A stretch of 64,000 nt of DNA from Pseudidiomarina homiensis (GTDB lineage Bacteria; Pseudomonadota; Gammaproteobacteria; Enterobacterales; Alteromonadaceae): contig NZ_PIPX01000001.1 of NCBI RefSeq assembly GCF_003987225.1, positions 1,674,001 to 1,738,000 of the forward strand. The letters run 5' to 3'. Made by a program: the position numbers and the translations under genes. Of this stretch, positions 1 to 64,000 are shown one piece after another. The notes beneath the pieces were generated by a model. It saw only the letters and a list, made by a program, of their open reading frames with translations, did no database searches and had not been told where the DNA came from. Position 1 is the stretch's first letter; every line of letters begins with the position of its first letter.

Positions 1-248
1 AATCTTTCTAAGCTAGATTGATTTGCTATAGCAACCTAAGTCCACGCAACTCTGGTTGCCGTAAGCACGATTACAACGCAATGCTCCGAGCCGATGCCTA
101 GCAAACGGGCTGATCAACACTATCTTCATGTTCGGCTCTCAAGTCATCTCATAGATGAGGGTTTGATGAGCGTATAGAAGCCTCATTGGAGTATCTACTC
201 AAATATTCCAGCTTTAGTTGATCGCTATCAACAAAACTCAGCCGCAAT
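1..248. other. Left-edge non-coding stretch
   Basis: No convincing reading frame, RNA gene or terminator was recognised here. A short perfect inverted repeat (CTCAT-AG-ATGAG) lies around 146-160. The stretch is simply the region downstream of the minus-strand small membrane protein. Confidence 0.4.
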
Positions 249-455
249 TTAACTCTTGTCTTCTGACTGTTTCCAAGGGCCAAACGCGATGAAATAAATC
301 AGCGCAATATTAACGAACGGAATCAGTATTAAGAGTCCCAGCGGTCCCGCGTAACCAATACGCTGACAAATGCGCCATAGGGGAATAACAATAATAGCCG
401 AGACCAACAACAGCCAAAGAAAACCTAAACCGGCAAACATTTCGTGATTCATCAT
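249..455 (-). CDS. Small two-segment membrane protein, function unknown
   Basis: A 68-residue protein with two hydrophobic segments (around FLWLLLVSAIIVIPLW and LGLLILIPFVNIALIYFI) and a charged C-terminal tail. The WRICQRIGYAGPLGLL segment resembles the short membrane proteins in which a charged turn containing a Gly-rich loop joins two helices, but I cannot name a family with confidence. The frame opens at 476, yet AAGAGG lies inside its first codons, about 6 bases before tandem ATG codons at 455 and 452, so the start is put there. It is divergent from copC; the shared upstream region is about 120 bases. Confidence 0.65.
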   Translation of the reverse strand: MMNHEMFAGLGFLWLLLVSAIIVIPLWRICQRIGYAGPLGLLILIPFVNIALIYFIAFGPWKQSEDKS

Positions 456-579
456 TGAACACCTCTTAGGTATCATACCTATAAATGACGTTAGTCTGTA
501 AATGTTAAGTTTGCAAAAGTCTGTGCGATAGAAGTCAATCTAAATAGCGAATAGCCAGCCTCACCAATTAGGAGTGATG

Positions 580-933
580 ATGAAAAACGTATTGAAGATC
601 TTAGTTTGCGTAAGCCTACTTTTCAGTGCCCATGCCAGCGCCCACGTTAGTCTTATATCAAGCGAGCCAGCCGCTGAAGAAGTTATCACGGAGACGCCGA
701 AAGTCATTTCGCTGCGTTTTGCCGGTGAAGTTCGACTTGCGAAAGTAAAGTTACATGCTGAAGATGGCACAATGTTTCCGCTCGACCACGCAATGAGCAT
801 GACTCCTCAAACAGCATTTTCGGTCCCTGTCAAAGCTAATTTGCCTACCGGTAGCTATACGATCTATTGGACAGCCATGGGTAGCGACGGCCACAAATTA
901 ACAGGTGACTTTAGCTTTTCGGTGAACAAATGA
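580..933 (+). CDS. CopC-family periplasmic copper-binding protein
   Basis: A 117-residue protein with a signal peptide ending near SAHASA|HVSL and one CopC/YobA beta-sandwich domain. The mature N-terminus begins with His (AHVSLISSEPA), the position that forms the copper-binding histidine brace in CopC proteins, and the C-terminal SDGHKLTGDFSFSV segment carries the second conserved His/Asp region. GTG 574, ATG 577 and ATG 580 are all possible; TTAGGAG at 568-574 favours 580. The stop overlaps the next gene (copD-like) by 4 bases, so the two are co-translated. Expected role is periplasmic copper handling or delivery with CopD. Confidence 0.85.
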   Translation: MKNVLKILVCVSLLFSAHASAHVSLISSEPAAEEVITETPKVISLRFAGEVRLAKVKLHAEDGTMFPLDHAMSMTPQTAFSVPVKANLPTGSYTIYWTAMGSDGHKLTGDFSFSVNK

Positions 934-1778
934 CAGTTTGGACTGGAGTCGGTGTTGTTATCCTAACTGTTATCTTTGTCCTGAATGCAACTCTAATCGC
1001 TTCACCCTATATTAACTATTTGGCCGATCTTGCTCGCCCCAAAGTCGATAAGAAGGGATTGGTATTGGGAGTAGCACTCTTGCTAATGAGTGTGCTTTAT
1101 TTCTTTATCAATGTCGGTAATTTTGCTGGTGAAGGCCTTTCCGGATTGTTCGACACCAACTATATACGCTTCATGTGGGCTGGCCCAGTCGGCCTCTTTA
1201 CCCAGCTCCAAATGGCGGGGGTCTTGGCTTGGCTCATTTATTGTGCAATCCAATCCTCACACCTAAAAACCATAACGTTTTTGGTGACACTAGGCGCCTT
1301 GAGTATTAGTTTCTTGAGCATGGGACACGCTAGTACCGCCGCATGGTGGGGTAAGTTAGCGCTACTCGCGCACCTTTTGGTCGCTTGGTTTTGGTTTGGT
1401 AGCCTCTATCCCTTGCGCAAATTGGCGACATCCTTACCCATCGCTGAAGCGCAAAGCGTTATGATGAAGTTTGGCGCACATATGAGCGGGTCAGTTCCTG
1501 TCCTTCTATTGGCGGGCGCGCTCCTGTATCGAAGTGCCAGTGGTCATTGGCTACCTAGCCCCCCTGTTAGCTCTTACGATATCGTGTTCTTAACGAAACT
1601 AAGTTTAGTGATATTGATTTTGCTTCTTGCAGCACTGCATAAACTGGTGTTCGTACCACAGCTAAAAACGCCTGCTAAAGCTAAGCGACTGCAAACTTCA
1701 GTGACTTGGGAAATCGTACTCGCCATTGCAATTTTAGCTATCGCTGCTGCACTCAGCAGCGCATTTTCTCCCAACTAA
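930..1778 (+). CDS. CopD-family copper-transport membrane protein
   Basis: A 282-residue integral membrane protein with about eight hydrophobic helices. The segments GHASTAAWWGKLALLAHLLVAWFWFGSL and FGAHMSGSVP, with conserved His and aromatic residues, are typical of the CopD domain (Pfam CopD), which is thought to move copper across the inner membrane with CopC. The start ATG overlaps the copC stop (ATGA), indicating translational coupling. There is no CopA/CopB multicopper oxidase beside it, so this is a minimal CopCD pair. Confidence 0.85.
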   Translation: MTVWTGVGVVILTVIFVLNATLIASPYINYLADLARPKVDKKGLVLGVALLLMSVLYFFINVGNFAGEGLSGLFDTNYIRFMWAGPVGLFTQLQMAGVLAWLIYCAIQSSHLKTITFLVTLGALSISFLSMGHASTAAWWGKLALLAHLLVAWFWFGSLYPLRKLATSLPIAEAQSVMMKFGAHMSGSVPVLLLAGALLYRSASGHWLPSPPVSSYDIVFLTKLSLVILILLLAALHKLVFVPQLKTPAKAKRLQTSVTWEIVLAIAILAIAAALSSAFSPN

Positions 1779-1794
1779 ATTAGGAACAACCCAT

Positions 1795-2229
1795 ATGAAC
1801 ACTCGACGAGGTCTCATCGGCGCATTGATGCTCTTCATCGCGATACCGATGAGTGCGACTGCACAACAAGATCCCAGCGAAGCAGTCGATCAGTTTCGCG
1901 CGGCATTGGCCGCCGGAAAAGTTGACGTCATCAGCGACATTCTCGCCAAAGACGTACTGATTTTTGAAGGCAGTGGCGTCGAACGCTCGCTAGCGGAATA
2001 TCGCTCGCACCATTTACCTTCAGACATCAAGTTTAGTCAGCATGTGACATTTGAATTGCTTGAACGCGAGACGCGTAACGCTGGCGAGATTGCCGTCGTT
2101 ACCTCGCGCTATAAAGTCTCGGGAACTTATAACGAAAAGACAATTGATTTAACGATGAATGAGACAGTTACAGCCAAAAAACTTGATTCATTAAATTGGC
2201 AGATCATTCTGATTCATTGGTCGAATTAA
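1795..2229 (+). CDS. Exported NTF2-like (SnoaL/DUF4440-type) protein
   Basis: A 144-residue protein with a signal peptide (MNTRRGLIGALMLFIAIPMSATA|QQDP) followed by one NTF2-like cone-shaped domain (PSEAVDQFRAALAAGKVDVISDILAKDVLIFEGSG...WQIILIHWSN). It starts 16 bases after copD with AGGAAC upstream, so it is probably the third gene of the copCD operon. NTF2-like domains bind small ligands or act as isomerases; a precise activity cannot be read from sequence. Its periplasmic location fits an accessory role to CopCD, which is inference. Confidence 0.7.
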   Translation: MNTRRGLIGALMLFIAIPMSATAQQDPSEAVDQFRAALAAGKVDVISDILAKDVLIFEGSGVERSLAEYRSHHLPSDIKFSQHVTFELLERETRNAGEIAVVTSRYKVSGTYNEKTIDLTMNETVTAKKLDSLNWQIILIHWSN

Positions 2230-2280
2230 CGCGCACTGCTTCAGTTCAGTCGATGTAAGTGCATATTGGCAGTTACCGAA

Positions 2281-2307
2281 TGTCGAATTCACCTTTTGTT
2301 GTTCGAT
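2281..2307 (+). promoter_or_regulatory. Putative ECF42-type promoter
   Basis: TGTCGA (2281-2286), 17 bases, then CGAT (2304-2307), about 35 bases before the first gene of the SRPBCC-YCII-sigma operon. From memory, ECF42 sigma factors recognise a TGTCGA -35 element with a CGA-containing -10 element; the match, spacing and location fit autoregulation by the sigma factor encoded in this operon. Confidence 0.5.
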
Positions 2308-2342
2308 AACTATAGTGAACAACGTATTAAAGGAGAATTCCC

Positions 2343-2807
2343 ATGAGCAAACCAACGGGCACTGTACACCTACATCGCATTCTGAAAGCCCCTGTAGAAC
2401 GGGTTTATCGCGCCTTTACAGACAAGAGCGCACTGGAATATTGGTCGCCTCCGTACGGCTTTACGGGCACTATTCATGAAATTGACGTGCGCGAAGGTGG
2501 CGGCTACAACATGTCGTTCAATAACTTCACAACCGGTTCAAGTCATTCGTTTACGGTAAAGTACGTGGAGATTGTTCCGAACCAACGCATCCGTCATAAA
2601 GATAGTTTTGATAGTGGCCCGATGGCCGAGGTGATGGATGTTCTAGTGACCTTCAGACCTGTCGCTTGCGGTACTGAACTGAAAATTGAGCAAGCCGGTA
2701 TTCCTGCCGAAATTCCGGTAGAGTTCTGTTATGCCGGTTGGCAAGAATCGCTAGCACAACTTGCCAACTTGGTTGAACCTGACGTGCCGGATTTTCCCGA
2801 AGAGTGA
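2343..2807 (+). CDS. SRPBCC (AHSA1/START-like) domain protein
   Basis: A 154-residue cytoplasmic protein made of one AHSA1/SRPBCC fold: VHLHRILKAPVERVYRAFTD at the N-terminus, YWSPPYGFTGTIHEIDVREGGGY in the middle, and the C-terminal helix FCYAGWQESLAQLANLVEP. The fold offers a hydrophobic ligand cavity; the ligand is unknown. AAAGGAG (2330-2336) precedes the ATG. It is the first gene of a tight operon with a YCII protein and an ECF42-type sigma factor. AHSA1 and YCII/DGPF proteins are recurrent neighbours of ECF42 sigma factors, so it is probably part of the response that sigma factor controls. Confidence 0.8.
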   Translation: MSKPTGTVHLHRILKAPVERVYRAFTDKSALEYWSPPYGFTGTIHEIDVREGGGYNMSFNNFTTGSSHSFTVKYVEIVPNQRIRHKDSFDSGPMAEVMDVLVTFRPVACGTELKIEQAGIPAEIPVEFCYAGWQESLAQLANLVEPDVPDFPEE

Positions 2808-2815
2808 GCCATTAT

Positions 2816-3160
2816 ATGAAATATTTATGTTTAGTGTATGCCGATGAAGCTGAGTTGCATAACTTGCCGGAAAGCCCTGAAGATTCTGAATGTTTTGCCT
2901 ATACGCAGCGCACGGATGCCGCTGCCTCATTTTTAGTGGGTGAAGCTTTACAGTCGGTGGAAACAGCAACCACGATCCGCCCTCGCGGTGACAAAGTGAC
3001 CATCACCGATGGTCCTTTCGCGGAAACCAAAGAGCAACTTGTCGGCTTCTATATGATCGAAGCAAGTAACCTTGATGCAGCAATAGACTACGCAAAAGGT
3101 ATTCCAGCGGCGCGAGTCGGTTGTATCGAGGTGCGTCCCGTCCGCCAGCTAGACGTTTAA
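2816..3160 (+). CDS. YCII-related (DGPF) protein
   Basis: A 114-residue protein of the YCII/DGPF family. MKYLCLVYADE at the start and the family-naming TDGPFAETKEQLVGFYMIEA motif are both present, as is the C-terminal GCIEVRPV strand. A GTG at 2804 overlaps the previous stop, but the ATG at 2816 gives the usual MKYLCLVY beginning. The fold is ferredoxin-like and the biochemical role is unknown. DGPF proteins are the hallmark partners and targets of ECF42 sigma factors, and such a sigma factor follows 6 bases downstream. Confidence 0.85.
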   Translation: MKYLCLVYADEAELHNLPESPEDSECFAYTQRTDAAASFLVGEALQSVETATTIRPRGDKVTITDGPFAETKEQLVGFYMIEASNLDAAIDYAKGIPAARVGCIEVRPVRQLDV

Positions 3161-3165
3161 CACAA

Positions 3166-4404
3166 ATGCCAGGGCTAGGTACGGAGCAACAGATTGCACT
3201 GATTTATCAGCAGGAATCTAGGCGCATTCTGGCCACCCTCATTCGCTTGCTTGGTGACTTTGAGCTGGCCGAAGAAGCCTTGCAAGAGGCTTTTTCGGCT
3301 GCCGTCACGCAATGGCGGAACGATGGCATTCCTGAACAACCACGAGCATGGTTGATTTCCACCGGACGTTTTAAGGCCATCGACAAACTTCGCCGGGATC
3401 AACGTTTTCGCGAATTATTACCGACGCTCGGCGATCTTACGGAAGAAGCAGCCGCACCCAATGCGCGAGCCATCGAAGATGACCAGTTACGGTTGATTTT
3501 TACCTGTTGCCACCCCGCCCTTGCCGAACCTGCTCGCATTGCACTTACCTTACGCGAGGTGTGTGGGATGACCACCGAGCAAATTGCACAAGCGTTCTTA
3601 CAACCCACAAGTACCTTGGCGCAGCGTATTGTTCGCGCCAAAAAGAAAATCCGACAAGCACGAATTCCATTTGAGATCCCTGAAACAACACAGATGACTG
3701 AGCGGCTGGATGCTGTCTTACAGGTCATCTATTTGGTTTTTAATGAAGGCTACTTTTGTTCGAGTGGCGACGCTCTGATCAATGGCAAATTAATGGACGA
3801 GGCGTTGCGTTTGGCGCGACAACTTGTACGCTATGTGCAACATACAGAAGCGCAAGGACTCCTAGCGTTACTCCTGTTTCAACATTCTCGCCACCACGCA
3901 CGGCTGAGTAATGATGGCCGCTTGTTAACTCTAGAAGCACAAAACCGCGAACTTTGGGATCCTGCGCAAATTCAAGAGGCCGATACCTTGCTTCGTGAAA
4001 TCCTACCACGTGCTGATATTGGTCGTTTCACCCTGCAAGCCGCGATCGCCGGTTTACATGCAGATGTCAAAAGTTATGCGCAGACCGATTGGCGAGAAAT
4101 ACTAGCGTTTTATGATTTATTGCTACAGCGACACCCGTCCCCGGTCGTGGCGCTCAATCGTGCTGTTGTCGTAAGTAAATTATCCGGCCCACAAGCTGCG
4201 ATAGAACTGATTCAGGAGCTCAATTGCAGCCAAACCTTGTCCGACTATCGATTTTTTCATGTCTTTCATGCCGACCTACTGCGACAGCTTGGTGATACCG
4301 TGGCTGCCGAACAAAGCTATCGCCGTGCACTGACCTTGACGCCACAAGATTCAGAACGCACTTACTTGCACGAACAACTCAATGAACTGCTGACGTCGAA
4401 TTAA
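3166..4404 (+). CDS. ECF42-type RNA polymerase sigma factor with C-terminal TPR extension
   Basis: A 412-residue sigma factor, roughly twice the length of an ordinary ECF. Residues about 1-75 form sigma region 2 (LIRLLGDFELAEEALQEAF, PRAWLISTGRFKAIDKLRRD), residues about 95-170 form region 4 (LTLREVCGMTTEQIAQAF, LAQRIVRAKKKIRQA), followed by VFNEGY and a helical TPR-like tail typical of ECF42 (SigJ-like, DUF6596). There is no anti-sigma gene; in this group the C-terminal extension is thought to control activity. A TTG at 3121 lies within the YCII gene, so the ATG at 3166 is preferred although its RBS is weak. A matching promoter heads the operon at 2281. Confidence 0.85.
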   Translation: MPGLGTEQQIALIYQQESRRILATLIRLLGDFELAEEALQEAFSAAVTQWRNDGIPEQPRAWLISTGRFKAIDKLRRDQRFRELLPTLGDLTEEAAAPNARAIEDDQLRLIFTCCHPALAEPARIALTLREVCGMTTEQIAQAFLQPTSTLAQRIVRAKKKIRQARIPFEIPETTQMTERLDAVLQVIYLVFNEGYFCSSGDALINGKLMDEALRLARQLVRYVQHTEAQGLLALLLFQHSRHHARLSNDGRLLTLEAQNRELWDPAQIQEADTLLREILPRADIGRFTLQAAIAGLHADVKSYAQTDWREILAFYDLLLQRHPSPVVALNRAVVVSKLSGPQAAIELIQELNCSQTLSDYRFFHVFHADLLRQLGDTVAAEQSYRRALTLTPQDSERTYLHEQLNELLTSN

Positions 4405-4478
4405 GCCTTCCTCGTTCGACTTACTCATACGTTATGAAATTTCATGACGCACTATGATTCAACAAGAGGAAAATGATC

Positions 4479-4865
4479 ATGCAAACTATCGAAACAATGT
4501 TACGGCGCTTCAGCAACGCATGGGCAACCTTCGATACCGAAGTCATTTTAAACGCCGTTACCGATGACGTTCGCTTCGGTATGGCCAATAGCGACGACGT
4601 TATCAAAGGCAAAGCAGCTTTCGCCGATTGGCTGAATAATATGGATTGCGGGGATGGTGGCAAAGCGACCATCACCCATCATCAGTTTTTACTGGACGGC
4701 AATCGTGCAATGCTGACCGGTGATCTTGAGGTTAGCTGCGAGCTCGGCTCTGAGCGTTTCGCTTTTTGTGATGTATACGAATTAGACGGTGAAAAAATCA
4801 AAAAGCTTACGGCCTATCTCACTAAATATGGTGAGTCGATGGCATGCCCATCAGCAGGCGATTAA
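4479..4865 (+). CDS. NTF2-like (SnoaL-type) protein
   Basis: A 128-residue cytoplasmic NTF2-like protein (MQTIETMLRRFSNAWATFDTEVILNAVTDDVRFGM...GKAAFADWLNNM...FCDVYELDGEKIKKLTAYLTKYG). ATG codons occur at 4473 and 4479; AGAGGA at 4465-4470 is ideally spaced (8 bases) only for 4479. It follows the ECF42 gene by about 75 bases on the same strand and is likely a member of the same stress locus. Function is unknown beyond the fold. Confidence 0.7.
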   Translation: MQTIETMLRRFSNAWATFDTEVILNAVTDDVRFGMANSDDVIKGKAAFADWLNNMDCGDGGKATITHHQFLLDGNRAMLTGDLEVSCELGSERFAFCDVYELDGEKIKKLTAYLTKYGESMACPSAGD

Positions 4866-4878
4866 CGACCCCTGAGGA

Positions 4879-4901
4879 AAGCGCAGGTTAATCCTGCGCT
4901 T
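4879..4901. terminator. Hairpin between convergent genes
   Basis: A perfect 9-bp inverted repeat (AAGCGCAGG / CCTGCGCTT) with loop TTAAT spans the stop codon of the minus-strand DUF2891 gene and lies just after the NTF2-like gene. It lacks a long T tract, so termination is plausible but not certain. Confidence 0.45.
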
Positions 4902-5973
4902 GGTTCAATGCCTGAATGGCAAAACTGCCAAGCCAGTGGCCACCTTCGTAGCTATCGCCAAGTAAGTTGGGGTACGAATAGGTCATGTGCTGATCGGCCA
5001 CTGCGCTTAAATGCGCGTATTGCGGATAAGCGTTGGCCAATGCGTATAAATTCCACGCACGGCTAAAGTTCAAGCCGTCGAGGTGCACGAGCTTGCCATC
5101 GGTACGGTCGCTCACTTTGCCAACTTCCAGGCTGTAGTCTTTGTTGGCTAGCTGCGGCATAAACGCTTGCAGCCATGGCAAAAACTCGTCGGCGGGCAAC
5201 ACTCGCTGCATCAAGCCAATTTCTTCAAGGCACGGTGAAATAAAATCGTAGCCACTGGGTTCCCACGCAATCGGGCAGTTTTCGTCCGCCATATAATAGT
5301 CTCGGGCGCGCTGTGCAATTAAATCCCGCAGTTCGGTTAAGTCATGGTTCACCGCATAGTCATAGGCAAAACTTAAACCAAACGCCGTGTTGGTGTGCTC
5401 ACCCACGCGCACCGGGTACACCAGTTTTGGCAAAAACTCGGTGTAGCGTTGCACGATCACATCAACCAAAGGCTGCAAATTCGCGGCGAGTTGCTCAGCC
5501 AACGGGTCATCCCACGCTTTTAACTCATCCGATAGCTTGAGTAGCCAGGCCCAACCATAAGTTCGCTCAAAAGATTTGTTGATGTCTTTACTGAAAAACT
5601 CCGCCTCACGCTTACCGTTCTCGGCAGTGATATTACGCTCTAAAATTGCGCGTGCCTCGGCGGCATGCTCCATATCTGGAAATTGGCGCAGTAAGGTCAC
5701 GAGCGACCAATAGCCATGGGCGGCACTGTGCCAGTCAAAGCAACCATAAAAAATCGGATGGTGCTCTGACGGCTCTTTTAGATCTTCTGCACTACCTAGG
5801 GTAATCCCGGTTTTATAGGGGTAAGGCGTTTCAACGCAGTGCAGCGGTAGCGTGATGAGCTTGTCGGCTTCACTGAGTGTTAGCTGGTGCGAAGGCTCAG
5901 CTGCCAGCGCCGTTTGGCTGACAAACCCTGTAGCTAGCAGCATCGAAGAGAAAAAAAGTGCGCGTTTCGTCAT
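4888..5973 (-). CDS. Exported DUF2891 family protein
   Basis: A 361-residue protein with a signal peptide (MTKRALFFSSMLLATGFVSQTALA|AEPS) followed by one DUF2891 domain: FYGCFDWHSAAHGYWSLVTLLRQFP near residue 75, the helical repeat YGWAWLLKLSDEL, HTNTAFGLSFAYDYA, and SPCLEEIGLMQRVL. The conserved pattern of Trp/His motifs on paired helices resembles alpha/alpha-toroid proteins, but no reaction is established. Its stop lies in the loop of a hairpin facing the NTF2-like gene. Confidence 0.8.
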   Translation of the reverse strand: MTKRALFFSSMLLATGFVSQTALAAEPSHQLTLSEADKLITLPLHCVETPYPYKTGITLGSAEDLKEPSEHHPIFYGCFDWHSAAHGYWSLVTLLRQFPDMEHAAEARAILERNITAENGKREAEFFSKDINKSFERTYGWAWLLKLSDELKAWDDPLAEQLAANLQPLVDVIVQRYTEFLPKLVYPVRVGEHTNTAFGLSFAYDYAVNHDLTELRDLIAQRARDYYMADENCPIAWEPSGYDFISPCLEEIGLMQRVLPADEFLPWLQAFMPQLANKDYSLEVGKVSDRTDGKLVHLDGLNFSRAWNLYALANAYPQYAHLSAVADQHMTYSYPNLLGDSYEGGHWLGSFAIQALNQAQD

Positions 5974-6045
5974 GGTATCAACCTTGCTGATCTGAATTCA
6001 TGAATGGACATGCAGACCAGCATATTACAAAACGTGATTAAAAAC

Positions 6046-7632
6046 CTAGCTTTGCTGCTTAAGATACTCGTCGTACGTGCCGGCGAAGTCGCGCATGCCT
6101 TGGTCGGTCAGTTCGATGATGCGCGACGCCAACGACGATACGAATTCACGGTCGTGGCTGACGAAAATTAGCGTGCCGTCGTAGTGCTCGAGGGCTAAAT
6201 TCAACGCTTCGATGGACTCCATATCCAAGTGATTGGTCGGCTCGTCCATGATCAGCACGTTGGGCCGCTGCATGATCAGTTTGCCAAAGATCATACGGCC
6301 TTTTTCGCCACCCGAGAGAATGGTGACGGGCTTCTTGATGTCGTCTTGCGAGAACAACATGCGCCCTAGCACACCGCGCACGGCTTGTTCGTCGTGATGC
6401 GGTTGCTTCCACTGACTCATCCAGTCAAAGACCGTCAGTTTTTCTTTAAACCAATCAGCATGGTCTTGTGCGTAATAGCCAATATTAACGTTCTCAGACC
6501 ATTTGATGAGGCCGCTGTCAGGCTGATATTGGTCGACCAGACACTTAAGCAGGGTCGTTTTACCGATACCGTTGGCACCGATAATCGCTACTTTCTCGCC
6601 GACTTCGATCATGGCGCTGATGTTTTTCAGCACTTGCAGGTCGTCGAAGCTCTTATGCACACCTTCCATTTCGAGGGCTAAGCGATACAGCTTTTTCTCT
6701 TGCTCAAAACGAATGAAAGGACTGACGCGACTTGAGGCTTTCACTTCCGCCAGTTGAATTTTCTCGATTTGCTTGGCACGTGAGGTGGCCTGCTTGGCTT
6801 TTGAAGCATTGGCCGAGAAACGGCTGACAAACTGCTGCAATTCAGCAATTTTTTCTTTCTTCTTAGCATTATCGTTGAGCAGTTGCTCGCGGGCCTGCGT
6901 GGCCGCGAACATGTACTGGTCATAGTTGCCCGGATAAACGCGCAACTCGCCGTAATCGATGTCGGCCATGTGCGTACATACGCTATTCAAGAAATGGCGG
7001 TCGTGCGAGATGATAATCATGGTCGCTTGGCGCTCGTTCAACACACCTTCGAGCCAGCGAATGGTGTTGATGTCCAAGTTGTTGGTCGGTTCGTCGAGCA
7101 GCATGATGTCTGGCTCAGAGAACAGCACCTGCGCTAGCAAAACACGCAGTTTCAGGCCTGGCGCCAGCTCGCTCATCAAGCCGAAGTGCGCTTCGAGCGG
7201 AATACCTACGCCTAAAAGCAGTTCACCGGCGCGTGATTCTGCGGTGTAGCCATCCATTTCGGCAAAAGCGACTTCTAGATCAGCAACCGCCATCCCGTCT
7301 TCCTCACTCATTTCCGGCAGGCTGTAAATGCGGTCGCGCTCGGCTTTGACTTGCCACAACTCTTCGTGCCCCATGATCACCGTGTCGACCACACTGTATT
7401 GCTCGTAGGCAAACTGGTCCTGACGCAATTTACCGACGCGCATATTAGGCTCAATCGAAATATTCCCCGCCGAAGGCTCTTGCTCGCCGCTCAAAATACG
7501 CATAAACGTAGATTTACCGCAGCCATTGGCGCCAATCAGACCATAGCGGTTCCCTTCGCCAAATTTTACAGAAATGTTTTCAAATAGAGGTTTTGCACCA
7601 AATTGCATGGTGACGTTTGCAGCAGAAATCAC
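6046..7632 (-). CDS. ybiT: ABC-F translation factor, YbiT subfamily
   Basis: A 528-residue soluble ABC-F ATPase with two nucleotide-binding domains: Walker [10 protein letters not shown] and GANGIGKTT, signature SELAPGLKL and LSGGEKGRM, Walker [13 protein letters not shown] and [11 protein letters not shown]. The linker between them is rich in Lys/Arg. Near-identical wording to E. coli YbiT ([30 protein letters not shown]) and the same length (about 530) identify the subfamily, which acts on the ribosome rather than in transport. The frame opens at 7701, but GTG at 7632 preceded by AAGAGAG gives the family N-terminus. Confidence 0.92.
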
Positions 7633-7722
7633 GTAGGCACTCTCTTCTTGCCCTAAGGCAGACCAAAAAATAGGCGCGTAATCTACGTGTTTTAGCGGCA
7701 AATTACAAAGGAAGTTTTGCAG

Positions 7723-8529
7723 TTAATCTCCCGCATTGGCATTAAAGCTACCGGCGAGCACGCCACCATCAATTGTAATTTCAGAAGCATTCATGTAGTT
7801 GGCTTCGTCGGAGGCGAGCAGCACGCAGACGGCGGCCACTTCGCTGACTTCGCCAAAGCGGTGCATGGGGCAGTCGGCGACGATTTTTTTAATGTTTTCT
7901 TCGCGCTGTGCGCCTTCACCTAGCATGGGCTCCCAGATGGGCGTCATAATAGCGGCGGGGTGAATGGAGTTGCAGCGGATCGGAAGCCCTTCCTGCGCGC
8001 AATACAACGCTACGGTTTTGGTGTGATTGCGTATTGCCGCTTTTGAAGAGGCATAAGCTGCAGCTCCAGGAATACCGACTAGTCCAGAGCGTGATGACAT
8101 GTTGACGATGCTGCCAGCGCTTTGGGTGCGACGCATCAATTGAATCGCATGCTTACAGCCCAAGAAAGTGCCGTCTAAGTTGACCGCATGCACGCGGTGC
8201 CAATCTTCCAATGAAACGTTTTCGGGATCGTGAGGGCCTGTAGCCGCTTCGAGGCCAGTAATACCCGCATTGTTAAACAGTCCGTTGAGGCGCCCGAATT
8301 TGCTTTCGACCCAACCCATCAAGTCCTGCCATTGACCTTCTTTACTGACATCAAGTTCGTAAGCGAAGGCCCGCTCGCCTAATTCTTTGGCAAGTGCATT
8401 AATTTCATCCACTAAAATGTCGGTCAAAATAACCGTTGCGCCCTCTGTATGGTAGGCGCGCGCAACACCCTCTCCAATACCGCGGGCAGCACCCGTAATG
8501 ATGATAACTTTAGCGTTGAGTCTGCCCAT
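7723..8529 (-). CDS. Short-chain dehydrogenase/reductase (SDR)
   Basis: A 268-residue classical SDR. The NAD(P)-binding motif TGAARGIG is at residues 13-20, NNAGIT near 93, catalytic Ser in NMSSRSG and the YASSK Tyr/Lys pair near residue 165. DILVDE after the second strand, with an acidic Asp, suggests NAD(H) preference. The C-terminal NASEITIDGGVLAG is typical of glucose-1-dehydrogenase-like or 2,5-diketo-type enzymes. The substrate is unknown. It lies about 20 bases downstream of the threonine-aldolase-like gene on the same strand and may be co-transcribed with it. Confidence 0.85.
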   Translation of the reverse strand: MGRLNAKVIIITGAARGIGEGVARAYHTEGATVILTDILVDEINALAKELGERAFAYELDVSKEGQWQDLMGWVESKFGRLNGLFNNAGITGLEAATGPHDPENVSLEDWHRVHAVNLDGTFLGCKHAIQLMRRTQSAGSIVNMSSRSGLVGIPGAAAYASSKAAIRNHTKTVALYCAQEGLPIRCNSIHPAAIMTPIWEPMLGEGAQREENIKKIVADCPMHRFGEVSEVAAVCVLLASDEANYMNASEITIDGGVLAGSFNANAGD

Positions 8530-8548
8530 CAGCTTCGTTCCGTTTTTG

Positions 8549-9655
8549 TTAGCGTTGCTTCAGTATAGTCGTTAAACAGGCACGTAGATGCTCGTGCCAG
8601 AAACTTGCCGATTGTTGTAAGGCATTGCGGCCGAGGGTTATTTCACAAACGCAACGGCCGTTGTGTTGGGCTCGCGGTAACGGCAAAACTACAACGCCCT
8701 CTTGTTCTGCATAACGCGTCACTACTTCAATTAGCGCGGCCTCATCAGCATCAATATGCAAATGAAACATGGCCGCCTGCGGCTGCTCAGGGTTAACGCT
8801 TACGCCCGGAATACTTGCAAACAACGGCGCTAGCTCTTGTGCAAATGCTGCGGCTTTCGGCATCACGCTAAGATTTTCTTCAAGTCCCTGCGCGGCCGCC
8901 AGCACATAGGGGTACATTGAAATTAAATTACCACCCGCACGCCTTGACCAAACGCGCGCCTGTGCGACAAATTCTGTTGAGCCAGCGAGGACAGCGCCAG
9001 CAATGCCACCGAGATCTTTGTAAAGACTGACGTAGACGCTGTCGAAGAGCGCACAGACTTCCGCAAAGTTACGCTGGTAATAGTGTTCACACTGCCACAA
9101 ACGCGCGCCATCAAGATGCACTGCGATGTTGTTTTTGCGTGCCCATTGCACCTGCGCTTGCAGGTCATCCCAGCTCGGGAGTTGTCCGCCAATTTCGCGC
9201 ATGGGCAGTTCGAGCAGCAGCGCCGCAAGTTGCGAAGGGTCGTCTATTGCCCTCAGATCGCTGGCCGCTAATACATTGTCAGTGTGCCCTACTTGCTGAC
9301 CTTGCAATCCCCAGAGCTGCTGATAGCCATCCTGTTCATGCAACACCAAGTGCGAGGTCGGATGCAACGCCACACCTTTGCGCCCACTCTTTTCTGCATG
9401 AATCCGCAACGCCAGCGGTTGCGCCAAGGTACCACTGGGCAGAAACACCGCTGCCGGCTTGCCCAACAACTTGGCAATACGCGCCTCGAATTGCTCTATG
9501 ACTTCGCCAGAACCATAAACATCAGGGCTATCGTAAGCTTCCGCACGTTCCGCACAAGTCCTTAAAGTTTCGGCCATGGTTCGTGTCGGATGGCGCAAAA
9601 TCGAGTGCTTTGCTGCGCTCGCTGCTCGTTGGTAGTTTTCTTTGAGTTGCTTCAT
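8549..9655 (-). CDS. Threonine aldolase-like PLP enzyme (beta-eliminating lyase fold)
   Basis: A 368-residue fold-type I PLP enzyme of the threonine aldolase/beta-eliminating lyase family. DVYGSGEVIEQFEARIAKLLGK with FLPSGTLAQ near residue 60-85 is the family N-terminal signature; HLDGARLW carries the cofactor-binding Asp and SLYKDLGG the PLP-binding Lys. Members cleave beta-hydroxy-amino acids such as L-threonine to glycine and an aldehyde, but this one is diverged from GlyA-like LtaE, so the substrate is uncertain. The open frame extends to 9778; the ATG at 9655 is chosen because the extra 41 residues are not family-like. Confidence 0.8.
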   Translation of the reverse strand: MKQLKENYQRAASAAKHSILRHPTRTMAETLRTCAERAEAYDSPDVYGSGEVIEQFEARIAKLLGKPAAVFLPSGTLAQPLALRIHAEKSGRKGVALHPTSHLVLHEQDGYQQLWGLQGQQVGHTDNVLAASDLRAIDDPSQLAALLLELPMREIGGQLPSWDDLQAQVQWARKNNIAVHLDGARLWQCEHYYQRNFAEVCALFDSVYVSLYKDLGGIAGAVLAGSTEFVAQARVWSRRAGGNLISMYPYVLAAAQGLEENLSVMPKAAAFAQELAPLFASIPGVSVNPEQPQAAMFHLHIDADEAALIEVVTRYAEQEGVVVLPLPRAQHNGRCVCEITLGRNALQQSASFWHEHLRACLTTILKQR

Positions 9656-9843
9656 TATGTTTGCCAGTTTTCTAAATAGTTTATTGGTGCCGCTCCTGCT
9701 TATCTTAAACAGCTCGTTGAAATTGAGATAGTACAAGAAATGAAGCCAGAAACGACATAGCAAATTCCGATCGACCATTGGTTTGTCGTATCACACGAAC
9801 TGAACTACCTTTAAACCTCAACTCACTACCTGAAGAGGTTTTC

Positions 9844-10233
9844 ATGAGTACTGCACTCGATCTGGTTCAAAACGTCTATCGCAACTTTGCCAAAGGCGAC
9901 ATTCCCTCGGTTCTCGGTGCGCTTGCACCCAACATTCGTTGGACTGAAGCCGAAGGCGGCCCCTACGGCGGTGTTTTCGTCGGGTCAGATGCCGTGCTTG
10001 AGAACGTATTTATGAAGATCGGTGGTGAGTGGGATGATTTTACCGCTGTTCCGCACGAGTTCATCACTGAAGGCTCAACGGTCGTGGCTTTAGGCGAGTA
10101 CAGCGCTGTCTATAAGGCAACCGGCAAAAGCTTTAAAGCACCCTTCGCCCATGTTTGGAAGTTCGAAGATGGCAAGGCCGTGTCATTTCAGCAATACACC
10201 GACACGGCTGTCCACCAACAGCCGCTGCAATAA
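9844..10233 (+). CDS. NTF2-like (SnoaL/ketosteroid-isomerase-like) protein
   Basis: A 129-residue NTF2-like protein: STALDLVQNVYRNFAKGDIPSVLGALAPNIRWTEAEGGPYGGVFVG, then VVALGEYSAVYKATGKSFKAPFAHVWKFEDGKAVSFQQYTDTA. The start ATG is preceded by GAAGAGG. It is divergent from the threonine-aldolase-like gene and upstream of katG. This subgroup is usually annotated as ketosteroid-isomerase-related; the substrate is unknown. It is the third NTF2-like gene in the first 10 kb. Confidence 0.75.
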   Translation: MSTALDLVQNVYRNFAKGDIPSVLGALAPNIRWTEAEGGPYGGVFVGSDAVLENVFMKIGGEWDDFTAVPHEFITEGSTVVALGEYSAVYKATGKSFKAPFAHVWKFEDGKAVSFQQYTDTAVHQQPLQ

Positions 10234-10340
10234 TTCAACTTGGCGCCGCCATATGTATCGAAAAAACCTATTAAAGCGGTCGCTTTATTAGCGTTTACTC
10301 TTTTGGTTTCACCGACTACGCTTAAATCATCAACTTTAAG

Positions 10341-12550
<2,210 letters not shown>

Positions 12551-12571
12551 AATCTCGCAATAAAACGCGCC

Positions 12572-12606
12572 AAAAGCCTCGCCCGAAAGTGTGAGGCTTT
12601 TTTCTT
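12572..12606 (+). terminator. Intrinsic terminator of katG
   Basis: AAAAGCCTC pairs with GAGGCTTTT around a loop of about 12 bases, followed by a T-rich tail (12598-12606). Confidence 0.85.
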
Positions 12607-12640
12607 TCTCCGTGTTTACCCAAGCTTTACATCCCTTTCA

Positions 12641-12668
12641 GGAATATGCCTCGGTTTGAATCGTTACC
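12641..12668 (+). promoter_or_regulatory. Putative ECF promoter (copy 1) upstream of the acidic secreted protein gene
   Basis: GGAATA (12641-12646), 15 bases, CGTTACC (12662-12668), about 35 bases before the start codon at 12703. The same pattern, GGAATW-N15-CGTTAYC, lies upstream of the S8 protease gene and of the sigma-factor operon in this locus. Confidence 0.65.
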
Positions 12669-12702
12669 TTGATGTCTTTGCGACAAAACAGGAGAAATCA
12701 TT

Positions 12703-13299
12703 ATGAAAACGATCATCAAACCAAGTGTTATCGCATTATCATTAGCCCTAACTTCAACCGCAGCTATGGCCGATATAGGTTCAGCTTCGGTGAACGCCCA
12801 AGCTTCGGCTTCGGCTTCAACCTCAACGGAGCAGTCTGCTGCAATTGAAAACCAGAACGGCCAATCAACTAATACATCTGCACAAGCAAATACTTCAGCA
12901 GACGTTGAAGCTGATGCTTCTGTGCAAGCTGAAGGCCAAACTGAGCAACCGACTGACGACAGTGAAGAAAGCTCAAACGACGCAGACCCGGCGGAAAATG
13001 AAGCCGAAATGCCCGAAGCCGAGCTACCTGACACTGAAGTGGCAACCAACGCCCTCACGTCAGCTACAGCTGAGTCAGTAGCCTCAGCCGAAGCAGCGCT
13101 GAACGACGTTAACTCTGCTGTGAATGGCAGTGTCGATACGGTGGTATCCACCGCTGTGAGCACAGCATCTGAAGCTGCAGTGCAAGATGCTGTCGGCGAA
13201 ACGGTGGAGAGTACGGTCGATACTGCAGTGGAAACCGCAGTGGAATCTACGGTCGATGCAACAGTTCGCGATAGCATTCGCGGCGGCTTGGGCATTTAA
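12703..13299 (+). CDS. Secreted acidic low-complexity protein, function unknown
   Basis: A 198-residue protein with a clear signal peptide (MKTIIKPSVIALSLALTSTAAMA|DIGS). The mature part is built almost only from A, S, T, V, E, D, N, Q and G: I see no Cys, His, Phe, Tyr, Trp or Lys, and only two Arg near the C-terminus. Residues about 85-120 are strongly acidic, and residues about 145-190 have a Val/Thr/Glu/Ser repeat (VSTAV, VESTVDTAVETAV). It ends RDSIRGGLGI. It is predicted disordered; no family recognised. AGGAG stands 8 bases before the ATG. Position beside a beta-barrel protein and an S8 protease, with the same promoter motif, suggests it is a component or substrate of that system (inference). 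Confidence 0.75.
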   Translation: MKTIIKPSVIALSLALTSTAAMADIGSASVNAQASASASTSTEQSAAIENQNGQSTNTSAQANTSADVEADASVQAEGQTEQPTDDSEESSNDADPAENEAEMPEAELPDTEVATNALTSATAESVASAEAALNDVNSAVNGSVDTVVSTAVSTASEAAVQDAVGETVESTVDTAVETAVESTVDATVRDSIRGGLGI

Positions 13300-13321
13300 G
13301 CTAACGCGCGACTTAAACCAC

Positions 13322-13349
13322 GCAGCCGGCGCTCTGTCGGCTGCTTTTT
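13322..13349 (+). terminator. Intrinsic terminator or attenuator between the acidic-protein and beta-barrel genes
   Basis: GCAGCCG (13322-13328) pairs with CGGCTGC (13338-13344) and is followed by five T. As the next gene starts only 17 bases later with no evident promoter of its own, this may be a partial terminator that sets a ratio between an abundant small secreted protein and a rarer outer-membrane partner. Confidence 0.75.
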
Positions 13350-13365
13350 CTCTGCGGAGGTTATT

Positions 13366-14286
13366 ATGAAATCGACACAGATCACCCTATCTAGCTGCAG
13401 CCTCATGCTCGCATTGTCGGCCGCAGCACCCATACAAGCCAAAGACGATGCTTTCGATTGGTCGGGTAAACTGCAAGCAGGCTACCAGTACGACAGCAAC
13501 GTAAATATTCGAGAACTTGACCAAAATACCGAACGTTCAGACCAAGCCCTTGTGACAGAAGCTCAGCTTGGCTTGCAATGGCGCCCATGGCGCAAGCTTG
13601 AAGTCAAAGCAGGTGCGCAGCACAGCGATTACGCCTATCAAGAATTCACCGCGTTCGATCTGGCAATCACCACGTTGAATGGCGAAGTAAGCTACGATTT
13701 CGACGTGGTCAAAATCGGCATGAGCCGACACGACGCCGATGCCAAACTCGCCAGTTCTGACTTTCTTGATTACCAACTCGATACGCTTTACCTGTCGCGC
13801 CTTTGGGGCAAACAATGGTTTACTCGCTTCGCTTACGAAGACACCGACAAGCAGTTTGCGAATTTGAGCGAACGTAACGCGACCGCCAAGGCCTATAGCG
13901 GAGATGTTTACTGGTTCACGCCATCAGCAAAAAGCTTTATCACGCTGGGCTATACCGATCACGATGAAACCGCCGATGACCCGCAGTTCAGTTATAACGG
14001 TTCGACCCTTCGCGTACGTTGGCAAACGCGCGCACCTTTGTGGGGCAATGAGCATACTTGGCAGCTGGGCTGGCAGTTGGAAAACCGCGACTATGTGCAG
14101 CCAATGCCCGATCGAAATAGTGCGCGCGACGAGCAACGTCAGTCTGTGCAGGCGAAGTGGCAGATCCCATTAAGCGAGGCGTTTCGATTCACTCCTAAAC
14201 TCGAGTACGTCGACAACCAGTCGAACTTCACTGACGTTGACTACCAGGAAACAACGGCGAGCTTGAACTTCAGTGTTCACTTTTAG
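13366..14286 (+). CDS. Outer-membrane beta-barrel protein
   Basis: A 306-residue protein with a signal peptide (ending PIQA|KDDAF) and alternating amphipathic strands to a C-terminal Phe (LNFSVHF), the outer-membrane insertion signature. The first strand KLQAGYQYDSNVNI resembles the opening of barrels of surface-lipoprotein-assembly-modifier (DUF560-like) and related TPR-barrel proteins, but there is no TPR part here. About 12-14 strands seem likely. GGAGG stands 7 bases before the ATG. It follows the acidic secreted protein gene by 66 bases across a terminator-like hairpin, and it converges on the S8 protease gene (7-base gap). Role as channel or surface anchor is inference. Confidence 0.75.
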   Translation: MKSTQITLSSCSLMLALSAAAPIQAKDDAFDWSGKLQAGYQYDSNVNIRELDQNTERSDQALVTEAQLGLQWRPWRKLEVKAGAQHSDYAYQEFTAFDLAITTLNGEVSYDFDVVKIGMSRHDADAKLASSDFLDYQLDTLYLSRLWGKQWFTRFAYEDTDKQFANLSERNATAKAYSGDVYWFTPSAKSFITLGYTDHDETADDPQFSYNGSTLRVRWQTRAPLWGNEHTWQLGWQLENRDYVQPMPDRNSARDEQRQSVQAKWQIPLSEAFRFTPKLEYVDNQSNFTDVDYQETTASLNFSVHF

Positions 14287-14293
14287 GCCTACC

Positions 14294-15646
14294 TTATTCA
14301 AGGTAAATAAGGCCATGACCAAAAACGCTGTCGTGGCCTGTCTCGCCTAAATCTTCAGCGGAACCTTGCAAAAAGCTTCTTAGCGCAGCTAAAGATGCGC
14401 CAGAATTGTTTTCCAACCAGCACGCTGCGGCAGCCGCCACGACTGGCGCGGCCATTGAGGTGCCACTTTCAAAGCCAGTATTGCCATCGCGCCGAGCCGT
14501 GGTGATACGCACACCTAGGCTCGCAAACTCAATGTAATCACCTTGATTGGCCCAACGATAAATAGCGTGATCCGCAGCAACTGCTGTTACAGCAATAACA
14601 TCTTCATAGGCCGCAGGGTACACGGCTGGGGCAAGCGGGCCGTTATTGCCGGCAGCGGCAACCAAAACAATCCCCTGGTTTGCTAACTGTTTCACTGCTT
14701 GCGCAAATAATGGGCTGTGTGGCCCAGTTAGCGAAACGTTGATCACTTTTACCTGTGCTTCGGCAAGCCAGTTCAACGCCTCGAGCAGCGGCATCAGCGC
14801 CGCCCCCTGATGCAGCGCATTTTGACGATAAAAAACCGCGCCATTATACAAGCGTGCATTGGGTAATAAGCTGGCATACTTAGCAGAACGTCCCACCAGT
14901 AAACCCGCCACTGCAGTACCGTGCGCCAGCGGCTGCTCTAAGCGAGCGTCGGTAAAAGTCTTTTGGGTAATAGGCTGATGCGCAAATGCTGCATGCTCGG
15001 TCATGATTTTAGTGTCCACCATGCCTATTTTTACTTCTGCATCACACCATTTCGTTTGCTGTAGTTGTGCGTCAGAATGGCTTGGCTGAGCATCTTCTCC
15101 GGAAGCTTGTGCGCGATAGACAAAATGTCGACTCAAGCTTCCGTGGCTTTGCGCCGGCAAATGTTGTTCGAGTTGCTCGCGCGAGTCCAGTTGCTCAGGC
15201 ACGCGAAAACGCAGCAGCGTCATCCCCAGCGCCGACAACTCTTTCTCAGCCACTACGTTTGCACCCAGCGCTCGGAGTCTGGTTTGTGTGTCAGAGGTTG
15301 CTAGCACCAACCACTCACGCTCGATAACGGGGTCGCCGTTAGGCAGTGTCACCTCAACGAATAGCGCTTCACCCGTCGTTGACTGCAGCGTCCGTCGCGC
15401 CGTGTCTTCGGCTAACTCAACAACATCAACCACATCGGCGAGCTCAGCATCTAGCCTGGCATCTTCCAGCAGGCGCTCTTGCAAACGCTGCTCAACCTGT
15501 TGACGCACCTGCTCCACGGGTTTCACAACGTCGCGTAACGGATCTTGCAGAACCTGCGCACCTGCTGGCACAGCCAACGTGGTAGCCATACCAAAAGTGA
15601 TAAGTAAGCTGTGCGCGAAACCGCGTCGATTCGAATTTTTAACCAT
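14294..15646 (-). CDS. Secreted subtilisin-like serine protease (S8)
   Basis: A 450-residue S8 peptidase. A signal peptide (ending VPAGA|QVLQ) precedes a charged coiled-coil-like stretch (about 35-85) and a probable propeptide-like domain (about 90-180). The catalytic domain shows Asp211 (IGMVDTKI), His242 (LAHGTAVAGLLVG), oxyanion Asn334 (AAAGNNGP) and Ser397 (SGTSMAAP), so it should be active. Cys201 and Cys409 could form a disulphide. There is no C-terminal P or autotransporter domain; the protein ends right after the fold. AAGG precedes the ATG. It is divergent from the ECF sigma operon and has a matching promoter motif, so it is probably made under that sigma factor's control. Confidence 0.9.
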   Translation of the reverse strand: MVKNSNRRGFAHSLLITFGMATTLAVPAGAQVLQDPLRDVVKPVEQVRQQVEQRLQERLLEDARLDAELADVVDVVELAEDTARRTLQSTTGEALFVEVTLPNGDPVIEREWLVLATSDTQTRLRALGANVVAEKELSALGMTLLRFRVPEQLDSREQLEQHLPAQSHGSLSRHFVYRAQASGEDAQPSHSDAQLQQTKWCDAEVKIGMVDTKIMTEHAAFAHQPITQKTFTDARLEQPLAHGTAVAGLLVGRSAKYASLLPNARLYNGAVFYRQNALHQGAALMPLLEALNWLAEAQVKVINVSLTGPHSPLFAQAVKQLANQGIVLVAAAGNNGPLAPAVYPAAYEDVIAVTAVAADHAIYRWANQGDYIEFASLGVRITTARRDGNTGFESGTSMAAPVVAAAAACWLENNSGASLAALRSFLQGSAEDLGETGHDSVFGHGLIYLE

Positions 15647-15691
15647 GAAACACCTTCACAACTTTAACTCTTTTTTACCTATGCGTAGGGA

Positions 15692-15719
15692 GATAACGTG
15701 CTGACTGCAAAAAAATTCC
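15692..15719 (-). promoter_or_regulatory. Putative ECF promoter (copy 2) for the S8 protease
   Basis: Read on the minus strand: GGAATT (15719-15714), 15 bases, CGTTATC (15698-15692), about 46 bases before the protease start. Same spacing and consensus as the two plus-strand copies. Confidence 0.65.
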
Positions 15720-15721
15720 GT

Positions 15722-15768
15722 CTATGCTGGAATAAGTATTTCGCTGAAACGTTATCACCATAGCATAG
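15722..15768. repeat. 7-bp inverted repeat flanking the sigma-operon promoter
   Basis: CTATGCT (15722-15728) and AGCATAG (15762-15768) are perfect inverted copies 33 bases apart. They bracket the plus-strand promoter; the right half overlaps the expected transcription start. It could be an operator for an additional regulator. Confidence 0.5.
15729..15756 (+). promoter_or_regulatory. Putative ECF promoter (copy 3) for the sigma/anti-sigma operon
   Basis: GGAATA (15729-15734), 15 bases, CGTTATC (15750-15756), about 58 bases before the sigma-factor ATG. The -35 elements of this promoter and of the protease promoter stand back to back, only 9 bases apart. This is the arrangement expected of an autoregulated ECF gene. 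Confidence 0.65.
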
Positions 15769-15814
15769 CTGAAAGAACGCCATGTAATTGGCAGAAGACA
15801 ACCGAGGGCCAACA

Positions 15815-16345
15815 ATGACGACCACAGTCTCATTAAAAAAACAGTTACACGAACTGCTACCCGCATTGCGTCGGTTTGCTATTTCGCTGTGCGGGAATGT
15901 GGCCGACGCGGATGATTTATTGCAATCAACCTTAGAACGCTTATTGAGCAAAGGCATTCCCGAGCAGGTCGAGATCATGCCATGGGCTTTTAAGGTTTGT
16001 CGCAACTTGTGGCTAGACGAGCATCGAGCGCGACAGGTGCGAGAGAAAGCCACGCAACAACCCGAGCTGCAAGAAGCTACAAGCGAAGCGGTCGACACCC
16101 AAGTCAGTGATCAGCTTGAGCTGCAGGATATTAATGCCGCATTGCACCAACTACCACATGAGCAGCGCACGATTATCGCGCTCGTTGCCGTGCAAGGCTT
16201 AAGTTACCGTGAAGCCGCTGCCATTATTGGCGTTCCCACTGGAACTATCATGAGTAGGCTTGCGCGTGCCCGAAGCAAACTAGCGGAAGTTATGGGTCTC
16301 GCCACCGATGCTTTCAGCCACCAACAATCAGGAGCTTCGTCATGA
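15815..16345 (+). CDS. ECF sigma factor (sigma-70 family)
   Basis: A 176-residue ECF sigma factor. Region 2 (residues about 12-80) has RFAISLCGNVADADDLLQSTLERLL and PWAFKVCRNLWLDEHRAR; region 4 (about 115-165) has ALHQLPHEQRTIIALVAVQGLSYREAAAIIGVPTGTIMSRLARARSKL, with the helix-turn-helix that reads the -35 element. GAGGG at 15804-15808 supports ATG 15815 rather than TTG 15788. The stop overlaps the anti-sigma start (ATGA). Likely directs RNA polymerase to the GGAATW-N15-CGTTAYC promoters at its own operon, the divergent S8 protease and the acidic protein gene (inference from shared motif). Confidence 0.9.
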   Translation: MTTTVSLKKQLHELLPALRRFAISLCGNVADADDLLQSTLERLLSKGIPEQVEIMPWAFKVCRNLWLDEHRARQVREKATQQPELQEATSEAVDTQVSDQLELQDINAALHQLPHEQRTIIALVAVQGLSYREAAAIIGVPTGTIMSRLARARSKLAEVMGLATDAFSHQQSGASS

Positions 16346-17109
16346 GCATTAACACTGAAAAATTATCTGCATTTTTCGACAACGAGCTCCCTGCTGAAGA
16401 GATGGAAGAAGTTCGTCAACTTCTTACACAAGACGAGAACGCAGCCGCACGACTGGCCGCGTTGGTCATGGTCGATGAACGACTACGCCAACATACCGAC
16501 CAACAAAGCCAAACACCGGTGCCGGATAAAATTACGCAGATGCTGACCGAGGATGATGAGCCAGCGCGAGTTGTCTCCGGCCCATGGCAAACCATGCGGC
16601 AATTTGCGCAACGTCAGGTGGCGCTGGCAGCAAGTGTGGCGATGGTGATTGGTATTAGCGCTGGCATGTGGTTTAACGACCATGCCATGAGCACCGCAGG
16701 GAGCCAGCTCGCACAAGCCATTGATCAAGTGCTTGAAAATAAAGCCAGCGGACATACCTATACTCTTAATACAGCGGTAGCCATGACCCCACAACTTACG
16801 TTTAAGAATCACATGGGGGATTACTGCCGACATTATGAGCTAAACAATGAGCAAGCCGGCTATACCACGACAGCGATTCATTGCCGCAGTGACGGCAGCT
16901 GGAAACCGGTTGCCGAGGCGATAAGCTACACTAATCCGGTAAGCGGAAGTTATACTACTGCCTCAGGCCAACAGATGCTCGACACAGTTTTGGATGCGGT
17001 CATGGCCACCGCACCTTTTTCTAAAGCAACCGAAGACGCTGCCCTGAATTCGCATTGGCGCGTTGATGCACCAGCGACGGAAGCAAATGAAGCAGCAATG
17101 GAGGAATAG
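16342..17109 (+). CDS. Membrane anti-sigma factor
   Basis: A 255-residue single-pass membrane protein. The cytoplasmic N-terminus (KLSAFFDNELPAEEMEEVRQLLTQDENAAARLAALVMVDERLR) has the FxDxEL...AEEM pattern of RseA-like anti-sigma domains and lacks the HxxxCxxC zinc motif. A hydrophobic segment lies around residues 92-110 (VALAASVAMVIGISAGMWF), and the remaining 145 residues are periplasmic, with two Cys (YCRHYEL, IHCRSDG) and TTASGQQMLDTVLDAVMA. It is translationally coupled to the sigma gene by a 4-base overlap. Release of the sigma factor by a periplasmic signal, perhaps proteolysis, is inference. Confidence 0.85.
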   Translation: MSINTEKLSAFFDNELPAEEMEEVRQLLTQDENAAARLAALVMVDERLRQHTDQQSQTPVPDKITQMLTEDDEPARVVSGPWQTMRQFAQRQVALAASVAMVIGISAGMWFNDHAMSTAGSQLAQAIDQVLENKASGHTYTLNTAVAMTPQLTFKNHMGDYCRHYELNNEQAGYTTTAIHCRSDGSWKPVAEAISYTNPVSGSYTTASGQQMLDTVLDAVMATAPFSKATEDAALNSHWRVDAPATEANEAAMEE

Positions 17110-17111
17110 CT

Positions 17112-17639
17112 ATGAATATCATCAAACTTATGTCAATTGCACTCGTTTCAGTAGTACTCGCGGCGTGTAGTTCGCAACCCGACTACCGCGCTGCAGAAGG
17201 TTCCAGCGGCTATGGCTACGATGCGACTCAGCTGACGGATACTCAGTATCGGGTCACCTTTAAAGCGCGCGGTTCTGACGCCGACAAAGCAATGGATTAT
17301 GCGCTGTTACGCGCGGCCGAGGTAACCCTGCAAAACGGCTACGACTGGTTTGTCGTAACGCACCGTGAAACGCTCATCGATAACGAGCGCGTTGAACCCA
17401 GCAGCACCCTGCGCTATGCCGATTCACGAGATGTCGTCACCCGCTGCGGCTTGGTGTCATGCACCACAACCTCTTATCCACGCAGTACTTTCAGCGCTGG
17501 CGTCCACATTGGCGGGGATCGTTCACAAGACATCAAAAGTATTCTCGAGATTAAACTTGGCAAAGGTGTACGCCCCGATACCGATGCGAGCTTCGATGCA
17601 CTCGAAGTTAGACAACATTTGAGTCCAAAAGAAGACTAA
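17112..17639 (+). CDS. CC0125/CC1285-type lipoprotein
   Basis: A 175-residue lipoprotein: signal peptide with lipobox LAAC and lipidated Cys19. The mature part, YGYDATQLTDTQYRVTFKARGSDADKAMDYALLRAAEVTLQNGYDWFVVTHRE, is the conserved core of the CC0125/CC1285 lipoprotein family of unknown function. Two further Cys (TRCGLVSCTTT) could form a disulphide. It starts 2 bases after the anti-sigma stop, so it is the third gene of the sigma operon. It could act as an envelope sensor or as a part of the exported system. Confidence 0.8.
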   Translation: MNIIKLMSIALVSVVLAACSSQPDYRAAEGSSGYGYDATQLTDTQYRVTFKARGSDADKAMDYALLRAAEVTLQNGYDWFVVTHRETLIDNERVEPSSTLRYADSRDVVTRCGLVSCTTTSYPRSTFSAGVHIGGDRSQDIKSILEIKLGKGVRPDTDASFDALEVRQHLSPKED

Positions 17640-17652
17640 GCCCTACCACCAA

Positions 17653-17677
17653 CGCCGGCCCTGAATTAGGGCCGGCG
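17653..17677 (+). terminator. Strong hairpin after the sigma-factor operon
   Basis: A perfect 10-bp stem (CGCCGGCCCT / AGGGCCGGCG) with loop GAATT lies just after the lipoprotein stop. Only a short T stretch follows, but the stem strength and location fit a terminator. Confidence 0.65.
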
Positions 17678-17741
17678 ATTTGCAGATAGACAAGGTCCAA
17701 AGTACACTCATTGCTCATTTTGTAACGCAGTGAGAAAAAAC

Positions 17742-18737
17742 ATGGCAGCATTTGGTACCGTATTTATGCCTGAAATGGCACTCAGCACCTTTAACGGCGA
17801 GCAGTGGAGTAAGCCCGAAGTTGTTGCTGCAGACCACATCAGCTTACATCCCGGCGCCCATGTTTTGCACTATGCTAGCACTTGCTTTGAAGGCCTCAAG
17901 GCGTTCCGTCATGAAGACGGTTCGATCACTATTTTCCGTATGGATGCCAATATTGCTCGGATGATCCAAAGTAGTCGCCTGTTGTCGTTGCCCGAGCCCT
18001 CTGCTCAGCAACTTGAAGACATGATTGTTGGCATCGTCCAGCATTTTGCCGATAAAGTTCCTGCACCACCTGGCTCGATGTACATTCGCCCTACGCACAT
18101 TGGCACCGAACCGGCGATTGGTAAGGCTGCGAACCCGAGTCTGACGTCGATGCTCTATGTACTGTTATCACCCGTTGGCGACTATTTTTCTGGCGGCATT
18201 CGCCCGCTACGCCTGCTACTCGAGCAGAACGGCTCACGCTGCGCTGCACACATGGGCATGATCAAAAGCGGCGGTAATTACGCTAGTGCCTTGCAGCCTA
18301 TTTTGACCGCACGTAAAGCGGTAAACGCCGACCAAGTGCTATTTTGCCCCGACGGTGACGTGCAAGAGACTGGTGCCGCTAACTTTTTGCTAATTGATGG
18401 CAATGAGATCATTACCAAAGCGCTCGATAGCACGTTTTTACACGGCATCACACGCGATTCCATTCTGACGCTTGCCCGCGATATGGGCATGACCGTAAGT
18501 GAACGCGAGCTGAGCGTGGATGAATTATTGGAACGCGCCAGTAAGCCAGGTACCGAAGCAGCTCTGTCAGGCACCGCCGCCGTACTCACACCGGTAGGAA
18601 CCCTAATTGAAAACGGCAAAGAATATACCGTCGGCAGCGGCCAACAAGGTCCCACCACTGAAAAGCTGCGTAAAGCACTTAACGCAGTGCAGTGGGGTGA
18701 AACGGAAGACGCGCATCGCTGGTTGACGCGCCTTTAA
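17742..18737 (+). CDS. ilvE: Branched-chain amino acid aminotransferase
   Basis: A 331-residue fold-type IV PLP aminotransferase. YASTCFEGLKAFR near residue 45, PTHIGTEPAIG, the PLP-lysine segment MIKSGGNYASAL and QETGAANFLL, HGITRDSIL and SGTAAVLTPVG are the ordered IlvE (class II BCAT) motifs. It performs the last step of Leu/Ile/Val synthesis and the first step of their breakdown. GTG at 17730 is in frame, but ATG 17742 (MAAFGTVFMPEM) gives a typical N-terminus. It is transcribed separately from the sigma operon across the strong hairpin. Confidence 0.9.
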   Translation: MAAFGTVFMPEMALSTFNGEQWSKPEVVAADHISLHPGAHVLHYASTCFEGLKAFRHEDGSITIFRMDANIARMIQSSRLLSLPEPSAQQLEDMIVGIVQHFADKVPAPPGSMYIRPTHIGTEPAIGKAANPSLTSMLYVLLSPVGDYFSGGIRPLRLLLEQNGSRCAAHMGMIKSGGNYASALQPILTARKAVNADQVLFCPDGDVQETGAANFLLIDGNEIITKALDSTFLHGITRDSILTLARDMGMTVSERELSVDELLERASKPGTEAALSGTAAVLTPVGTLIENGKEYTVGSGQQGPTTEKLRKALNAVQWGETEDAHRWLTRL

Positions 18738-18891
18738 AGTTCCCAACCATGCCGTTTATTATTCAAGAGTTGAATTGCCAAAAGCGACGTAAGCCAAATG
18801 CTGAATCGAAGCCTGTTATAGGCGCTTGGTCGGTCAATAGCATTAATGCGAAAGGTCAGAGTGTTTCAGCATTGTATGTTGAGAGTCCGTC

Positions 18892-19584
18892 ATGACCGTT
18901 ATGTGCACCTTATGCCAAAATACGGCTACCGAGTTCACGAAGGATAAACAACGAAGGTACTTCAAATGTGGCGAATGTGAGCTTATTTTCGCCGATCCAC
19001 GTGCAAAGTTAACAGGAAATTCCGAAAAGCAAATCTACGACCTTCACCAAAACGACCCAAGTGATGAAGGTTATCGTCGCTTTCTTCGCTTGCTCACCGA
19101 GCCGCTCCTTGAGCGCGTGGCTGCTGGAGCCGAAGGCCTCGACTTTGGCTGCGGTCCAGGCCCTACACTCAACCTGATGCTTGAAGAGGCCGGAATTCAC
19201 ATGGCCCTCTACGATATTTTTTATTACCCGGACAAAGCACCATTAGAGCAGCGTTATGATCTAGTGACCTGTACTGAGGTTGTAGAGCATTTCAATACAC
19301 CTGCGACGAGCTGGCCAACCTTAGTAAGTTTGCTCAAAGAAGGTGCATTGTTAGCGGTGATGACGTCACTCTTTACCCGCGAAACCCCGGAAGCTTTTTT
19401 GGCTTGGCAATACAAGAACGACCCGACCCACGTCAGTTTTTACACGCCCAAAACCATGCAATGGCTCGCCAACCACTTCGGACTCGAGTGCGAAATTGTT
19501 AGTCAGCGCGTGATTTTCTTTCGGCGAGCTCCGTCAACAAGACTAATACATCAGCGGGCCTCAGCCGTCAGCGGTGGCAGATAA
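18892..19584 (+). CDS. Class I SAM-dependent methyltransferase with N-terminal zinc-ribbon
   Basis: A 230-residue protein. Cys5/Cys8 (CTLC) and Cys pair FKCGEC form a zinc-ribbon like those of methyltransferases with a metal-binding N-terminus; the SAM fold follows with GLDFGCGPGPTL as motif I near residue 83 and DLVTCTEVVEHF as motif II. DPTHVSFYTPKTM is common in methyltransf_23-type enzymes. The substrate is unknown. Its last 34 bases overlap the tail of the convergent M23 peptidase gene, so mRNAs are complementary there. Confidence 0.8.
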   Translation: MTVMCTLCQNTATEFTKDKQRRYFKCGECELIFADPRAKLTGNSEKQIYDLHQNDPSDEGYRRFLRLLTEPLLERVAAGAEGLDFGCGPGPTLNLMLEEAGIHMALYDIFYYPDKAPLEQRYDLVTCTEVVEHFNTPATSWPTLVSLLKEGALLAVMTSLFTRETPEAFLAWQYKNDPTHVSFYTPKTMQWLANHFGLECEIVSQRVIFFRRAPSTRLIHQRASAVSGGR

Positions 19585-20930
19585 ATAGCACTGTCGCCGC
19601 TGGCAAATTGGGCTAGGCGCATCGTACGGTCTTCAAGGCCTTCGACAAATGCGATAAATTGCGCAAGCTCTTGCCCCGCCAAACGTTCGGTAGTGAGCTT
19701 TTTCAAGTTCAACGGATTCACACTTTTACCGTTTTTGTAGACTTCATAGTGCAGGTGACGCGCTTGCGAAAGACCGGTATTACCCAGAAATCCAATAACC
19801 TGACCCTGTTTCACTTTAACGCCGGGCTTGATGTCGCTGGCGAAGCCTTTCAAATGTGCGTATAGGGTTTCGTAGCCGTCATCATGTTGCAGTACGACAG
19901 CATTGCCATAAGTACTGTACCAATCTGCACGTTTTACTGTGGCGTTCCCTGCTGCCATGATGGGCGTGCCCGCCGGAGCACTGAAATCAATGCCCTTATG
20001 CATACGCGTGTAGCCCAACAACGGGTGCTTGCGCTGGCCGTAATGCGACGATAAGCGTGCGCCGTTTAAAGGTGTTTTCAACAGAAAACTCTCAGCAAGG
20101 CGGCCATCTTCAAGATAAAACGCGTCGTTATAGCGATACAAACGTAAATCGTCGTCGCTGTTTTTGAAGCGTAAATAGGTCGGTTTCAACGGTGTTTGCT
20201 GATGGGCAAATAGAGCTTCGTCTTCAGTCACAAGCGTGCGTTCAAATACCACTTCAAAGCGATTGCCGCTATAAACTTGCCGCTGGAAATCAATGAAATG
20301 AGATAATGCGAGCAAAGCACTATTGATCACATCACCAGGAATTCCCGCTGCCGCACCATCACCATATAAGCTGTGATTAATAACGATGGCATGCTCGGCA
20401 ACTTCAATGCGGGTCGGAACCTTGGTCTTGGTGACCTGCCAGTCATCGCCCCGCAGCAGTGCATCTACCCGAATCGCATATTCGCCCGCCAAACTCACTT
20501 GCCGCTGCCCAGCAACTTCGTCGATGGCGATGATGCTACCTGCTTGAAGTTTGTTTAATGGCACGACTTTGCGCAGCGCAATAGCCAAGTTCGCTATTTG
20601 TTGCGAACTAAAGCCTTGCTTCGAAAGGAGTGATGATACGGTCTGCCCACTTTTTAGCGTGACCCAATGCGCTTCGTTGGACATCGGGGTGAACGAGCGC
20701 TCCGCAGTAACGCTATCTTTCGCTAACGGCCTAGTGTGGTCAACATCGAGCGTTGCCTTAGCACGTTCTGTCGGTTGCAAAACATAAGGCGTGTCCCCCT
20801 GCTGCTTGGCTTGCGCTGGTTCTTGCTGAGTTTCAGTAGCTTCATCAACTGAAACCTCTGTCGGCGCATCACTACAACCTAGCTGCAAATAAGCAACTGT
20901 GAAGCCCAGCGCAATTAACAATCTTCGCAT
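19551..20930 (-). CDS. M23-family peptidoglycan endopeptidase lipoprotein (MepM-like)
   Basis: A 459-residue protein. The lipobox LQLGC places a lipidated Cys at residue 19; a low-complexity linker follows, then an OapA/LysM-like region (HWVTLKSGQTVSSLLSKQGFS), a middle domain (ALSHFIDFQRQVYSGNRFEVVFE) and the C-terminal M23 lysostaphin-type domain with zinc ligands in RMHKGIDFSAPAGTP and ARHLHYEVYKNGK. The order matches MepM-type DD-endopeptidases that cut cell-wall cross-links. The frame opens at 21041, but ATG 20930, preceded by AGGATA, gives the lipoprotein signal. It is downstream of the ScsD-like gene on the same strand. Confidence 0.87.
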   Translation of the reverse strand: MRRLLIALGFTVAYLQLGCSDAPTEVSVDEATETQQEPAQAKQQGDTPYVLQPTERAKATLDVDHTRPLAKDSVTAERSFTPMSNEAHWVTLKSGQTVSSLLSKQGFSSQQIANLAIALRKVVPLNKLQAGSIIAIDEVAGQRQVSLAGEYAIRVDALLRGDDWQVTKTKVPTRIEVAEHAIVINHSLYGDGAAAGIPGDVINSALLALSHFIDFQRQVYSGNRFEVVFERTLVTEDEALFAHQQTPLKPTYLRFKNSDDDLRLYRYNDAFYLEDGRLAESFLLKTPLNGARLSSHYGQRKHPLLGYTRMHKGIDFSAPAGTPIMAAGNATVKRADWYSTYGNAVVLQHDDGYETLYAHLKGFASDIKPGVKVKQGQVIGFLGNTGLSQARHLHYEVYKNGKSVNPLNLKKLTTERLAGQELAQFIAFVEGLEDRTMRLAQFASGDSAIYLPPLTAEAR

Positions 20931-21009
20931 TCGGTATCCTAGCTCTTTTAATTCAAGCGCCATTCTACTCAAAAACCGCTGGTGAACAACAGTCAGGTTT
21001 ACTCGCTTT

Positions 21010-21495
21010 TTACGCCAAGTAGGCCCAAAGCCAACGCGCATAGAGCCCTAACGGGGTGGTTACGCCTGCGGTGAACGAGTGAATCTCGCCATTGCGGACG
21101 ATGGCAAAAGCTGGTGTTACGGGCACGCCCCACTGGTGAGAAATGGCCGCGTCGGGATCGTTGACCACAGCAAGTTCGTAATTGTTGGTTTGCAAATAAC
21201 GCTGCACTTGATTCGGCGAGCCAGAACTCATGGCTACACTGACCACCGGTAAATAGTTATCGACCCAGTCCACACTAGGTGTCAGCACATGACACACAGG
21301 ACACCAAGAGCCCCAGAAGTAAACAATTACCGGCTCCCCATAGCTTTGCTCAACCAAATCAATATGCTGCTCGTTTAGCGTCACCCAACGCGTATCGGGT
21401 AATGCACCTTTCGGAAGATCTTTGCCACGCCATAGATCCATGACCGTGACGACGACCAGTGCCAACAAAATAAAAAGTAGTGTCTTGCGAATCAT
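21010..21495 (-). CDS. Membrane-anchored thioredoxin-fold protein (ScsD/TlpA-like)
   Basis: A 161-residue protein with an N-terminal membrane anchor (TLLFILLALVVVTVMDLW) and a periplasmic thioredoxin domain. The redox motif is WCPVC (residues about 69-72), and cis-Pro is in PVTPAFAIV. The CPVC motif and small size match ScsD-like protein-disulphide proteins. Expected role is periplasmic thiol/disulphide exchange. It is 80 bases upstream of the M23 lipoprotein gene and on the same strand. Confidence 0.8.
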   Translation of the reverse strand: MIRKTLLFILLALVVVTVMDLWRGKDLPKGALPDTRWVTLNEQHIDLVEQSYGEPVIVYFWGSWCPVCHVLTPSVDWVDNYLPVVSVAMSSGSPNQVQRYLQTNNYELAVVNDPDAAISHQWGVPVTPAFAIVRNGEIHSFTAGVTTPLGLYARWLWAYLA

Positions 21496-21549
21496 TTTTT
21501 ATCATTAAGCAGCTTAAAAGTTGCTGCTAACTCTATACCTTTCAGGTTG

Positions 21550-22257
21550 TTATTGAAACTCCATAATCATGTTCTCGGCAGCCTGCGCCCAGATAGCAGC
21601 TGCCTGCGCAGACGGATGATAGCCATCCGCAGCAATGAATTCAGGTGCGTAAGGCAAGTCGAACTTTAACAGTTCAGTGTTTGCGTGTGTCTGACAATGC
21701 GCTGCTAGATGGTGGTTCAATTCCAACGCTTGCCGCCCAACAAACCAACGTAGTGGCTGCGGCAGCGCGGGAAACTTGTGCATCGGTGGTAGCGAGGTAT
21801 AGATAATTCTTTTCGCCCCTAACTGCTCGCTTAAATAGTGCGTGAGATGTTCTAAATCCGTACGCCATTGGCTCACTGAGGTGCGCTTTGTTACGTCGTT
21901 CACACCAACCGAGACGAGCACCGCATCAGGTGCAGCAATTCTCAATTCGGTCCCTTGTAGCAACGCCAACACCTTCGCACAAGTCAGGCTCGACTGCGCC
22001 ACCAGCTGCCACTCCAGCGCACGGTGTTCACTCAACGCCGCGACTAACTTTCCAGTCACCGCTTCGGCTTGCGCGTCGCACCCCACCCCAGCAATCGCTG
22101 AGTCACCTATCAGCAACAACGACTGGGAGGGCTGCACTCCCTCTCGTTGTCCGTGGCGTGGGCCGGGCGGCTCCGGCAGACGTGGCGTTGTCTGGCGTAC
22201 TCGCTTGCCCTGCACGAGGAGCAGCGGAGCAGCAAGAGCGAATAAAAGTTTACGCAT
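21550..22257 (-). CDS. SGNH/GDSL-type hydrolase
   Basis: A 235-residue exported or membrane-anchored hydrolase. After a hydrophobic N-terminus (MRKLLFALAAPLLLVQG), the GDSAIAGVGC block I holds the nucleophile Ser, VSVGVNDVTKR is block III with the oxyanion Asn, and ADGYHPSAQAAAIWA holds the catalytic Asp/His. The proteins of this type are lipases/esterases or cell-envelope deacetylases; substrate unknown. It is followed on the same strand by the ScsD-like gene after about 54 bases. Confidence 0.8.
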   Translation of the reverse strand: MRKLLFALAAPLLLVQGKRVRQTTPRLPEPPGPRHGQREGVQPSQSLLLIGDSAIAGVGCDAQAEAVTGKLVAALSEHRALEWQLVAQSSLTCAKVLALLQGTELRIAAPDAVLVSVGVNDVTKRTSVSQWRTDLEHLTHYLSEQLGAKRIIYTSLPPMHKFPALPQPLRWFVGRQALELNHHLAAHCQTHANTELLKFDLPYAPEFIAADGYHPSAQAAAIWAQAAENMIMEFQ

Positions 22258-22319
22258 GAGGCTAAGGGTCCTGTCAGTGGCGTGCTAAACTATGGCTAAA
22301 ACCATAATACGAGAGACGT

Positions 22320-22763
22320 ATGAAAATCTACGTTGATGCTGATGCTTGTCCAACGGTGATTAAAGATATTTTATACCGTGCGGCAGAGCGCAAGCAGCTT
22401 GAGCTATTGCTGGTGGCGAATCAGCCCTTACGCGTGCCCGCTTCCAAGTTCATCAAAACGTTAACCGTGACCAGTGGCTTCGACGTCGCCGATGATGAAA
22501 TCGTCAAGCGCTGCGAAGCCGGTGATCTGGTCATTACGGCAGATATCCCGTTGGCCGCCGAAGTCATCGAAAAAGGCGGACAAGCTCTTAGCCCGCGTGG
22601 CGAGCTGTTCACCAAGGACAACATTCGCGGCCGCCTGAACGTACGGGATTTCATGGATACCATGCGCGCCAGCGGTATTCAAAGCGGTGGTCCGCCGCCA
22701 CTGAGTCAACGCGACCGCATGGAATTCGCCAACCACCTTGATCGCATTTTGGCGCGCGCCTAA
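22320..22763 (+). CDS. yaiI: YaiI/YqxD family protein (DUF188)
   Basis: A 147-residue cytoplasmic protein of the UPF0178/YaiI family: [24 protein letters not shown] at the start, [21 protein letters not shown] in the middle and [20 protein letters not shown] near the end. The fold is PIN/NYN-like with conserved acidic residues, so a nuclease activity is possible but not shown. Length equals the family's usual 145-150. Confidence 0.88.
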
Positions 22764-22784
22764 GCCTTTAGTGACATAAAAAAA

Positions 22785-22805
22785 CCCGCCAAGCGGCGGG
22801 TTTCT
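22785..22805. terminator. Bidirectional terminator between yaiI and the S9 peptidase gene
   Basis: CCCGCC (22785-22790) pairs with GGCGGG (22795-22800), with A-rich sequence before and T-rich after, so it can serve both convergent genes. Confidence 0.85.
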
Positions 22806-22809
22806 TCAC

Positions 22810-25245
22810 TTATTTCTCTGTTTTTAAGTACAAATCAAGCCACCGCGTCTGCTCCCACAACATATGCAGTACCGATTCGCGAGCACGATAGCCATGTGAC
22901 TCATGCGGTAGCATCACCAAACGCGCGGTACCGCCAAGGCCTTTCACTGCCTGATACAAGCGTTCTGACTGCATCGGGAAGGTGCCTGAGTTGTTGTCGT
23001 TGCTGCCATGGATCATCAACAAAGGTTCGTTGATTTTGTGCGCATGGAAGAACGGTGACATACCAATGTATAAATCAGTATCGTCCCAAACGGTGCGCTC
23101 TTCGCGTTGGAAGCCAAACGGCGTTAAGCTCCGGTTGTAGGCGCCACTGCGAGCTATACCGGTGGTGAACAAATCGCTATGCGCCAGCATATTTGCCGTC
23201 ATAAACGCGCCATAGGAATGGCCACCAAGCGCTACGCGCTCAGGGTCGGTTACACCACGGTCAACACCGGCTTTGATCGCCGCACGGCCATTCATCACCA
23301 ACTGTTCAATAAACGTATCGTTAGGACGATTTTCGCCCTCACCGACGATCGGCATGGTCGCGTTCGCTAATACCGCATAGCCTTGAGTGGCAAGATACTG
23401 CGGACCCCAGTAACTAATACGGACAAACTCATAAGGTGAACCCGACACCTGAGCGGCGGCAGATGAGCTCTTATATTCGCGCGGGTAGGCCCAAATCATC
23501 GTCGGCAGTGGGCCGTCGGTTTCCTTGTTATAACCGGCTGGTAAATACAGCTCCGCCGACATCGCCAGTCCATCTTCGCGCTCATAATTAATCATTTCAC
23601 GCGTGATGCCTTTGGTGTGCGGCATTGGGTGGGCTGTTTCGGTCAAGGCTGTCAGTTCAGCGTCATCAACGTCACGGACAAAAAAGTCTGCTGGATCTTC
23701 GACACCTTCGCGTTGCGTTAAGAACGTCATTTCACCAGCGTCAATCAAATCGACTGGACGTTCAAAATAAGGCGCTTCGCTACGCCACAGGCGTTCTTTC
23801 TCACCACTTTGCAAATCAAACTGGTCAATGAACGGACGGTCACCTTCGGGCGAAGCGCCAGTACCCGTTAACAGCACCTTGCCGTCCTGTACATGCAACA
23901 AGCGACGACCATCAACGTCAACGGTAAAAGGCTGACCTGGGTCATTATAGCGATCTTCCCATGAGCGATCCCAAACCAATTGCGGTTCAGCGTCAGAGGT
24001 GGCATCGACAAGCCACAGCTTTTCGTCCCGATCGGCCCACCAGCGCTCCCAAATCAGAATTGTTTCTTCATCGGCAGCCAATACACGACCTAAACGCTTG
24101 CTCAGATCGATTAACTTTTGCGGTTCAGCTTCAAAAGGAGCGGCTTGCTGGAATACTTGATCACGTATTTCAGCCTCAACTGCGGGATCGCCTTGGTCGG
24201 TGGCTTCCGCCCACACGAGCGTAGCGTCGGCATCGTTACGCCACTGCACTGAGCGACGACCTTGTACTACAGCATCAAATGCAATCGGCAGGTTATCTGC
24301 TAAGCCTTGCTCGACAACAGTGTAGACATTTTCTCCCGCTGAGTTCCAGACCATGGTCGTTTCTGGAAAGCGATAATAAGGTACCGCATAAGAATAAGGA
24401 CGCTTAATTTCGCTCACCAGCAAATAATCGTCACTTGGAGACACGCTTACGCCGTTATAAATGGCCTGAGAACCAATCTTTTGCTCATCGCCATTCACCG
24501 CAAAGAAACGAATCTGGCTGGTAAAGTAGTAGTCGAATAAGGCTTCGTCAGTCTTGTTTTGCAACAAATCTTGGTAGGTCCGCGCCGGCGCATTACGCCC
24601 TGCACTCTCAGTGACAACTGGACCCGTCGGTACATTGGATGGCTTAGGTTTCGCCAGGCCTTCTGCTACCGTGTAGCTGTACAAGCCGCTGCTATCGTGA
24701 CGCCACTCTAAACGCGGTCCCCAGACGGCATTCAAAGGTGTGCTCGACCATTGCTTGGCGGTGCCGGCATTAACATCGATAAGCCACAGGTCGACGCTAT
24801 CGACCGTTTGCTGTGCCACTGCAATATAGTCGCCGTTCGGCGCCCAGCTCGCACCCAGAAGTTTCAGATCGCTAGGCAGCCCATCGACCTTTAATTCACT
24901 ACCATCATCGACATCAACCAACTTTAATTCGCTAATGTAGCGCGCTTGGCTGACCGTGTAGTTGGCTGGGTTAATACGACGCCCAGCAAGCTTTAACTGT
25001 TCCGCAGCGACATCGGCGATGGTCGGTAGTGCTGGGTAGCCAGTCACTAAGAGCACGTCGCCATCTGGGCTTAAGCTGCCGCCTGGTGACGGAGCCGCAT
25101 CAACGATATCAATAATCGCTTGATCAGGTTCTTGATACGTTAACTTAACGGGGTTGGCCTCAACTGCCGTGACGCCACTCACACTCAATAAGGCGCCGGC
25201 ACCGATAGCCAACGCTAATGAGCTTACTTTCAACGTTTTTAGCAT
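22810..25245 (-). CDS. Exported S9-family serine peptidase (prolyl-oligopeptidase-like)
   Basis: An 811-residue exported peptidase. The signal peptide is followed by a long beta-propeller region (about 40-560; repeated WAPNGDYIAVAQ, LEWRHDSSGLYSY-type blades) and a C-terminal alpha/beta-hydrolase domain with Ser677 (GGHSYGAFM), Asp750 (HGSNDNNSG) and His784 (HESHGYR). GHSYGAF and the length are close to the glutamyl-endopeptidase/DAP-like branch of S9 rather than to DPP4. Likely degrades peptides in the periplasm. Promoter region faces the amidase gene. Confidence 0.88.
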   Translation of the reverse strand: MLKTLKVSSLALAIGAGALLSVSGVTAVEANPVKLTYQEPDQAIIDIVDAAPSPGGSLSPDGDVLLVTGYPALPTIADVAAEQLKLAGRRINPANYTVSQARYISELKLVDVDDGSELKVDGLPSDLKLLGASWAPNGDYIAVAQQTVDSVDLWLIDVNAGTAKQWSSTPLNAVWGPRLEWRHDSSGLYSYTVAEGLAKPKPSNVPTGPVVTESAGRNAPARTYQDLLQNKTDEALFDYYFTSQIRFFAVNGDEQKIGSQAIYNGVSVSPSDDYLLVSEIKRPYSYAVPYYRFPETTMVWNSAGENVYTVVEQGLADNLPIAFDAVVQGRRSVQWRNDADATLVWAEATDQGDPAVEAEIRDQVFQQAAPFEAEPQKLIDLSKRLGRVLAADEETILIWERWWADRDEKLWLVDATSDAEPQLVWDRSWEDRYNDPGQPFTVDVDGRRLLHVQDGKVLLTGTGASPEGDRPFIDQFDLQSGEKERLWRSEAPYFERPVDLIDAGEMTFLTQREGVEDPADFFVRDVDDAELTALTETAHPMPHTKGITREMINYEREDGLAMSAELYLPAGYNKETDGPLPTMIWAYPREYKSSSAAAQVSGSPYEFVRISYWGPQYLATQGYAVLANATMPIVGEGENRPNDTFIEQLVMNGRAAIKAGVDRGVTDPERVALGGHSYGAFMTANMLAHSDLFTTGIARSGAYNRSLTPFGFQREERTVWDDTDLYIGMSPFFHAHKINEPLLMIHGSNDNNSGTFPMQSERLYQAVKGLGGTARLVMLPHESHGYRARESVLHMLWEQTRWLDLYLKTEK

Positions 25246-25360
25246 TGTTATTATCCTTTCTTGTGTTTACTTTAAGCTAACACATAAATCGAAGCGATCA
25301 GTCATTGAAGCCCGACAACAATCGCAGCAATTTGGGCTTTAACCGCATAGCGAGCGTGCC

Positions 25361-26755
25361 ATGTCTTACGAAGAAAGTATAAAGCAGCGATTTGAGCGCA
25401 TTGCGAAGCTCAACCCGAAACTCAACGCCTTCGTTGAGCTTTTTCACGAGTCGGCGCTTGCAACAGCGCAACAGTGTGATCAGGCCGAACCGCAAGGGCC
25501 GTTGCATGGTTTACCGGTTTCGATCAAAGAGTGTTATCAGCTGGCAGGTACCGCTACTACCATTAACTATCCGCCGCTGCGCAACTATCGTGCGGATACA
25601 ACGTCACCCTTGGTGCAGCGACTCATCGATGCGGGTGCGGTGATCGTAGGTAAAACCAACGTGCCGGCGTTATTAGCCGACGCGCAAACCTTTGGTCCGC
25701 TCTACCCCACCGCTAATAATCCTTACGATCTCAGTCGCACACCGGGCGGCAGCACAGGTGGTGGCGCTGCGGCACTGGCGGCGGGTTTAGTTGACCTTGA
25801 GCTTGGCAGTGATATTGGTGGGTCAATCCGTAATCCCGCGAATTTCTGCGGACTCTATGGCCTAAAGCCGACCGAAAACGGAAATGCGCACGATGGTCAC
25901 ATACCACCGTTGCCCGGGCACGACGTCGGCATCCACCTGATGAACAGCACTGGCCCGTTAGCGCGCAGTGCATCACTGTTAAAATCCGCTTACGACGTGT
26001 TGTATCAACCTGATTGGCAACGCCGCTTTTATCTACCCATTGCACGTCCACAAGTAACGCCCGAGAACTTGGCCGGCTATCGCTTTGGCTATATCGATAG
26101 TTTTATGGGCTTAGGCCCTGGACACGACGTGAGTCATGCATTGGACAAAACGATCCGTGACCTACGTGACAAAGGTGCTTGTGTAGAGAAAATCACCATA
26201 GACCCACAACTCGCCCGCCAGCTACTCACGCTATGGGTTGAGCTCTTTGGCTTCGTGATGGGGCAAACCATGAGTTGGCCTGTGCGTAAGCTTATCTACT
26301 GGCAGTACAGTAAGCTTTTAAAACGTTCCAGTCTGCCAGCGACGAAGGCTCTGAAGTCTGGGCTTGGTTTAAATTTGAAGCGCTTAAGTGCAGCCTTGAA
26401 AGAACGCGACGAAGTGATCGCCGAAATCAACCGGCTTTACGCCCAAGTTGACGTGGTTTTAAGTCCTACCGCATTAGGCCCAGCTTTTCCGCATAATCAC
26501 CAACATGAAGCGATTCTTTTAGACGGTGAAGCTGTGCCCTATGTCGACTACTGCTTTCCGTTTGTGATGCTCTACAACTTAACTGGGCAGCCCGTACTTA
26601 ACGTACCGACAGGACTCACCGAAGGCGGCCTGCCCGTTGGCTTGTCATTTGCCGCAGCGCACCACCAAGAGCCCACATTGCTCCATTTAGCGCAGCTGCT
26701 CGAAGCTGAAGGCTACCAACCAATACCACCGAAACTTGAGGTTAAACGATGCTAA
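25361..26755 (+). CDS. Amidase (amidase-signature family)
   Basis: A 464-residue amidase-signature enzyme. The Ser-cisSer-Lys triad is visible: Lys in PVSIKECY (residue about 55), the cis-Ser in RTPGGSTGGGAAAL and the nucleophile in SDIGGSIRNPANFCG. No signal peptide. It hydrolyses an amide bond; the substrate is unknown, with fatty-acid amide hydrolase-like enzymes and bacterial amidases both possible. The next gene starts inside its last 7 bases, so the two are co-translated. Confidence 0.85.
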   Translation: MSYEESIKQRFERIAKLNPKLNAFVELFHESALATAQQCDQAEPQGPLHGLPVSIKECYQLAGTATTINYPPLRNYRADTTSPLVQRLIDAGAVIVGKTNVPALLADAQTFGPLYPTANNPYDLSRTPGGSTGGGAAALAAGLVDLELGSDIGGSIRNPANFCGLYGLKPTENGNAHDGHIPPLPGHDVGIHLMNSTGPLARSASLLKSAYDVLYQPDWQRRFYLPIARPQVTPENLAGYRFGYIDSFMGLGPGHDVSHALDKTIRDLRDKGACVEKITIDPQLARQLLTLWVELFGFVMGQTMSWPVRKLIYWQYSKLLKRSSLPATKALKSGLGLNLKRLSAALKERDEVIAEINRLYAQVDVVLSPTALGPAFPHNHQHEAILLDGEAVPYVDYCFPFVMLYNLTGQPVLNVPTGLTEGGLPVGLSFAAAHHQEPTLLHLAQLLEAEGYQPIPPKLEVKRC

Positions 26756-27495
26756 AAACGTTGTTCGCAGTACTCATTTTCACCTGTGCTTTTGCCAGCG
26801 CTTCTGTAGTTGCTGCCAGCGATGAGCCCTACTTCGCCGGCCAGCAACCAAGCCTTGCCGAACTGCAACAAGCACAAACCAAAGCCGCAACCGAAGACAA
26901 GCTGCTCATGCTGGTGTTGGGTGCCGACTGGTGCCACGATAGCCAAGCGCTGATGGCGCATTTTTCTGAGGCGGAATTCAAACGCCAGCTACAGCAACGT
27001 TTCGTCGTGCAACCTTATGACGTTGGCTATGTTGACCGCGGTTTTAACGTTGCCCAAGCCTATGGTCAGCCCACTTACTATGGTACGCCGACGGTCATGA
27101 TCATCGATCCTGAGACTGGCCAAGTACTGAACAAAGCCGACTGGCAACACTGGACGAATGCAGCTTCGCGCAGTGGCGACGAGTTTGATGCCTATTTTTT
27201 AGAGCGTTCATTCACGGCACCAGCGCCAAACAACGCTTGGCAGCAACGCGTGCAAGCGTTTGAGGCGCAACAAGCACTTCGTGTGCGTGCTGGCTTTCAG
27301 ACGGTAAGCCCGCTGATGCAAGCTTATATGGCGTCGGACCGCAAGACATCGAGAGCCGAATTCATGGCATTGTGGTCTGAACTGGCCGATTTCCGTAATA
27401 AGGTATTTGACGCAACTGTTAAACTGAGTCAACAAACTGAAGCAACTGAACTCCCCCAGTTTGCCCCGCAAAGCTGGGAAGAATCCGCGCAGTAA
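26749..27495 (+). CDS. Exported thioredoxin-fold protein with single-Cys motif
   Basis: A 248-residue exported protein: signal peptide (ending VVAA|SDEP), then a thioredoxin fold (residues about 45-150) whose active site reads ADWCHDS, that is C-H-D-S with only one Cys, and cis-Pro in YGTPTVMIID. The remaining 90 residues are helical and unrecognised. A CxxS site cannot run a dithiol reaction, so a monothiol, isomerase-like or binding role is more likely. It overlaps the amidase gene by 7 bases and is followed by an SDR gene 15 bases later. Confidence 0.75.
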   Translation: MLKTLFAVLIFTCAFASASVVAASDEPYFAGQQPSLAELQQAQTKAATEDKLLMLVLGADWCHDSQALMAHFSEAEFKRQLQQRFVVQPYDVGYVDRGFNVAQAYGQPTYYGTPTVMIIDPETGQVLNKADWQHWTNAASRSGDEFDAYFLERSFTAPAPNNAWQQRVQAFEAQQALRVRAGFQTVSPLMQAYMASDRKTSRAEFMALWSELADFRNKVFDATVKLSQQTEATELPQFAPQSWEESAQ

Positions 27496-27510
27496 CAAGG
27501 AGCAACAGCT

Positions 27511-28206
27511 ATGTCAGAACACAAAAAAGGCCGTGTACTACTGATCACCGGTGCCTCGAGTGGTATTGGTAGAACCACCGCATTAACGGCTGCCCGCGAG
27601 GGTTTCAAACTCATTCTCACTGCCCGCCGCAAAGAACTTCTCGATGAACTCGTCGACCAGATCGGTAGTGATCAAGCCATCGGTATCGCTGCTGATGCGG
27701 GCGACTACAAGTCGCTCGAGCAAGTGGTGGTGAAAGGTCTGGAAAAGTTTGGCCAATTAGATGCGGTATTCGCAAATGCGGGGACCGGCGTGCAAACACC
27801 AGGCACCGAAACCGGCAACGCCGACGAGTGGAAGACCATGATTGACGTGAACATCAACGGTTTGCTTTACACCGCTCGCCTTACCCTGCCGCATCTACGC
27901 AAAACCACTGGGCATTTTCTGATGACCGGTTCTGCCGCTGGACGCAACACTATCAAAGGTTCGGTATATGGTGCGACCAAATGGTTTGTGCATGGTTTCG
28001 CACAAAACTTAGCGGAAGAAATGAAAGAGTGGGACGGCCGTTGCACAACCATTGCTCCAGGCATGGTTAATACACCGTTTTTTGACGAACCTAAGCCCGA
28101 TAAGCTTGATCCACAAGACGTGGCGGACGCCGTGCTGTTTGCGCTCAATGCGCACCCGCGCAATAGCGTCCGCGAAGTTTACTTGATGCCAGCTTATCGC
28201 AATTAG
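27511..28206 (+). CDS. Short-chain dehydrogenase/reductase (SDR)
   Basis: A 231-residue classical SDR: TGASSGIG cofactor motif at residue 13, TARRKEL after strand 2 (Arg pair suggests NADPH), FANAGTG, catalytic Ser in MTGSAAG and the YGATK Tyr/Lys pair near residue 152. The C-terminal QDVADAVLFALNAHPRNSVREVYLMP is typical of YdfG-like broad-substrate dehydrogenases. AAGGAGCAA precedes the ATG. Its stop overlaps the convergent dUTPase gene by 4 bases. Confidence 0.85.
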   Translation: MSEHKKGRVLLITGASSGIGRTTALTAAREGFKLILTARRKELLDELVDQIGSDQAIGIAADAGDYKSLEQVVVKGLEKFGQLDAVFANAGTGVQTPGTETGNADEWKTMIDVNINGLLYTARLTLPHLRKTTGHFLMTGSAAGRNTIKGSVYGATKWFVHGFAQNLAEEMKEWDGRCTTIAPGMVNTPFFDEPKPDKLDPQDVADAVLFALNAHPRNSVREVYLMPAYRN

Positions 28207-28931
28207 GCGGAAGCGACCTCACGGTCATAGTGGTCGAGCAATAAGGTTTGGGCATGCACCAGCGGTTGCTCGGCCGCAATAATCGCGTCTTGGTGTTCAC
28301 TAAGTAGACGCATCATTACTTCGTTGTCTTCTTCACCGTGCCACATCTTGATATAAGTGCCCTGCTTGTAGCCGCGTTGCTGGCGTAAGTTATTCAGCGC
28401 ATTTTTGCCAATATAAGTTAAGTACACGCTATCGGCATCACCGTAGGCATCCACCAACATGGTCATCAGCTTGTCGAAAAACACCGGTCCGCAAACCAGC
28501 GGCTGTTGCGCTGAACCATCTTGCGCTAAGGCCGCCACGAGTTCTTTACCGTCCTGCACGTTGCCATGGTTTTCGGCACCAGCAAGCAAAATCTGTGCGA
28601 CATATTCCGTCGCAGCAACAACATCTTTGCCTTGCTCGCAAGCATGTTCAACCGCATCGGAAATCGCAAAATGAAGAATGTCGATAAGCTCCATGTTCGC
28701 CTGCGCCCAATCCGCCTCCTGCTTCTTCCACCATTTGTAAGCGGTGTGCTCAAAATATTCGCCGAGCTCGACAAGTATCGCTTTCACGTCATCACGTTTT
28801 ACCTTGGGAGCTTCAGGATAGTCCGAGTCGATAACCTGATTGAAAGCAATTTGCATAGCCACAAGTTGGCGCGCTTGTGCTGGCGTCATGAGTTGGTCCT
28901 CTTCATTGAAGGTCTGATTGGTTAACGCCAA
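28203..28931 (-). CDS. Dimeric all-alpha dUTP diphosphatase
   Basis: A 242-residue protein of the dUTPase_2/all-alpha NTP-pyrophosphatase group. The metal-binding acidic pattern is present as ELGEYFEHTAYKWWKK and ELIDILHFAIS (ExxE ... ExxD), with a third acidic set in SVYLTYIGKNALNNLRQQRGYKQGTY. These enzymes convert dUTP to dUMP and keep uracil out of DNA. No trimeric Dut is seen in the window, so this may be the house-keeping dUTPase. Convergent with the SDR gene. Confidence 0.85.
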   Translation of the reverse strand: MALTNQTFNEEDQLMTPAQARQLVAMQIAFNQVIDSDYPEAPKVKRDDVKAILVELGEYFEHTAYKWWKKQEADWAQANMELIDILHFAISDAVEHACEQGKDVVAATEYVAQILLAGAENHGNVQDGKELVAALAQDGSAQQPLVCGPVFFDKLMTMLVDAYGDADSVYLTYIGKNALNNLRQQRGYKQGTYIKMWHGEEDNEVMMRLLSEHQDAIIAAEQPLVHAQTLLLDHYDREVASA

Positions 28932-28948
28932 AATAGCACAAGACGCCG

Positions 28949-29614
28949 TTAATAGGCGAGTTCTGGCACGGGTAAGTGACCGGTTTTTACGTAGATAATG
29001 GTTTCTTCTTCAACGCGGGGCGTATGCTTGCTGGCATGAGGACTGCGCAGCCAAGTGCCTTGCGGATAACGCCCATGTTCGTCGATAAATTCGCCAGACA
29101 GGACCAATATTTCCTCGCCCGCATAATGACGATGGGGCTTGAAAACCTCACCAGCGGGCCACTTCACCAAGGCAACATGCTCGGTTTCAAAGCTGTGCAG
29201 TGGCATCACTTGCAAGCCACCTTGTCCCGGCAGCCAAGGAGCTGTGTTCGTGTTGATGCGCACGACCTCCCGATCCGCGCGGGAAAACTGATGTAGCTTC
29301 ACAAATAGCGTGCAGCCTTGCTCACTGAAAGGCGCATGGGCAGAGCCTGGTGGGTTGCGTAAATAAGTGCCCGCCGGATAATCACCGGTGTCATCGGAAA
29401 ACACACCTTCAAGCACGAAGATTTCTTCGCCTAATGGATGCTGATGGGTGGCAAAACGTGATCGCGGTGCGTAGCGAACGATGCTGGTAGCTCGCCCGCG
29501 CTCCGCCTCTTCACGTTCTAGTAGTTTTCGTTCTATACCTGCAGCCGGACTGGGCTGCCACTCAGCTCGTGCGGTTTCAATAACGACGCGCTGTGAGAAA
29601 TCCATATTCAGCAT
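28949..29614 (-). CDS. ChrR-like double-cupin protein
   Basis: A 221-residue protein with two consecutive cupin domains, each with a metal site: HQHPLGEEIFVLEGVFSDDTGDYPAGTYLRNPPGS (residues about 57-91) and HRHYAGEEILVLSGEFIDEHGRYPQGTWLRSPHAS (about 161-195). The repeat matches the ChrR cupin domain, but the zinc-binding anti-sigma N-terminus of ChrR is absent, so it is more likely a metal-dependent enzyme or sensor than an anti-sigma factor. GAGG precedes the ATG. It is upstream of the dUTPase gene (17-base gap), possibly co-transcribed. Confidence 0.8.
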   Translation of the reverse strand: MLNMDFSQRVVIETARAEWQPSPAAGIERKLLEREEAERGRATSIVRYAPRSRFATHQHPLGEEIFVLEGVFSDDTGDYPAGTYLRNPPGSAHAPFSEQGCTLFVKLHQFSRADREVVRINTNTAPWLPGQGGLQVMPLHSFETEHVALVKWPAGEVFKPHRHYAGEEILVLSGEFIDEHGRYPQGTWLRSPHASKHTPRVEEETIIYVKTGHLPVPELAY

Positions 29615-29751
29615 GGAACAACTTTCCTCTTTTATATACTCACCCAGTTCTTACTATAAAACCTAGCTAATGGATCGCTGAAAGCAACTTGAATTAAGCG
29701 AATACGCCACTATATTTCGTTTATCACTAAAATAGATTAGGAATTCTATTC

Positions 29752-30183
29752 ATGTCAGACTCCATCATCGCTGCCTGCCCGCACTGCCATAAGAAAAATC
29801 GACTTCCGGCGGATCGTAATCGCGCTGACGCCAAGTGCGGCTTCTGTAGGCAGAAGCTTTTTACTGGCGAAGCATTTGCCGTGAATGCTGATCAATTTCG
29901 TGCGCATAGAGACAGTGATCTACCGGTGGTTATTGATTTCTGGGCAAGTTGGTGTGGCCCCTGTCAGCAGTTTGCCCCGACGTTCAGCGAGGTTGCCAAG
30001 GCGTATGCCGAGCGTGCGCGCTTTGTGAAAGTCAGCACCGAAACCGAACCCCATTTGGCCCAGCACTTTGCGATTCGAAGCATACCTACATTAATGATTA
30101 TCAAGAATGGGCAGGAAGTGGTACGGCAGGCAGGTGCGTTGCCGCCACAGCAATTTAAGCAATGGCTGCAACAGCACCTTTAA
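29752..30183 (+). CDS. trxC: Thioredoxin 2 (TrxC)
   Basis: A 143-residue thioredoxin with the TrxC-specific N-terminal zinc domain (CPHC at residues 9-12, CGFC near 29-32) before a standard thioredoxin fold carrying [11 protein letters not shown] and cis-Pro in RSIPTLMII. It reduces cytoplasmic disulphides and is usually induced by oxidative stress through OxyR, consistent with the many redox genes nearby. Converges on the DsbA-like gene. Confidence 0.93.
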
Positions 30184-30189
30184 ACGGAG

Positions 30190-30957
30190 TTATTCAAGTT
30201 CGAGTAAGTGATTCACAAGCGCGAAATAACGCTGCGACTCAGCCGGAGAGTGCGGCGCCGATGCCGTAATCACGTATTTGCCGTTGACGACAAGCGTCGG
30301 CACACTGGTAATTTCGGCATCCATCATGTCAGTCATGATTTTACGCAACTTGTCTGTTTGCGCTGGATTTTCAAACGCTGCAGCAAACGCTTCACCATCA
30401 ATTCCGTGTTCTGCCATAAAGCCCTGAATATCCTCGGGACTTGGTAGGCGGTTATGGTCTTCGCGGGTACGCTGATAAAATTCGATCATTTCATCATCGA
30501 GGTTCGTATCTGCAACTTCACGTAGCGTGTAGAAGACGCGTGAGTCGTAGGCCCAACGCTCGTTGGCTGGAGCTGCACGCTTCACTACCGCTACGTCGGT
30601 ATACTCCAATGCATAGGCATTAATAGTTGGATTGAAATGTTGGCAATGCGGACAGCCTGGCCACAAAAACTCCATAACGAAGCCGGCTTCGCCCGGCGAT
30701 TTCTCAAAATCAGCGAGTGTTAGCGCTGCGTCGAGAATGCGATAATCCTTACCCTCGACAAAATCTGTCGCGCTAAACTCCTGTACGACATCAGGTGTCG
30801 GATCAAGCTCTTGTGCGACTTTAGATGTCGCACCATTGTCGCTTTCACTCGCTTGTGCGTCATCTTTCGTCGTACCACTTGTTTCCTGCGCAGGTTGGCA
30901 TGCTAAAAGCACCAACGCAGCCACACTCGCTAAAATGAATTTTACTTTAAAAGTCAT
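30190..30957 (-). CDS. DsbA-like thiol:disulphide oxidoreductase lipoprotein
   Basis: A 255-residue protein. The lipobox (LVLLAC) predicts a lipidated Cys; an acidic Ser/Thr-rich linker follows, then a DsbA domain with CPHC in FLWPGCPHCQHF, the DsbA helical insertion, and cis-Pro in VPTLVVNGKYVI. CPHC is the classic DsbA motif, a strong oxidant. The frame opens at 30993, but ATG 30957 with GAGG upstream gives the lipoprotein signal. Membrane attachment of a DsbA protein is seen in some gammaproteobacteria. Confidence 0.85.
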   Translation of the reverse strand: MTFKVKFILASVAALVLLACQPAQETSGTTKDDAQASESDNGATSKVAQELDPTPDVVQEFSATDFVEGKDYRILDAALTLADFEKSPGEAGFVMEFLWPGCPHCQHFNPTINAYALEYTDVAVVKRAAPANERWAYDSRVFYTLREVADTNLDDEMIEFYQRTREDHNRLPSPEDIQGFMAEHGIDGEAFAAAFENPAQTDKLRKIMTDMMDAEITSVPTLVVNGKYVITASAPHSPAESQRYFALVNHLLELE

Positions 30958-31115
30958 AATCTGCCTCGTTGTTATTCTGTTACCCCATTTCAACGCAGAC
31001 GAGGCAAAAAGTCACGTCTTAGATACGTTGTAACGGTCTCTGACCCTCGTAAAGGCGGCCGAAACAAGCAATAATGAGGTTATAGCTCCGTTGTAACAAT
31101 AAAAGGTACTTCAAC

Positions 31116-32057
31116 ATGTCCGTTCTTCGTGGTTTAAGCATTGTCGCAACATCCCTTTTCGTGCTCGCCTGTAGTCCAAGTGAGCAACCGAGAAATAAGG
31201 TGACGTACCAATGCGGTGCCCTGCCGTTAACCACCGAGCTTAACGGCGAAACCTTGACGCTACGGTTTGGTGCAGAAAATGCGCAAACGCTCGATCTTAA
31301 GGCTACCCGCAGCGCCTCAGGAGCTCGTTATACCCATCTTGAAAACGGTGCGGAGTTCTGGAGCAAAGGTAACGAAGCGCAATTTAGTTCAGACGCTTTT
31401 TCTCTGCCGCTTTGCGTTGTTGAAGGCACACTTCCGCAACAGTTCAACGCACGCGGGAACGAACCCTTTTGGCTACTCGCAATCAACGGCGAGCAAGCCA
31501 CCTTACGCCAACCCGGCAGCGAGGCCAATTTTGCCATTACGCGAGCTGACGCGCAGCAGCTTCATCCTTTGCTGATCGATATAAGGCTCGATAATGGTTG
31601 GCTGTTAACGCTCGAACAACAGGTTTGCTACGATACGATGAGCGGCCAAAGCTTTCCTTACCACGCCGAGCTAAGGACTAACGATGAAATACTGCGTGGC
31701 TGTGCCGGTGACCCTGATCGTTTAATTGCCGGTGCAAGCTGGCAACTCATGGATGCCCCAAGCACCCTCGACCAGCCTCCGTCACTCACATTTCACTCAG
31801 ACCAACGTGTCAGTGGCTTCGCCGGTTGCAACTATGTAAATGGTCGCTATGAAATCACAGGCGAGGGTCTGCGGTTTGCTCCTTTAGCCGTAACCAAGCG
31901 TATGTGTTCACCGCCCGCTATGGCATTTGAAGATGCGTTCTTGCGCGATCTCCAACAAGTCACTAACGTGAAAGTATTTAGTGACAATACTTTGCAACTA
32001 CAGTTAACGAATGGGGATTATCTGCAATTACAGCAAGTTCCGCTAAAGCTCTGGTAA
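31116..32057 (+). CDS. Lipoprotein with MliC-like, COG3650-like and META domains
   Basis: A 313-residue lipoprotein (lipobox FVLAC, Cys19). Three parts follow: residues about 29-105 resemble MliC lysozyme inhibitors (VTYQCGALPLTTELNGETLTLRF ... SASGARY ... EFWSKGNEAQF), residues about 110-205 have the FNARGNEPFW motif of COG3650-type domains, and residues about 215-310 form a META/HslJ domain (SWQLMDA ... VSGFAGCNYVNGRYEITGEGLRFAPLAVTKRMC). A role in protecting the envelope against lysozyme or other stress is plausible from the families. It is upstream of a GST gene. Confidence 0.8.
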   Translation: MSVLRGLSIVATSLFVLACSPSEQPRNKVTYQCGALPLTTELNGETLTLRFGAENAQTLDLKATRSASGARYTHLENGAEFWSKGNEAQFSSDAFSLPLCVVEGTLPQQFNARGNEPFWLLAINGEQATLRQPGSEANFAITRADAQQLHPLLIDIRLDNGWLLTLEQQVCYDTMSGQSFPYHAELRTNDEILRGCAGDPDRLIAGASWQLMDAPSTLDQPPSLTFHSDQRVSGFAGCNYVNGRYEITGEGLRFAPLAVTKRMCSPPAMAFEDAFLRDLQQVTNVKVFSDNTLQLQLTNGDYLQLQQVPLKLW

Positions 32058-32083
32058 GAGTAACCGACAAGAAGGACCGAAAA

Positions 32084-32701
32084 ATGAAGCTTTATGAGAC
32101 AAAAACAGCTCCCAACCCGCGCCGCGTGCGTATGTTCCTCGCCGAAAAGGGCTTGTTAGATAAGGTCGAGTGCGTCGAAGTCGACATTCAAAAAGGCGAG
32201 AACTTACAACCTGAGTTTGTCGCCAAAAATCCAATGAAGAAAGTACCCGTATTGGAACTCGACGACGGCACCTGTATTGCCGAAACCATGGCCATTTGCC
32301 GCTATTTTGAAGAGGCCTATCCGGATAGCCCTAAATTACTCGGTGAATCGGCGACCGAACAGGCGTTCATTGAACAATGGCTACGTTGGCTTGATTACTA
32401 CTATTTCGTGCCTTGTGGTATGGGCTTTCAACACACCAGTGGCTACTTCAAAGATCGCATGACACCTAACCCAACTTGGGGTGAGTCTTGTGTGAAGGAC
32501 ACGCAAAAGTTCATGGAATTTTTAAACCAGCATCTCGCCGATAAAGATTATATTTGTTGTAACAAACTTACCGCAGCAGACCTTACCGCCTTTGCGGTCA
32601 CAGCGTTTGCTCGGGTTATCCAGCTAAGAGTTGATGACAGCCTACCCCACTTAAACAAGTGGTATCAGCAGCTGAAAGAGCGTCCGTCGGCGCAGGTCTA
32701 A
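32084..32701 (+). CDS. Glutathione S-transferase family protein
   Basis: A 205-residue cytosolic GST: thioredoxin-fold N-domain (MKLYETKTAPNPRRVRMFLAEKG, NPMKKVPVLELDDGTCIAETMAICRYFEE) with the glutathione-gamma-glutamyl-binding E-T/S pair, then a helical C-domain. The typical N-terminal catalytic residue is not a Cys; a Thr/Ser or Tyr is possible. Likely detoxification; substrate unknown. Convergent with the ybcH-like gene (4-base gap). Confidence 0.85.
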   Translation: MKLYETKTAPNPRRVRMFLAEKGLLDKVECVEVDIQKGENLQPEFVAKNPMKKVPVLELDDGTCIAETMAICRYFEEAYPDSPKLLGESATEQAFIEQWLRWLDYYYFVPCGMGFQHTSGYFKDRMTPNPTWGESCVKDTQKFMEFLNQHLADKDYICCNKLTAADLTAFAVTAFARVIQLRVDDSLPHLNKWYQQLKERPSAQV

Positions 32702-32705
32702 GCCT

Positions 32706-33662
32706 TTAACTTTGCGGCGGTTTGGTGACGTCACTCAAATACAACAAGCCCGAAGTTTCCGGCAAATAGCGTAGCGAGAATAGAATACGGCGATGGCAAT
32801 CTGGCTGCTCTGCCATTGCCTGTTTTAACTCTTCGTTGCGGGCGGGACGGGCCTGAAAAGGCTGTTGGGAAGTTTGTACAAAGGCTTCGTTAATCAGCAC
32901 CACTTTGCAATTTAACTTGGCAAAGTATTGCCGGCGATCGGTCTCCGACAAAGCCTGCGTTCCTACGCCGTCTTGCAGCCAAACTTCATAACCAAGGTCC
33001 TGCAATTCGACTAGCCATTCGCCAAGATCTTCCGGCGCCATAGCGGCACTCAAAAACAGGCTGATGGCAGTAGGTGTTGGCCCAAGACGTTGCTTTAGGT
33101 CTGCTAAAAAGCTGTGCAATTGCGCTCGCTCCGCTGCGCTCGCAAAATAAGCATCACTTAACTCAAGTGGCACATACCAGCCGAGAAATTGTTCTCGGTG
33201 TTGCTGCGTCCATAGCTGCCATTGCGCCACACTCGCATTGACCTTGCGCAGATAGGCTTCAAAGAAGACTTGTTGTGCCGCGGCCCCTTTCGCCATCTCA
33301 GCAAAATACTCCGGCTCGGTGTGGAGCCCTAACCATAGCGGCATTTCATGTTGCCACAGGGTAGCAGTTTCAACCAGCCACGGCCGCGGCTGTTGAAAGC
33401 CTTCTGCACCGTATTGTGTCCATTGCAACACGCCAAAGTCGATGTCACGCGCAATCACCTGTTGCAACAAATAGCGCCACCCGTGGGCGCCTAAATCAGC
33501 GTCGCGGTTGAGCGGTTGGTACATCACCCCCAGCTGCAGTTCGTCATTCGCTGTAACTTGTGATGCACCGCCCAAGAATACAGTTAGAAGTAAAGCTGAA
33601 AACGCACAATAAACGCGTTGTCGCTGTCTTCGGCAAAGTCGCTTGATACTACGTGCTGCCAT
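32706..33662 (-). CDS. YbcH-like exported protein (DUF4434-like), third gene of the nfr operon
   Basis: A 318-residue protein with a long N-terminal signal region (CAFSALLLTVFLGGASQVTA|NDEL). The mature part looks like a glycoside-hydrolase-type barrel: GVMYQPLNRDADLGAHGWRYLLQQVIARDIDFGVLQWTQYG is the DUF4434-like beginning, with EMPLWLGLHTEPEYF, FLGWYVPLELSD and GYEVWLQDGVG later. In E. coli the nfrA gene is followed by ybcH of similar size, so position and domain agree. The start overlaps nfrA by 79 bases, which is long; an internal start cannot keep the signal peptide. It may trim or modify the polysaccharide exported by NfrAB. Confidence 0.65.
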   Translation of the reverse strand: MAARSIKRLCRRQRQRVYCAFSALLLTVFLGGASQVTANDELQLGVMYQPLNRDADLGAHGWRYLLQQVIARDIDFGVLQWTQYGAEGFQQPRPWLVETATLWQHEMPLWLGLHTEPEYFAEMAKGAAAQQVFFEAYLRKVNASVAQWQLWTQQHREQFLGWYVPLELSDAYFASAAERAQLHSFLADLKQRLGPTPTAISLFLSAAMAPEDLGEWLVELQDLGYEVWLQDGVGTQALSETDRRQYFAKLNCKVVLINEAFVQTSQQPFQARPARNEELKQAMAEQPDCHRRILFSLRYLPETSGLLYLSDVTKPPQS

Positions 33663-36604
33663 TCAAGACCTAACTCCATTCGCAAATTGTAACCATTATA
33701 GTCAGACTGAAACCACTCTGACATCCAGCCTACCCCAAGACCCGCGCGTGTATCGTCAGCATCACCAATGGCGACTAAGTCGCGCGACGTATCGCCTTGC
33801 GCAAAACCATAGAAACGCAAGGCTTGCCGATGACTCTGGGCCAATGAAAATACCGGGCCAGATTCAAGTCGCGTATAAAACGCATGTTGGTCATCGTCGG
33901 GGAAGTAAATCCCGTCAACAAACCACGAGTTGTACCACACCCGCTCGCTTTGCGGCTCCCACCATTTGCTACCACTCCACGGACTCAAAATATCGACCGA
34001 GGCCCTAAGGTAAGGTTTCAATTCTTCGTCGCCATCAAGTTGCTGACGCAAACCGACGGCAAGCACTGAGTTAAAGGTTTTTGAAGGCTTCCAAGTTAGA
34101 CCTACATCCAGCTCTTGAGTTTCAAAGAAATCACTCTCGCCACCTTGCAGTAAACTTAGCTGTGCGCCAAGGCCACCGATGCTCGTTTGTGATTCAGTAA
34201 ACGCATAGGCGGCTTGAACCTGCATAAAATAATCGCCTTGCGCGTCGATACCCTGCCCAACATTGGCGCGACTGCTGTCACCCGCCCAACCTGCAACAGT
34301 AAAGTCCCACTGACTTTCAACGTCACGGTGTAGACGTTGTGCCTTGATGAGCTGGAGCTCATCTGGATCATCGCTGACGAGCATCTTGTCGATCGCTGCT
34401 GCTGCATAGTGACGCGTTTTTTCATTGTCGCCCCGATAATTAAAAGCATACGCAGCTTGGTGCAGATGCTTCACTTGCGAGTTCTCTTCATAACCCAGCA
34501 AAGCTCGGTCAAAATAATCAGCTGATTCAAGTGGATCCCGCTCATAAATGCTATAGGCAAGCTCCGCTTGGAAGTGTTTATTATCGGGATAGGTTGCCAC
34601 CGCTTCGCGATACAATGCTTCAAGCGCAGGCCAGTCATTTCGTTTACGATAAATCGGCGCCCGTTCTTCCACCAACAACGGCGAATCAAAACGTTCATCG
34701 GCGCGCTCAAGCAGTAACAAGGTCTTTTCATCATCCTGTTGTGCTTGCGCAATATCCACCCCGAGTAGCCACCAATCCAGCTCGTTTTCTTGCCGCGCCG
34801 CCTGCCATGCAGCCTCAGCCGCTGCCAAGTCACCCTGTAAGTAGGTCAACCGCGCAATCGCTAATTCATCCGAAGAAACTCGTTCGGCAGTCGGAATACG
34901 TTGGAGATAGCCTACTGCTGCAGCATTATCGCCCACACGCTCGGCCAAACTCGCTAACGACCGCAGATCACCTGCTGAAGGCTCTTGACCAATAGCCAAC
35001 TGCAATGCTTCATAGGCAGCTTCTGGATCACGGTCAATCAAACATTCTGCGCGCGTCCGAATACCGCGCTCTTTACTGACTTGCGCCAGCGCCGCTAACG
35101 CTTCATCACAATTACCTTGCAAACGCCAAAGTTCCGCAACGTCTACGGGGTCGGCATTACTGCGTGACAGTAACTTAATCCGCTCAACCGCAATCGCTTC
35201 TGGGTGTCCATAAAGGATATTTACATAGCGCGAGACCAGCACACGACCTGGCGCACTTGCGAGATTAACTTTGGCAAAACCTTCTTCCAATAAAGCGATA
35301 GTTTGTTCTGCCTCACCGCGTTGCCAAAGTAGATACGTCGCCTTCTCGAGCGCCGCAGGATCTTGGTAGTTACGCCAAATCGACAGCCATGTTGTTTCAG
35401 CATTACGGTTATCACCCAAACGGTCATAAGCCATCGCCAAATACGTTAACTCGGCTTCATTTGCAGCCGTATCAGCAAGTAACTCGACTTGCCGTTGCCA
35501 TGCTTGCTGTTGATGGTAGTAATTCATCAGCAGTTGGCGCCGCTGTTGCTGCAGCGCTGAACTCGTAAAGGTCGTGCGTTGCACTGCGTCATAAAGTTCC
35601 AGACGCTCCGCCAACGACAACCAGACGATAGGGTTCTCTTGCACTGAACAATTGACGAAGCGCTCACGGGCGCCACTGGTGTTGTCCATCTTCAGCATCA
35701 ACTGAACTTGCTCTAAGCAGCTGGTTTGGGCTTGTTCGGACAACGCTAATGCAGCCTCCAATTGGCCGTCTTCTTCGAGTAGGAAGTAATACTGCTTAAC
35801 ATCGCTTGCACTCAAATAGCCACGTTCCTGTAGCCAACCAAAATAGCGCAACGCACCAGCGTGATCGTTGCGTCCCAAAGCCTTGTAGGCCAGTTCACGT
35901 ATCACACCACCAGCCGCTTGCGGGTAACGTTGTGCTAAGGCAAAGGCACCTGCTTCATCATTCGCTTCAACCAACACATACCCAAACTCCGCAATCTCTG
36001 CCGGCGCAAGTTCTGCATGCTTGGCATAGCGTGAGAATTGTTGTGCCGCGGCGTCAAAAGCACCTACATCGGCAGCAATACGTGCGGCGATAAGGTTAAG
36101 TTCCGGTGTCCACAACTCAGGCGGCAACGCATTGAGCCACGCCCAAGCGACCTCTTTACTTTGCTCTTGCTGGAGTTGATACAAACCTTGCTGAATGAGC
36201 TCAAGCTTCTGATTTGGCGTAAGGTCTGCCAAAAAAATTGGCATATCCGGCGCTGCCGGAACCTCTCGTGCCATTGCGCTGCGGAGCATGCGCTGACGCA
36301 GCGCCACGCGGTTGCGCTCAGGAATTTCGCCGAGGTACTGTCGCGCTCGCTCAATATCCTGATTCAACATCGCCAATTCAAACGCATATTGGTAAAACGG
36401 CTCATGCTCAGGCGCAATTGCTATCGCTCGATCAAGCTCGGCTAAAGCGGCCTGATAGCGTTCTTCCTGCTGCAGCCGATAGGCTTTATCAACATACGGG
36501 TAGGTACGAAACTCTTGGTAATCCGTCAGACCGATAAAAATCGAGTCACCCATGGCTTGTGGCGCCATCGCCGCCATTGCGGCCACTATACTTAGAACAC
36601 GCAT
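33584..36604 (-). CDS. nfrA: NfrA-like outer-membrane TPR-barrel protein
   Basis: A 1006-residue exported protein. After the signal peptide (ending MAPQAMG|DSIF), residues about 35-740 are TPR-type helical repeats (YRLQQEERYQAALAELDRAIAIAPEHEPFYQY ...), then a C-terminal beta-barrel (NfrA_C-like) closing with FIVRFQLYF (C-terminal Phe). This is the architecture of NfrA, the E. coli receptor for phage N4 and the outer-membrane exporter of a c-di-GMP-controlled polysaccharide. Its start overlaps the nfrB stop by 13 bases; the ybcH-like gene follows. The protein is presumably the export pore for the NfrB product. Confidence 0.8.
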   Translation of the reverse strand: MRVLSIVAAMAAMAPQAMGDSIFIGLTDYQEFRTYPYVDKAYRLQQEERYQAALAELDRAIAIAPEHEPFYQYAFELAMLNQDIERARQYLGEIPERNRVALRQRMLRSAMAREVPAAPDMPIFLADLTPNQKLELIQQGLYQLQQEQSKEVAWAWLNALPPELWTPELNLIAARIAADVGAFDAAAQQFSRYAKHAELAPAEIAEFGYVLVEANDEAGAFALAQRYPQAAGGVIRELAYKALGRNDHAGALRYFGWLQERGYLSASDVKQYYFLLEEDGQLEAALALSEQAQTSCLEQVQLMLKMDNTSGARERFVNCSVQENPIVWLSLAERLELYDAVQRTTFTSSALQQQRRQLLMNYYHQQQAWQRQVELLADTAANEAELTYLAMAYDRLGDNRNAETTWLSIWRNYQDPAALEKATYLLWQRGEAEQTIALLEEGFAKVNLASAPGRVLVSRYVNILYGHPEAIAVERIKLLSRSNADPVDVAELWRLQGNCDEALAALAQVSKERGIRTRAECLIDRDPEAAYEALQLAIGQEPSAGDLRSLASLAERVGDNAAAVGYLQRIPTAERVSSDELAIARLTYLQGDLAAAEAAWQAARQENELDWWLLGVDIAQAQQDDEKTLLLLERADERFDSPLLVEERAPIYRKRNDWPALEALYREAVATYPDNKHFQAELAYSIYERDPLESADYFDRALLGYEENSQVKHLHQAAYAFNYRGDNEKTRHYAAAAIDKMLVSDDPDELQLIKAQRLHRDVESQWDFTVAGWAGDSSRANVGQGIDAQGDYFMQVQAAYAFTESQTSIGGLGAQLSLLQGGESDFFETQELDVGLTWKPSKTFNSVLAVGLRQQLDGDEELKPYLRASVDILSPWSGSKWWEPQSERVWYNSWFVDGIYFPDDDQHAFYTRLESGPVFSLAQSHRQALRFYGFAQGDTSRDLVAIGDADDTRAGLGVGWMSEWFQSDYNGYNLRMELGLEWQHVVSSDFAEDSDNAFIVRFQLYF

Positions 36605-38805
36605 GTGATACCCGGTTGGCCAGCAACCGCCTCAGCTAAAAGTTTTTTCATTTCAATCTGATGCCGCTCTTGGTACGCCAAGGCTTCATCACGTTGCTCA
36701 TCACTAATAAAACCTTCACGAACCAAATAATCACCTAAGCGCGTTTCACCGCGTCGATCAAAAGCCATCATCACTTGCGCCATCACCGCTGGGTCAATCA
36801 CCCTAGATTGTACTAAGGCCGTGCCGAAAGGTACTTGACGGATAAAGTAAGCGTCACGTAGCAGGCGTACTTCTTCCTTACTAAGGCCGCTTGATGTTTG
36901 CGCGTCGCTGAGCGCTGCACGTGGGTCAGCGCTTTTATCATCCATGTACCAGTAACGCAGACCTAAAGTTACCGCTCCCTGCGTTGTCACACAGCCGCGA
37001 ACGGGGCGTTTAAGCTTACGACTTATCGCACTTTCGGCAACGGGGCTAAGCGCATATTCGCGACCAACGATGAGCGTTTTCCCGTCTTCAGCAAGCGGGA
37101 TAATCGAATATTTAAAGGCAATATCCGCAGGGAGCGCTTTCATCAGATTCTCATCCAATGTGAACGGGTCGCAGGCTTGGAACGAGCTGTATTCTTGCAC
37201 CGCAATCGCCTCGCTTAGTTCGTCGAGCGTGACAAAGCCTGCCGTCACCAAGTAAACCCCTAACCGAATACCTGCTGGTCGTTCAAGTAATGCAAGCTCA
37301 AGCTCAGCTTCGGTAAGCACACCATTCTCTATCAATATCGAACCCAGTGGTTGTTTGCGCGGCGGCGCGACCACAGGAAACACATGCGAAGTCTTGTCCC
37401 AAGCAACTTTACGCGGGTCGCCATGTTGCAGGACTTGTTTAATAGCCCGTAAACTCGCTGTGAAGTTAATCAGCGTACCCCAGAAAATACGCACAATAGA
37501 CATGAAGCCTTGAAACCAACCGTAGTATTGCTTGGCAAAATAAAAGCGTTGCACCAATCGATTGACCAAGAAGAACAAGTTAGCAAGCAAGAAGAACACT
37601 ACCAGCGGGTCGTTCTCGAAGATCGATAGTACCCGATAGGTGCTTGGAACAAATTGCTCAACAGTCCAAATCACTAACAGTTGGATGAAAACCACCATCG
37701 CCAAAAAACTAACGATATTGGCAAGTGCGCCGCGGCGGTCACGCCATAAAAAATAGTTGATTCGCCAATCTTTGGTCCACTTTAGTTTACGTGAACCTTG
37801 AAAGATGATGCCGATAATCCAACGCGTCTTTTGTCGCACGGAAGCGGTAAAGGTGGTCGGAAAATACTCGCGCACACACACTACATTGCCATCACGACGC
37901 CCAACACCAGCGTGTTTCTCGCGTAATTGGGCTTGTTCAAGCTTCACCGGATAGCGAACGAAGATTTCCTCCATGCCCCAGTTTTTCAGGCGAAAACCAA
38001 TATCGTAATCTTCAGTTAATGACCGGACATCGAAGGGTAGACCATCACCCTCTTTAAGTAGGTGCATGATCGCACGACGGCTAAAACATGTGCCCACACC
38101 AGCACTCGGTACCTGTCCCGCAAGTGACTCACGCACAATAATGTCTTTGCCATGAAGTTCGGAGAACTCGTCAAGATAATGCGCAGCGGTAAACTCATAC
38201 CAGCGCTGCGGAAACGGATAAACGGGCAATTGGATCATGTCTTTGCGGCCAACTAAATAGTTGAAAAGCCGCAATTCCATACTCGATATGACATCTTCAG
38301 CATCGTGCAGAATGTAACCTGAAAATTCGATTTTAGTTTTTTTCTCAAACTCAATGATCGAAGCAATGATGTTATTCAGACAATCCGCTTTACTGGTAGG
38401 CCCCGGCTCCGCACAGATCACTTTATGAACGTTTGGATAGTGCTCGACGACGTGGTCAACTTCAGCTTGGGTCTCTGGGTCGTTAGGATAGGTTCCGACA
38501 AAAATTTGATAGTTCTCATAATCGAGCGACGCGGCGGCGCTTGCTGCCATTTTATCCACGACGCCTACTTCGTGCCACGCTGGCACCATGATCGCCAACG
38601 GCTTTTCGGGCTCATTTAATAGCTTGTCAGGATCAGAGTAATCAAACTTCCGATAGATGGTTAACTTGCGATAAAGATTACGAATCCAGTAATAGCAATC
38701 GATGAAAAGGTCATCTAGGCCGAAAATAAACAAAACGACCATCACACCTATTGCAAGCCACTTTAACCCATAGAGGTAAAGGACAAAAACATCAAACCAT
38801 GTCAT
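36592..38805 (-). CDS. nfrB: NfrB-like glycosyltransferase with C-terminal MshEN c-di-GMP-binding modules
   Basis: A 737-residue inner-membrane protein. Transmembrane helices at about 5-25 surround a family-2 glycosyltransferase domain: ILHDAEDVIS (donor/metal acidic site), SLTEDYDIGFRLKNWGMEE, and the RQKTRWIIGI (Q-x-x-R-W) acceptor motif, then further helices. The C-terminal 250 residues hold two MshEN-like pairs, LGSILIENGVLTEAELELAL / RLGVYLVTAGFVTLDELSEAIAVQ (about 486-540) and a second pair ending RLGDYLVREGFISDEQRDEALAYQ (about 660-710), the known c-di-GMP-binding fold. ATG 38805 is preferred to TTG 38823. It builds an exopolysaccharide exported by NfrA, controlled by c-di-GMP. Confidence 0.83.
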   Translation of the reverse strand: MTWFDVFVLYLYGLKWLAIGVMVVLFIFGLDDLFIDCYYWIRNLYRKLTIYRKFDYSDPDKLLNEPEKPLAIMVPAWHEVGVVDKMAASAAASLDYENYQIFVGTYPNDPETQAEVDHVVEHYPNVHKVICAEPGPTSKADCLNNIIASIIEFEKKTKIEFSGYILHDAEDVISSMELRLFNYLVGRKDMIQLPVYPFPQRWYEFTAAHYLDEFSELHGKDIIVRESLAGQVPSAGVGTCFSRRAIMHLLKEGDGLPFDVRSLTEDYDIGFRLKNWGMEEIFVRYPVKLEQAQLREKHAGVGRRDGNVVCVREYFPTTFTASVRQKTRWIIGIIFQGSRKLKWTKDWRINYFLWRDRRGALANIVSFLAMVVFIQLLVIWTVEQFVPSTYRVLSIFENDPLVVFFLLANLFFLVNRLVQRFYFAKQYYGWFQGFMSIVRIFWGTLINFTASLRAIKQVLQHGDPRKVAWDKTSHVFPVVAPPRKQPLGSILIENGVLTEAELELALLERPAGIRLGVYLVTAGFVTLDELSEAIAVQEYSSFQACDPFTLDENLMKALPADIAFKYSIIPLAEDGKTLIVGREYALSPVAESAISRKLKRPVRGCVTTQGAVTLGLRYWYMDDKSADPRAALSDAQTSSGLSKEEVRLLRDAYFIRQVPFGTALVQSRVIDPAVMAQVMMAFDRRGETRLGDYLVREGFISDEQRDEALAYQERHQIEMKKLLAEAVAGQPGITCVF

Positions 38806-39070
38806 AAAAGGAGCCCCCGGCAACGGTTAGTTGCACTCAACTCACTGCGCTCTTTCACTCTTTTACGGTGTTAGAAATTTGCAAGTGAACTGCCCACAAA
38901 CGCAACAAAAGTTGCAACCTAAAATCTGTTGATTTTATGAGCAATAGTAGTACAGATTTCGAAAGATGCTATCTGACAGTAGCCATACTCATTTTGAGGG
39001 CCTATAACATTTTTTATAATTTATAGATGGGGGTGACAAAATTTTAAAAGATAAGCTTTCGCATTTCGAT
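38806..39070. other. AT-rich intergenic region between the EAL gene and nfrB
   Basis: About 265 bases on the minus strand between the EAL phosphodiesterase gene and nfrB. It is AT-rich and probably holds the nfr operon promoter; I could not assign a convincing -35/-10 pair or terminator. Confidence 0.3.
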
Positions 39071-39838
39071 TTAGCTCATGCTGGGAAACTCAACCGGAGG
39101 CAACCCTTTAAATTCGGGCCTCGCAAATAAATAACCCTGCATGTAACGCACACCTAGTTCTGCAAGCGTCCGCATTTCTGCCTCTGTTTCGATACCTTCA
39201 GCCAAAATACGTGTGCCTTGTAACTCACATTGAGCACGTACTTGCTTGACCTCTTGTTGCTTTTTTGGGTGTTGGTCAATGTCGATAATCAGCGTGCGGT
39301 CGAGTTTCAGAATATGCGGGCGTAATTCTACCAACCACTGGTGGCTCGCATAACCGGAGCCATAGTCGTCAATGGCGGTTTGGAAACCGCGCGCACTATA
39401 ACTTGAAAAGATACGTTGCAAATGAGATTTGCTAATGATTTCTTCGCCTTCCGTTACCTCGAAGACAAGTTTTGTTAGATCAAAACCATACAAATCGGCG
39501 GCTTCAATCGTTGCCTGAATACAGGTTTCTGGGCTGTAAACTGCGTTGGGAAGAAAATTAATATGCAAAAACTCTTTGCAACCCAAGCCCGCCGCTGTTT
39601 CGATCGCTTTTACCCGACAGGCCTGGTCAAAATAGTAACGATTATCATGAGTCACACGTTCGAAAACCCAACCAGCACCCTCGCCATTTGGACCGCGCAC
39701 TAAAGCTTCATAGGCGATAATGCTTTGCGTTTTAATATCAACAATGGGTTGAAACGCCATTTCAATGGCAAAACCAAGATCTTTCCCCGCCAAACAATCA
39801 CGGCAGGTCTGTTGGCCAATACTTTCGGGTATCGTCAT
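39071..39838 (-). CDS. EAL-domain c-di-GMP phosphodiesterase
   Basis: A 255-residue single-domain EAL protein. Catalytic features are kept: YEALVRG, HINFLP (metal Asn), FEVTEGE, AIDDYGSGYA (DDFG-like), LKLDRTLI and ILAEGIETEAE. A short N-terminal CRDC motif precedes the domain and might bind metal or sense redox. ATG at 39844 is in frame, but AAGG spacing favours ATG 39838. It lies directly upstream of nfrB on the same strand, about 265 bases apart, and probably lowers c-di-GMP near that pathway (inference). Confidence 0.85.
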   Translation of the reverse strand: MTIPESIGQQTCRDCLAGKDLGFAIEMAFQPIVDIKTQSIIAYEALVRGPNGEGAGWVFERVTHDNRYYFDQACRVKAIETAAGLGCKEFLHINFLPNAVYSPETCIQATIEAADLYGFDLTKLVFEVTEGEEIISKSHLQRIFSSYSARGFQTAIDDYGSGYASHQWLVELRPHILKLDRTLIIDIDQHPKKQQEVKQVRAQCELQGTRILAEGIETEAEMRTLAELGVRYMQGYLFARPEFKGLPPVEFPSMS

Positions 39839-39856
39839 GCGCATCCTTCATAGTTA

Positions 39857-40783
39857 TTACTGTAACAGCCAAGCTAAGCTTCCAATTGCTACCACTATCC
39901 ACAAAATACTAGCTAATAACAATGGTTTGAAGCCGGCAGCTCGAATTCTTTTTAAGGTTAAGCTTAGCCCAATGAGGAACAAACAGAAAACTAAAAGCCG
40001 TTTCCCAACGAGGAATAACCAAGCGTACACTGCCTCGCCACTCGGTAAAAACGTCGCGATACAAGTTGCGCCGAGAAAGCCAAAAATAAACCATGGCAGC
40101 ACCCACGCCGACTGTCCTTGCTTGTCACTGTAGCGTGCCGACACTAAGGCCGAAAGGATAACCAGCGGCACAATCCATAACGCACGAGCCAGTTTTGCGG
40201 TCGTCGCAACCAACAACGCTTCATCACCATACGCTTGCGCCGCCCCGACCACCGAAGACGTATCATGAATCGCCACGGCCGCCCAAAGGCCAAAGGTGTA
40301 TTGATCCAGCTCGAAATAGTGGCCTACCAGCGGAAACACCAGTAATGCCAGCGAGTTCAGAATAAAAACCACCGCCAGCGCCAGTGCCATTTGGTCACTG
40401 CGCGCCCGAATAGCCGGCCCAACGGCTGCTATTGCGCTACCACCGCAAATAGCCGTGCCAGAACCAATTAAGTGGGCAGTACTCAGCTCGAGTTTTAATG
40501 CCTTACCTACGAGTAGCGCCAACGCTAACGTGAGGACAATTGAAGCCACTATTAAGCCAAGCGCATCGCCTGTCACCGCCAGCGCCGTCTCAAGCTGAAT
40601 ACCAAAACCCAGTAATACGATAGCAATGGCCAATAACTGCTTTGCCCGCTGAGCCGGATTAAAATGCCGTGGCACCCAGCCAAACCCCGCCAGCAGAAAG
40701 CCGATGACTAGCGCTAGTGGCGATGCTATAAAGCCACCAAGCGCAAGCAGAGCAACCAGTCCAACACCCATCCAGGCGATCAT
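39857..40783 (-). CDS. UPF0324 (YeiH-type) putative sulphite/sulphate exporter
   Basis: A 308-residue membrane protein with about ten helices. LIGSGTAICGGSAIAAVGPAIRA and AVAIHDTSSVVGAAQAYG are the signature sequences of the UPF0324/YeiH family (TC 2.A.98), predicted to export sulphite or sulphate. It begins 6 bases after the persulphide-dioxygenase-like gene, so the two form an operon; sulphite generated by that enzyme would be a sensible substrate. Confidence 0.85.
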   Translation of the reverse strand: MIAWMGVGLVALLALGGFIASPLALVIGFLLAGFGWVPRHFNPAQRAKQLLAIAIVLLGFGIQLETALAVTGDALGLIVASIVLTLALALLVGKALKLELSTAHLIGSGTAICGGSAIAAVGPAIRARSDQMALALAVVFILNSLALLVFPLVGHYFELDQYTFGLWAAVAIHDTSSVVGAAQAYGDEALLVATTAKLARALWIVPLVILSALVSARYSDKQGQSAWVLPWFIFGFLGATCIATFLPSGEAVYAWLFLVGKRLLVFCLFLIGLSLTLKRIRAAGFKPLLLASILWIVVAIGSLAWLLQ

Positions 40784-40789
40784 GTTGGC

Positions 40790-41665
40790 TTACAACTGGT
40801 TGATGGGTAATTTTAAATACACTTTACCCTCGTCATCGGCGGGAGGCATTTCGCCCGCACGGATGTTGACTTGAATGGATGGAAGAATCAGCCGCGGCAT
40901 TGCCAACGTGGCATCACGCTCTTCACGCATGCGCACAAACTCCTCCTCGGTGACACCATCATGTACGTGCTTACTATGCTCGCGCTGGGCCGCAACTGTC
41001 GTCCGGCACTCATGTTCGCGTCCCTCTGGCGGATAGTCATGACAGATGTAAATCTCCGTCGTTGCGGGTAAGGCCAGTAATTTTTTAATCGAACGAAATA
41101 AAGTTGCCGCGCTGCCGCCAGGAAAATCACAACGTGCTGTACCTACGTCGGGCATAAACAAGGTATCGCCGACGAATGCTTTTTCACCGTCAATAATATA
41201 GGCAATATCTGCCGGTGTATGGCCAGGAGTGTGCATCACTTCGAAAGTCATCGTACCCACAGTAAAGCTTTCGCCATCACTGAACAGGTGATCAAACTGG
41301 GCGCCATTTGGTAAGAACTCTTTTTCGAGATCAAAAACATTTTTAAAGATTTTCTGCACCTCTTGAATGTGCTCACCAATCCCAATACGCCCACCAAGTT
41401 CACGCTTGATAAACGGCGCGGCAGACAAATGATCTGCATGCGCATGGGTCTCGAGTATCCACTCAAGATTTAGGTCATTCGCCCGCACAAAATCAACCAA
41501 ACGTTGCGCGCCTGTCGTTGCAGTTCGCCCAGATTTATAGTCGAAGTCGAGTACGGGATCGATAATGACAGCCGCTAGTGAACTTGCGTCCCACACCACA
41601 TAGCTAAAGGTTTCGCTATCGTCATCAAGAAACGCTTTTACCTGCGCTTGACTTGTGTTGGTCAT
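40790..41665 (-). CDS. MBL-fold persulphide dioxygenase-like hydrolase
   Basis: A 291-residue metallo-beta-lactamase-fold protein. The metal motif THAHADHLSAA (HxHxDH), HTPGHTPADIAYII, VGDTLFMPDVGTARCDFPGGS and YICHDYPPEGREHECRTTV match the ETHE1/Blh-type persulphide dioxygenases, which turn glutathione persulphide to sulphite. Mononuclear iron is expected. Upstream of, and overlapping in operon with, a putative sulphite exporter. Fits sulphide detoxification. Confidence 0.85.
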   Translation of the reverse strand: MTNTSQAQVKAFLDDDSETFSYVVWDASSLAAVIIDPVLDFDYKSGRTATTGAQRLVDFVRANDLNLEWILETHAHADHLSAAPFIKRELGGRIGIGEHIQEVQKIFKNVFDLEKEFLPNGAQFDHLFSDGESFTVGTMTFEVMHTPGHTPADIAYIIDGEKAFVGDTLFMPDVGTARCDFPGGSAATLFRSIKKLLALPATTEIYICHDYPPEGREHECRTTVAAQREHSKHVHDGVTEEEFVRMREERDATLAMPRLILPSIQVNIRAGEMPPADDEGKVYLKLPINQL

Positions 41666-41792
41666 GGTTACCTCTCCTTCAAATACATCAGCTACGGCTA
41701 AAATACGTCATTCAGGGCAAGAGTTAAACTGGATCACATTGCATTGTGCGTATAAAATTGCGCCTTTCCAATAACAGCAGTGAGAGTTCACT

Positions 41793-42509
41793 ATGGGTCG
41801 CGCCTTTCAAAACCGCAAGGAGTCGATCGCGAAGACCGCGGCGGCTAAAAGTAAAGTTTATAGTAAATATGGACGAGAAATTTATGTTGTCGCTAAGCAA
41901 GGCGGCTTTGAGCCTGAATCTAACCTGCAACTGCGCAGCCTGATCGAGCGAGCGAAAAAGGACCAGGTACCCGCGCACGTTATCGACAAAGCGATCGACA
42001 AAGCGAAAGGTGGTGCTGGTGAAGATTACGCGCCAGCGGTTTATGAAGGGTTTGGCCCGGGTAACTGCATGGTCATGGTGGAATGCTTAACCGACAACAA
42101 CGCACGAACCTATGGCGAAGTACGTAACTGTTTCACCAAAACCAAGTCAAAGATTGGTGCGCCCGGAAGTGTCGCGCACATGTTCGATCACTGCGCTATT
42201 TTAAAGTTTGCCGGTGAAGACGAGGATGCCGTGCTTGAAGCGCTCATGATGGCAGATGTTGATGTCACCGATATTGAAGCGGAAGATGGCCACATCACTG
42301 TGTTTGCCCCACATACGGAGTGGCACAAGGCCAAAACCGCGTTGCAAGAAGCGTTCGCCGACCTCGAATTTGAAGTCGACGAAATTCAGTATTTACCGCA
42401 GGTGATGACCGACATCGCCGGTGACGATGTCGCCATGATGGAAAAATTCCTCGACATGCTGAACGATTGTGATGATGTACAAAACATCTATCACAACGCT
42501 CAGTACTGA
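41793..42509 (+). CDS. yeeN: YebC/PmpR family regulator, YeeN-type
   Basis: A 238-residue protein of the YebC family. [54 protein letters not shown] and [12 protein letters not shown] are all conserved; the N-terminal variant lacking GHSKW is the YeeN-type paralogue. Members bind DNA or act on translation of proline-rich sequences. It is separated from the PDO gene by a divergent promoter region and converges (1-base gap) with the oligopeptidase B gene. Confidence 0.88.
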
Positions 42510-42510
42510 T

Positions 42511-44670
42511 TTACTTCTCTGGATTTTCGAGTAAATCCAAAATAAACGCATACTCTTCGGCGGTTTCCTTCAGGCGCGCAAAGCGTCCTGAAGCACCGCC
42601 GTGACCTGCTTCCATATTGGTTTTCATCATCAACGGATTGTTATCCGTCTTGTGATGACGTAATTTTGCCACCCACTTCGCTGGCTCAAAATACTGCACT
42701 TGCGAATCATGTAAACCGGTCGTCACCAGCATGGCCGGGTAGTCTTGCGCACTGACTTGGTCATAGGGTGAGTACGACAACATGTAATCATAGTAAGGCT
42801 GGTTCTTCGGATTACCCCACTCGTCAAACTCGTTGGTCGTCAAAGGAATACTCTCATCCAACATGGTCGTCACGACATCGACAAACGGCACATGAGCCAC
42901 TAAGCCGCGATACTGCTCTGGCGCCAAATTGGCGACTGCGCCCATGAGCAAGCCACCAGCACTGCCACCCATACCAAACACTTTGTCTGGATGGGCATAT
43001 TTTTCCGCCACCAAATGTTCAGTCACATCAATGTAATCGGTAAACGTGTTCTTTTTGTTTTCTAACTTGCCATCTTCATACCAATAGCGGCCCATTTCTT
43101 GGCCACCTCGAATATGTGCAATCGCGTAGACAAAACCGCGATCAACAAGCGAGAACACTGACGAACGGAACCACGGCTCAGAAGTCGAGCCATAAGAGCC
43201 ATACGCATACTGATACAATGGCGCGGTGCCGTCTTGCTTGAAGTCTTTCTTATATAACAATGACACTGGTACTTGGGTGCCATCATCAGCAGTTGCCCAA
43301 GTGCGTGCCGTCGCATACTTGGTGGCGTCGTAGTTTGGCACTTCAGTGGCTTTTAACACTTCGCGCTCTTGCGTCGCCATATTCATTGCATAAGTCACTG
43401 TCGGCGTCACCAACGACGTGTAGTTATAGCGCAACACCTCGGTGTTCTGCTCAACGTTGGTTTCGAAGGTCATCACATAGCTTGCTTCGTTGGCGTTCAC
43501 CACATAGCTTTGCTCAGGATTCGCCCATGGCACTACACGGATTTGTCGCAAGCCTTCGCGACGCTCGTTCAGCACGAGGTAATTCGCAAATAACTCAAAG
43601 CCGTGAATAAAGACCGCGTCATCATGCGCGACCAGCGGCTGCCATTTACTCTTATCGCCAATAGCTGCATGTGCCACTTCCATGACCTGAAAGTTAGGTG
43701 CTTGGTAATCGGTCAGAATGATCCAGCGCCCATCAATGTGGTCCGCTGAGTATTTGAAGTCGCGCTCGCGCGGCGCCAACACTTGAAACTCACCGTTTGG
43801 TGTATCAGCGTCAAGCACATGCACTTCATCAGAAACCGTGGCATCGAGCTGAATCATCACATACTCGTCATCCGAGCTATTACTCACCCACATATAGAAG
43901 GTATCGTCTTGCTCTTCATAAACAACTTCTGCGGTCTCGAGAGGCTGACCCAATTGATACTTCACTACTCGTTTTGACAGCAAAGTTTGCGGGTCATTTT
44001 CAATCACGAAGAGTGTTTCGTTGTCTTTCGCCCACGCGATCGCAGCCGAAATACCGTCAATGCCTGTTTCAGTCACTTCGTTGGTGGTTAAGTCCTTCAC
44101 GTGCAGTTCGTATTGACGACGACCTACGTTATCAACCACATAAGCGACTTTATTCTGATCCGGGCTCACTTGCAGATTCGAAACCTGCATAAACGATTCA
44201 CCCTCGGCTAATACATTAACGTCAACAATGATTTGCTTCTCGCCAGACTCAACATGTGTGCGCGAGTAGATAGGGTATTCTTTGCCAGCCTCATACTCAG
44301 TCTGGTAAAGGTAATCACCGCGCTGATACGGCACCGAGCTATCGTCTTGCTTCACTCGGCCTATTATTTCTTGTTCAAGTTCATCGGTGAGTGCTTGATA
44401 GTCTTGACGGTAAGCATCGTAATAGTCATTTTCTGCGTTTAAATAGGCAAGCACTTCAGGGTCTTTGCGATCATCATCGCGCAACCAATAATAGTGATCG
44501 ACACGTTCTCCATGCGGTGAAACCACCGTGTAAGGCTCACGTTTGGCTACTGGAGCAGCACTTTGCTGCGCATTATCCGCAGGCGACGTATTTGGCTGAC
44601 AGGCCACCAATGCCGTCAACGCTGTCGCTAGCAACCAAGTTCTTGGCGTCTTAAATGATTCAATTAACAT
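42511..44670 (-). CDS. Oligopeptidase B-like S9A peptidase (lipoprotein)
   Basis: A 719-residue S9A peptidase. Lipobox (LVAC) at the N-terminus, a seven-bladed propeller (about 75-430) and a C-terminal hydrolase domain with Ser570 (GMGGSAGGLLMG), Asp655 (TGLHDSQV) and His690 (EAGHGGASGR). The GGSAGG and YEPAKW(V)AKLR features match oligopeptidase B (PtrB), which cuts after Lys/Arg in short peptides; a lipidated signal is unusual for E. coli PtrB but common in marine relatives. Confidence 0.88.
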   Translation of the reverse strand: MLIESFKTPRTWLLATALTALVACQPNTSPADNAQQSAAPVAKREPYTVVSPHGERVDHYYWLRDDDRKDPEVLAYLNAENDYYDAYRQDYQALTDELEQEIIGRVKQDDSSVPYQRGDYLYQTEYEAGKEYPIYSRTHVESGEKQIIVDVNVLAEGESFMQVSNLQVSPDQNKVAYVVDNVGRRQYELHVKDLTTNEVTETGIDGISAAIAWAKDNETLFVIENDPQTLLSKRVVKYQLGQPLETAEVVYEEQDDTFYMWVSNSSDDEYVMIQLDATVSDEVHVLDADTPNGEFQVLAPRERDFKYSADHIDGRWIILTDYQAPNFQVMEVAHAAIGDKSKWQPLVAHDDAVFIHGFELFANYLVLNERREGLRQIRVVPWANPEQSYVVNANEASYVMTFETNVEQNTEVLRYNYTSLVTPTVTYAMNMATQEREVLKATEVPNYDATKYATARTWATADDGTQVPVSLLYKKDFKQDGTAPLYQYAYGSYGSTSEPWFRSSVFSLVDRGFVYAIAHIRGGQEMGRYWYEDGKLENKKNTFTDYIDVTEHLVAEKYAHPDKVFGMGGSAGGLLMGAVANLAPEQYRGLVAHVPFVDVVTTMLDESIPLTTNEFDEWGNPKNQPYYDYMLSYSPYDQVSAQDYPAMLVTTGLHDSQVQYFEPAKWVAKLRHHKTDNNPLMMKTNMEAGHGGASGRFARLKETAEEYAFILDLLENPEK

Positions 44671-44952
44671 GATCTAGCTCTCTTTATCATTATTTTTCTG
44701 GACTTTTTCTTAGTTAACTCGATGTATTGGTTATAGAATGAACTAAAATGACGTTTATTCATACTCGTTGGCATCGACATCAATGTAAAGATGCGTTAGG
44801 TTAACATGATTAAAACATCGGAACAGGTCAACGCTCATAAATGTCGTTAGTCGCTTATTTATTGAGCTCATCCGACCAGAGCGTTATGGTACGACCGAAT
44901 TTTGAACTTGGAAGTCTTTTTGTTGTTTAGCACACCCCGTAAGCAAAACGTT

Positions 44953-47040
44953 ATGGCCTGTCTAAAGGGTTGTAGCACCCTTATGATCACACTGTTGCTC
45001 TTTTGGGGCGGCACTTTCGCGCATGCGCAGACGCAAATTCCTCTGGCTACCGCCAGTAATGATGACATTGCACCGCCACAACTGGACGCAAACCTTGAAG
45101 CTGAGCTCGACCGGTTACTAATCGAAGCCGATTCCGAGCAAGCTATGCTCGAGCAAATGCAAGAACTTCGGCAAAACCTTGATGACGACACCGCGCCCAT
45201 GAGTCGCGTCCGCTTGCTATCCTACATAGCGCTGTCATTTACTTACCTTGACCAAGTCGATAAGGCCTACGATCTCATAGATAAGGCCGAAATCATCGCG
45301 CGTGATTCAGGTCTACCTGACGCGCAAGCTGAAGTTGCTGCAACCCGAATACTGATTAAAAATATCGAGGGTAAGCTGACTGAGGCTTATACCCTTATCA
45401 ACACTGCCACGGTTCACCTGGAACAAGCGCAGCTTCCACGCGTACGCTACTTCGCCAATAATCTTATCGGTAGTATTTACTTAGAAAAAAATAATACCGA
45501 GCGCGCGCTGGAGCACTTAATTGCAGCATCAACGGCGGTGAATGAAACGGATGATGAACGAACTCCGATTCGACGCATCTTTCTGAAACTGCGTATCGCC
45601 GAAATTTACAATAAGCAGAAGCTCTACGAGCAGGCTATTGAGCAAATTGATTCCGCTGAAGCGATTATGAACGAGGCTGGACTCGAGGCCATGTATGGCC
45701 CTGAGATCACTTTTTTACGAGCGGTAACGGCGACCGAACAGGGTTTATATGATCAGGCCTTCGACATCTACAGTCAGCTCGAGCGCGACATCAAAAATGA
45801 CCCCGACTGGGGTTACATGCAAACCTCGGTGCTCAATAACCTTGGCGATTTAGCAATCCGAACGAAGCGCTTCGAGGCCGGTATTCAAGTACTGCAAGAA
45901 GCACTCACATTAGCCGTAGAAAATAATGACGTTATCAATGAAGAGTTGATTCGCTTTAACTTGGGCTTCATCGATGTTCATTTAGGTCAGTACGAGCAAG
46001 GCCTCAGCGCAATGCGCAATGTCGTCGAAAAAGCACGCGGCAAGTGGAGCAACAGTGAACTTGAAATGTTGCTCGGTGAATATGCTGAAGCACTGACCAT
46101 GGCAAGCCGTCACCAACAGGCGAATGCCATTTTGACTGAACAACGCCAACTCCGTGAAAGTGTCTTCAATACTGAGCTGCAAAAGAATGTCACCGAGCTA
46201 CAGAATTTGTATGACTCGAAAGATAAAGCTCAGCAAATAGAATTACTCCAACGTCAAAAAGAACTGAGCGATCAGTTGCTCGAGAACGAGCGACAACAGC
46301 AAGTTATTTTAATCTTGGGCGTTGTTGTTGCACTCTTACTGACTGCGTTAGCTTTCTATCTTTATCGTGCTGCGCATCGTTCGAATCAGGCACTGAAACA
46401 AGCCAACGCACAACTGGCCGATCAATCGTTACGCGACCCTTTAACCGGCCTGTTAAACCGCCGTGCCATGCAACAAGAGTTGCAGCGTCAGGAACGCGAA
46501 CAGCAACCGAGCAATGATGCGATGGTGTTGCTTGATATCGACTACTTTAAACGCATCAACGATCACCACGGCCATAGTGCCGGTGATGAAGTTATCCGCG
46601 CTGTTGCACAACGGCTGCTAGACGTTTGCCGTGATAACGATAAAGTTATTCGTTGGGGTGGCGAAGAGTTTCTTATTTACTTAAAGAATACTGACAAAGA
46701 CGCTTTACCGCGATTTGTGCTGCGGATGCTAAAAGCGATTGCCGGTAAACCGATAAAAACCGAGAAAGAAGAGCTTCCAGTGACCGCCACCGCAGGTTTT
46801 ATTAGCTATCCCTTTGCTGATCTGAATCAGGCCGAGATGGACTGGGAAGCTACGCTGCAACTCGTCGATAAGGCGCTCTATGCAGGCAAGGTTCACGGGC
46901 GTAACCAAGCATGGGGAATCGTTAGTCTGAACGTCCCGTTTGCCCAAGCTCACCAAGTGCTCGATACCGACCTTGCTAAGGCCATCGAGCAAAACCTTGT
47001 ATCTGCGATTACGTTGCACGGCCCACGCCATAATACTTGA
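44953..47040 (+). CDS. TPR-repeat membrane diguanylate cyclase (GGDEF)
   Basis: A 695-residue exported sensor. A signal peptide is followed by a periplasmic TPR region (about 60-430), one transmembrane helix (about 452-472, VILILGVVVALLLTALAFYLY) and a cytoplasmic GGDEF domain with WGGEEFLIY (active GGEEF) and an I-site RDND five residues before it, so product feedback is likely. It makes c-di-GMP in response to a periplasmic signal. ATG 44953 gives the signal peptide; TTG 44902 is an alternative. No dedicated EAL domain in the same protein. Confidence 0.85.
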   Translation: MACLKGCSTLMITLLLFWGGTFAHAQTQIPLATASNDDIAPPQLDANLEAELDRLLIEADSEQAMLEQMQELRQNLDDDTAPMSRVRLLSYIALSFTYLDQVDKAYDLIDKAEIIARDSGLPDAQAEVAATRILIKNIEGKLTEAYTLINTATVHLEQAQLPRVRYFANNLIGSIYLEKNNTERALEHLIAASTAVNETDDERTPIRRIFLKLRIAEIYNKQKLYEQAIEQIDSAEAIMNEAGLEAMYGPEITFLRAVTATEQGLYDQAFDIYSQLERDIKNDPDWGYMQTSVLNNLGDLAIRTKRFEAGIQVLQEALTLAVENNDVINEELIRFNLGFIDVHLGQYEQGLSAMRNVVEKARGKWSNSELEMLLGEYAEALTMASRHQQANAILTEQRQLRESVFNTELQKNVTELQNLYDSKDKAQQIELLQRQKELSDQLLENERQQQVILILGVVVALLLTALAFYLYRAAHRSNQALKQANAQLADQSLRDPLTGLLNRRAMQQELQRQEREQQPSNDAMVLLDIDYFKRINDHHGHSAGDEVIRAVAQRLLDVCRDNDKVIRWGGEEFLIYLKNTDKDALPRFVLRMLKAIAGKPIKTEKEELPVTATAGFISYPFADLNQAEMDWEATLQLVDKALYAGKVHGRNQAWGIVSLNVPFAQAHQVLDTDLAKAIEQNLVSAITLHGPRHNT

Positions 47041-47085
47041 TCACAATTCCTGCGTTTACATTGCAAATAAGACTCGCTACCTAAA

Positions 47086-47112
47086 AAGGCCTCCAAGTGG
47101 AGGCCTTTTTTT
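47086..47112. terminator. Bidirectional terminator between the TPR-GGDEF and prolyl endopeptidase genes
   Basis: AAGGCCTCC (47086-47094) pairs with GGAGGCCTT (47099-47107), with A-rich before and seven T after. Confidence 0.88.
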
Positions 47113-47137
47113 GGATTCATATCAAATTTAAGCTATT

Positions 47138-49303
47138 TTATTTAAGTTCTTCTAGCTCTTTAACACCCATATTGTACAAAGTGAAACCATAGATATCTGC
47201 GTACTGCTCGATGGTTTTTGAAACCGGCGTACCCGCGCCATGACCGGCATTGGTTTCAATGCGAATCAACTGCGGATTTGGCCCAGTATTTTTCGCCTGT
47301 AGTTCGGCAGCAAACTTGAATGAGTGCGCTGGAACTACACGGTCATCGTGGTCACCTGTGGTAATCAACGTCGCCGGGTAGTTTTCACCCTGCTCTACGT
47401 TATGCACCGGCGAGTAACCATACAAATACTCAAACATTTCCTTACTGTCTTCCGCTGTGCCGTAGTCATAAGCCCAACCAGCGCCAGCGGTGAAGGTGTG
47501 ATAACGCAACATATCCAAAACACCTACAGCTGGCAGTGCCACTTGCATTAGATCCGGACGTTGCGTCATTACTGCGCCCACGAGCAAACCACCATTTGAC
47601 GCGCCGCGTACCGCTAAACGCTCACGTGACGTGTAGCCTTGCTCGATCAGGTACTCACCTGCGGCGATAAAGTCATCAAACACGTTTTGCTTTTGCGTTT
47701 TCGTACCAGCATCGTGCCATGCTTTGCCGTATTCACCGCCACCACGTAGGTTAGCTACCGCATAGACGCCACCCATTTCTAGCCACAGCGCATTGGTGAT
47801 GCTGAATGATGGTGTCAGGCTAACGTTGAAACCACCATAGCCGTAGAGCATGGTTGGTGTCGTGCCATTTAGCTCGAGACCTTTCTTATGAGTAATGATC
47901 ATCGGCACTTCAGTGCCATCTTTTGAGGTGTAAAACACCTGCTTCGATACATAGGCATCGCTATCGAAGTCGGCTTTTGACTTCTCGTACACTGTCGATT
48001 CGCCTGTTGCTGGGGCGAACTTGTAGATAGTGCTCGGAGTGTTGTAATTGGTGAAGGTGTAATAAAGTTCTTCGGCATCAGCCTTGCCACCTAAACCACC
48101 AACACTACCAACACCTGGCAATTCGACGTCACGAACTTTATTGCCGTCGTAATCGTACTGCTCGACTTTAGAGATCGCATCAACCATGTACTCAGCGAAA
48201 ATATAGCCAGCGCCAGTACCAACGCTTAACACGTTTTCAGTTTCTGCGATGAAGTCTTGCCAGTTGTCAGGGCTAGGGTTGCTAGCATCGACTGTCACCA
48301 CACGCTTGTTTGGCGCATCGAGGTCGGTCAATAGGTACAGCGTAGAGCCTTTGTTATCCAATGGATAAGTATCCGCGTCGGTGTGCCCTTGTACCGCAAC
48401 GAGCTCACTGTCAGCAGCACTCAAATCTTTCAGGAATAACTTATTTCCTGAAGTCGAAATTGCTGCCGAAATATAAAGATAATTGTCATCTTCTGACACA
48501 AACCCTTGTACATAGCGGTGTTTCTCGGCCTCGGTGCCGCCAAACACCAATTCATCATTGGCTTGCTCGGTTCCGAGCTTGTGGTAGTACAATTTGTGTT
48601 GGTCAGTTTTCGCTGAGAGCTCACTGCCCTCAGGCTTATCGTAACTTGAGTAATAGAAGCCATCATTGCCGAACCAAGAGACGCCGCTAAACTTGACGTC
48701 CACGAGCTCAGGCTCTAGCTGTTCTTTGGTTTCGGCATCGATGATGATGATTTTTCGCCAATCGCTACCGCCCTCAGAGATAGAGTAAGCGGCAATCGAA
48801 CCGTCTTTCGAAAAACTAATGCTCGCCAGCGATGTAGTGCCATCTTCACTAAAGGTGTTTGGATCTAAGAAAACTTCCGTATTACCCTCAGCATCGGTGC
48901 GATACAAAACGCTTTGGTTTTGCAGGCCATCATTCTTATAAAAATAGGTGTAGTTACCTTCTTTAAATGGCGCACTGATTTTTTCATAGTTCCACATTGC
49001 CGTTAGACGCTCTTCAATTTCTTGGCGATATGGAATCTGTTCCAAGTAATCAAACGTCACTTCATTTTGCTTTTTAACCCACTCTTCCGTTTCTTCACTA
49101 CGGTCGTCTTCAAGCCAACGGTACGGGTCCGCCACAACAGTGCCAAAGTATTCGTCGGTCACGTTACCGCGGAACGTCGTTGGGTAGGTAATTTGGGTAT
49201 TTACCGTTGTTGTTTTTTCAGCCACTTCAGGGGTGCTCGTTTCTTGTTGCGGCGAGCATGCAGCTAGGACTGCTACGCTCGCTAGGGTGATCATAAATCG
49301 CAT
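47138..49303 (-). CDS. Prolyl endopeptidase (S9A) lipoprotein
   Basis: A 721-residue S9A peptidase. Lipobox VLAAC, propeller (about 80-430), catalytic domain with Ser569 ([12 protein letters not shown]), Asp around 654 (GDHDDRVVP) and His688 (NAGHGAG). [23 protein letters not shown] and [14 protein letters not shown] are prolyl-oligopeptidase markers. It cuts proline-containing peptides, probably in the periplasm. Third S9 enzyme in the window. Confidence 0.9.
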
Positions 49304-49339
49304 GAGATCTTCCTTCGTTATTGTTTTAACTTATGTCAT

Positions 49340-49900
49340 TTAACTTAATGCTGGGTGCGTATTTGCAAACCATGGTTGTTGGTTCACGCTTGCTAGAAAT
49401 TCTTGTAAGTTCGGCCATTGGTGAATGTCCAAGCGCTCGCGGAATTGCGCCCAACTCAAAAAGCACGCTAAGCGTAAGTGGGCATCATTTTGCGGATCTG
49501 CTGCCGGCCAGTCACGATCATTTAATTCATCTAAAATCGCAATGACTCGCGATTGTTGACGTTGCAAGTAGCCAATATCTTCGATAGCCACACCGTCACG
49601 ATCGAGTAAAAACAAGTTAATGGTGGTATCGAGTGCGGTGTTGACCAAACAGTACAAATCAAAATCTTCAATGTCGTCGCAAAAGCCCTGTCCCGCTAAA
49701 GTGCGAAGATAACGTAAAATCGACGACGAATCGTGCAATTTTAGCCCATTATGAGTAAAGAAGGGTACGCGTTTGGCTGGCGAATTTTGCGCACTTTGGG
49801 CGTAGTCCGTCGGTACTAGTTCAAATTTTTGCTCATTAAGCGCCAATACAATTCGACAATGACGCACAAATGGTGAGGTATAGCTGCCAAATAGTTTCAT
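49340..49900 (-). CDS. Glutathione S-transferase family protein
   Basis: A 186-residue GST: MKLFGSYTSPFVRHCRIVLALNEQKFELVPTDYAQ, SPAKRVPFFTHNGLKLHDSSSILRYLRTLAG, then a helical C-domain. Slightly shorter than typical (about 200). It is transcribed divergently from the DUF502 gene. Function likely detoxification; substrate unknown. Confidence 0.82.
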   Translation of the reverse strand: MKLFGSYTSPFVRHCRIVLALNEQKFELVPTDYAQSAQNSPAKRVPFFTHNGLKLHDSSSILRYLRTLAGQGFCDDIEDFDLYCLVNTALDTTINLFLLDRDGVAIEDIGYLQRQQSRVIAILDELNDRDWPAADPQNDAHLRLACFLSWAQFRERLDIHQWPNLQEFLASVNQQPWFANTHPALS

Positions 49901-49951
49901 GTTGGGTCCTGAAAAAGCTAAGCTAGAACAAACTCACAAGAGAGTAGCATA

Positions 49952-50548
49952 ATGAAAAAAGCCATACAGTATTTACTTAAAGGTCTTGCAGTACTGTTAC
50001 CTATTATCGTCACCATCGCTGTGGTGCGGTGGCTTTTAGTCACTATAGAAAGGTGGTTACGGCCCATTTGGGTTGCTGTACTCGGCGAAACTTTTTACTT
50101 CCCTGGTTTAGCCTTTATTAGCTTTCTAGGTATTGCCTTTCTTATTGGCTTTAGTGCGCGCTGGGCTTTTATTAACAACCTTTGGGAGTTGCCGGGTAAG
50201 TTAATGAACAAAATGCCGTTGCTTAACACCGTTTATGGCACTATCAACGACGTTATTGAAATGATGTCCGGCAAAAATTTCGCCGATGAGTCGGTGGTTT
50301 TGGTCACGCTCCCGGGCGGGGACCTAAGGTTGATCGGCATCGTTACCAAGAAAAGCGATGATGGTGACCGTTTGGCACAATTCCTTGAAGAGGACCACGT
50401 CGCGGTGTTCTTGCCAATGAGTTACAATGTCGGCGGCTACATGGTCATGGTTCCGCGTAGCTGTATTGAAGCTATTGATATGAGTCCCGCCGATGCATTG
50501 CAGTTAACCATCAGTGCAGGGTTAGGGAAAAAACAAGCCAAGGAGTAG
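49952..50548 (+). CDS. DUF502 membrane protein
   Basis: A 198-residue protein of the DUF502 family: KGLAVLLPIIVTIAVVRWLL helix, AFISFLGIAFLIGFSARWAF helix, MPLLNTVYGTINDVIEMMSGKNFADESVVLVTLPGGDLRLIGIVTKK and GYMVMVPRSCIEAIDMSPADALQLTISAGL. Two membrane helices then a soluble domain. Role is unknown in bacteria; plant relatives act in vesicle traffic. It precedes the esterase gene by 3 bases, so probably an operon. Confidence 0.85.
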   Translation: MKKAIQYLLKGLAVLLPIIVTIAVVRWLLVTIERWLRPIWVAVLGETFYFPGLAFISFLGIAFLIGFSARWAFINNLWELPGKLMNKMPLLNTVYGTINDVIEMMSGKNFADESVVLVTLPGGDLRLIGIVTKKSDDGDRLAQFLEEDHVAVFLPMSYNVGGYMVMVPRSCIEAIDMSPADALQLTISAGLGKKQAKE

Positions 50549-50551
50549 TAA

Positions 50552-51208
50552 ATGGCCTATTTGCCGTGTGTCGAAATTGAGCCGAATGAAACCGCCAACC
50601 GCAGTATTATCTGGCTGCATGGACTTGGTGCCGATGGTAATGACTTCGCCCCCATTGTACCGCACATTCAAGCGCCGGCAGGTGCTCACATTCGCTTTGT
50701 CTTTCCGCACGCTCCGCAAATACCGGTAACCATAAACGGCGGCATGCGCATGCCTGCTTGGTACGATATTTTAGAGATGTCGATTGCGCGTAAAGTTGAT
50801 GACACTCAGCTGCGCGCGTCCGCCGCGGCAATTCGGGAATTAATTCAACGCGAGCAAGAGCGTGGCATCGCTGCTGAACACATTATTTTGGCGGGATTTT
50901 CACAAGGCGGCGCTGTGGCCTATGAGACCGCATTGACCCATCATGAAAAGTTGGGCGGCTTGATGGCATTATCAACCTACTTGGCAACCCACGAAAGTAT
51001 CGAACTCAATCCTGTGAACCGCGAGTTACCTATTTTGATTCAACATGGCAGCCAAGATCCAGTCGTACCCGAAGCGCTCGGCAAGCATGCCTATCAATGG
51101 CTCACCGAGCAGGGTTACCAAGCCGATTATCAAAGTTTTCCGATGCAGCATCAGGTTTGCACTGAGCAAATTGATGCGATCAATAAGTGGTTAAGCAAGC
51201 ACCTGTAG
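50552..51208 (+). CDS. Carboxylesterase/phospholipase (alpha/beta hydrolase)
   Basis: A 218-residue alpha/beta hydrolase of the carboxylesterase (EstB, phospholipase/thioesterase) family: WLHGLGADGNDFAPIVPHI oxyanion loop, LAGFSQGGAVAYE with the nucleophile Ser, HGSQDPVVPEAL with Asp, and FPMQHQVC with the His. It hydrolyses short esters or acyl-thioesters. The C-terminus overlaps the convergent purK gene by 18 bases. Confidence 0.87.
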   Translation: MAYLPCVEIEPNETANRSIIWLHGLGADGNDFAPIVPHIQAPAGAHIRFVFPHAPQIPVTINGGMRMPAWYDILEMSIARKVDDTQLRASAAAIRELIQREQERGIAAEHIILAGFSQGGAVAYETALTHHEKLGGLMALSTYLATHESIELNPVNRELPILIQHGSQDPVVPEALGKHAYQWLTEQGYQADYQSFPMQHQVCTEQIDAINKWLSKHL

Positions 51209-52276
51209 ACGCTCACGCCACTGTTTCACCCAAGTCTTTGCGGTCGCAAGGTTTGCGGTACGAATATTCACGTGCCCTACTTTGCGCCCGGGTCGAGGTT
51301 CTTTGTTGTACCAGTGGCACTGCGCATCTTGATGGTGCCATAGTCCGACCGGAATCTGCTGTGCGCCGATAACGTTAAGCATAAGCGTCGGTTCGATGTG
51401 TAGTTGTGGAAACGGCATGCCCGTCAGCGCGCGCATATGCAAATCGAACTGACTGCAGTTCGCGCCACTCATGGTCCAATGCCCCGAGTTGTGCACCCGC
51501 GGCGCCACTTCATTAATAAGTAGGGCAGCGTCTTTACCTTCACCCACCACAAAGAACTCGATCGCAAACACACCCACGTAATTTAATGCAGTGGTAAGGC
51601 GATGGAAGGCTTCTTCAGCTTGCTGTTGCAACGCATCTGGTACATCGTCGATGCCGCCTAAGCTATAGCTCAGAATACCTTGGGTGTGGACATTGGTGAT
51701 TAAGGGATAACAGCAGACACTACCGTCTTTACCGCGCGCGCCAACCAATGAAACTTCTTTATGGAATGGAATCATGTGTTCGGCGATGCCCGGCTCTTTG
51801 CCTGCTTCCGCAGCTAATGCTGACACATCATCACCAGGCCTGAAGCGCCACTGGCCCTTGCCATCATAACCGCCACGTGCCGCTTTCAAAACGAGCGGCT
51901 GTTCTGCCTTACTTAGTAATTTTTCAAGCTCACTAACGGTGCCATAGCTCTGCCAAGGTGATGTACCTACGCGGCAATCATCAAATAACTTCTTTTCGGC
52001 CCGACGATCGGTAAGACTCTTGATACGCGCCGGGTCCATCAGGAACTTGTCGTGCGCAGCAGCGATAACGTCCGCGGGGATAGCCTCGTGCTCCCAGCTC
52101 ACCACATCAGCCCACTCAATAGCGTCAGCTAAGCTCCACGGTAGCGACACATGTGCAGACAGCGGCTTAACTTCTTGAGTACGCGTACTATAAAGCAGGC
52201 ACTCGTGGCCGTGGCTAATACCGCTAGCGCCGAGCATTTGACCTAGTTGACCGTCACCGACAAACAAAACCTTCAT
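51191..52276 (-). CDS. purK: N5-carboxyaminoimidazole ribonucleotide synthase (PurK)
   Basis: A 361-residue ATP-grasp enzyme: [36 protein letters not shown] (ATP-binding Lys/Gly loop), [29 protein letters not shown]. It makes N5-CAIR from AIR, ATP and bicarbonate in purine synthesis, and works with PurE. It overlaps purE by 4 bases in a typical purEK operon. No purine riboswitch seen; PurR control is likely but no site found. Confidence 0.95.
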
Positions 52277-52767
52277 GCGTCAGGTAACTCCAGTTTGGGA
52301 CCGTTCATGACTTTTTCTTTTTGAGCTTTACGGAATGCATTTACATTGTCGCGTATTTTAGCGTCGTGGGTGCCAACAATTTGTGCCGCCAACAAACCTG
52401 CATTCGCTGCGCCAGCTTGACCAATCGCCAAAGTACCAACAGCTACACCTTTCGGCATTTGTACAATCGACAACAAGCTATCAAGCCCTTTGAGCTGCTT
52501 ACTTGGCACCGGCACACCTAGCACAGGGATAGCCGTGTAGGCCGCAAGCATCCCAGGTAGATGAGCGGCGCCACCAGCGCCAGCAATAACCACGGGAACA
52601 CCATCTTGCTCAGCTTGTGCCATCGAAGATTTGAGTAAATCAGGGGTGCGGTGTGCAGACACAACTTCAGCGCGCCACTCGACACCGAGGTCTTTCAGCA
52701 TCTGTGCGGCATGTTGCATGACGGGCCAGTCTGACTGTGAGCCCATTAGAATAAGAACGGGTGCCAT
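52273..52767 (-). CDS. purE: N5-CAIR mutase (PurE)
   Basis: A 164-residue class I Pur[57 protein letters not shown] and [21 protein letters not shown]. It turns N5-CAIR into CAIR in purine synthesis. AAAGGAG lies just before the ATG. First gene of purEK. Confidence 0.96.
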
Positions 52768-52824
52768 GAGCTGCTCCTTTTTGAAAGGAGCGAATTGTAG
52801 CTAGGCACGCCGCTCGGTGCAAAT

Positions 52825-53838
52825 TTATTGTGCGACTTTTAGCCGGTTGCGGCCCTGACTTTTCGCTTGATACAACGCAGAATCTGCTGCTTCCATCCAC
52901 TCACCCCATTGCTGCCCCTGCTTGAATTCAGCTAGGCCACCACTGGCCGTTACGGTAACCGTAAGCGACTTCACCGTGAAAGGGTCATGCCGGATTCGAT
53001 CCAAAATATCTGTTGCAACATCAGCCGCTTGCTTACGTGCAGTGTTGGGCATTAATACAACAAACTCAGCGCCGCTGCTGCGAATCACACTGTCGTGCTG
53101 CCGAGCTGCTCCGCGAATTCGGCGCGCTGCTTCTTCAAGCACTTTATCGCCAAACAAATAACCGTAGCGGTCGTTGACGCTTTGAAACGAATCCATATCG
53201 ATTTGCAGTAGTGACACCGGCTGCTTTGAACGTTGCGCTTTATTGATCGCTTGCTGCACCATGTCGCTCAGGTACTCGCGCTTAATACAGCCAGTCAACG
53301 AGTCGGTTGCCGCCGCCGAAAATAATTTCTTTTGCATACTGCTCATCATAATCAAGAAAGCAGCACCGACACCTATCAATACCAGCATCGAAATCGCCAC
53401 ACGCCATGCATAATCAAACGGCAATACTTGATAAATCACCGCAGCAAAAAGTGCATAAATAAGCATGATCACCAGTACAAATATGGTCTTATCGAACATA
53501 AAAAAGACCATCGCCAAAATAGGGTACATCCAATACACCCCCATAATGCCGGCCGACTTCATCGACACGCTAACAAGAGTGCCGAGACAACAAATCACTA
53601 GGAAATTGATCCACTGTGGTGCCAGTTCGTGACGGTACAAGTAGCCAATCAAAATAAAGCCCACGGCAACACAGAACAGCGCTGCGGCTGCCGCCAATCC
53701 GCCATCAAGCAACGAATAAACTGCTGTGCCAGCAATCACCAAACCTGAACCGAAGTAAATGGTACGCATGGCAAGTAAGCGAAAATGTTGCCACAAATCG
53801 AAAGTAGCTGAAGGATTGGTTGTCGTTACTGGCGTCAT
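52825..53838 (-). CDS. Membrane GGDEF-fold protein with degenerate active site (SGAEF)
   Basis: A 337-residue protein with about six hydrophobic helices (residues 20-185) and a C-terminal GGDEF domain (ATDSLTGCIKREYL ... LQIDMDSFQSVNDRYGYLFGDKVL). The motif is SGAEF at 53062-53076 instead of GGDEF/GGEEF: the metal-binding acidic third residue is Ala, so cyclase activity is unlikely. The inhibitory-site RQHD, five residues before, is intact, so it could still bind c-di-GMP as a receptor. It is paralogous to the adjacent upstream gene, which keeps GGEEF. The duplication with loss of catalysis suggests specialisation. Confidence 0.83.
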   Translation of the reverse strand: MTPVTTTNPSATFDLWQHFRLLAMRTIYFGSGLVIAGTAVYSLLDGGLAAAAALFCVAVGFILIGYLYRHELAPQWINFLVICCLGTLVSVSMKSAGIMGVYWMYPILAMVFFMFDKTIFVLVIMLIYALFAAVIYQVLPFDYAWRVAISMLVLIGVGAAFLIMMSSMQKKLFSAAATDSLTGCIKREYLSDMVQQAINKAQRSKQPVSLLQIDMDSFQSVNDRYGYLFGDKVLEEAARRIRGAARQHDSVIRSSGAEFVVLMPNTARKQAADVATDILDRIRHDPFTVKSLTVTVTASGGLAEFKQGQQWGEWMEAADSALYQAKSQGRNRLKVAQ

Positions 53839-53899
53839 AATTATGTCCGTATTCGTTTTAATATTGTTAACTTTAACCGCTTTGTCGCAGTTTGCCTAG

Positions 53900-54943
53900 C
53901 TAGGTTTCAACACTCGCTTCACGGGCCGCGTTACTTGCTTTGCGCACTTGATTTCTGCCCTTACGCTTGGCTTCAAGTAAAGCAGTATCTGCAGCGTTTA
54001 GCCAATCCACCCATGACTGTCCAGTAACAAGCTCAGCAACGCCCAGTGAGAGGGTTACAGTCACTGTCGCAGTTTTTCCATTAAACGCACTATCTGCGAT
54101 CAACGCTCGCAACTTCTCGGCAACATGCATCGCTTCGGTTAACTTGGTCGCTGGCAAGACAATCAAAAACTCTTCGCCGCCAACACGAAACAGCTGATCT
54201 TCTTTGCGCAAGACGGTATGCATGCGTTCTGCCACTTGCTTGAGAATTTGATCGCCAAATAAGTGGCCGTGTTGGTCGTTAAGTTGTTTAAAATGATCAA
54301 GATCGGCCATGATGATGCTTGCTGGCCTGGCATAGCGCGAATGGCTGTAGATCGATTTTTCTAGCACTTGCGTCACCAAGTGACGGTTTTGCAGCCCAGT
54401 CAAGGTATCGGTCACCACCATCTGTCGCAATAGCTTCTGCAGTTCTGCCAAGAGCACCACAAACACCGAACCCAAAACGCAGATAATGATGAGCGTTGCA
54501 GCGATACGCCAACCATCATCCATTGGCATCGTTAACATCGCAGTCGTCGAAAAAATGATGGTCAGCAATAACGCCGAAAGAATACCTGCCGCACCGCTGA
54601 AAACAAAAAAGCACGCAACCAGTAAAGGATAGGTCCAATAAACGCCAATATGTCCATTTAAATGAATCGACATGACGCTAATAACAGTGAGCAGCGCAAC
54701 AAAAGCAATGCGAACGGGAAGAGGAATGCGACGACTTTGGTAGAGCCACGCCATGACGGTAAAGAAAACGCCCGCCACCAAGATAATCAACGCTTGCATG
54801 GTATTACCTAACAAGAATTGCGCGATCGACAGCAAGAGCTCGGTGATACCACCCGCCCAAATAATATTGCCGGTCACTTTAATCTTGAACTTCTGCAACA
54901 GCTCATCTGCAGATGCGTGGTTAGTCTTGACTGTCCGCTGCAT
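53900..54943 (-). CDS. Membrane diguanylate cyclase (GGDEF)
   Basis: A 347-residue protein: about six hydrophobic helices then a GGDEF domain with VTDTLTGLQNRHLV, MADLDHFKQLNDQHGHLFGDQILK, RVGGEEFLIVL (active) and the I-site RKED five residues before. It synthesises c-di-GMP from GTP. The membrane part contains HIGVYWTYPLLVACFFVF, alike to the paralogue's MGVYWMYPILAMVFFMF, showing tandem duplication. ATG 54943 is chosen over TTG 54979. It precedes the degenerate paralogue by about 60 bases on the same strand. Confidence 0.85.
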   Translation of the reverse strand: MQRTVKTNHASADELLQKFKIKVTGNIIWAGGITELLLSIAQFLLGNTMQALIILVAGVFFTVMAWLYQSRRIPLPVRIAFVALLTVISVMSIHLNGHIGVYWTYPLLVACFFVFSGAAGILSALLLTIIFSTTAMLTMPMDDGWRIAATLIIICVLGSVFVVLLAELQKLLRQMVVTDTLTGLQNRHLVTQVLEKSIYSHSRYARPASIIMADLDHFKQLNDQHGHLFGDQILKQVAERMHTVLRKEDQLFRVGGEEFLIVLPATKLTEAMHVAEKLRALIADSAFNGKTATVTVTLSLGVAELVTGQSWVDWLNAADTALLEAKRKGRNQVRKASNAAREASVET

Positions 54944-55051
54944 GAGTTTCCCAATCCTTTGCCTCAAAGCTATCGCCAAGTTCTAGGAATAGCAAGCTGA
55001 ATACGGCACAATGCTATTATCTTTTGCACAAGTATTTGTGAGGTTATACCT

Positions 55052-55600
55052 ATGCTACTCGACGCCACCGACAGCCTTATTGTTATTGTCGACGTACAAG
55101 AAAAACTTGCGCCTGTCATTCATCAGCGTGACCAACTCATAGGTCGTATGCGTTGGTTGGGCGAAATTGCTAACGAACTTTCGGTTTCCCTGTTGGTAAC
55201 CGAACAATACCCCAAAGGCTTAGGAATAAGTGTAGACGATTTAGCAGCGGTCATTGAAAATTCTCGCGTGATTGAAAAGATGCATTTCAGCGCATGGCAA
55301 GAACCCGCATTTGTTGATGCCGTAAAACAGTCAGAAAAGCGCCAGATTATTTTGATGGGTATGGAAACGCACGTCTGTATTTTACAGACGGCCATTGATA
55401 TGAAAGCTGCTGGCTATTCGGTTTATGTGGTCGAAGACGCTGTCGGCTCACGGCGTGAGTCTGACAAACAAGCTGGTTTACAGCGTATGCGCCAGCACGG
55501 CATTGAGATGATTACTTCTGAAATGGCCGCGTATGAATGGCTGCATCGCAGTGGCAACGACACCTTCCGCCACATTACTAAAAACTGGATTCGCGGCTAA
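55052..55600 (+). CDS. Isochorismatase-family (cysteine) hydrolase
   Basis: A 182-residue hydrolase: LIVIVDVQEKLAPVI (catalytic Asp), VIEKMHFSAW (Lys) and LMGMETHVCILQTAIDM (catalytic Cys) make the Asp-Lys-Cys triad. YcaC/isochorismatase-like hydrolases act on amides or N-carbamoyl compounds; the substrate here is unknown. Divergent from the GGDEF gene. Confidence 0.87.
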   Translation: MLLDATDSLIVIVDVQEKLAPVIHQRDQLIGRMRWLGEIANELSVSLLVTEQYPKGLGISVDDLAAVIENSRVIEKMHFSAWQEPAFVDAVKQSEKRQIILMGMETHVCILQTAIDMKAAGYSVYVVEDAVGSRRESDKQAGLQRMRQHGIEMITSEMAAYEWLHRSGNDTFRHITKNWIRG

Positions 55601-55627
55601 GCTTTAGATCTTGCTAAAAAACTTCAT

Positions 55628-55655
55628 TTGACAGGGGCTTTATTGAGCGTATACT
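55628..55655 (+). promoter_or_regulatory. Sigma-70-type promoter of the cold-shock gene
   Basis: TTGACA (55628-55633), 16-base spacer, TATACT (55650-55655). Transcription from here would leave a leader of about 135-140 bases before the csp start at 55800, as in CspA-type mRNAs whose leader acts as a temperature sensor. Confidence 0.7.
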
Positions 55656-55799
55656 GAACGCCGCTAGAAAAATTCGGCTGTCTAATTGTGGCCTGTTACG
55701 AAGTCTATTGCTGTACCTCGTTTTGTAAGTCCCAAGTAATACACGTATTTTTATTAGCAAGACCCTAGATTTTCACATGCATTACGAGGAATATTCAGC

Positions 55800-56006
55800 A
55801 TGTCTACTGTAACTGGTAAAGTAAAATTCTTTAACGAAGCTAAAGGTTTCGGTTTCATCGAGCAAGAGCAAGGCGCAGACGTATTCGTACATTTCAGCGC
55901 TATCCAGTCTGAAGGTTTCAAAACCTTAGCTGAAGGTCAAACTGTACAGTTTACCATTGCTCAAGGCCCTAAAGGTCCACAAGCTGAAAACGTAGTACCT
56001 ATGTAA
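55800..56006 (+). CDS. Cold-shock domain protein (CspA family)
   Basis: A 68-residue cold-shock protein: [31 protein letters not shown] contains RNP1 (KGFGFI) and RNP2 (DVFVHF), with the usual five-strand OB fold. It binds single-stranded nucleic acid and melts RNA structure. GAGGAA precedes the ATG. A sigma-70 promoter and a leader near 140 bases stand upstream, and a terminator follows. Confidence 0.95.
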
Positions 56007-56047
56007 GACGTTGCTTTGGCAACGCATTTAGCGAAACGAATTTGAAG

Positions 56048-56073
56048 AAGCCGCTCATTGAGCGGCTTTTTTT
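56048..56073 (+). terminator. Intrinsic terminator after csp
   Basis: AAGCCGCTC pairs with GAGCGGCTT around a short loop, followed by seven T. It lies at the end of the convergent cysE gene, whose stop is at 56072. Confidence 0.88.
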
Positions 56074-56884
56074 ATGGCTTTTCCTGTTCTGACTCGGGTT
56101 CTTGCTTACGTCGCTCAGCAGCTTCTTGCTCGGCCGAAAGAAAATCCATATCGTCCATATCCACCTCTGGAATTTCCTCACAAACATTACCACCCAACTG
56201 GTTCACTGCGCAGCACAAATCCGCCACTTTCTGATCAAGCAAATGCACATGATCCAACATGCGGCCGATCGCCGTCGCCACTGGATCGGGATTATCAGGC
56301 GAAATCGCATAGGCATCAAAACCATATTGCTTAGCCATTGCCGCACGACGGTCATTAACCTCTTTGCTGACGGTTGTATGAGCGACACGCGCAGGGATTC
56401 CCACCACGGTGGTCTCGTCAGGTACATCTTTGACGACAACTGCGTTTGAGCCAATTCGCGCAGTTTTGCCTATCGTAACTGGGCCGAGAACTTTGGCCCC
56501 AGCACCTATGACGACACCGTCCTTCAGGGTTGGGTGACGTTTACCTTGATTCCAACTAGTACCCCCCAAGGTTACCCCATGATAAATCGTGACATCATCA
56601 CCGATTTCAGCGGTTTCGCCGATGACCACGCCCATGCCGTGGTCGATAAAAAAGCGGCGGCCGATCCGTGCGCCAGGATGAATTTCGACTCCCGTCAGCC
56701 AGCGAGCTAGCGTTGATGTAAATCGCGCTAACCAATAACAACGCCAGCTCCAAAGCTTGTGGCTCAAGCGGTGCCACCAAATGGCATGTAGCCCTGGATA
56801 AGTGGTTAACACCTCAAACCAATTGCGCGCCGCAGGGTCGCGGGCGTAAACGCTTTGAATATCTTCGCGGATGCGTTGAAACAT
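56072..56884 (-). CDS. cysE: Serine O-acetyltransferase
   Basis: A 270-residue acetyltransferase with a helical N-terminus ([19 protein letters not shown]) and left-handed beta-helix hexapeptide repeats: [30 protein letters not shown] (catalytic His residues), [30 protein letters not shown]. It acetylates serine to O-acetylserine, the precursor of cysteine. The C-terminus is longer than some and ends in an acidic/charged tail. Confidence 0.92.
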
Positions 56885-57048
56885 AAGGCTCTAATCCTAA
56901 GCTGGTACTTGGGGTGTAAGTATACCAATTTCCGCCCCCTTGCGTTAACCGTGCTGATTTCTGCGGTATTTACAAGGCACTTGGCTTGCCATCATTGAGC
57001 GGAAAGGCGTAAGGTGAAGTTTTCATCAGCAGCAAACAGAGGATTCCC

Positions 57049-58350
57049 ATGAGCATCACCAAAACGCCCCTTGCCTTAGTAACGGCGAGCTTGCTCGCAG
57101 CCAGCACAGCTGCCTACGCTGACACGCTCATTTATGCGGGACAACTAATTGACGGTACGGGCGCAGCACCGGTCGAGGATCAAACCATTGTCGTCGCTGA
57201 CGGTCGCATCAAGGCAATCGTTGATGGCTTTCAACAAGCCACCGCCAACGATGACGTCATTGACCGCCGCAGCGGCACGGTCATGCCTGGTTTTATCGAC
57301 ATGCACACCCACCTTACCTCGGAAATGGCGGAAGGTAGCTACATCCACAAGTTTACCAAGAGTGCTGCTGACGTCACGCTTGACTCGGTAAACTACGCCA
57401 AGAAAACCTTACATGCCGGCTTCACTACCGTGCGCGACTTGGGTGACTCTTATAATGCCAGCATTGCGCTACGTAACGCCGTGAATGCCGGTAAAGTTGA
57501 AGGCCCACGTATCTTCACTTCTGGCAAGTCCATTGCCACAACAGGTGGTCACGCCGACCCTACAAATGGCGCAAAGGAGGATCTCTATCCTTCACCGACA
57601 CCGGCTGACGGCGTTATCAACGGCCCCTATGAGGCACGCGAAGCAGTGCGCGCCCGCTATCAAGACGGCGCTGACTTGATTAAATTAACTGTTACCGGTG
57701 GCGTTCTTAGCGTCGCCAAAAGTGGTCAAAACCCACAGTTCATGATGGATGAAATTGAAGGCATCGTGACAACAGCGCGCGATTATGGCATGAAAGTTAC
57801 CGTGCATGCGCATGGCAAAGAAGGCATGCTCCGAGCCATTAAGGCCGGTGTACACTCAATTGAGCATGGCACCTATATGGACCAAGAAGTGATGGATGCC
57901 ATGAAAGCAAAAGGTGTCTACTACGTGCCAACCATCACGGCTGGCAAGTCAGTAGCCGAACGGGCAAAAATCCCGGGGTACTTCCCTGAGTTAGTGGTGC
58001 CGAAAGCAAAAGCTATTGGCCCTAAAATCCAAGGCACCTTTGCCGAAGCTTACAAACAAGGTGTGAAAATCGCGTTTGGCACCGACGCCGGCGTGTTTGA
58101 TCATGGTGAGAACGCGCGTGAATTTGGTTATATGGTTGAGGCTGGCATGCCAGCGCTGGAAGCGATCAAAGCTGCTACCTACGAAGCTGCGACCTTGCTA
58201 GGTGCCATCGACGATTTTGGTACCCTTGAAGTTGGCAAGCGTGCCGATGTCGTTGCGACCTCAGGTAATCCACTCGAGAACATCGACACGTTGAACAACC
58301 TAAACCTCGTTATGAAAGACGGCAAGATTTATAAAGATAGCCTTAACTAA
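57049..58350 (+). CDS. Exported amidohydrolase family protein
   Basis: A 433-residue exported amidohydrolase: signal peptide ([11 protein letters not shown]), N-terminal beta-sandwich, then the metal site [12 protein letters not shown], the bridging Lys in [29 protein letters not shown] and [16 protein letters not shown]. The Xaa-Pro dipeptidase/imidazolonepropionase-like branch is common in marine peptide users. Its stop overlaps the convergent DUF2489 gene by 8 bases. Confidence 0.88.
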
Positions 58351-58801
58351 AGTCCTTCAGTAGCTGGCGGACGTCACTTAAAATGACGTCTTCCAGCTCT
58401 TTTTCATAGCCTTCACGCTCGTCGTCCATTTTACGAATTTCGGCTTTCGGATACTGCTTGCGAGCCTCATGGGTTGGCATGTGCTTTATGCGCTCATACA
58501 TAGTGTGTAGACCACTGTAGCGTTCGGCATAATCAACTTTTTCCGGCTCTACCGGCAAATCTAATAAAACCACTAAACGAAGTGCGCCTTCCGACAACGG
58601 GCATTGTCCTTGGTCCATTGCTTTTGCAATCGTCACGATACTTTCATGCAAACGTTCGTTACGTTTACCGATCGCCTCATCTCGACGTTGAGTTTGACTT
58701 TGTAGTCGACTTAACATGCGCCCAGCGATGAAAGCTAAAACCGCAATGATAATTACGCCGATCAGCAGTACCGCCCAACCCCACCATGGTAAATTAGTCA
58801 T
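58343..58801 (-). CDS. DUF2489 membrane-anchored protein
   Basis: A 152-residue protein with one N-terminal membrane helix ([22 protein letters not shown]) followed by a helical domain: [31 protein letters not shown] and [25 protein letters not shown] are the DUF2489 core. It is coupled to yihI by an ATGACTAA overlap (the 58801 ATG within the yihI stop), the arrangement usually found with yihI in gammaproteobacteria. Function is unknown. Confidence 0.85.
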
Positions 58802-59273
58802 CGAAGTCCTCCCACTCGTCATCATCCTCGTCAAGGCTCAGACCCAGTTGCTTGGCCAGTTGCTCGAAACGTTCGGTGCGCTCATCTACATACGCTTCGT
58901 CGGCTGCGCTTAGATCTTCGCCCTCTTCGATTGCGTTCAGGAGCTGTTGCAAGCGCGGATCGTTTTCAAGTGCTTGCAACTCCGCCTCTGCTGCCGCCCG
59001 ATTAAAGCTCGGCTTAGCTGTGGTCGCATCAGTCGGCGTACTTGCGTTAACCAGTTGAATCGGCTTTTTACTGCCAAACCGCGGATCTGCGCTGCTTTGG
59101 CTGCCCTTACTCGTCGCCGAAGCTTTAGTAGTGGCAACATTAAAGCGCGAGCCAGGCTTTTTGCCTTTCCCTTTGTGCTTGCTCGGCTCTGGGGCACTAC
59201 GCTTAAGTTCTTCTTTGGCTTTCTTTGGCGCAGCGAGTGGGCCAGTTTTGCGCGTTTTCTTTTTACGGGTCAT
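58794..59273 (-). CDS. yihI: Der GTPase-activating protein YihI
   Basis: A 159-residue protein with a very basic N-terminus (MTRKKKTRKTGPLAAPKKAKEELKR) and an acidic C-terminus ([11 protein letters not shown]), the YihI layout. PRFGSKKPIQLV and EDLSAADEAYVDERTERFEQLAKQLGLSLDE are conserved. YihI stimulates the GTPase Der and so modulates ribosome assembly. First gene of the yihI-DUF2489 operon. Confidence 0.88.
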   Translation of the reverse strand: MTRKKKTRKTGPLAAPKKAKEELKRSAPEPSKHKGKGKKPGSRFNVATTKASATSKGSQSSADPRFGSKKPIQLVNASTPTDATTAKPSFNRAAAEAELQALENDPRLQQLLNAIEEGEDLSAADEAYVDERTERFEQLAKQLGLSLDEDDDEWEDFDD

Positions 59274-59335
59274 AAACGATGAGGTTCCAATGGAATTGAT
59301 AGGCGTAGTTTAACTTACAGCGGCACAAAATAAAA

Positions 59336-59357
59336 AGGCGATGCCGAAGCATCGCCT
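59336..59357 (-). terminator. Minus-strand intrinsic terminator in the yihI upstream gap
   Basis: AGGCGATGC (59336-59344) pairs with GCATCGCCT (59349-59357); on the minus strand the stem is followed by TTTTTATTTT. No known protein gene ends just before it. Confidence 0.85.
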
Positions 59358-59742
59358 AGGGTATTCTCTCTTTCTCACACAGCGCACGTGCGATTCACGA
59401 GAACGGTTGTCAATTCATCCGTGTTCTTAATTATAACTTCCGTGAGGTTTTTTATTATTATTGTTATTTTGTCGCGCATTAACCGAGCATTATGATTGTT
59501 ATTGTTTGCTTGGTTAAAGATGGCCTCCTGGCCTATTCTTATTCCCTGGATTAAAACTGTAAGTCGCCTTAGCAACCGTCGGGTGACGCTTTCGCAGCGA
59601 TTCCCTAAATCTTGAATGGCATTCAGACTACTGAATCGAAATATTTATTCAATGATTTTTATGATCTAAAAAATGCTTTTTTTATACCCTATAAGTTTAT
59701 AGCTTGGTTTTTAAAGGCTTTATCCGCATTTTCGATAACATA

Positions 59743-59772
59743 AAAACAAAAAAGCAGCATCGATATGCTGCT
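59743..59772 (-). terminator. Terminator of cytochrome c4
   Basis: AGCAGCAT (59753-59760) pairs with ATGCTGCT (59765-59772), and the A tract at 59743-59752 gives a U run on the minus-strand transcript. Confidence 0.88.
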
Positions 59773-59805
59773 TTTCTAGGTAACTAGGCTGTGCACGCCG
59801 CTAAA

Positions 59806-60432
59806 TTAATACAATCCTTGAATATACTGCGACAGCACTTCGATGTCTTTATCGGTAAGTTTCGCGGCAACATCTTGCATCATGCCATTAAGGTCATTCG
59901 CTCGCTCGCCGCTGCGGAACATTTCCAATTGCGTTTTCAAATAAGCAGCATGCTGCCCAGAAACATCAGGGAAGTTAGCTAAGCCCATACCGTCACCACG
60001 TGGACCATGACAAGCTACACATGCGGCAATTTTGCGTTCTTCATCACCACCCATGTATAACGCTTGGCCTGCAGCAACCACATCTTCCGGTGCAGTGCCT
60101 TGCATCGGATCTTGACTTGCGAAGTACGCCGCTAAGTCAGCAATGTCTTGCTCACTCAAGTTGGCCACCTGCCCTTGCATAATGGCATTGGCACGGCCTT
60201 GCTCACCACCGGTTTCGGCCGCAAGTTTGTAATCGTGCAGTTGTTTCTCGATGTACGAAGCATGCTGCCCGTTCAGTTTTGGATACATATCTGAAGGCGA
60301 GCTACCAGTCGGGCCATGGCATGCAGCACAAACCTGTGATTTTTGTTTGCCTGCTTCGGCATCACCTTCAGCAGCCATCACGGCGCCAGTGAAACCAAGG
60401 TACAGCCCAACGAACAATGCGATTTTTTTCAT
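59806..60432 (-). CDS. Cytochrome c4 (dihaem)
   Basis: A 208-residue exported dihaem cytochrome. Signal peptide (ending AVMA|AEGD), then two class I c-type domains with haem sites CAACH (residues about 37-41) and CVACH (about 135-139), and axial Met residues in the loops (IMQGQVANLSEQD..., GMMQDVAAKLTDKD). It shuttles electrons to terminal oxidases in the periplasm. ATG 60432 is preferred to the upstream in-frame 60480. Divergent from engB, as in related gammaproteobacteria. Confidence 0.92.
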   Translation of the reverse strand: MKKIALFVGLYLGFTGAVMAAEGDAEAGKQKSQVCAACHGPTGSSPSDMYPKLNGQHASYIEKQLHDYKLAAETGGEQGRANAIMQGQVANLSEQDIADLAAYFASQDPMQGTAPEDVVAAGQALYMGGDEERKIAACVACHGPRGDGMGLANFPDVSGQHAAYLKTQLEMFRSGERANDLNGMMQDVAAKLTDKDIEVLSQYIQGLY

Positions 60433-60545
60433 GATCGATATCTCTGCTCTGGATGTTGTAACAGTCGCTATTTTACACAAAACTTCTAAGGATTAAACGC
60501 CTAATCGTGATAGTATAAGCATTCCTTCAAAGCATCTTAGAACTC

Positions 60546-61160
60546 ATGGAATCAACAAACCTTAACTTTCAACCTACGGTGTTTGTCACCAGTGCAGCAG
60601 ATATCCGTCAATTACCAAGTGATGACGGTGTCGAGATCGCCTTTGCTGGCCGCTCAAATGCGGGCAAGTCGAGTGCGCTCAACACGCTAACACGTCAGCG
60701 TAATCTTGCCCGAACCAGTAAAACACCTGGACGCACGCAGTTGATAAACGTGTTTGAGGTTCTTCCTGGTAAGCGCCTTATCGATTTACCTGGGTATGGC
60801 TATGCCAAGGTTCCGATTGCGGTCAAAGAAAAATGGCAGCAAGCGTTAAGTGAATACTTACAGAAACGTGAATCACTGCGTGGTTTGGTGTTGCTCATGG
60901 ATATTCGTCATCCGTTCCGCGATGTTGACCAAGAATTGCTGCATTGGGCAACGGACTCCGAGATTCCCGTTCTGGTTTTGCTTACCAAAGCCGACAAACT
61001 CAAACCCGGCCCCCGCAAGTCAACCTTGCTGAAGGCGCGTGAAGCCGTATTGGTCTTTGGTGGTGACGTTACCGTCGAAATGTTTTCCTCGCTAAGCAAG
61101 CTTGGTCTGCCGCAAGTTGAAGCCAAGCTAACCGAATGGTTAGTGCAGAATGACGAATGA
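60546..61160 (+). CDS. engB: Ribosome-biogenesis GTPase EngB (YihA/YsxC)
   Basis: A 204-residue small GTPase: [12 protein letters not shown] (P-loop), [15 protein letters not shown] (G3), LLTKADKL (G4). It acts in large-subunit assembly. It overlaps the EamA transporter gene by 11 bases. The combination of engB, polA and cytochrome c4 is a widespread gammaproteobacterial neighbourhood. Confidence 0.95.
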
Positions 61161-62052
61161 AGTACCGCCGCTCAAGGCTTGGCTACTTCTTGGCTTACTC
61201 GCCCTCATCTGGGGGAGCTCCTTCCTGCTTATTAAAAAAGGGCTCCTTGGCTTTACTCCCGACCAATTAGCAGCGATTCGTATCGCGTCAGCTGGTTTTG
61301 TCTTGCTACCGTTTATTCTCAAGCGCTTCCAAACCGTGCAGCCACATCACTGGCTTAAGCTGATATGCGTTGGCCTTGTCGGTAGCTTTATTCCAGCTTT
61401 CTTATTCGCGTTTGCGCAAACCGAATTACCTTCAGGGGTAACTGGGGTACTGAATACATTTACGCCGTTAGCCACATTAATCATTGGTGTCATTCTGTTC
61501 AAGCAAACAGCCTTAACGCAGCAGTGGTTCGGCGTCATTATTGGCTTGATAGGTACGTTACTCTTAGTCACCGCAACCGCGAGCGGTAATTTCGAATTCA
61601 ATCGCTATGGGCTACTCATTATTGCCGCCACTATCTGTTATGGCTTGAATTTAAATCTGATCAAACACCATATTCCAGACCTTGGAGCCTTAACGATTAC
61701 CGGCGTCTCGCTGTTTTTAGTTGCGCCAGCAGCGCTTATTTATCTGCTTGTAGCGACGCCCTTTGCCGCACAAGTTACGCATCCCGAGTTATGGTTCCCG
61801 TTGGGTGCGATACTGGTTCTCGGAGTTGTTGGTACGGCAATGGCGTTAGTCATCTTCAATACGGTGGTTAAACTCACCGATACCACCTTTACAAGTTCGG
61901 TGACTTACCTCATCCCCATCGTCGCCCTAATCCTTGGTATTCTCGATGGCGAGCCGTTTTTCCTTCAACAAGGTTTTGGACTTGCGGCGATACTGAGTGG
62001 TGTTTGGATCGCGAATAAACGCAAGCGCCAACCTTTCAATGCGCAACGCTAG
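61150..62052 (+). CDS. EamA/DMT-family transporter
   Basis: A 300-residue transporter with ten predicted membrane helices and the two EamA repeats: [23 protein letters not shown] at the start and a second half from about residue 150. The internal motif [22 protein letters not shown] is typical of drug/metabolite exporters. Substrate unknown. Translation is probably coupled to engB. Converges on polA. Confidence 0.85.
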
Positions 62053-62245
62053 AAAAGAAAAAGCCCGGCTCATGGCCGGGCAAAAAACTTACAATCCAGG
62101 GAGAGAACATCTCTGAAAGGACTTCGCAAACGGAACAAATAAACTCGTTTAATGCGCCTTTCACTAATTCTGACTGGTTGTTTTTTGATTAGTTCAAAAA
62201 AAATCCAAATTTCCCAAAAAAAGTTTTTATCCCAACAAAACCGCC
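62053..62245. other. Intergenic region between the EamA transporter and polA; syntenic position of Spot 42 RNA
   Basis: A minus-strand terminator lies at 62063-62081, about 170 bases beyond the polA stop. The minus-strand sequence before it contains AGAGATGTTCTCT (a hairpin, AGAGA-TGT-TCTCT) and a CCTGGATTGTAAG motif. In E. coli and other gammaproteobacteria the Spot 42 (spf) RNA is encoded in the same place and direction after polA, facing engB. Sequence likeness is limited, so this is a candidate small-RNA gene only. Confidence 0.4.
62063..62081 (-). terminator. Minus-strand terminator downstream of polA
   Basis: GCCCGGC (62063-62069) pairs with GCCGGGC (62075-62081) and is followed on the minus strand by a U-rich tail (TTTTTCTTTT). 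Confidence 0.88.
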
Positions 62246-64000
62246 TTAGTGAGCCTCATCCCAATTAGCACCAACGCCAGCTTCGGCAATTAATGGCACG
62301 TCAAGTTTGACCGCGGCTTCCATGATATCGACTAATTGCTTCTGCAACGATTCTACATGCTCTTCTTTTACTTCAAAAACCAATTCATCGTGAACTTGCA
62401 TGATCAGCCACGCCTGTTCTTCGGTCACCTCTTTACGCATAAATTCGGCTACTTTGATCATCGCGTACTTTATGATGTCGGCAGCAGTACCTTGCATTGG
62501 GGCATTGATTGCTGCGCGCTCCGCAGCTTTGCGGCGAGCGCCGTTTTGAGCGCGAATTTCGGGTAGATGCAGACGTCGTCCGAATAACGTTTCAACAAAT
62601 CCGTCGCGCTTAGCTTGTTGTCGCGTCCGTTCCATGTAGTCCTGTACGCCTGGGAAGCGCTCAAAATATTTGTCCATATAGAGCTGTGCTTCATTGCGCG
62701 GTATATCGAGTTGACGAGCTAAACCAAACGCTGACATGCCGTAGATCAGCCCAAAGTTGACCGCTTTAGCGCGGCGACGTTGCTCACTTGTAACCTCGTC
62801 TAACCCGACACCGAAAACCTCTGAAGCGGTTGCCTTGTGGATATCACGCCCTTTCGAGAACGCCTCAAGCAAATTCTTGTCTTGCGACAAGTGCGCCATA
62901 ATACGCAGCTCAATCTGACTGTAGTCAATAGCCATGATGCGGTAACCCGCAGGGGCAGTAAACGCCTTACGAACGCGACGCCCAGCTTCCGTTCGAATTG
63001 GAATATTCTGCAGGTTTGGATCGCTCGACGACAATCGCCCAGTGGCAGTAACGGCTTGGTGATAAGAAGTATGAATGCGACTGGTACGCGGGTTAACCAT
63101 CTTTGGTAATTTATCCGTGTAGGTCGATTTCAGCTTGCTTAAGCCTCGATGCTTCATGATGACGTCGGGAAGCGGGTAGTCAAGCGCCAATTCTTGCAGC
63201 ACATCTTCGGCGGTCGACGGAGCGCCTTTGGGCGTCTTCTTACGAATCGGTAACTCAAGCTTTTCGAAAAGAATAGCTTGCAACTGTTTCGGTGAACCTA
63301 GGTTAAATTCTTCGCCAGCGATGGTGTATGCCTGCTCTTCCAGTTGCGCCAGTTCTAGTGCTATTTCATTGCTCTGCTTTGCCAGTAAGTGAGCGTCAAT
63401 TTGCACACCCCGCTGCTCCATATCCACTAAAATAGGTAATAAGGGCAGCTCAATTTCAGTCAGTACACTCAAGAGCGATTTTTCTTTGCTCACCGCAGCC
63501 CATAATTTTTCGTGCAGACGCAGCGTTACATCCGCGTCCTCCGCCGCATAAGGTGCCGCTTCGTCGAGACCGATCTGATTAAACGTTAACTGTTTAGCAC
63601 CTTTGCCTGCGATGTCTTCAAAGGAAACTGGCCGATGTCCTAAGTGTTGTAAGCTTAGACTGTCCATATCATGCCGTGATGCAACACTATTAAACACATA
63701 AGAGGCCAGCATGGTGTCGTTTTTGATTCCCGCCAACTTAATTCCATAGCGACGCAGAATGTGGCTATCGTATTTTAAGTTTTGGCCGACTTTTGTGGCT
63801 TTATCATTTTCCAACAGTGGTTTGAGTTTTTGCAGCACCAAGTCCCGTGATAATTGCTCCGGCGCTCCCGGGTAATCGTGCGCAACGGGCACATAAGCGG
63901 CTTTTCCGGGTTCACACGCAAACGATAAGCCAACTAAATCAGCTTCCATGTAGTTCAAACTCGTCGTCTCAGTGTCGAAAGCAAACACCTCTGCGCTCTC
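62246..64000 (-). CDS. polA: DNA polymerase I (partial: 3'-5' exonuclease and polymerase domains)
   Basis: A 584-residue C-terminal part; the 5'-nuclease domain, about 330-350 residues, is beyond the right edge. The 3'-5' exonuclease is intact: FDTETTSL (Exo I DxE), [12 protein letters not shown] (Exo II) and [10 protein letters not shown] (Exo III). Polymerase motifs A ([14 protein letters not shown]), B ([19 protein letters not shown]) and C (VHDELVFE) are present, so it is a full proofreading polymerase I. It repairs DNA and removes RNA primers. The visible GTG near 63988 is internal, not a start. Confidence 0.95.

Follow-up and report, generated by a model that had tools for sequence, protein, structure and literature searches.

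The window analysed here, i.e. the whole stretch of DNA under study, comprises 64,000 nucleotides of the Pseudidiomarina homiensis genome and includes a sigma operon, a divergently oriented S8 protease gene, and a unit coding for an acidic protein and a beta-barrel. The sigma operon (plus strand) begins with a gene for a 176-aa sigma factor (15815-16345) that shows the ECF build, with regions 2 and 4 only, both above the Pfam cut-offs (Sigma70_r2, 34.5 bits, cut-off 24; Sigma70_r4_2, 54.2 bits, cut-off 25.7). This protein is 42% identical to the sigma factor adjoining an S8 protease in Sinorhizobium, and the closest plasmid-borne relative found for it is an RpoE6-type sigma factor (42%). The second gene (16342-17109) codes for a putative membrane anti-sigma factor of 255 aa, composed of an RseA_N-like cytoplasmic part (25.2 bits, marginal to the cut-off of 24), one membrane segment (by eye) and an extracytoplasmic domain that carries two cysteines, C162 and C181, invariant in an alignment of 25. 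The third gene (17112-17639) encodes a 175-aa lipoprotein, assigned to the CC0125/CC1285 family by NCBIfam NF047637 (148.3 bits, cut-off 40). According to tblastn, 22 of 29 relative loci also carry it as the third gene of their sigma operon.

The acidic protein (12703-13299, plus strand, an open reading frame of 198 aa) starts with a signal peptide, recognized by eye, followed by a middle region rich in Ala, Ser, Gln and acidic residues and by a C-terminal period-4 hydrophobic repeat ending in GGLGI. The lag-4 autocorrelation of its V, I and L residues amounts to 0.51-0.54, a value that none of 500 and none of 1000 shuffled sequences reached, and no match was found for it in Pfam or in the other protein family libraries searched. 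Downstream, on the same strand, lies a gene (13366-14286) for a 306-aa protein that the AlphaFold2 model presents as an outer-membrane beta-barrel with 14 predicted strands (pLDDT 91.5, pTM 0.83); no family reached the cut-off in Pfam or the protein family libraries. With Foldseek, the model matches porins best, OmpG and CymA among them; these share the 14-strand barrel, but the TM-scores are only 0.54-0.59 and the identities 8-12%. A related barrel/acidic pair is present outside the order (locus L151), accompanied by an HtrA-like protease and without such a sigma factor.

The S8 (subtilisin-like) protease is a 450-aa protein encoded on the minus strand (14294-15646; Pfam PF00082, 104.6 bits). 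It is constituted by a signal peptide (by eye), an N-terminal helix, a propeptide-like domain and a subtilase domain, its closest fold matches are pro-subtilisins, and the Asp-His-Ser triad (D211, H242 and S397) is invariant in 30 sequences. The protease gene is located on the strand opposite to the sigma gene in 29/29 relative loci. Where an acidic gene is present (21 relative loci), the region ahead of the catalytic domain of the protease spans 188-241 aa, and it is extended to 325-442 aa in six of the seven loci without an acidic gene beside the barrel. The acidic period-4 repeat appears within the S8 extension in four of these seven loci, L088, L089 and L085 being those without it. This comparison among loci suggests that the protease and the acidic region go together.

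Each of the three transcription units is preceded by a promoter-like site. The original prediction had placed the pattern GGAATW-N15-CGTTAYC at three positions, always with 15 bases between both elements and about 35-60 bases before a start codon, and the three sites proved to be exact matches: GGAATA-N15-CGTTACC at 12641-12668 (plus strand), before the acidic-protein/barrel unit; GGAATT-N15-CGTTATC at 15692-15719 (minus strand), before the S8 protease; and GGAATA-N15-CGTTATC at 15729-15756 (plus strand), before the sigma operon. Gaps of 34, 45 and 58 bases separate them from the start codons at 12703, 15646 (minus strand) and 15815, respectively, and the -35 boxes of the sigma-operon and S8 sites stand back to back, 9 bp apart. 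Allowing up to two mismatches, 11 matches were detected in the window, and these three are the only exact ones. The rarity claimed for the motif also stood, since base composition leads to an expectation of 0.0076 exact matches per window (0.31 per genome) while the window holds three. A scan of the 2.61-Mb genome, suggested together with the prediction, yielded five exact matches, namely the three locus sites and two within long coding frames. With one mismatch allowed, 31 matches were found genome-wide versus 25 for the reversed pattern, indicating that inexact matches are background and that this locus is the sole exception.

The pattern had been defined post hoc, and the relatives constitute an independent test of it. 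A GGAAT-N16/17-CGTT site is located upstream of 23/23 stand-alone acidic genes in the family loci (22/22 with two mis-assigned frames removed, plus one gene on a second contig, G085). Among the candidates for acidic genes, the frame of L083 was discarded as the antisense of a low-complexity stretch, and that of L090 as a nine-repeat DUF5666 protein, which has the site upstream all the same. The sigma gene is preceded by the site in 21/30 loci under strict conditions and in 29/30 with a relaxed -10, and the S8 gene in 15/30 (13/30 after shifting some start codons; 17/30 relaxed), the strict S8 site being found in 0/6 loci with an extended S8. As controls, the site was sought before the inner operon genes and was found in 0/25 cases for the anti-sigma gene and 0/23 for the lipoprotein gene; shuffled sequences gave 0.12%. 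Across 20 distinct sites of acidic genes, most spacer columns hold 0.01-0.5 bits, and the columns conserved outside those used for selection are A6 (2.0 bits), A7 (1.53), the A after CGTT (1.71) and the final C (1.71). The sites are thus kept upstream of the orthologous genes, the opposite of the outcome named beforehand as refuting the prediction, and the proposed three-unit regulon under sigma control is supported, least so for the protease, whose putative promoter is the least conserved of the three across the relatives.

The sigma gene is present in 30 of 147 family genomes, and a strong barrel match was obtained in the same 30. The barrel profile was built from these very genomes, so that this co-occurrence is informative mainly through the lack of strong hits in the other 117; one sigma-lacking genome (G004) gives a weak barrel hit (E 3e-12). 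When genome contigs were searched for the sigma gene, only one locus was recovered, L061 of Pseudidiomarina sp. CB1, in the same place as L062. The pattern GGAATAA-N14/15-CGTTA occurs 95 times in the 30 genomes with the sigma gene; 39 of these matches lie in the locus or next to it and 56 at other places (reversed control, 70). In 20 of the 117 sigma-lacking genomes it occurs 22 times (control, 37). A distal regulon, sought in this genome and across the 30 sigma-bearing genomes, was not seen, as distal matches did not surpass the reversed-pattern control. A genome-wide regulon was rejected on the same grounds, together with the position of the exact off-locus sites inside coding frames.

It is highly probable that we are dealing with a self-contained ECF sigma module, which drives its own operon, the S8 protease and the acidic-protein/barrel unit. 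From the sequence we infer that the sigma factor encoded at 15815 uses these sites: it would recognize GGAATA-N15/16-CGTTAYC and transcribe its own operon (sigma, anti-sigma and lipoprotein), the divergent S8 protease gene and the acidic-protein/barrel unit. The membrane anti-sigma factor would keep the sigma factor inactive until an envelope signal frees it, and positive autoregulation combined with a co-transcribed anti-sigma factor would result in a self-limiting pulse. The products could form an envelope set composed of the 14-strand outer-membrane barrel, the secreted acidic period-4 protein and the zymogen-type S8 protease, which most likely would mature or clear the acidic protein at the barrel; the sequences themselves show the sites with their exact spacing and conservation, the gene sets and the domain assignments, and the release step, the protease substrate and the physiological role are those that we infer. 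More tentatively, the barrel, the acidic protein and the protease might represent an undescribed system for envelope export or surface display with its own sigma switch. The barrel would then export or anchor the acidic repeat and the protease would mature it, the repeat being either stand-alone or fused to the protease, and the class of protease would be exchangeable, as the HtrA-like enzyme of L151 suggests.

A different role can be assigned to the protease if the sites are real promoters but S8 acts chiefly as a site-1 protease that cuts the anti-sigma factor, the divergent pair forming a feedback loop with the acidic/barrel unit as its output. S8, sigma and anti-sigma genes occur together without the barrel in L152, L153, L154 and L156 (four of the 13 sigma loci fetched outside the family), and also in Sinorhizobium, so that the association of the protease with the switch extends further than that with the barrel. 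However, the S8 proteases at this place have the build of secreted zymogens, and the L151-type pair, with its HtrA-like protease and without such a sigma factor, ties proteases to the barrel side; we regard this explanation as rather unlikely.

Since the genome contains 14 matches to sigma region 4, another sigma factor, for instance an RpoE-like one, could also read the sites, the neighbouring ECF factor being merely one of its targets. GGAA -35 boxes are common to several ECF groups. This possibility is nevertheless very improbable, given that the motif shows no distal excess, as a global sigma factor would give, that the locus and its sigma gene have been passed on together as one unit, and that the -10 CGTT agrees with the mapped ECF26 promoters in PMC6180224. 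It is even harder to believe that the three matches are due to chance or are transcription-factor sites rather than promoters. The post hoc choice of the pattern and the background level of one-mismatch matches could be invoked in favour of this idea, but three matches were found where 0.0076 were expected, the sites are conserved at the heads of transcription units across deeply diverged loci, and their form is identical to that of promoters mapped by 5'-RACE (PMC6180224). The self-contained sigma module is the reading that we retain.

Regarding known systems, E. coli RpoE-RseA resembles this locus in its membrane anti-sigma factor with an RseA_N-like domain and in its envelope products. However, the E. 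coli RpoE promoter has a different -10, RpoE-RseA controls a global regulon whereas the output here appears to be dedicated and local, and the third gene here is a CC0125 lipoprotein, without an RseB neighbour. An identity with RpoE/RseA was discarded because RseB is not found beside the anti-sigma gene; the RseA_N match itself lies marginally above its cut-off. The locus is of an already known kind, that of a sigma factor, here probably of ECF26 type, divergent from a serine protease, like RpoE6 of Sinorhizobium meliloti, which belongs to group ECF26 according to PMC6180224. The same source describes ECF26-type sigma factors beside S8 proteases as widespread and the divergent arrangement as widely conserved in ECF26. 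The likeness was judged by promoter form (the sites here show the -35 GGAATA and -10 GT of the consensus in PMC6180224), by the downstream membrane anti-sigma factor with an N-terminal anti-sigma domain, its membrane segment being assigned by eye, by the divergent serine protease of 29/29 relative loci, and by the 42% identity to the RpoE6-type sigma factor.

Both RpoE6-EcfR6 and the locus described here combine an operon for an ECF sigma factor and a membrane anti-sigma factor with a divergent S8 protease gene and GGAATA-N15-CGTT promoters, mapped by 5'-RACE in S. meliloti (PMC6180224) and seen here as sequence sites. RpoE6 raises the serine protease SMa0142, whose promoter is GGAATA-N15-CGTTCTG, a string that we find letter for letter between the S8 protease and sigma genes of L097 (Sinorhizobium). 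In PMC6180224, the mapped promoter of rpoE6 itself (GGACGAT...) displays no clear GGAATA match, over-expression of RpoE6 raises 40 genes, so that other targets exist, and its function is stated as undefined. The S. meliloti RpoE1 and RpoE4 sigma factors (ECF26, sulfite response) share the -35 GGAATA consensus but target sulfite oxidation genes, with no S8 protease reported in the available parts of PMC6180224 and PMC3511301.

The literature searched on Alteromonadales and Idiomarina yielded nothing on this locus. A regulon of this kind that includes a dedicated 14-strand barrel together with an acidic period-4 protein was not found in the literature searched. Among the annotated genes of L097, neither a barrel nor an acidic gene nor a CC0125 lipoprotein was found alongside RpoE6-EcfR6. 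In comparison, the locus of P. homiensis seems to be a compact version whose sigma factor controls essentially only its neighbours, so that signal, anti-sigma release and output could be tested within one 5-kb segment. By connecting the S8 protease with a 14-strand barrel and with an acidic period-4 protein that otherwise has no name, it also offers a concrete guess at the purpose of such switches.

The pattern GGAATW-N15-CGTTAYC is present in exactly three copies in the window, at 12641 (+), 15692 (-) and 15729 (+). Each is followed by a start codon, at 12703 after a gap of 34 bases, at 15646 after 45 and at 15815 after 58, in agreement with the positions and the 35-60-base distances of the original prediction. 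Base composition gives an expectation of 0.0076 copies per window and 0.31 per genome. The whole-genome scan proposed with the prediction found five exact copies in 2.61 Mb, three at the locus and two within long coding frames; one-mismatch copies showed no useful excess over the reversed pattern (31 vs 25).

The genes at this locus code, in order, for an acidic protein (12703-13299, +), an outer-membrane beta-barrel protein (13366-14286, +), a subtilisin-like S8 protease (14294-15646, -), an ECF sigma factor (15815-16345, +), a membrane anti-sigma factor (16342-17109, +) and a lipoprotein (17112-17639, +). Pfam and NCBIfam assign the S8 domain, the ECF sigma domains, the CC0125/CC1285 lipoprotein family and, marginally, an RseA_N domain; the acidic protein is without any Pfam match and none reaches the cut-off for the barrel. 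The barrel is modelled with 14 strands (pLDDT 91.5), and the solved structures that match it best are OmpG- and CymA-like porins (TM 0.54-0.59). In the S8 model (pLDDT 85.7) the subtilase domain is accompanied by a helix and a propeptide-like domain, with pro-subtilisins as best structural matches and triad residues unchanged across 30 sequences. Two extracytoplasmic cysteines of the anti-sigma factor, C162 and C181, are invariant in 25 sequences and, judging from sequence, could possibly act as a disulfide sensor.

The sigma factor is present in 30 of the 147 family genomes (E 1e-20), and larger stretches around it were fetched for all 29 other carriers. All 29 of these loci have S8 and sigma as a divergent pair, and the barrel adjoins the pair in 28; in the 29th (G085) the contig end is reached and the barrel sits on another contig. 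The anti-sigma gene is detectable in 24 of the 29 and the lipoprotein in 22. Strong barrel matches (E 1e-85 or better) occur in the same 30/147 genomes, with a profile built from the sigma-bearing genomes themselves, the weight of this co-occurrence lying in the absence of a strong match elsewhere; one weak match was found in a family genome devoid of sigma. In a genome of another order, in which sigma was not found at E 1e-25, an acidic low-complexity gene, a barrel homolog (E 4e-61) and a trypsin-like PDZ (HtrA-like) protease lie in a row (L151, 6020-9024, -). By sequence, this appears to be an equivalent trio whose protease is of another class.

A strict pattern (GGAAT-N16/17-CGTT) was searched up to 250 bases upstream of each gene. 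It precedes 22/22 acidic genes, or 23/23 with that on the second G085 contig, 21/30 sigma genes and 15/30 S8 genes (13/30 once the start codons of the extended proteases described below are moved). Two of the 24 frames first scored as acidic genes had been wrongly assigned and were taken out of this count. Only 2/29 barrels have a strict site (L088 and L089, both lacking an intervening acidic gene), and it is absent upstream of anti-sigma (0/25) and lipoprotein (0/23) genes; shuffled upstream regions gave 0.12%. With a relaxed pattern the figures are 29/30 for sigma, 17/30 for S8, 2/29 for the barrel, 0/25 for anti-sigma and 2/23 for the lipoprotein, against 1.6-2.5% in shuffled regions. Conservation is thus firm for the promoters of the acidic/barrel unit and of sigma, and extends to about half of the loci for that of S8. 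At the acidic genes, columns that flank both boxes and were not selected by the pattern are also conserved, with spacer columns near random. The predicted retention of the three sites in homologous loci thus holds for the acidic and sigma genes and more weakly for S8.

Twelve loci (the window and 11 relatives) have strict sites for both divergent genes. Only 8-9 bp separate their -35 boxes in 8/12 (21-37 bp in 4/12), so that two polymerases may exclude each other and the divergent promoters compete. In the window (15692-15756) the -35 boxes stand back to back, 9 bp apart.

The acidic protein is very divergent among family members, and 22/23 show significant period-4 V/I/L spacing in their last 100 residues. 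Seven family loci (L083 and L085 to L090) have no acidic gene beside the barrel. In six of them, 325-442 residues precede the S8 catalytic aspartate, vs 188-241 otherwise, with 20-46% Asp+Glu vs 7-15%. Period-4 spacing recurs in the extensions of L083, L086, L087 and L090 and was not found in those of L088 and L089; among the ordinary proteases (22 plus that of the window), one, from L081, also passes the test. Since loci lacking the acidic gene mostly have an extended acidic S8 protease, a partnership between acidic repeat and protease is suggested. The S8 protease of L085 is without extension, and this sole family locus with neither feature carries a DUF4382 lipoprotein gene just beyond the sigma operon (8049-9124, -), with a GGAATAAA-N16-CGTTAAC site upstream. 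In L090, the gene directly before the barrel (1126-3830, +) codes for 849 aa with nine DUF5666 repeats and has a site upstream. DUF1800 and DUF1501-like genes are divergent to the barrel in L083 (3-3756) and L087 (341-3882, -), by Pfam in L083 only; in L087 a GGAATAA-type site lies upstream of the gene in the DUF1800 position.

A large distal regulon is not apparent in the 30 sigma-bearing genomes: GGAATAA-N14/15-CGTTA matches 95 times, 39 of these at or next to the locus and the other 56 away from it, vs 70 matches of the reversed pattern. In 20 of the 117 genomes lacking sigma, the corresponding figures are 22 and 37. Single distal targets are conceivable. The assignment of the sites as promoters is strong, and the proposed regulon, in which sigma controls itself, the protease and the acidic/barrel unit, is supported by their conservation in relatives, S8 in about half. 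The ECF26-like sigma factor would be an autoregulated switch with a membrane anti-sigma factor, and its local envelope output would comprise barrel, acidic protein and protease; we infer both its release and the role of this output.

The 16 of 369 class genomes in which sigma was detected (E 1e-25) include 14 that do not belong to the family. S8 adjoins it in 4 (L152, L153, L154 and L156) of the 13 loci fetched from these 14, some of the others being cut by contig ends, and a GGAATAA-type site lies immediately upstream of sigma in these four and in L158. The L152 protease has an acidic, DDG-rich long N-terminus; its S8-side site, more than 300 bases from the annotated start, was left uncounted, and no barrel was found nearby.

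The closest known system is RpoE6 of Sinorhizobium meliloti, an ECF26 member whose role is reported as not known in PMC6180224. That paper also describes a divergent protease as widely conserved in ECF26 and gives the group consensus as GGAATA/GT. The parallel is imperfect, since rpoE6's own mapped promoter is not a clear GGAATA match there. In a Sinorhizobium locus (L097), sigma is 42% identical and an S8 protease is divergent from it. The intergenic region contains GGAATAGACCGACGACTCAGCCGTTCTG, identical in every letter to the RpoE6-dependent promoter of the serine protease SMa0142, as mapped by 5'-RACE in PMC6180224. The general arrangement is already known, and the barrel and acidic unit is, as far as searched, its new part.
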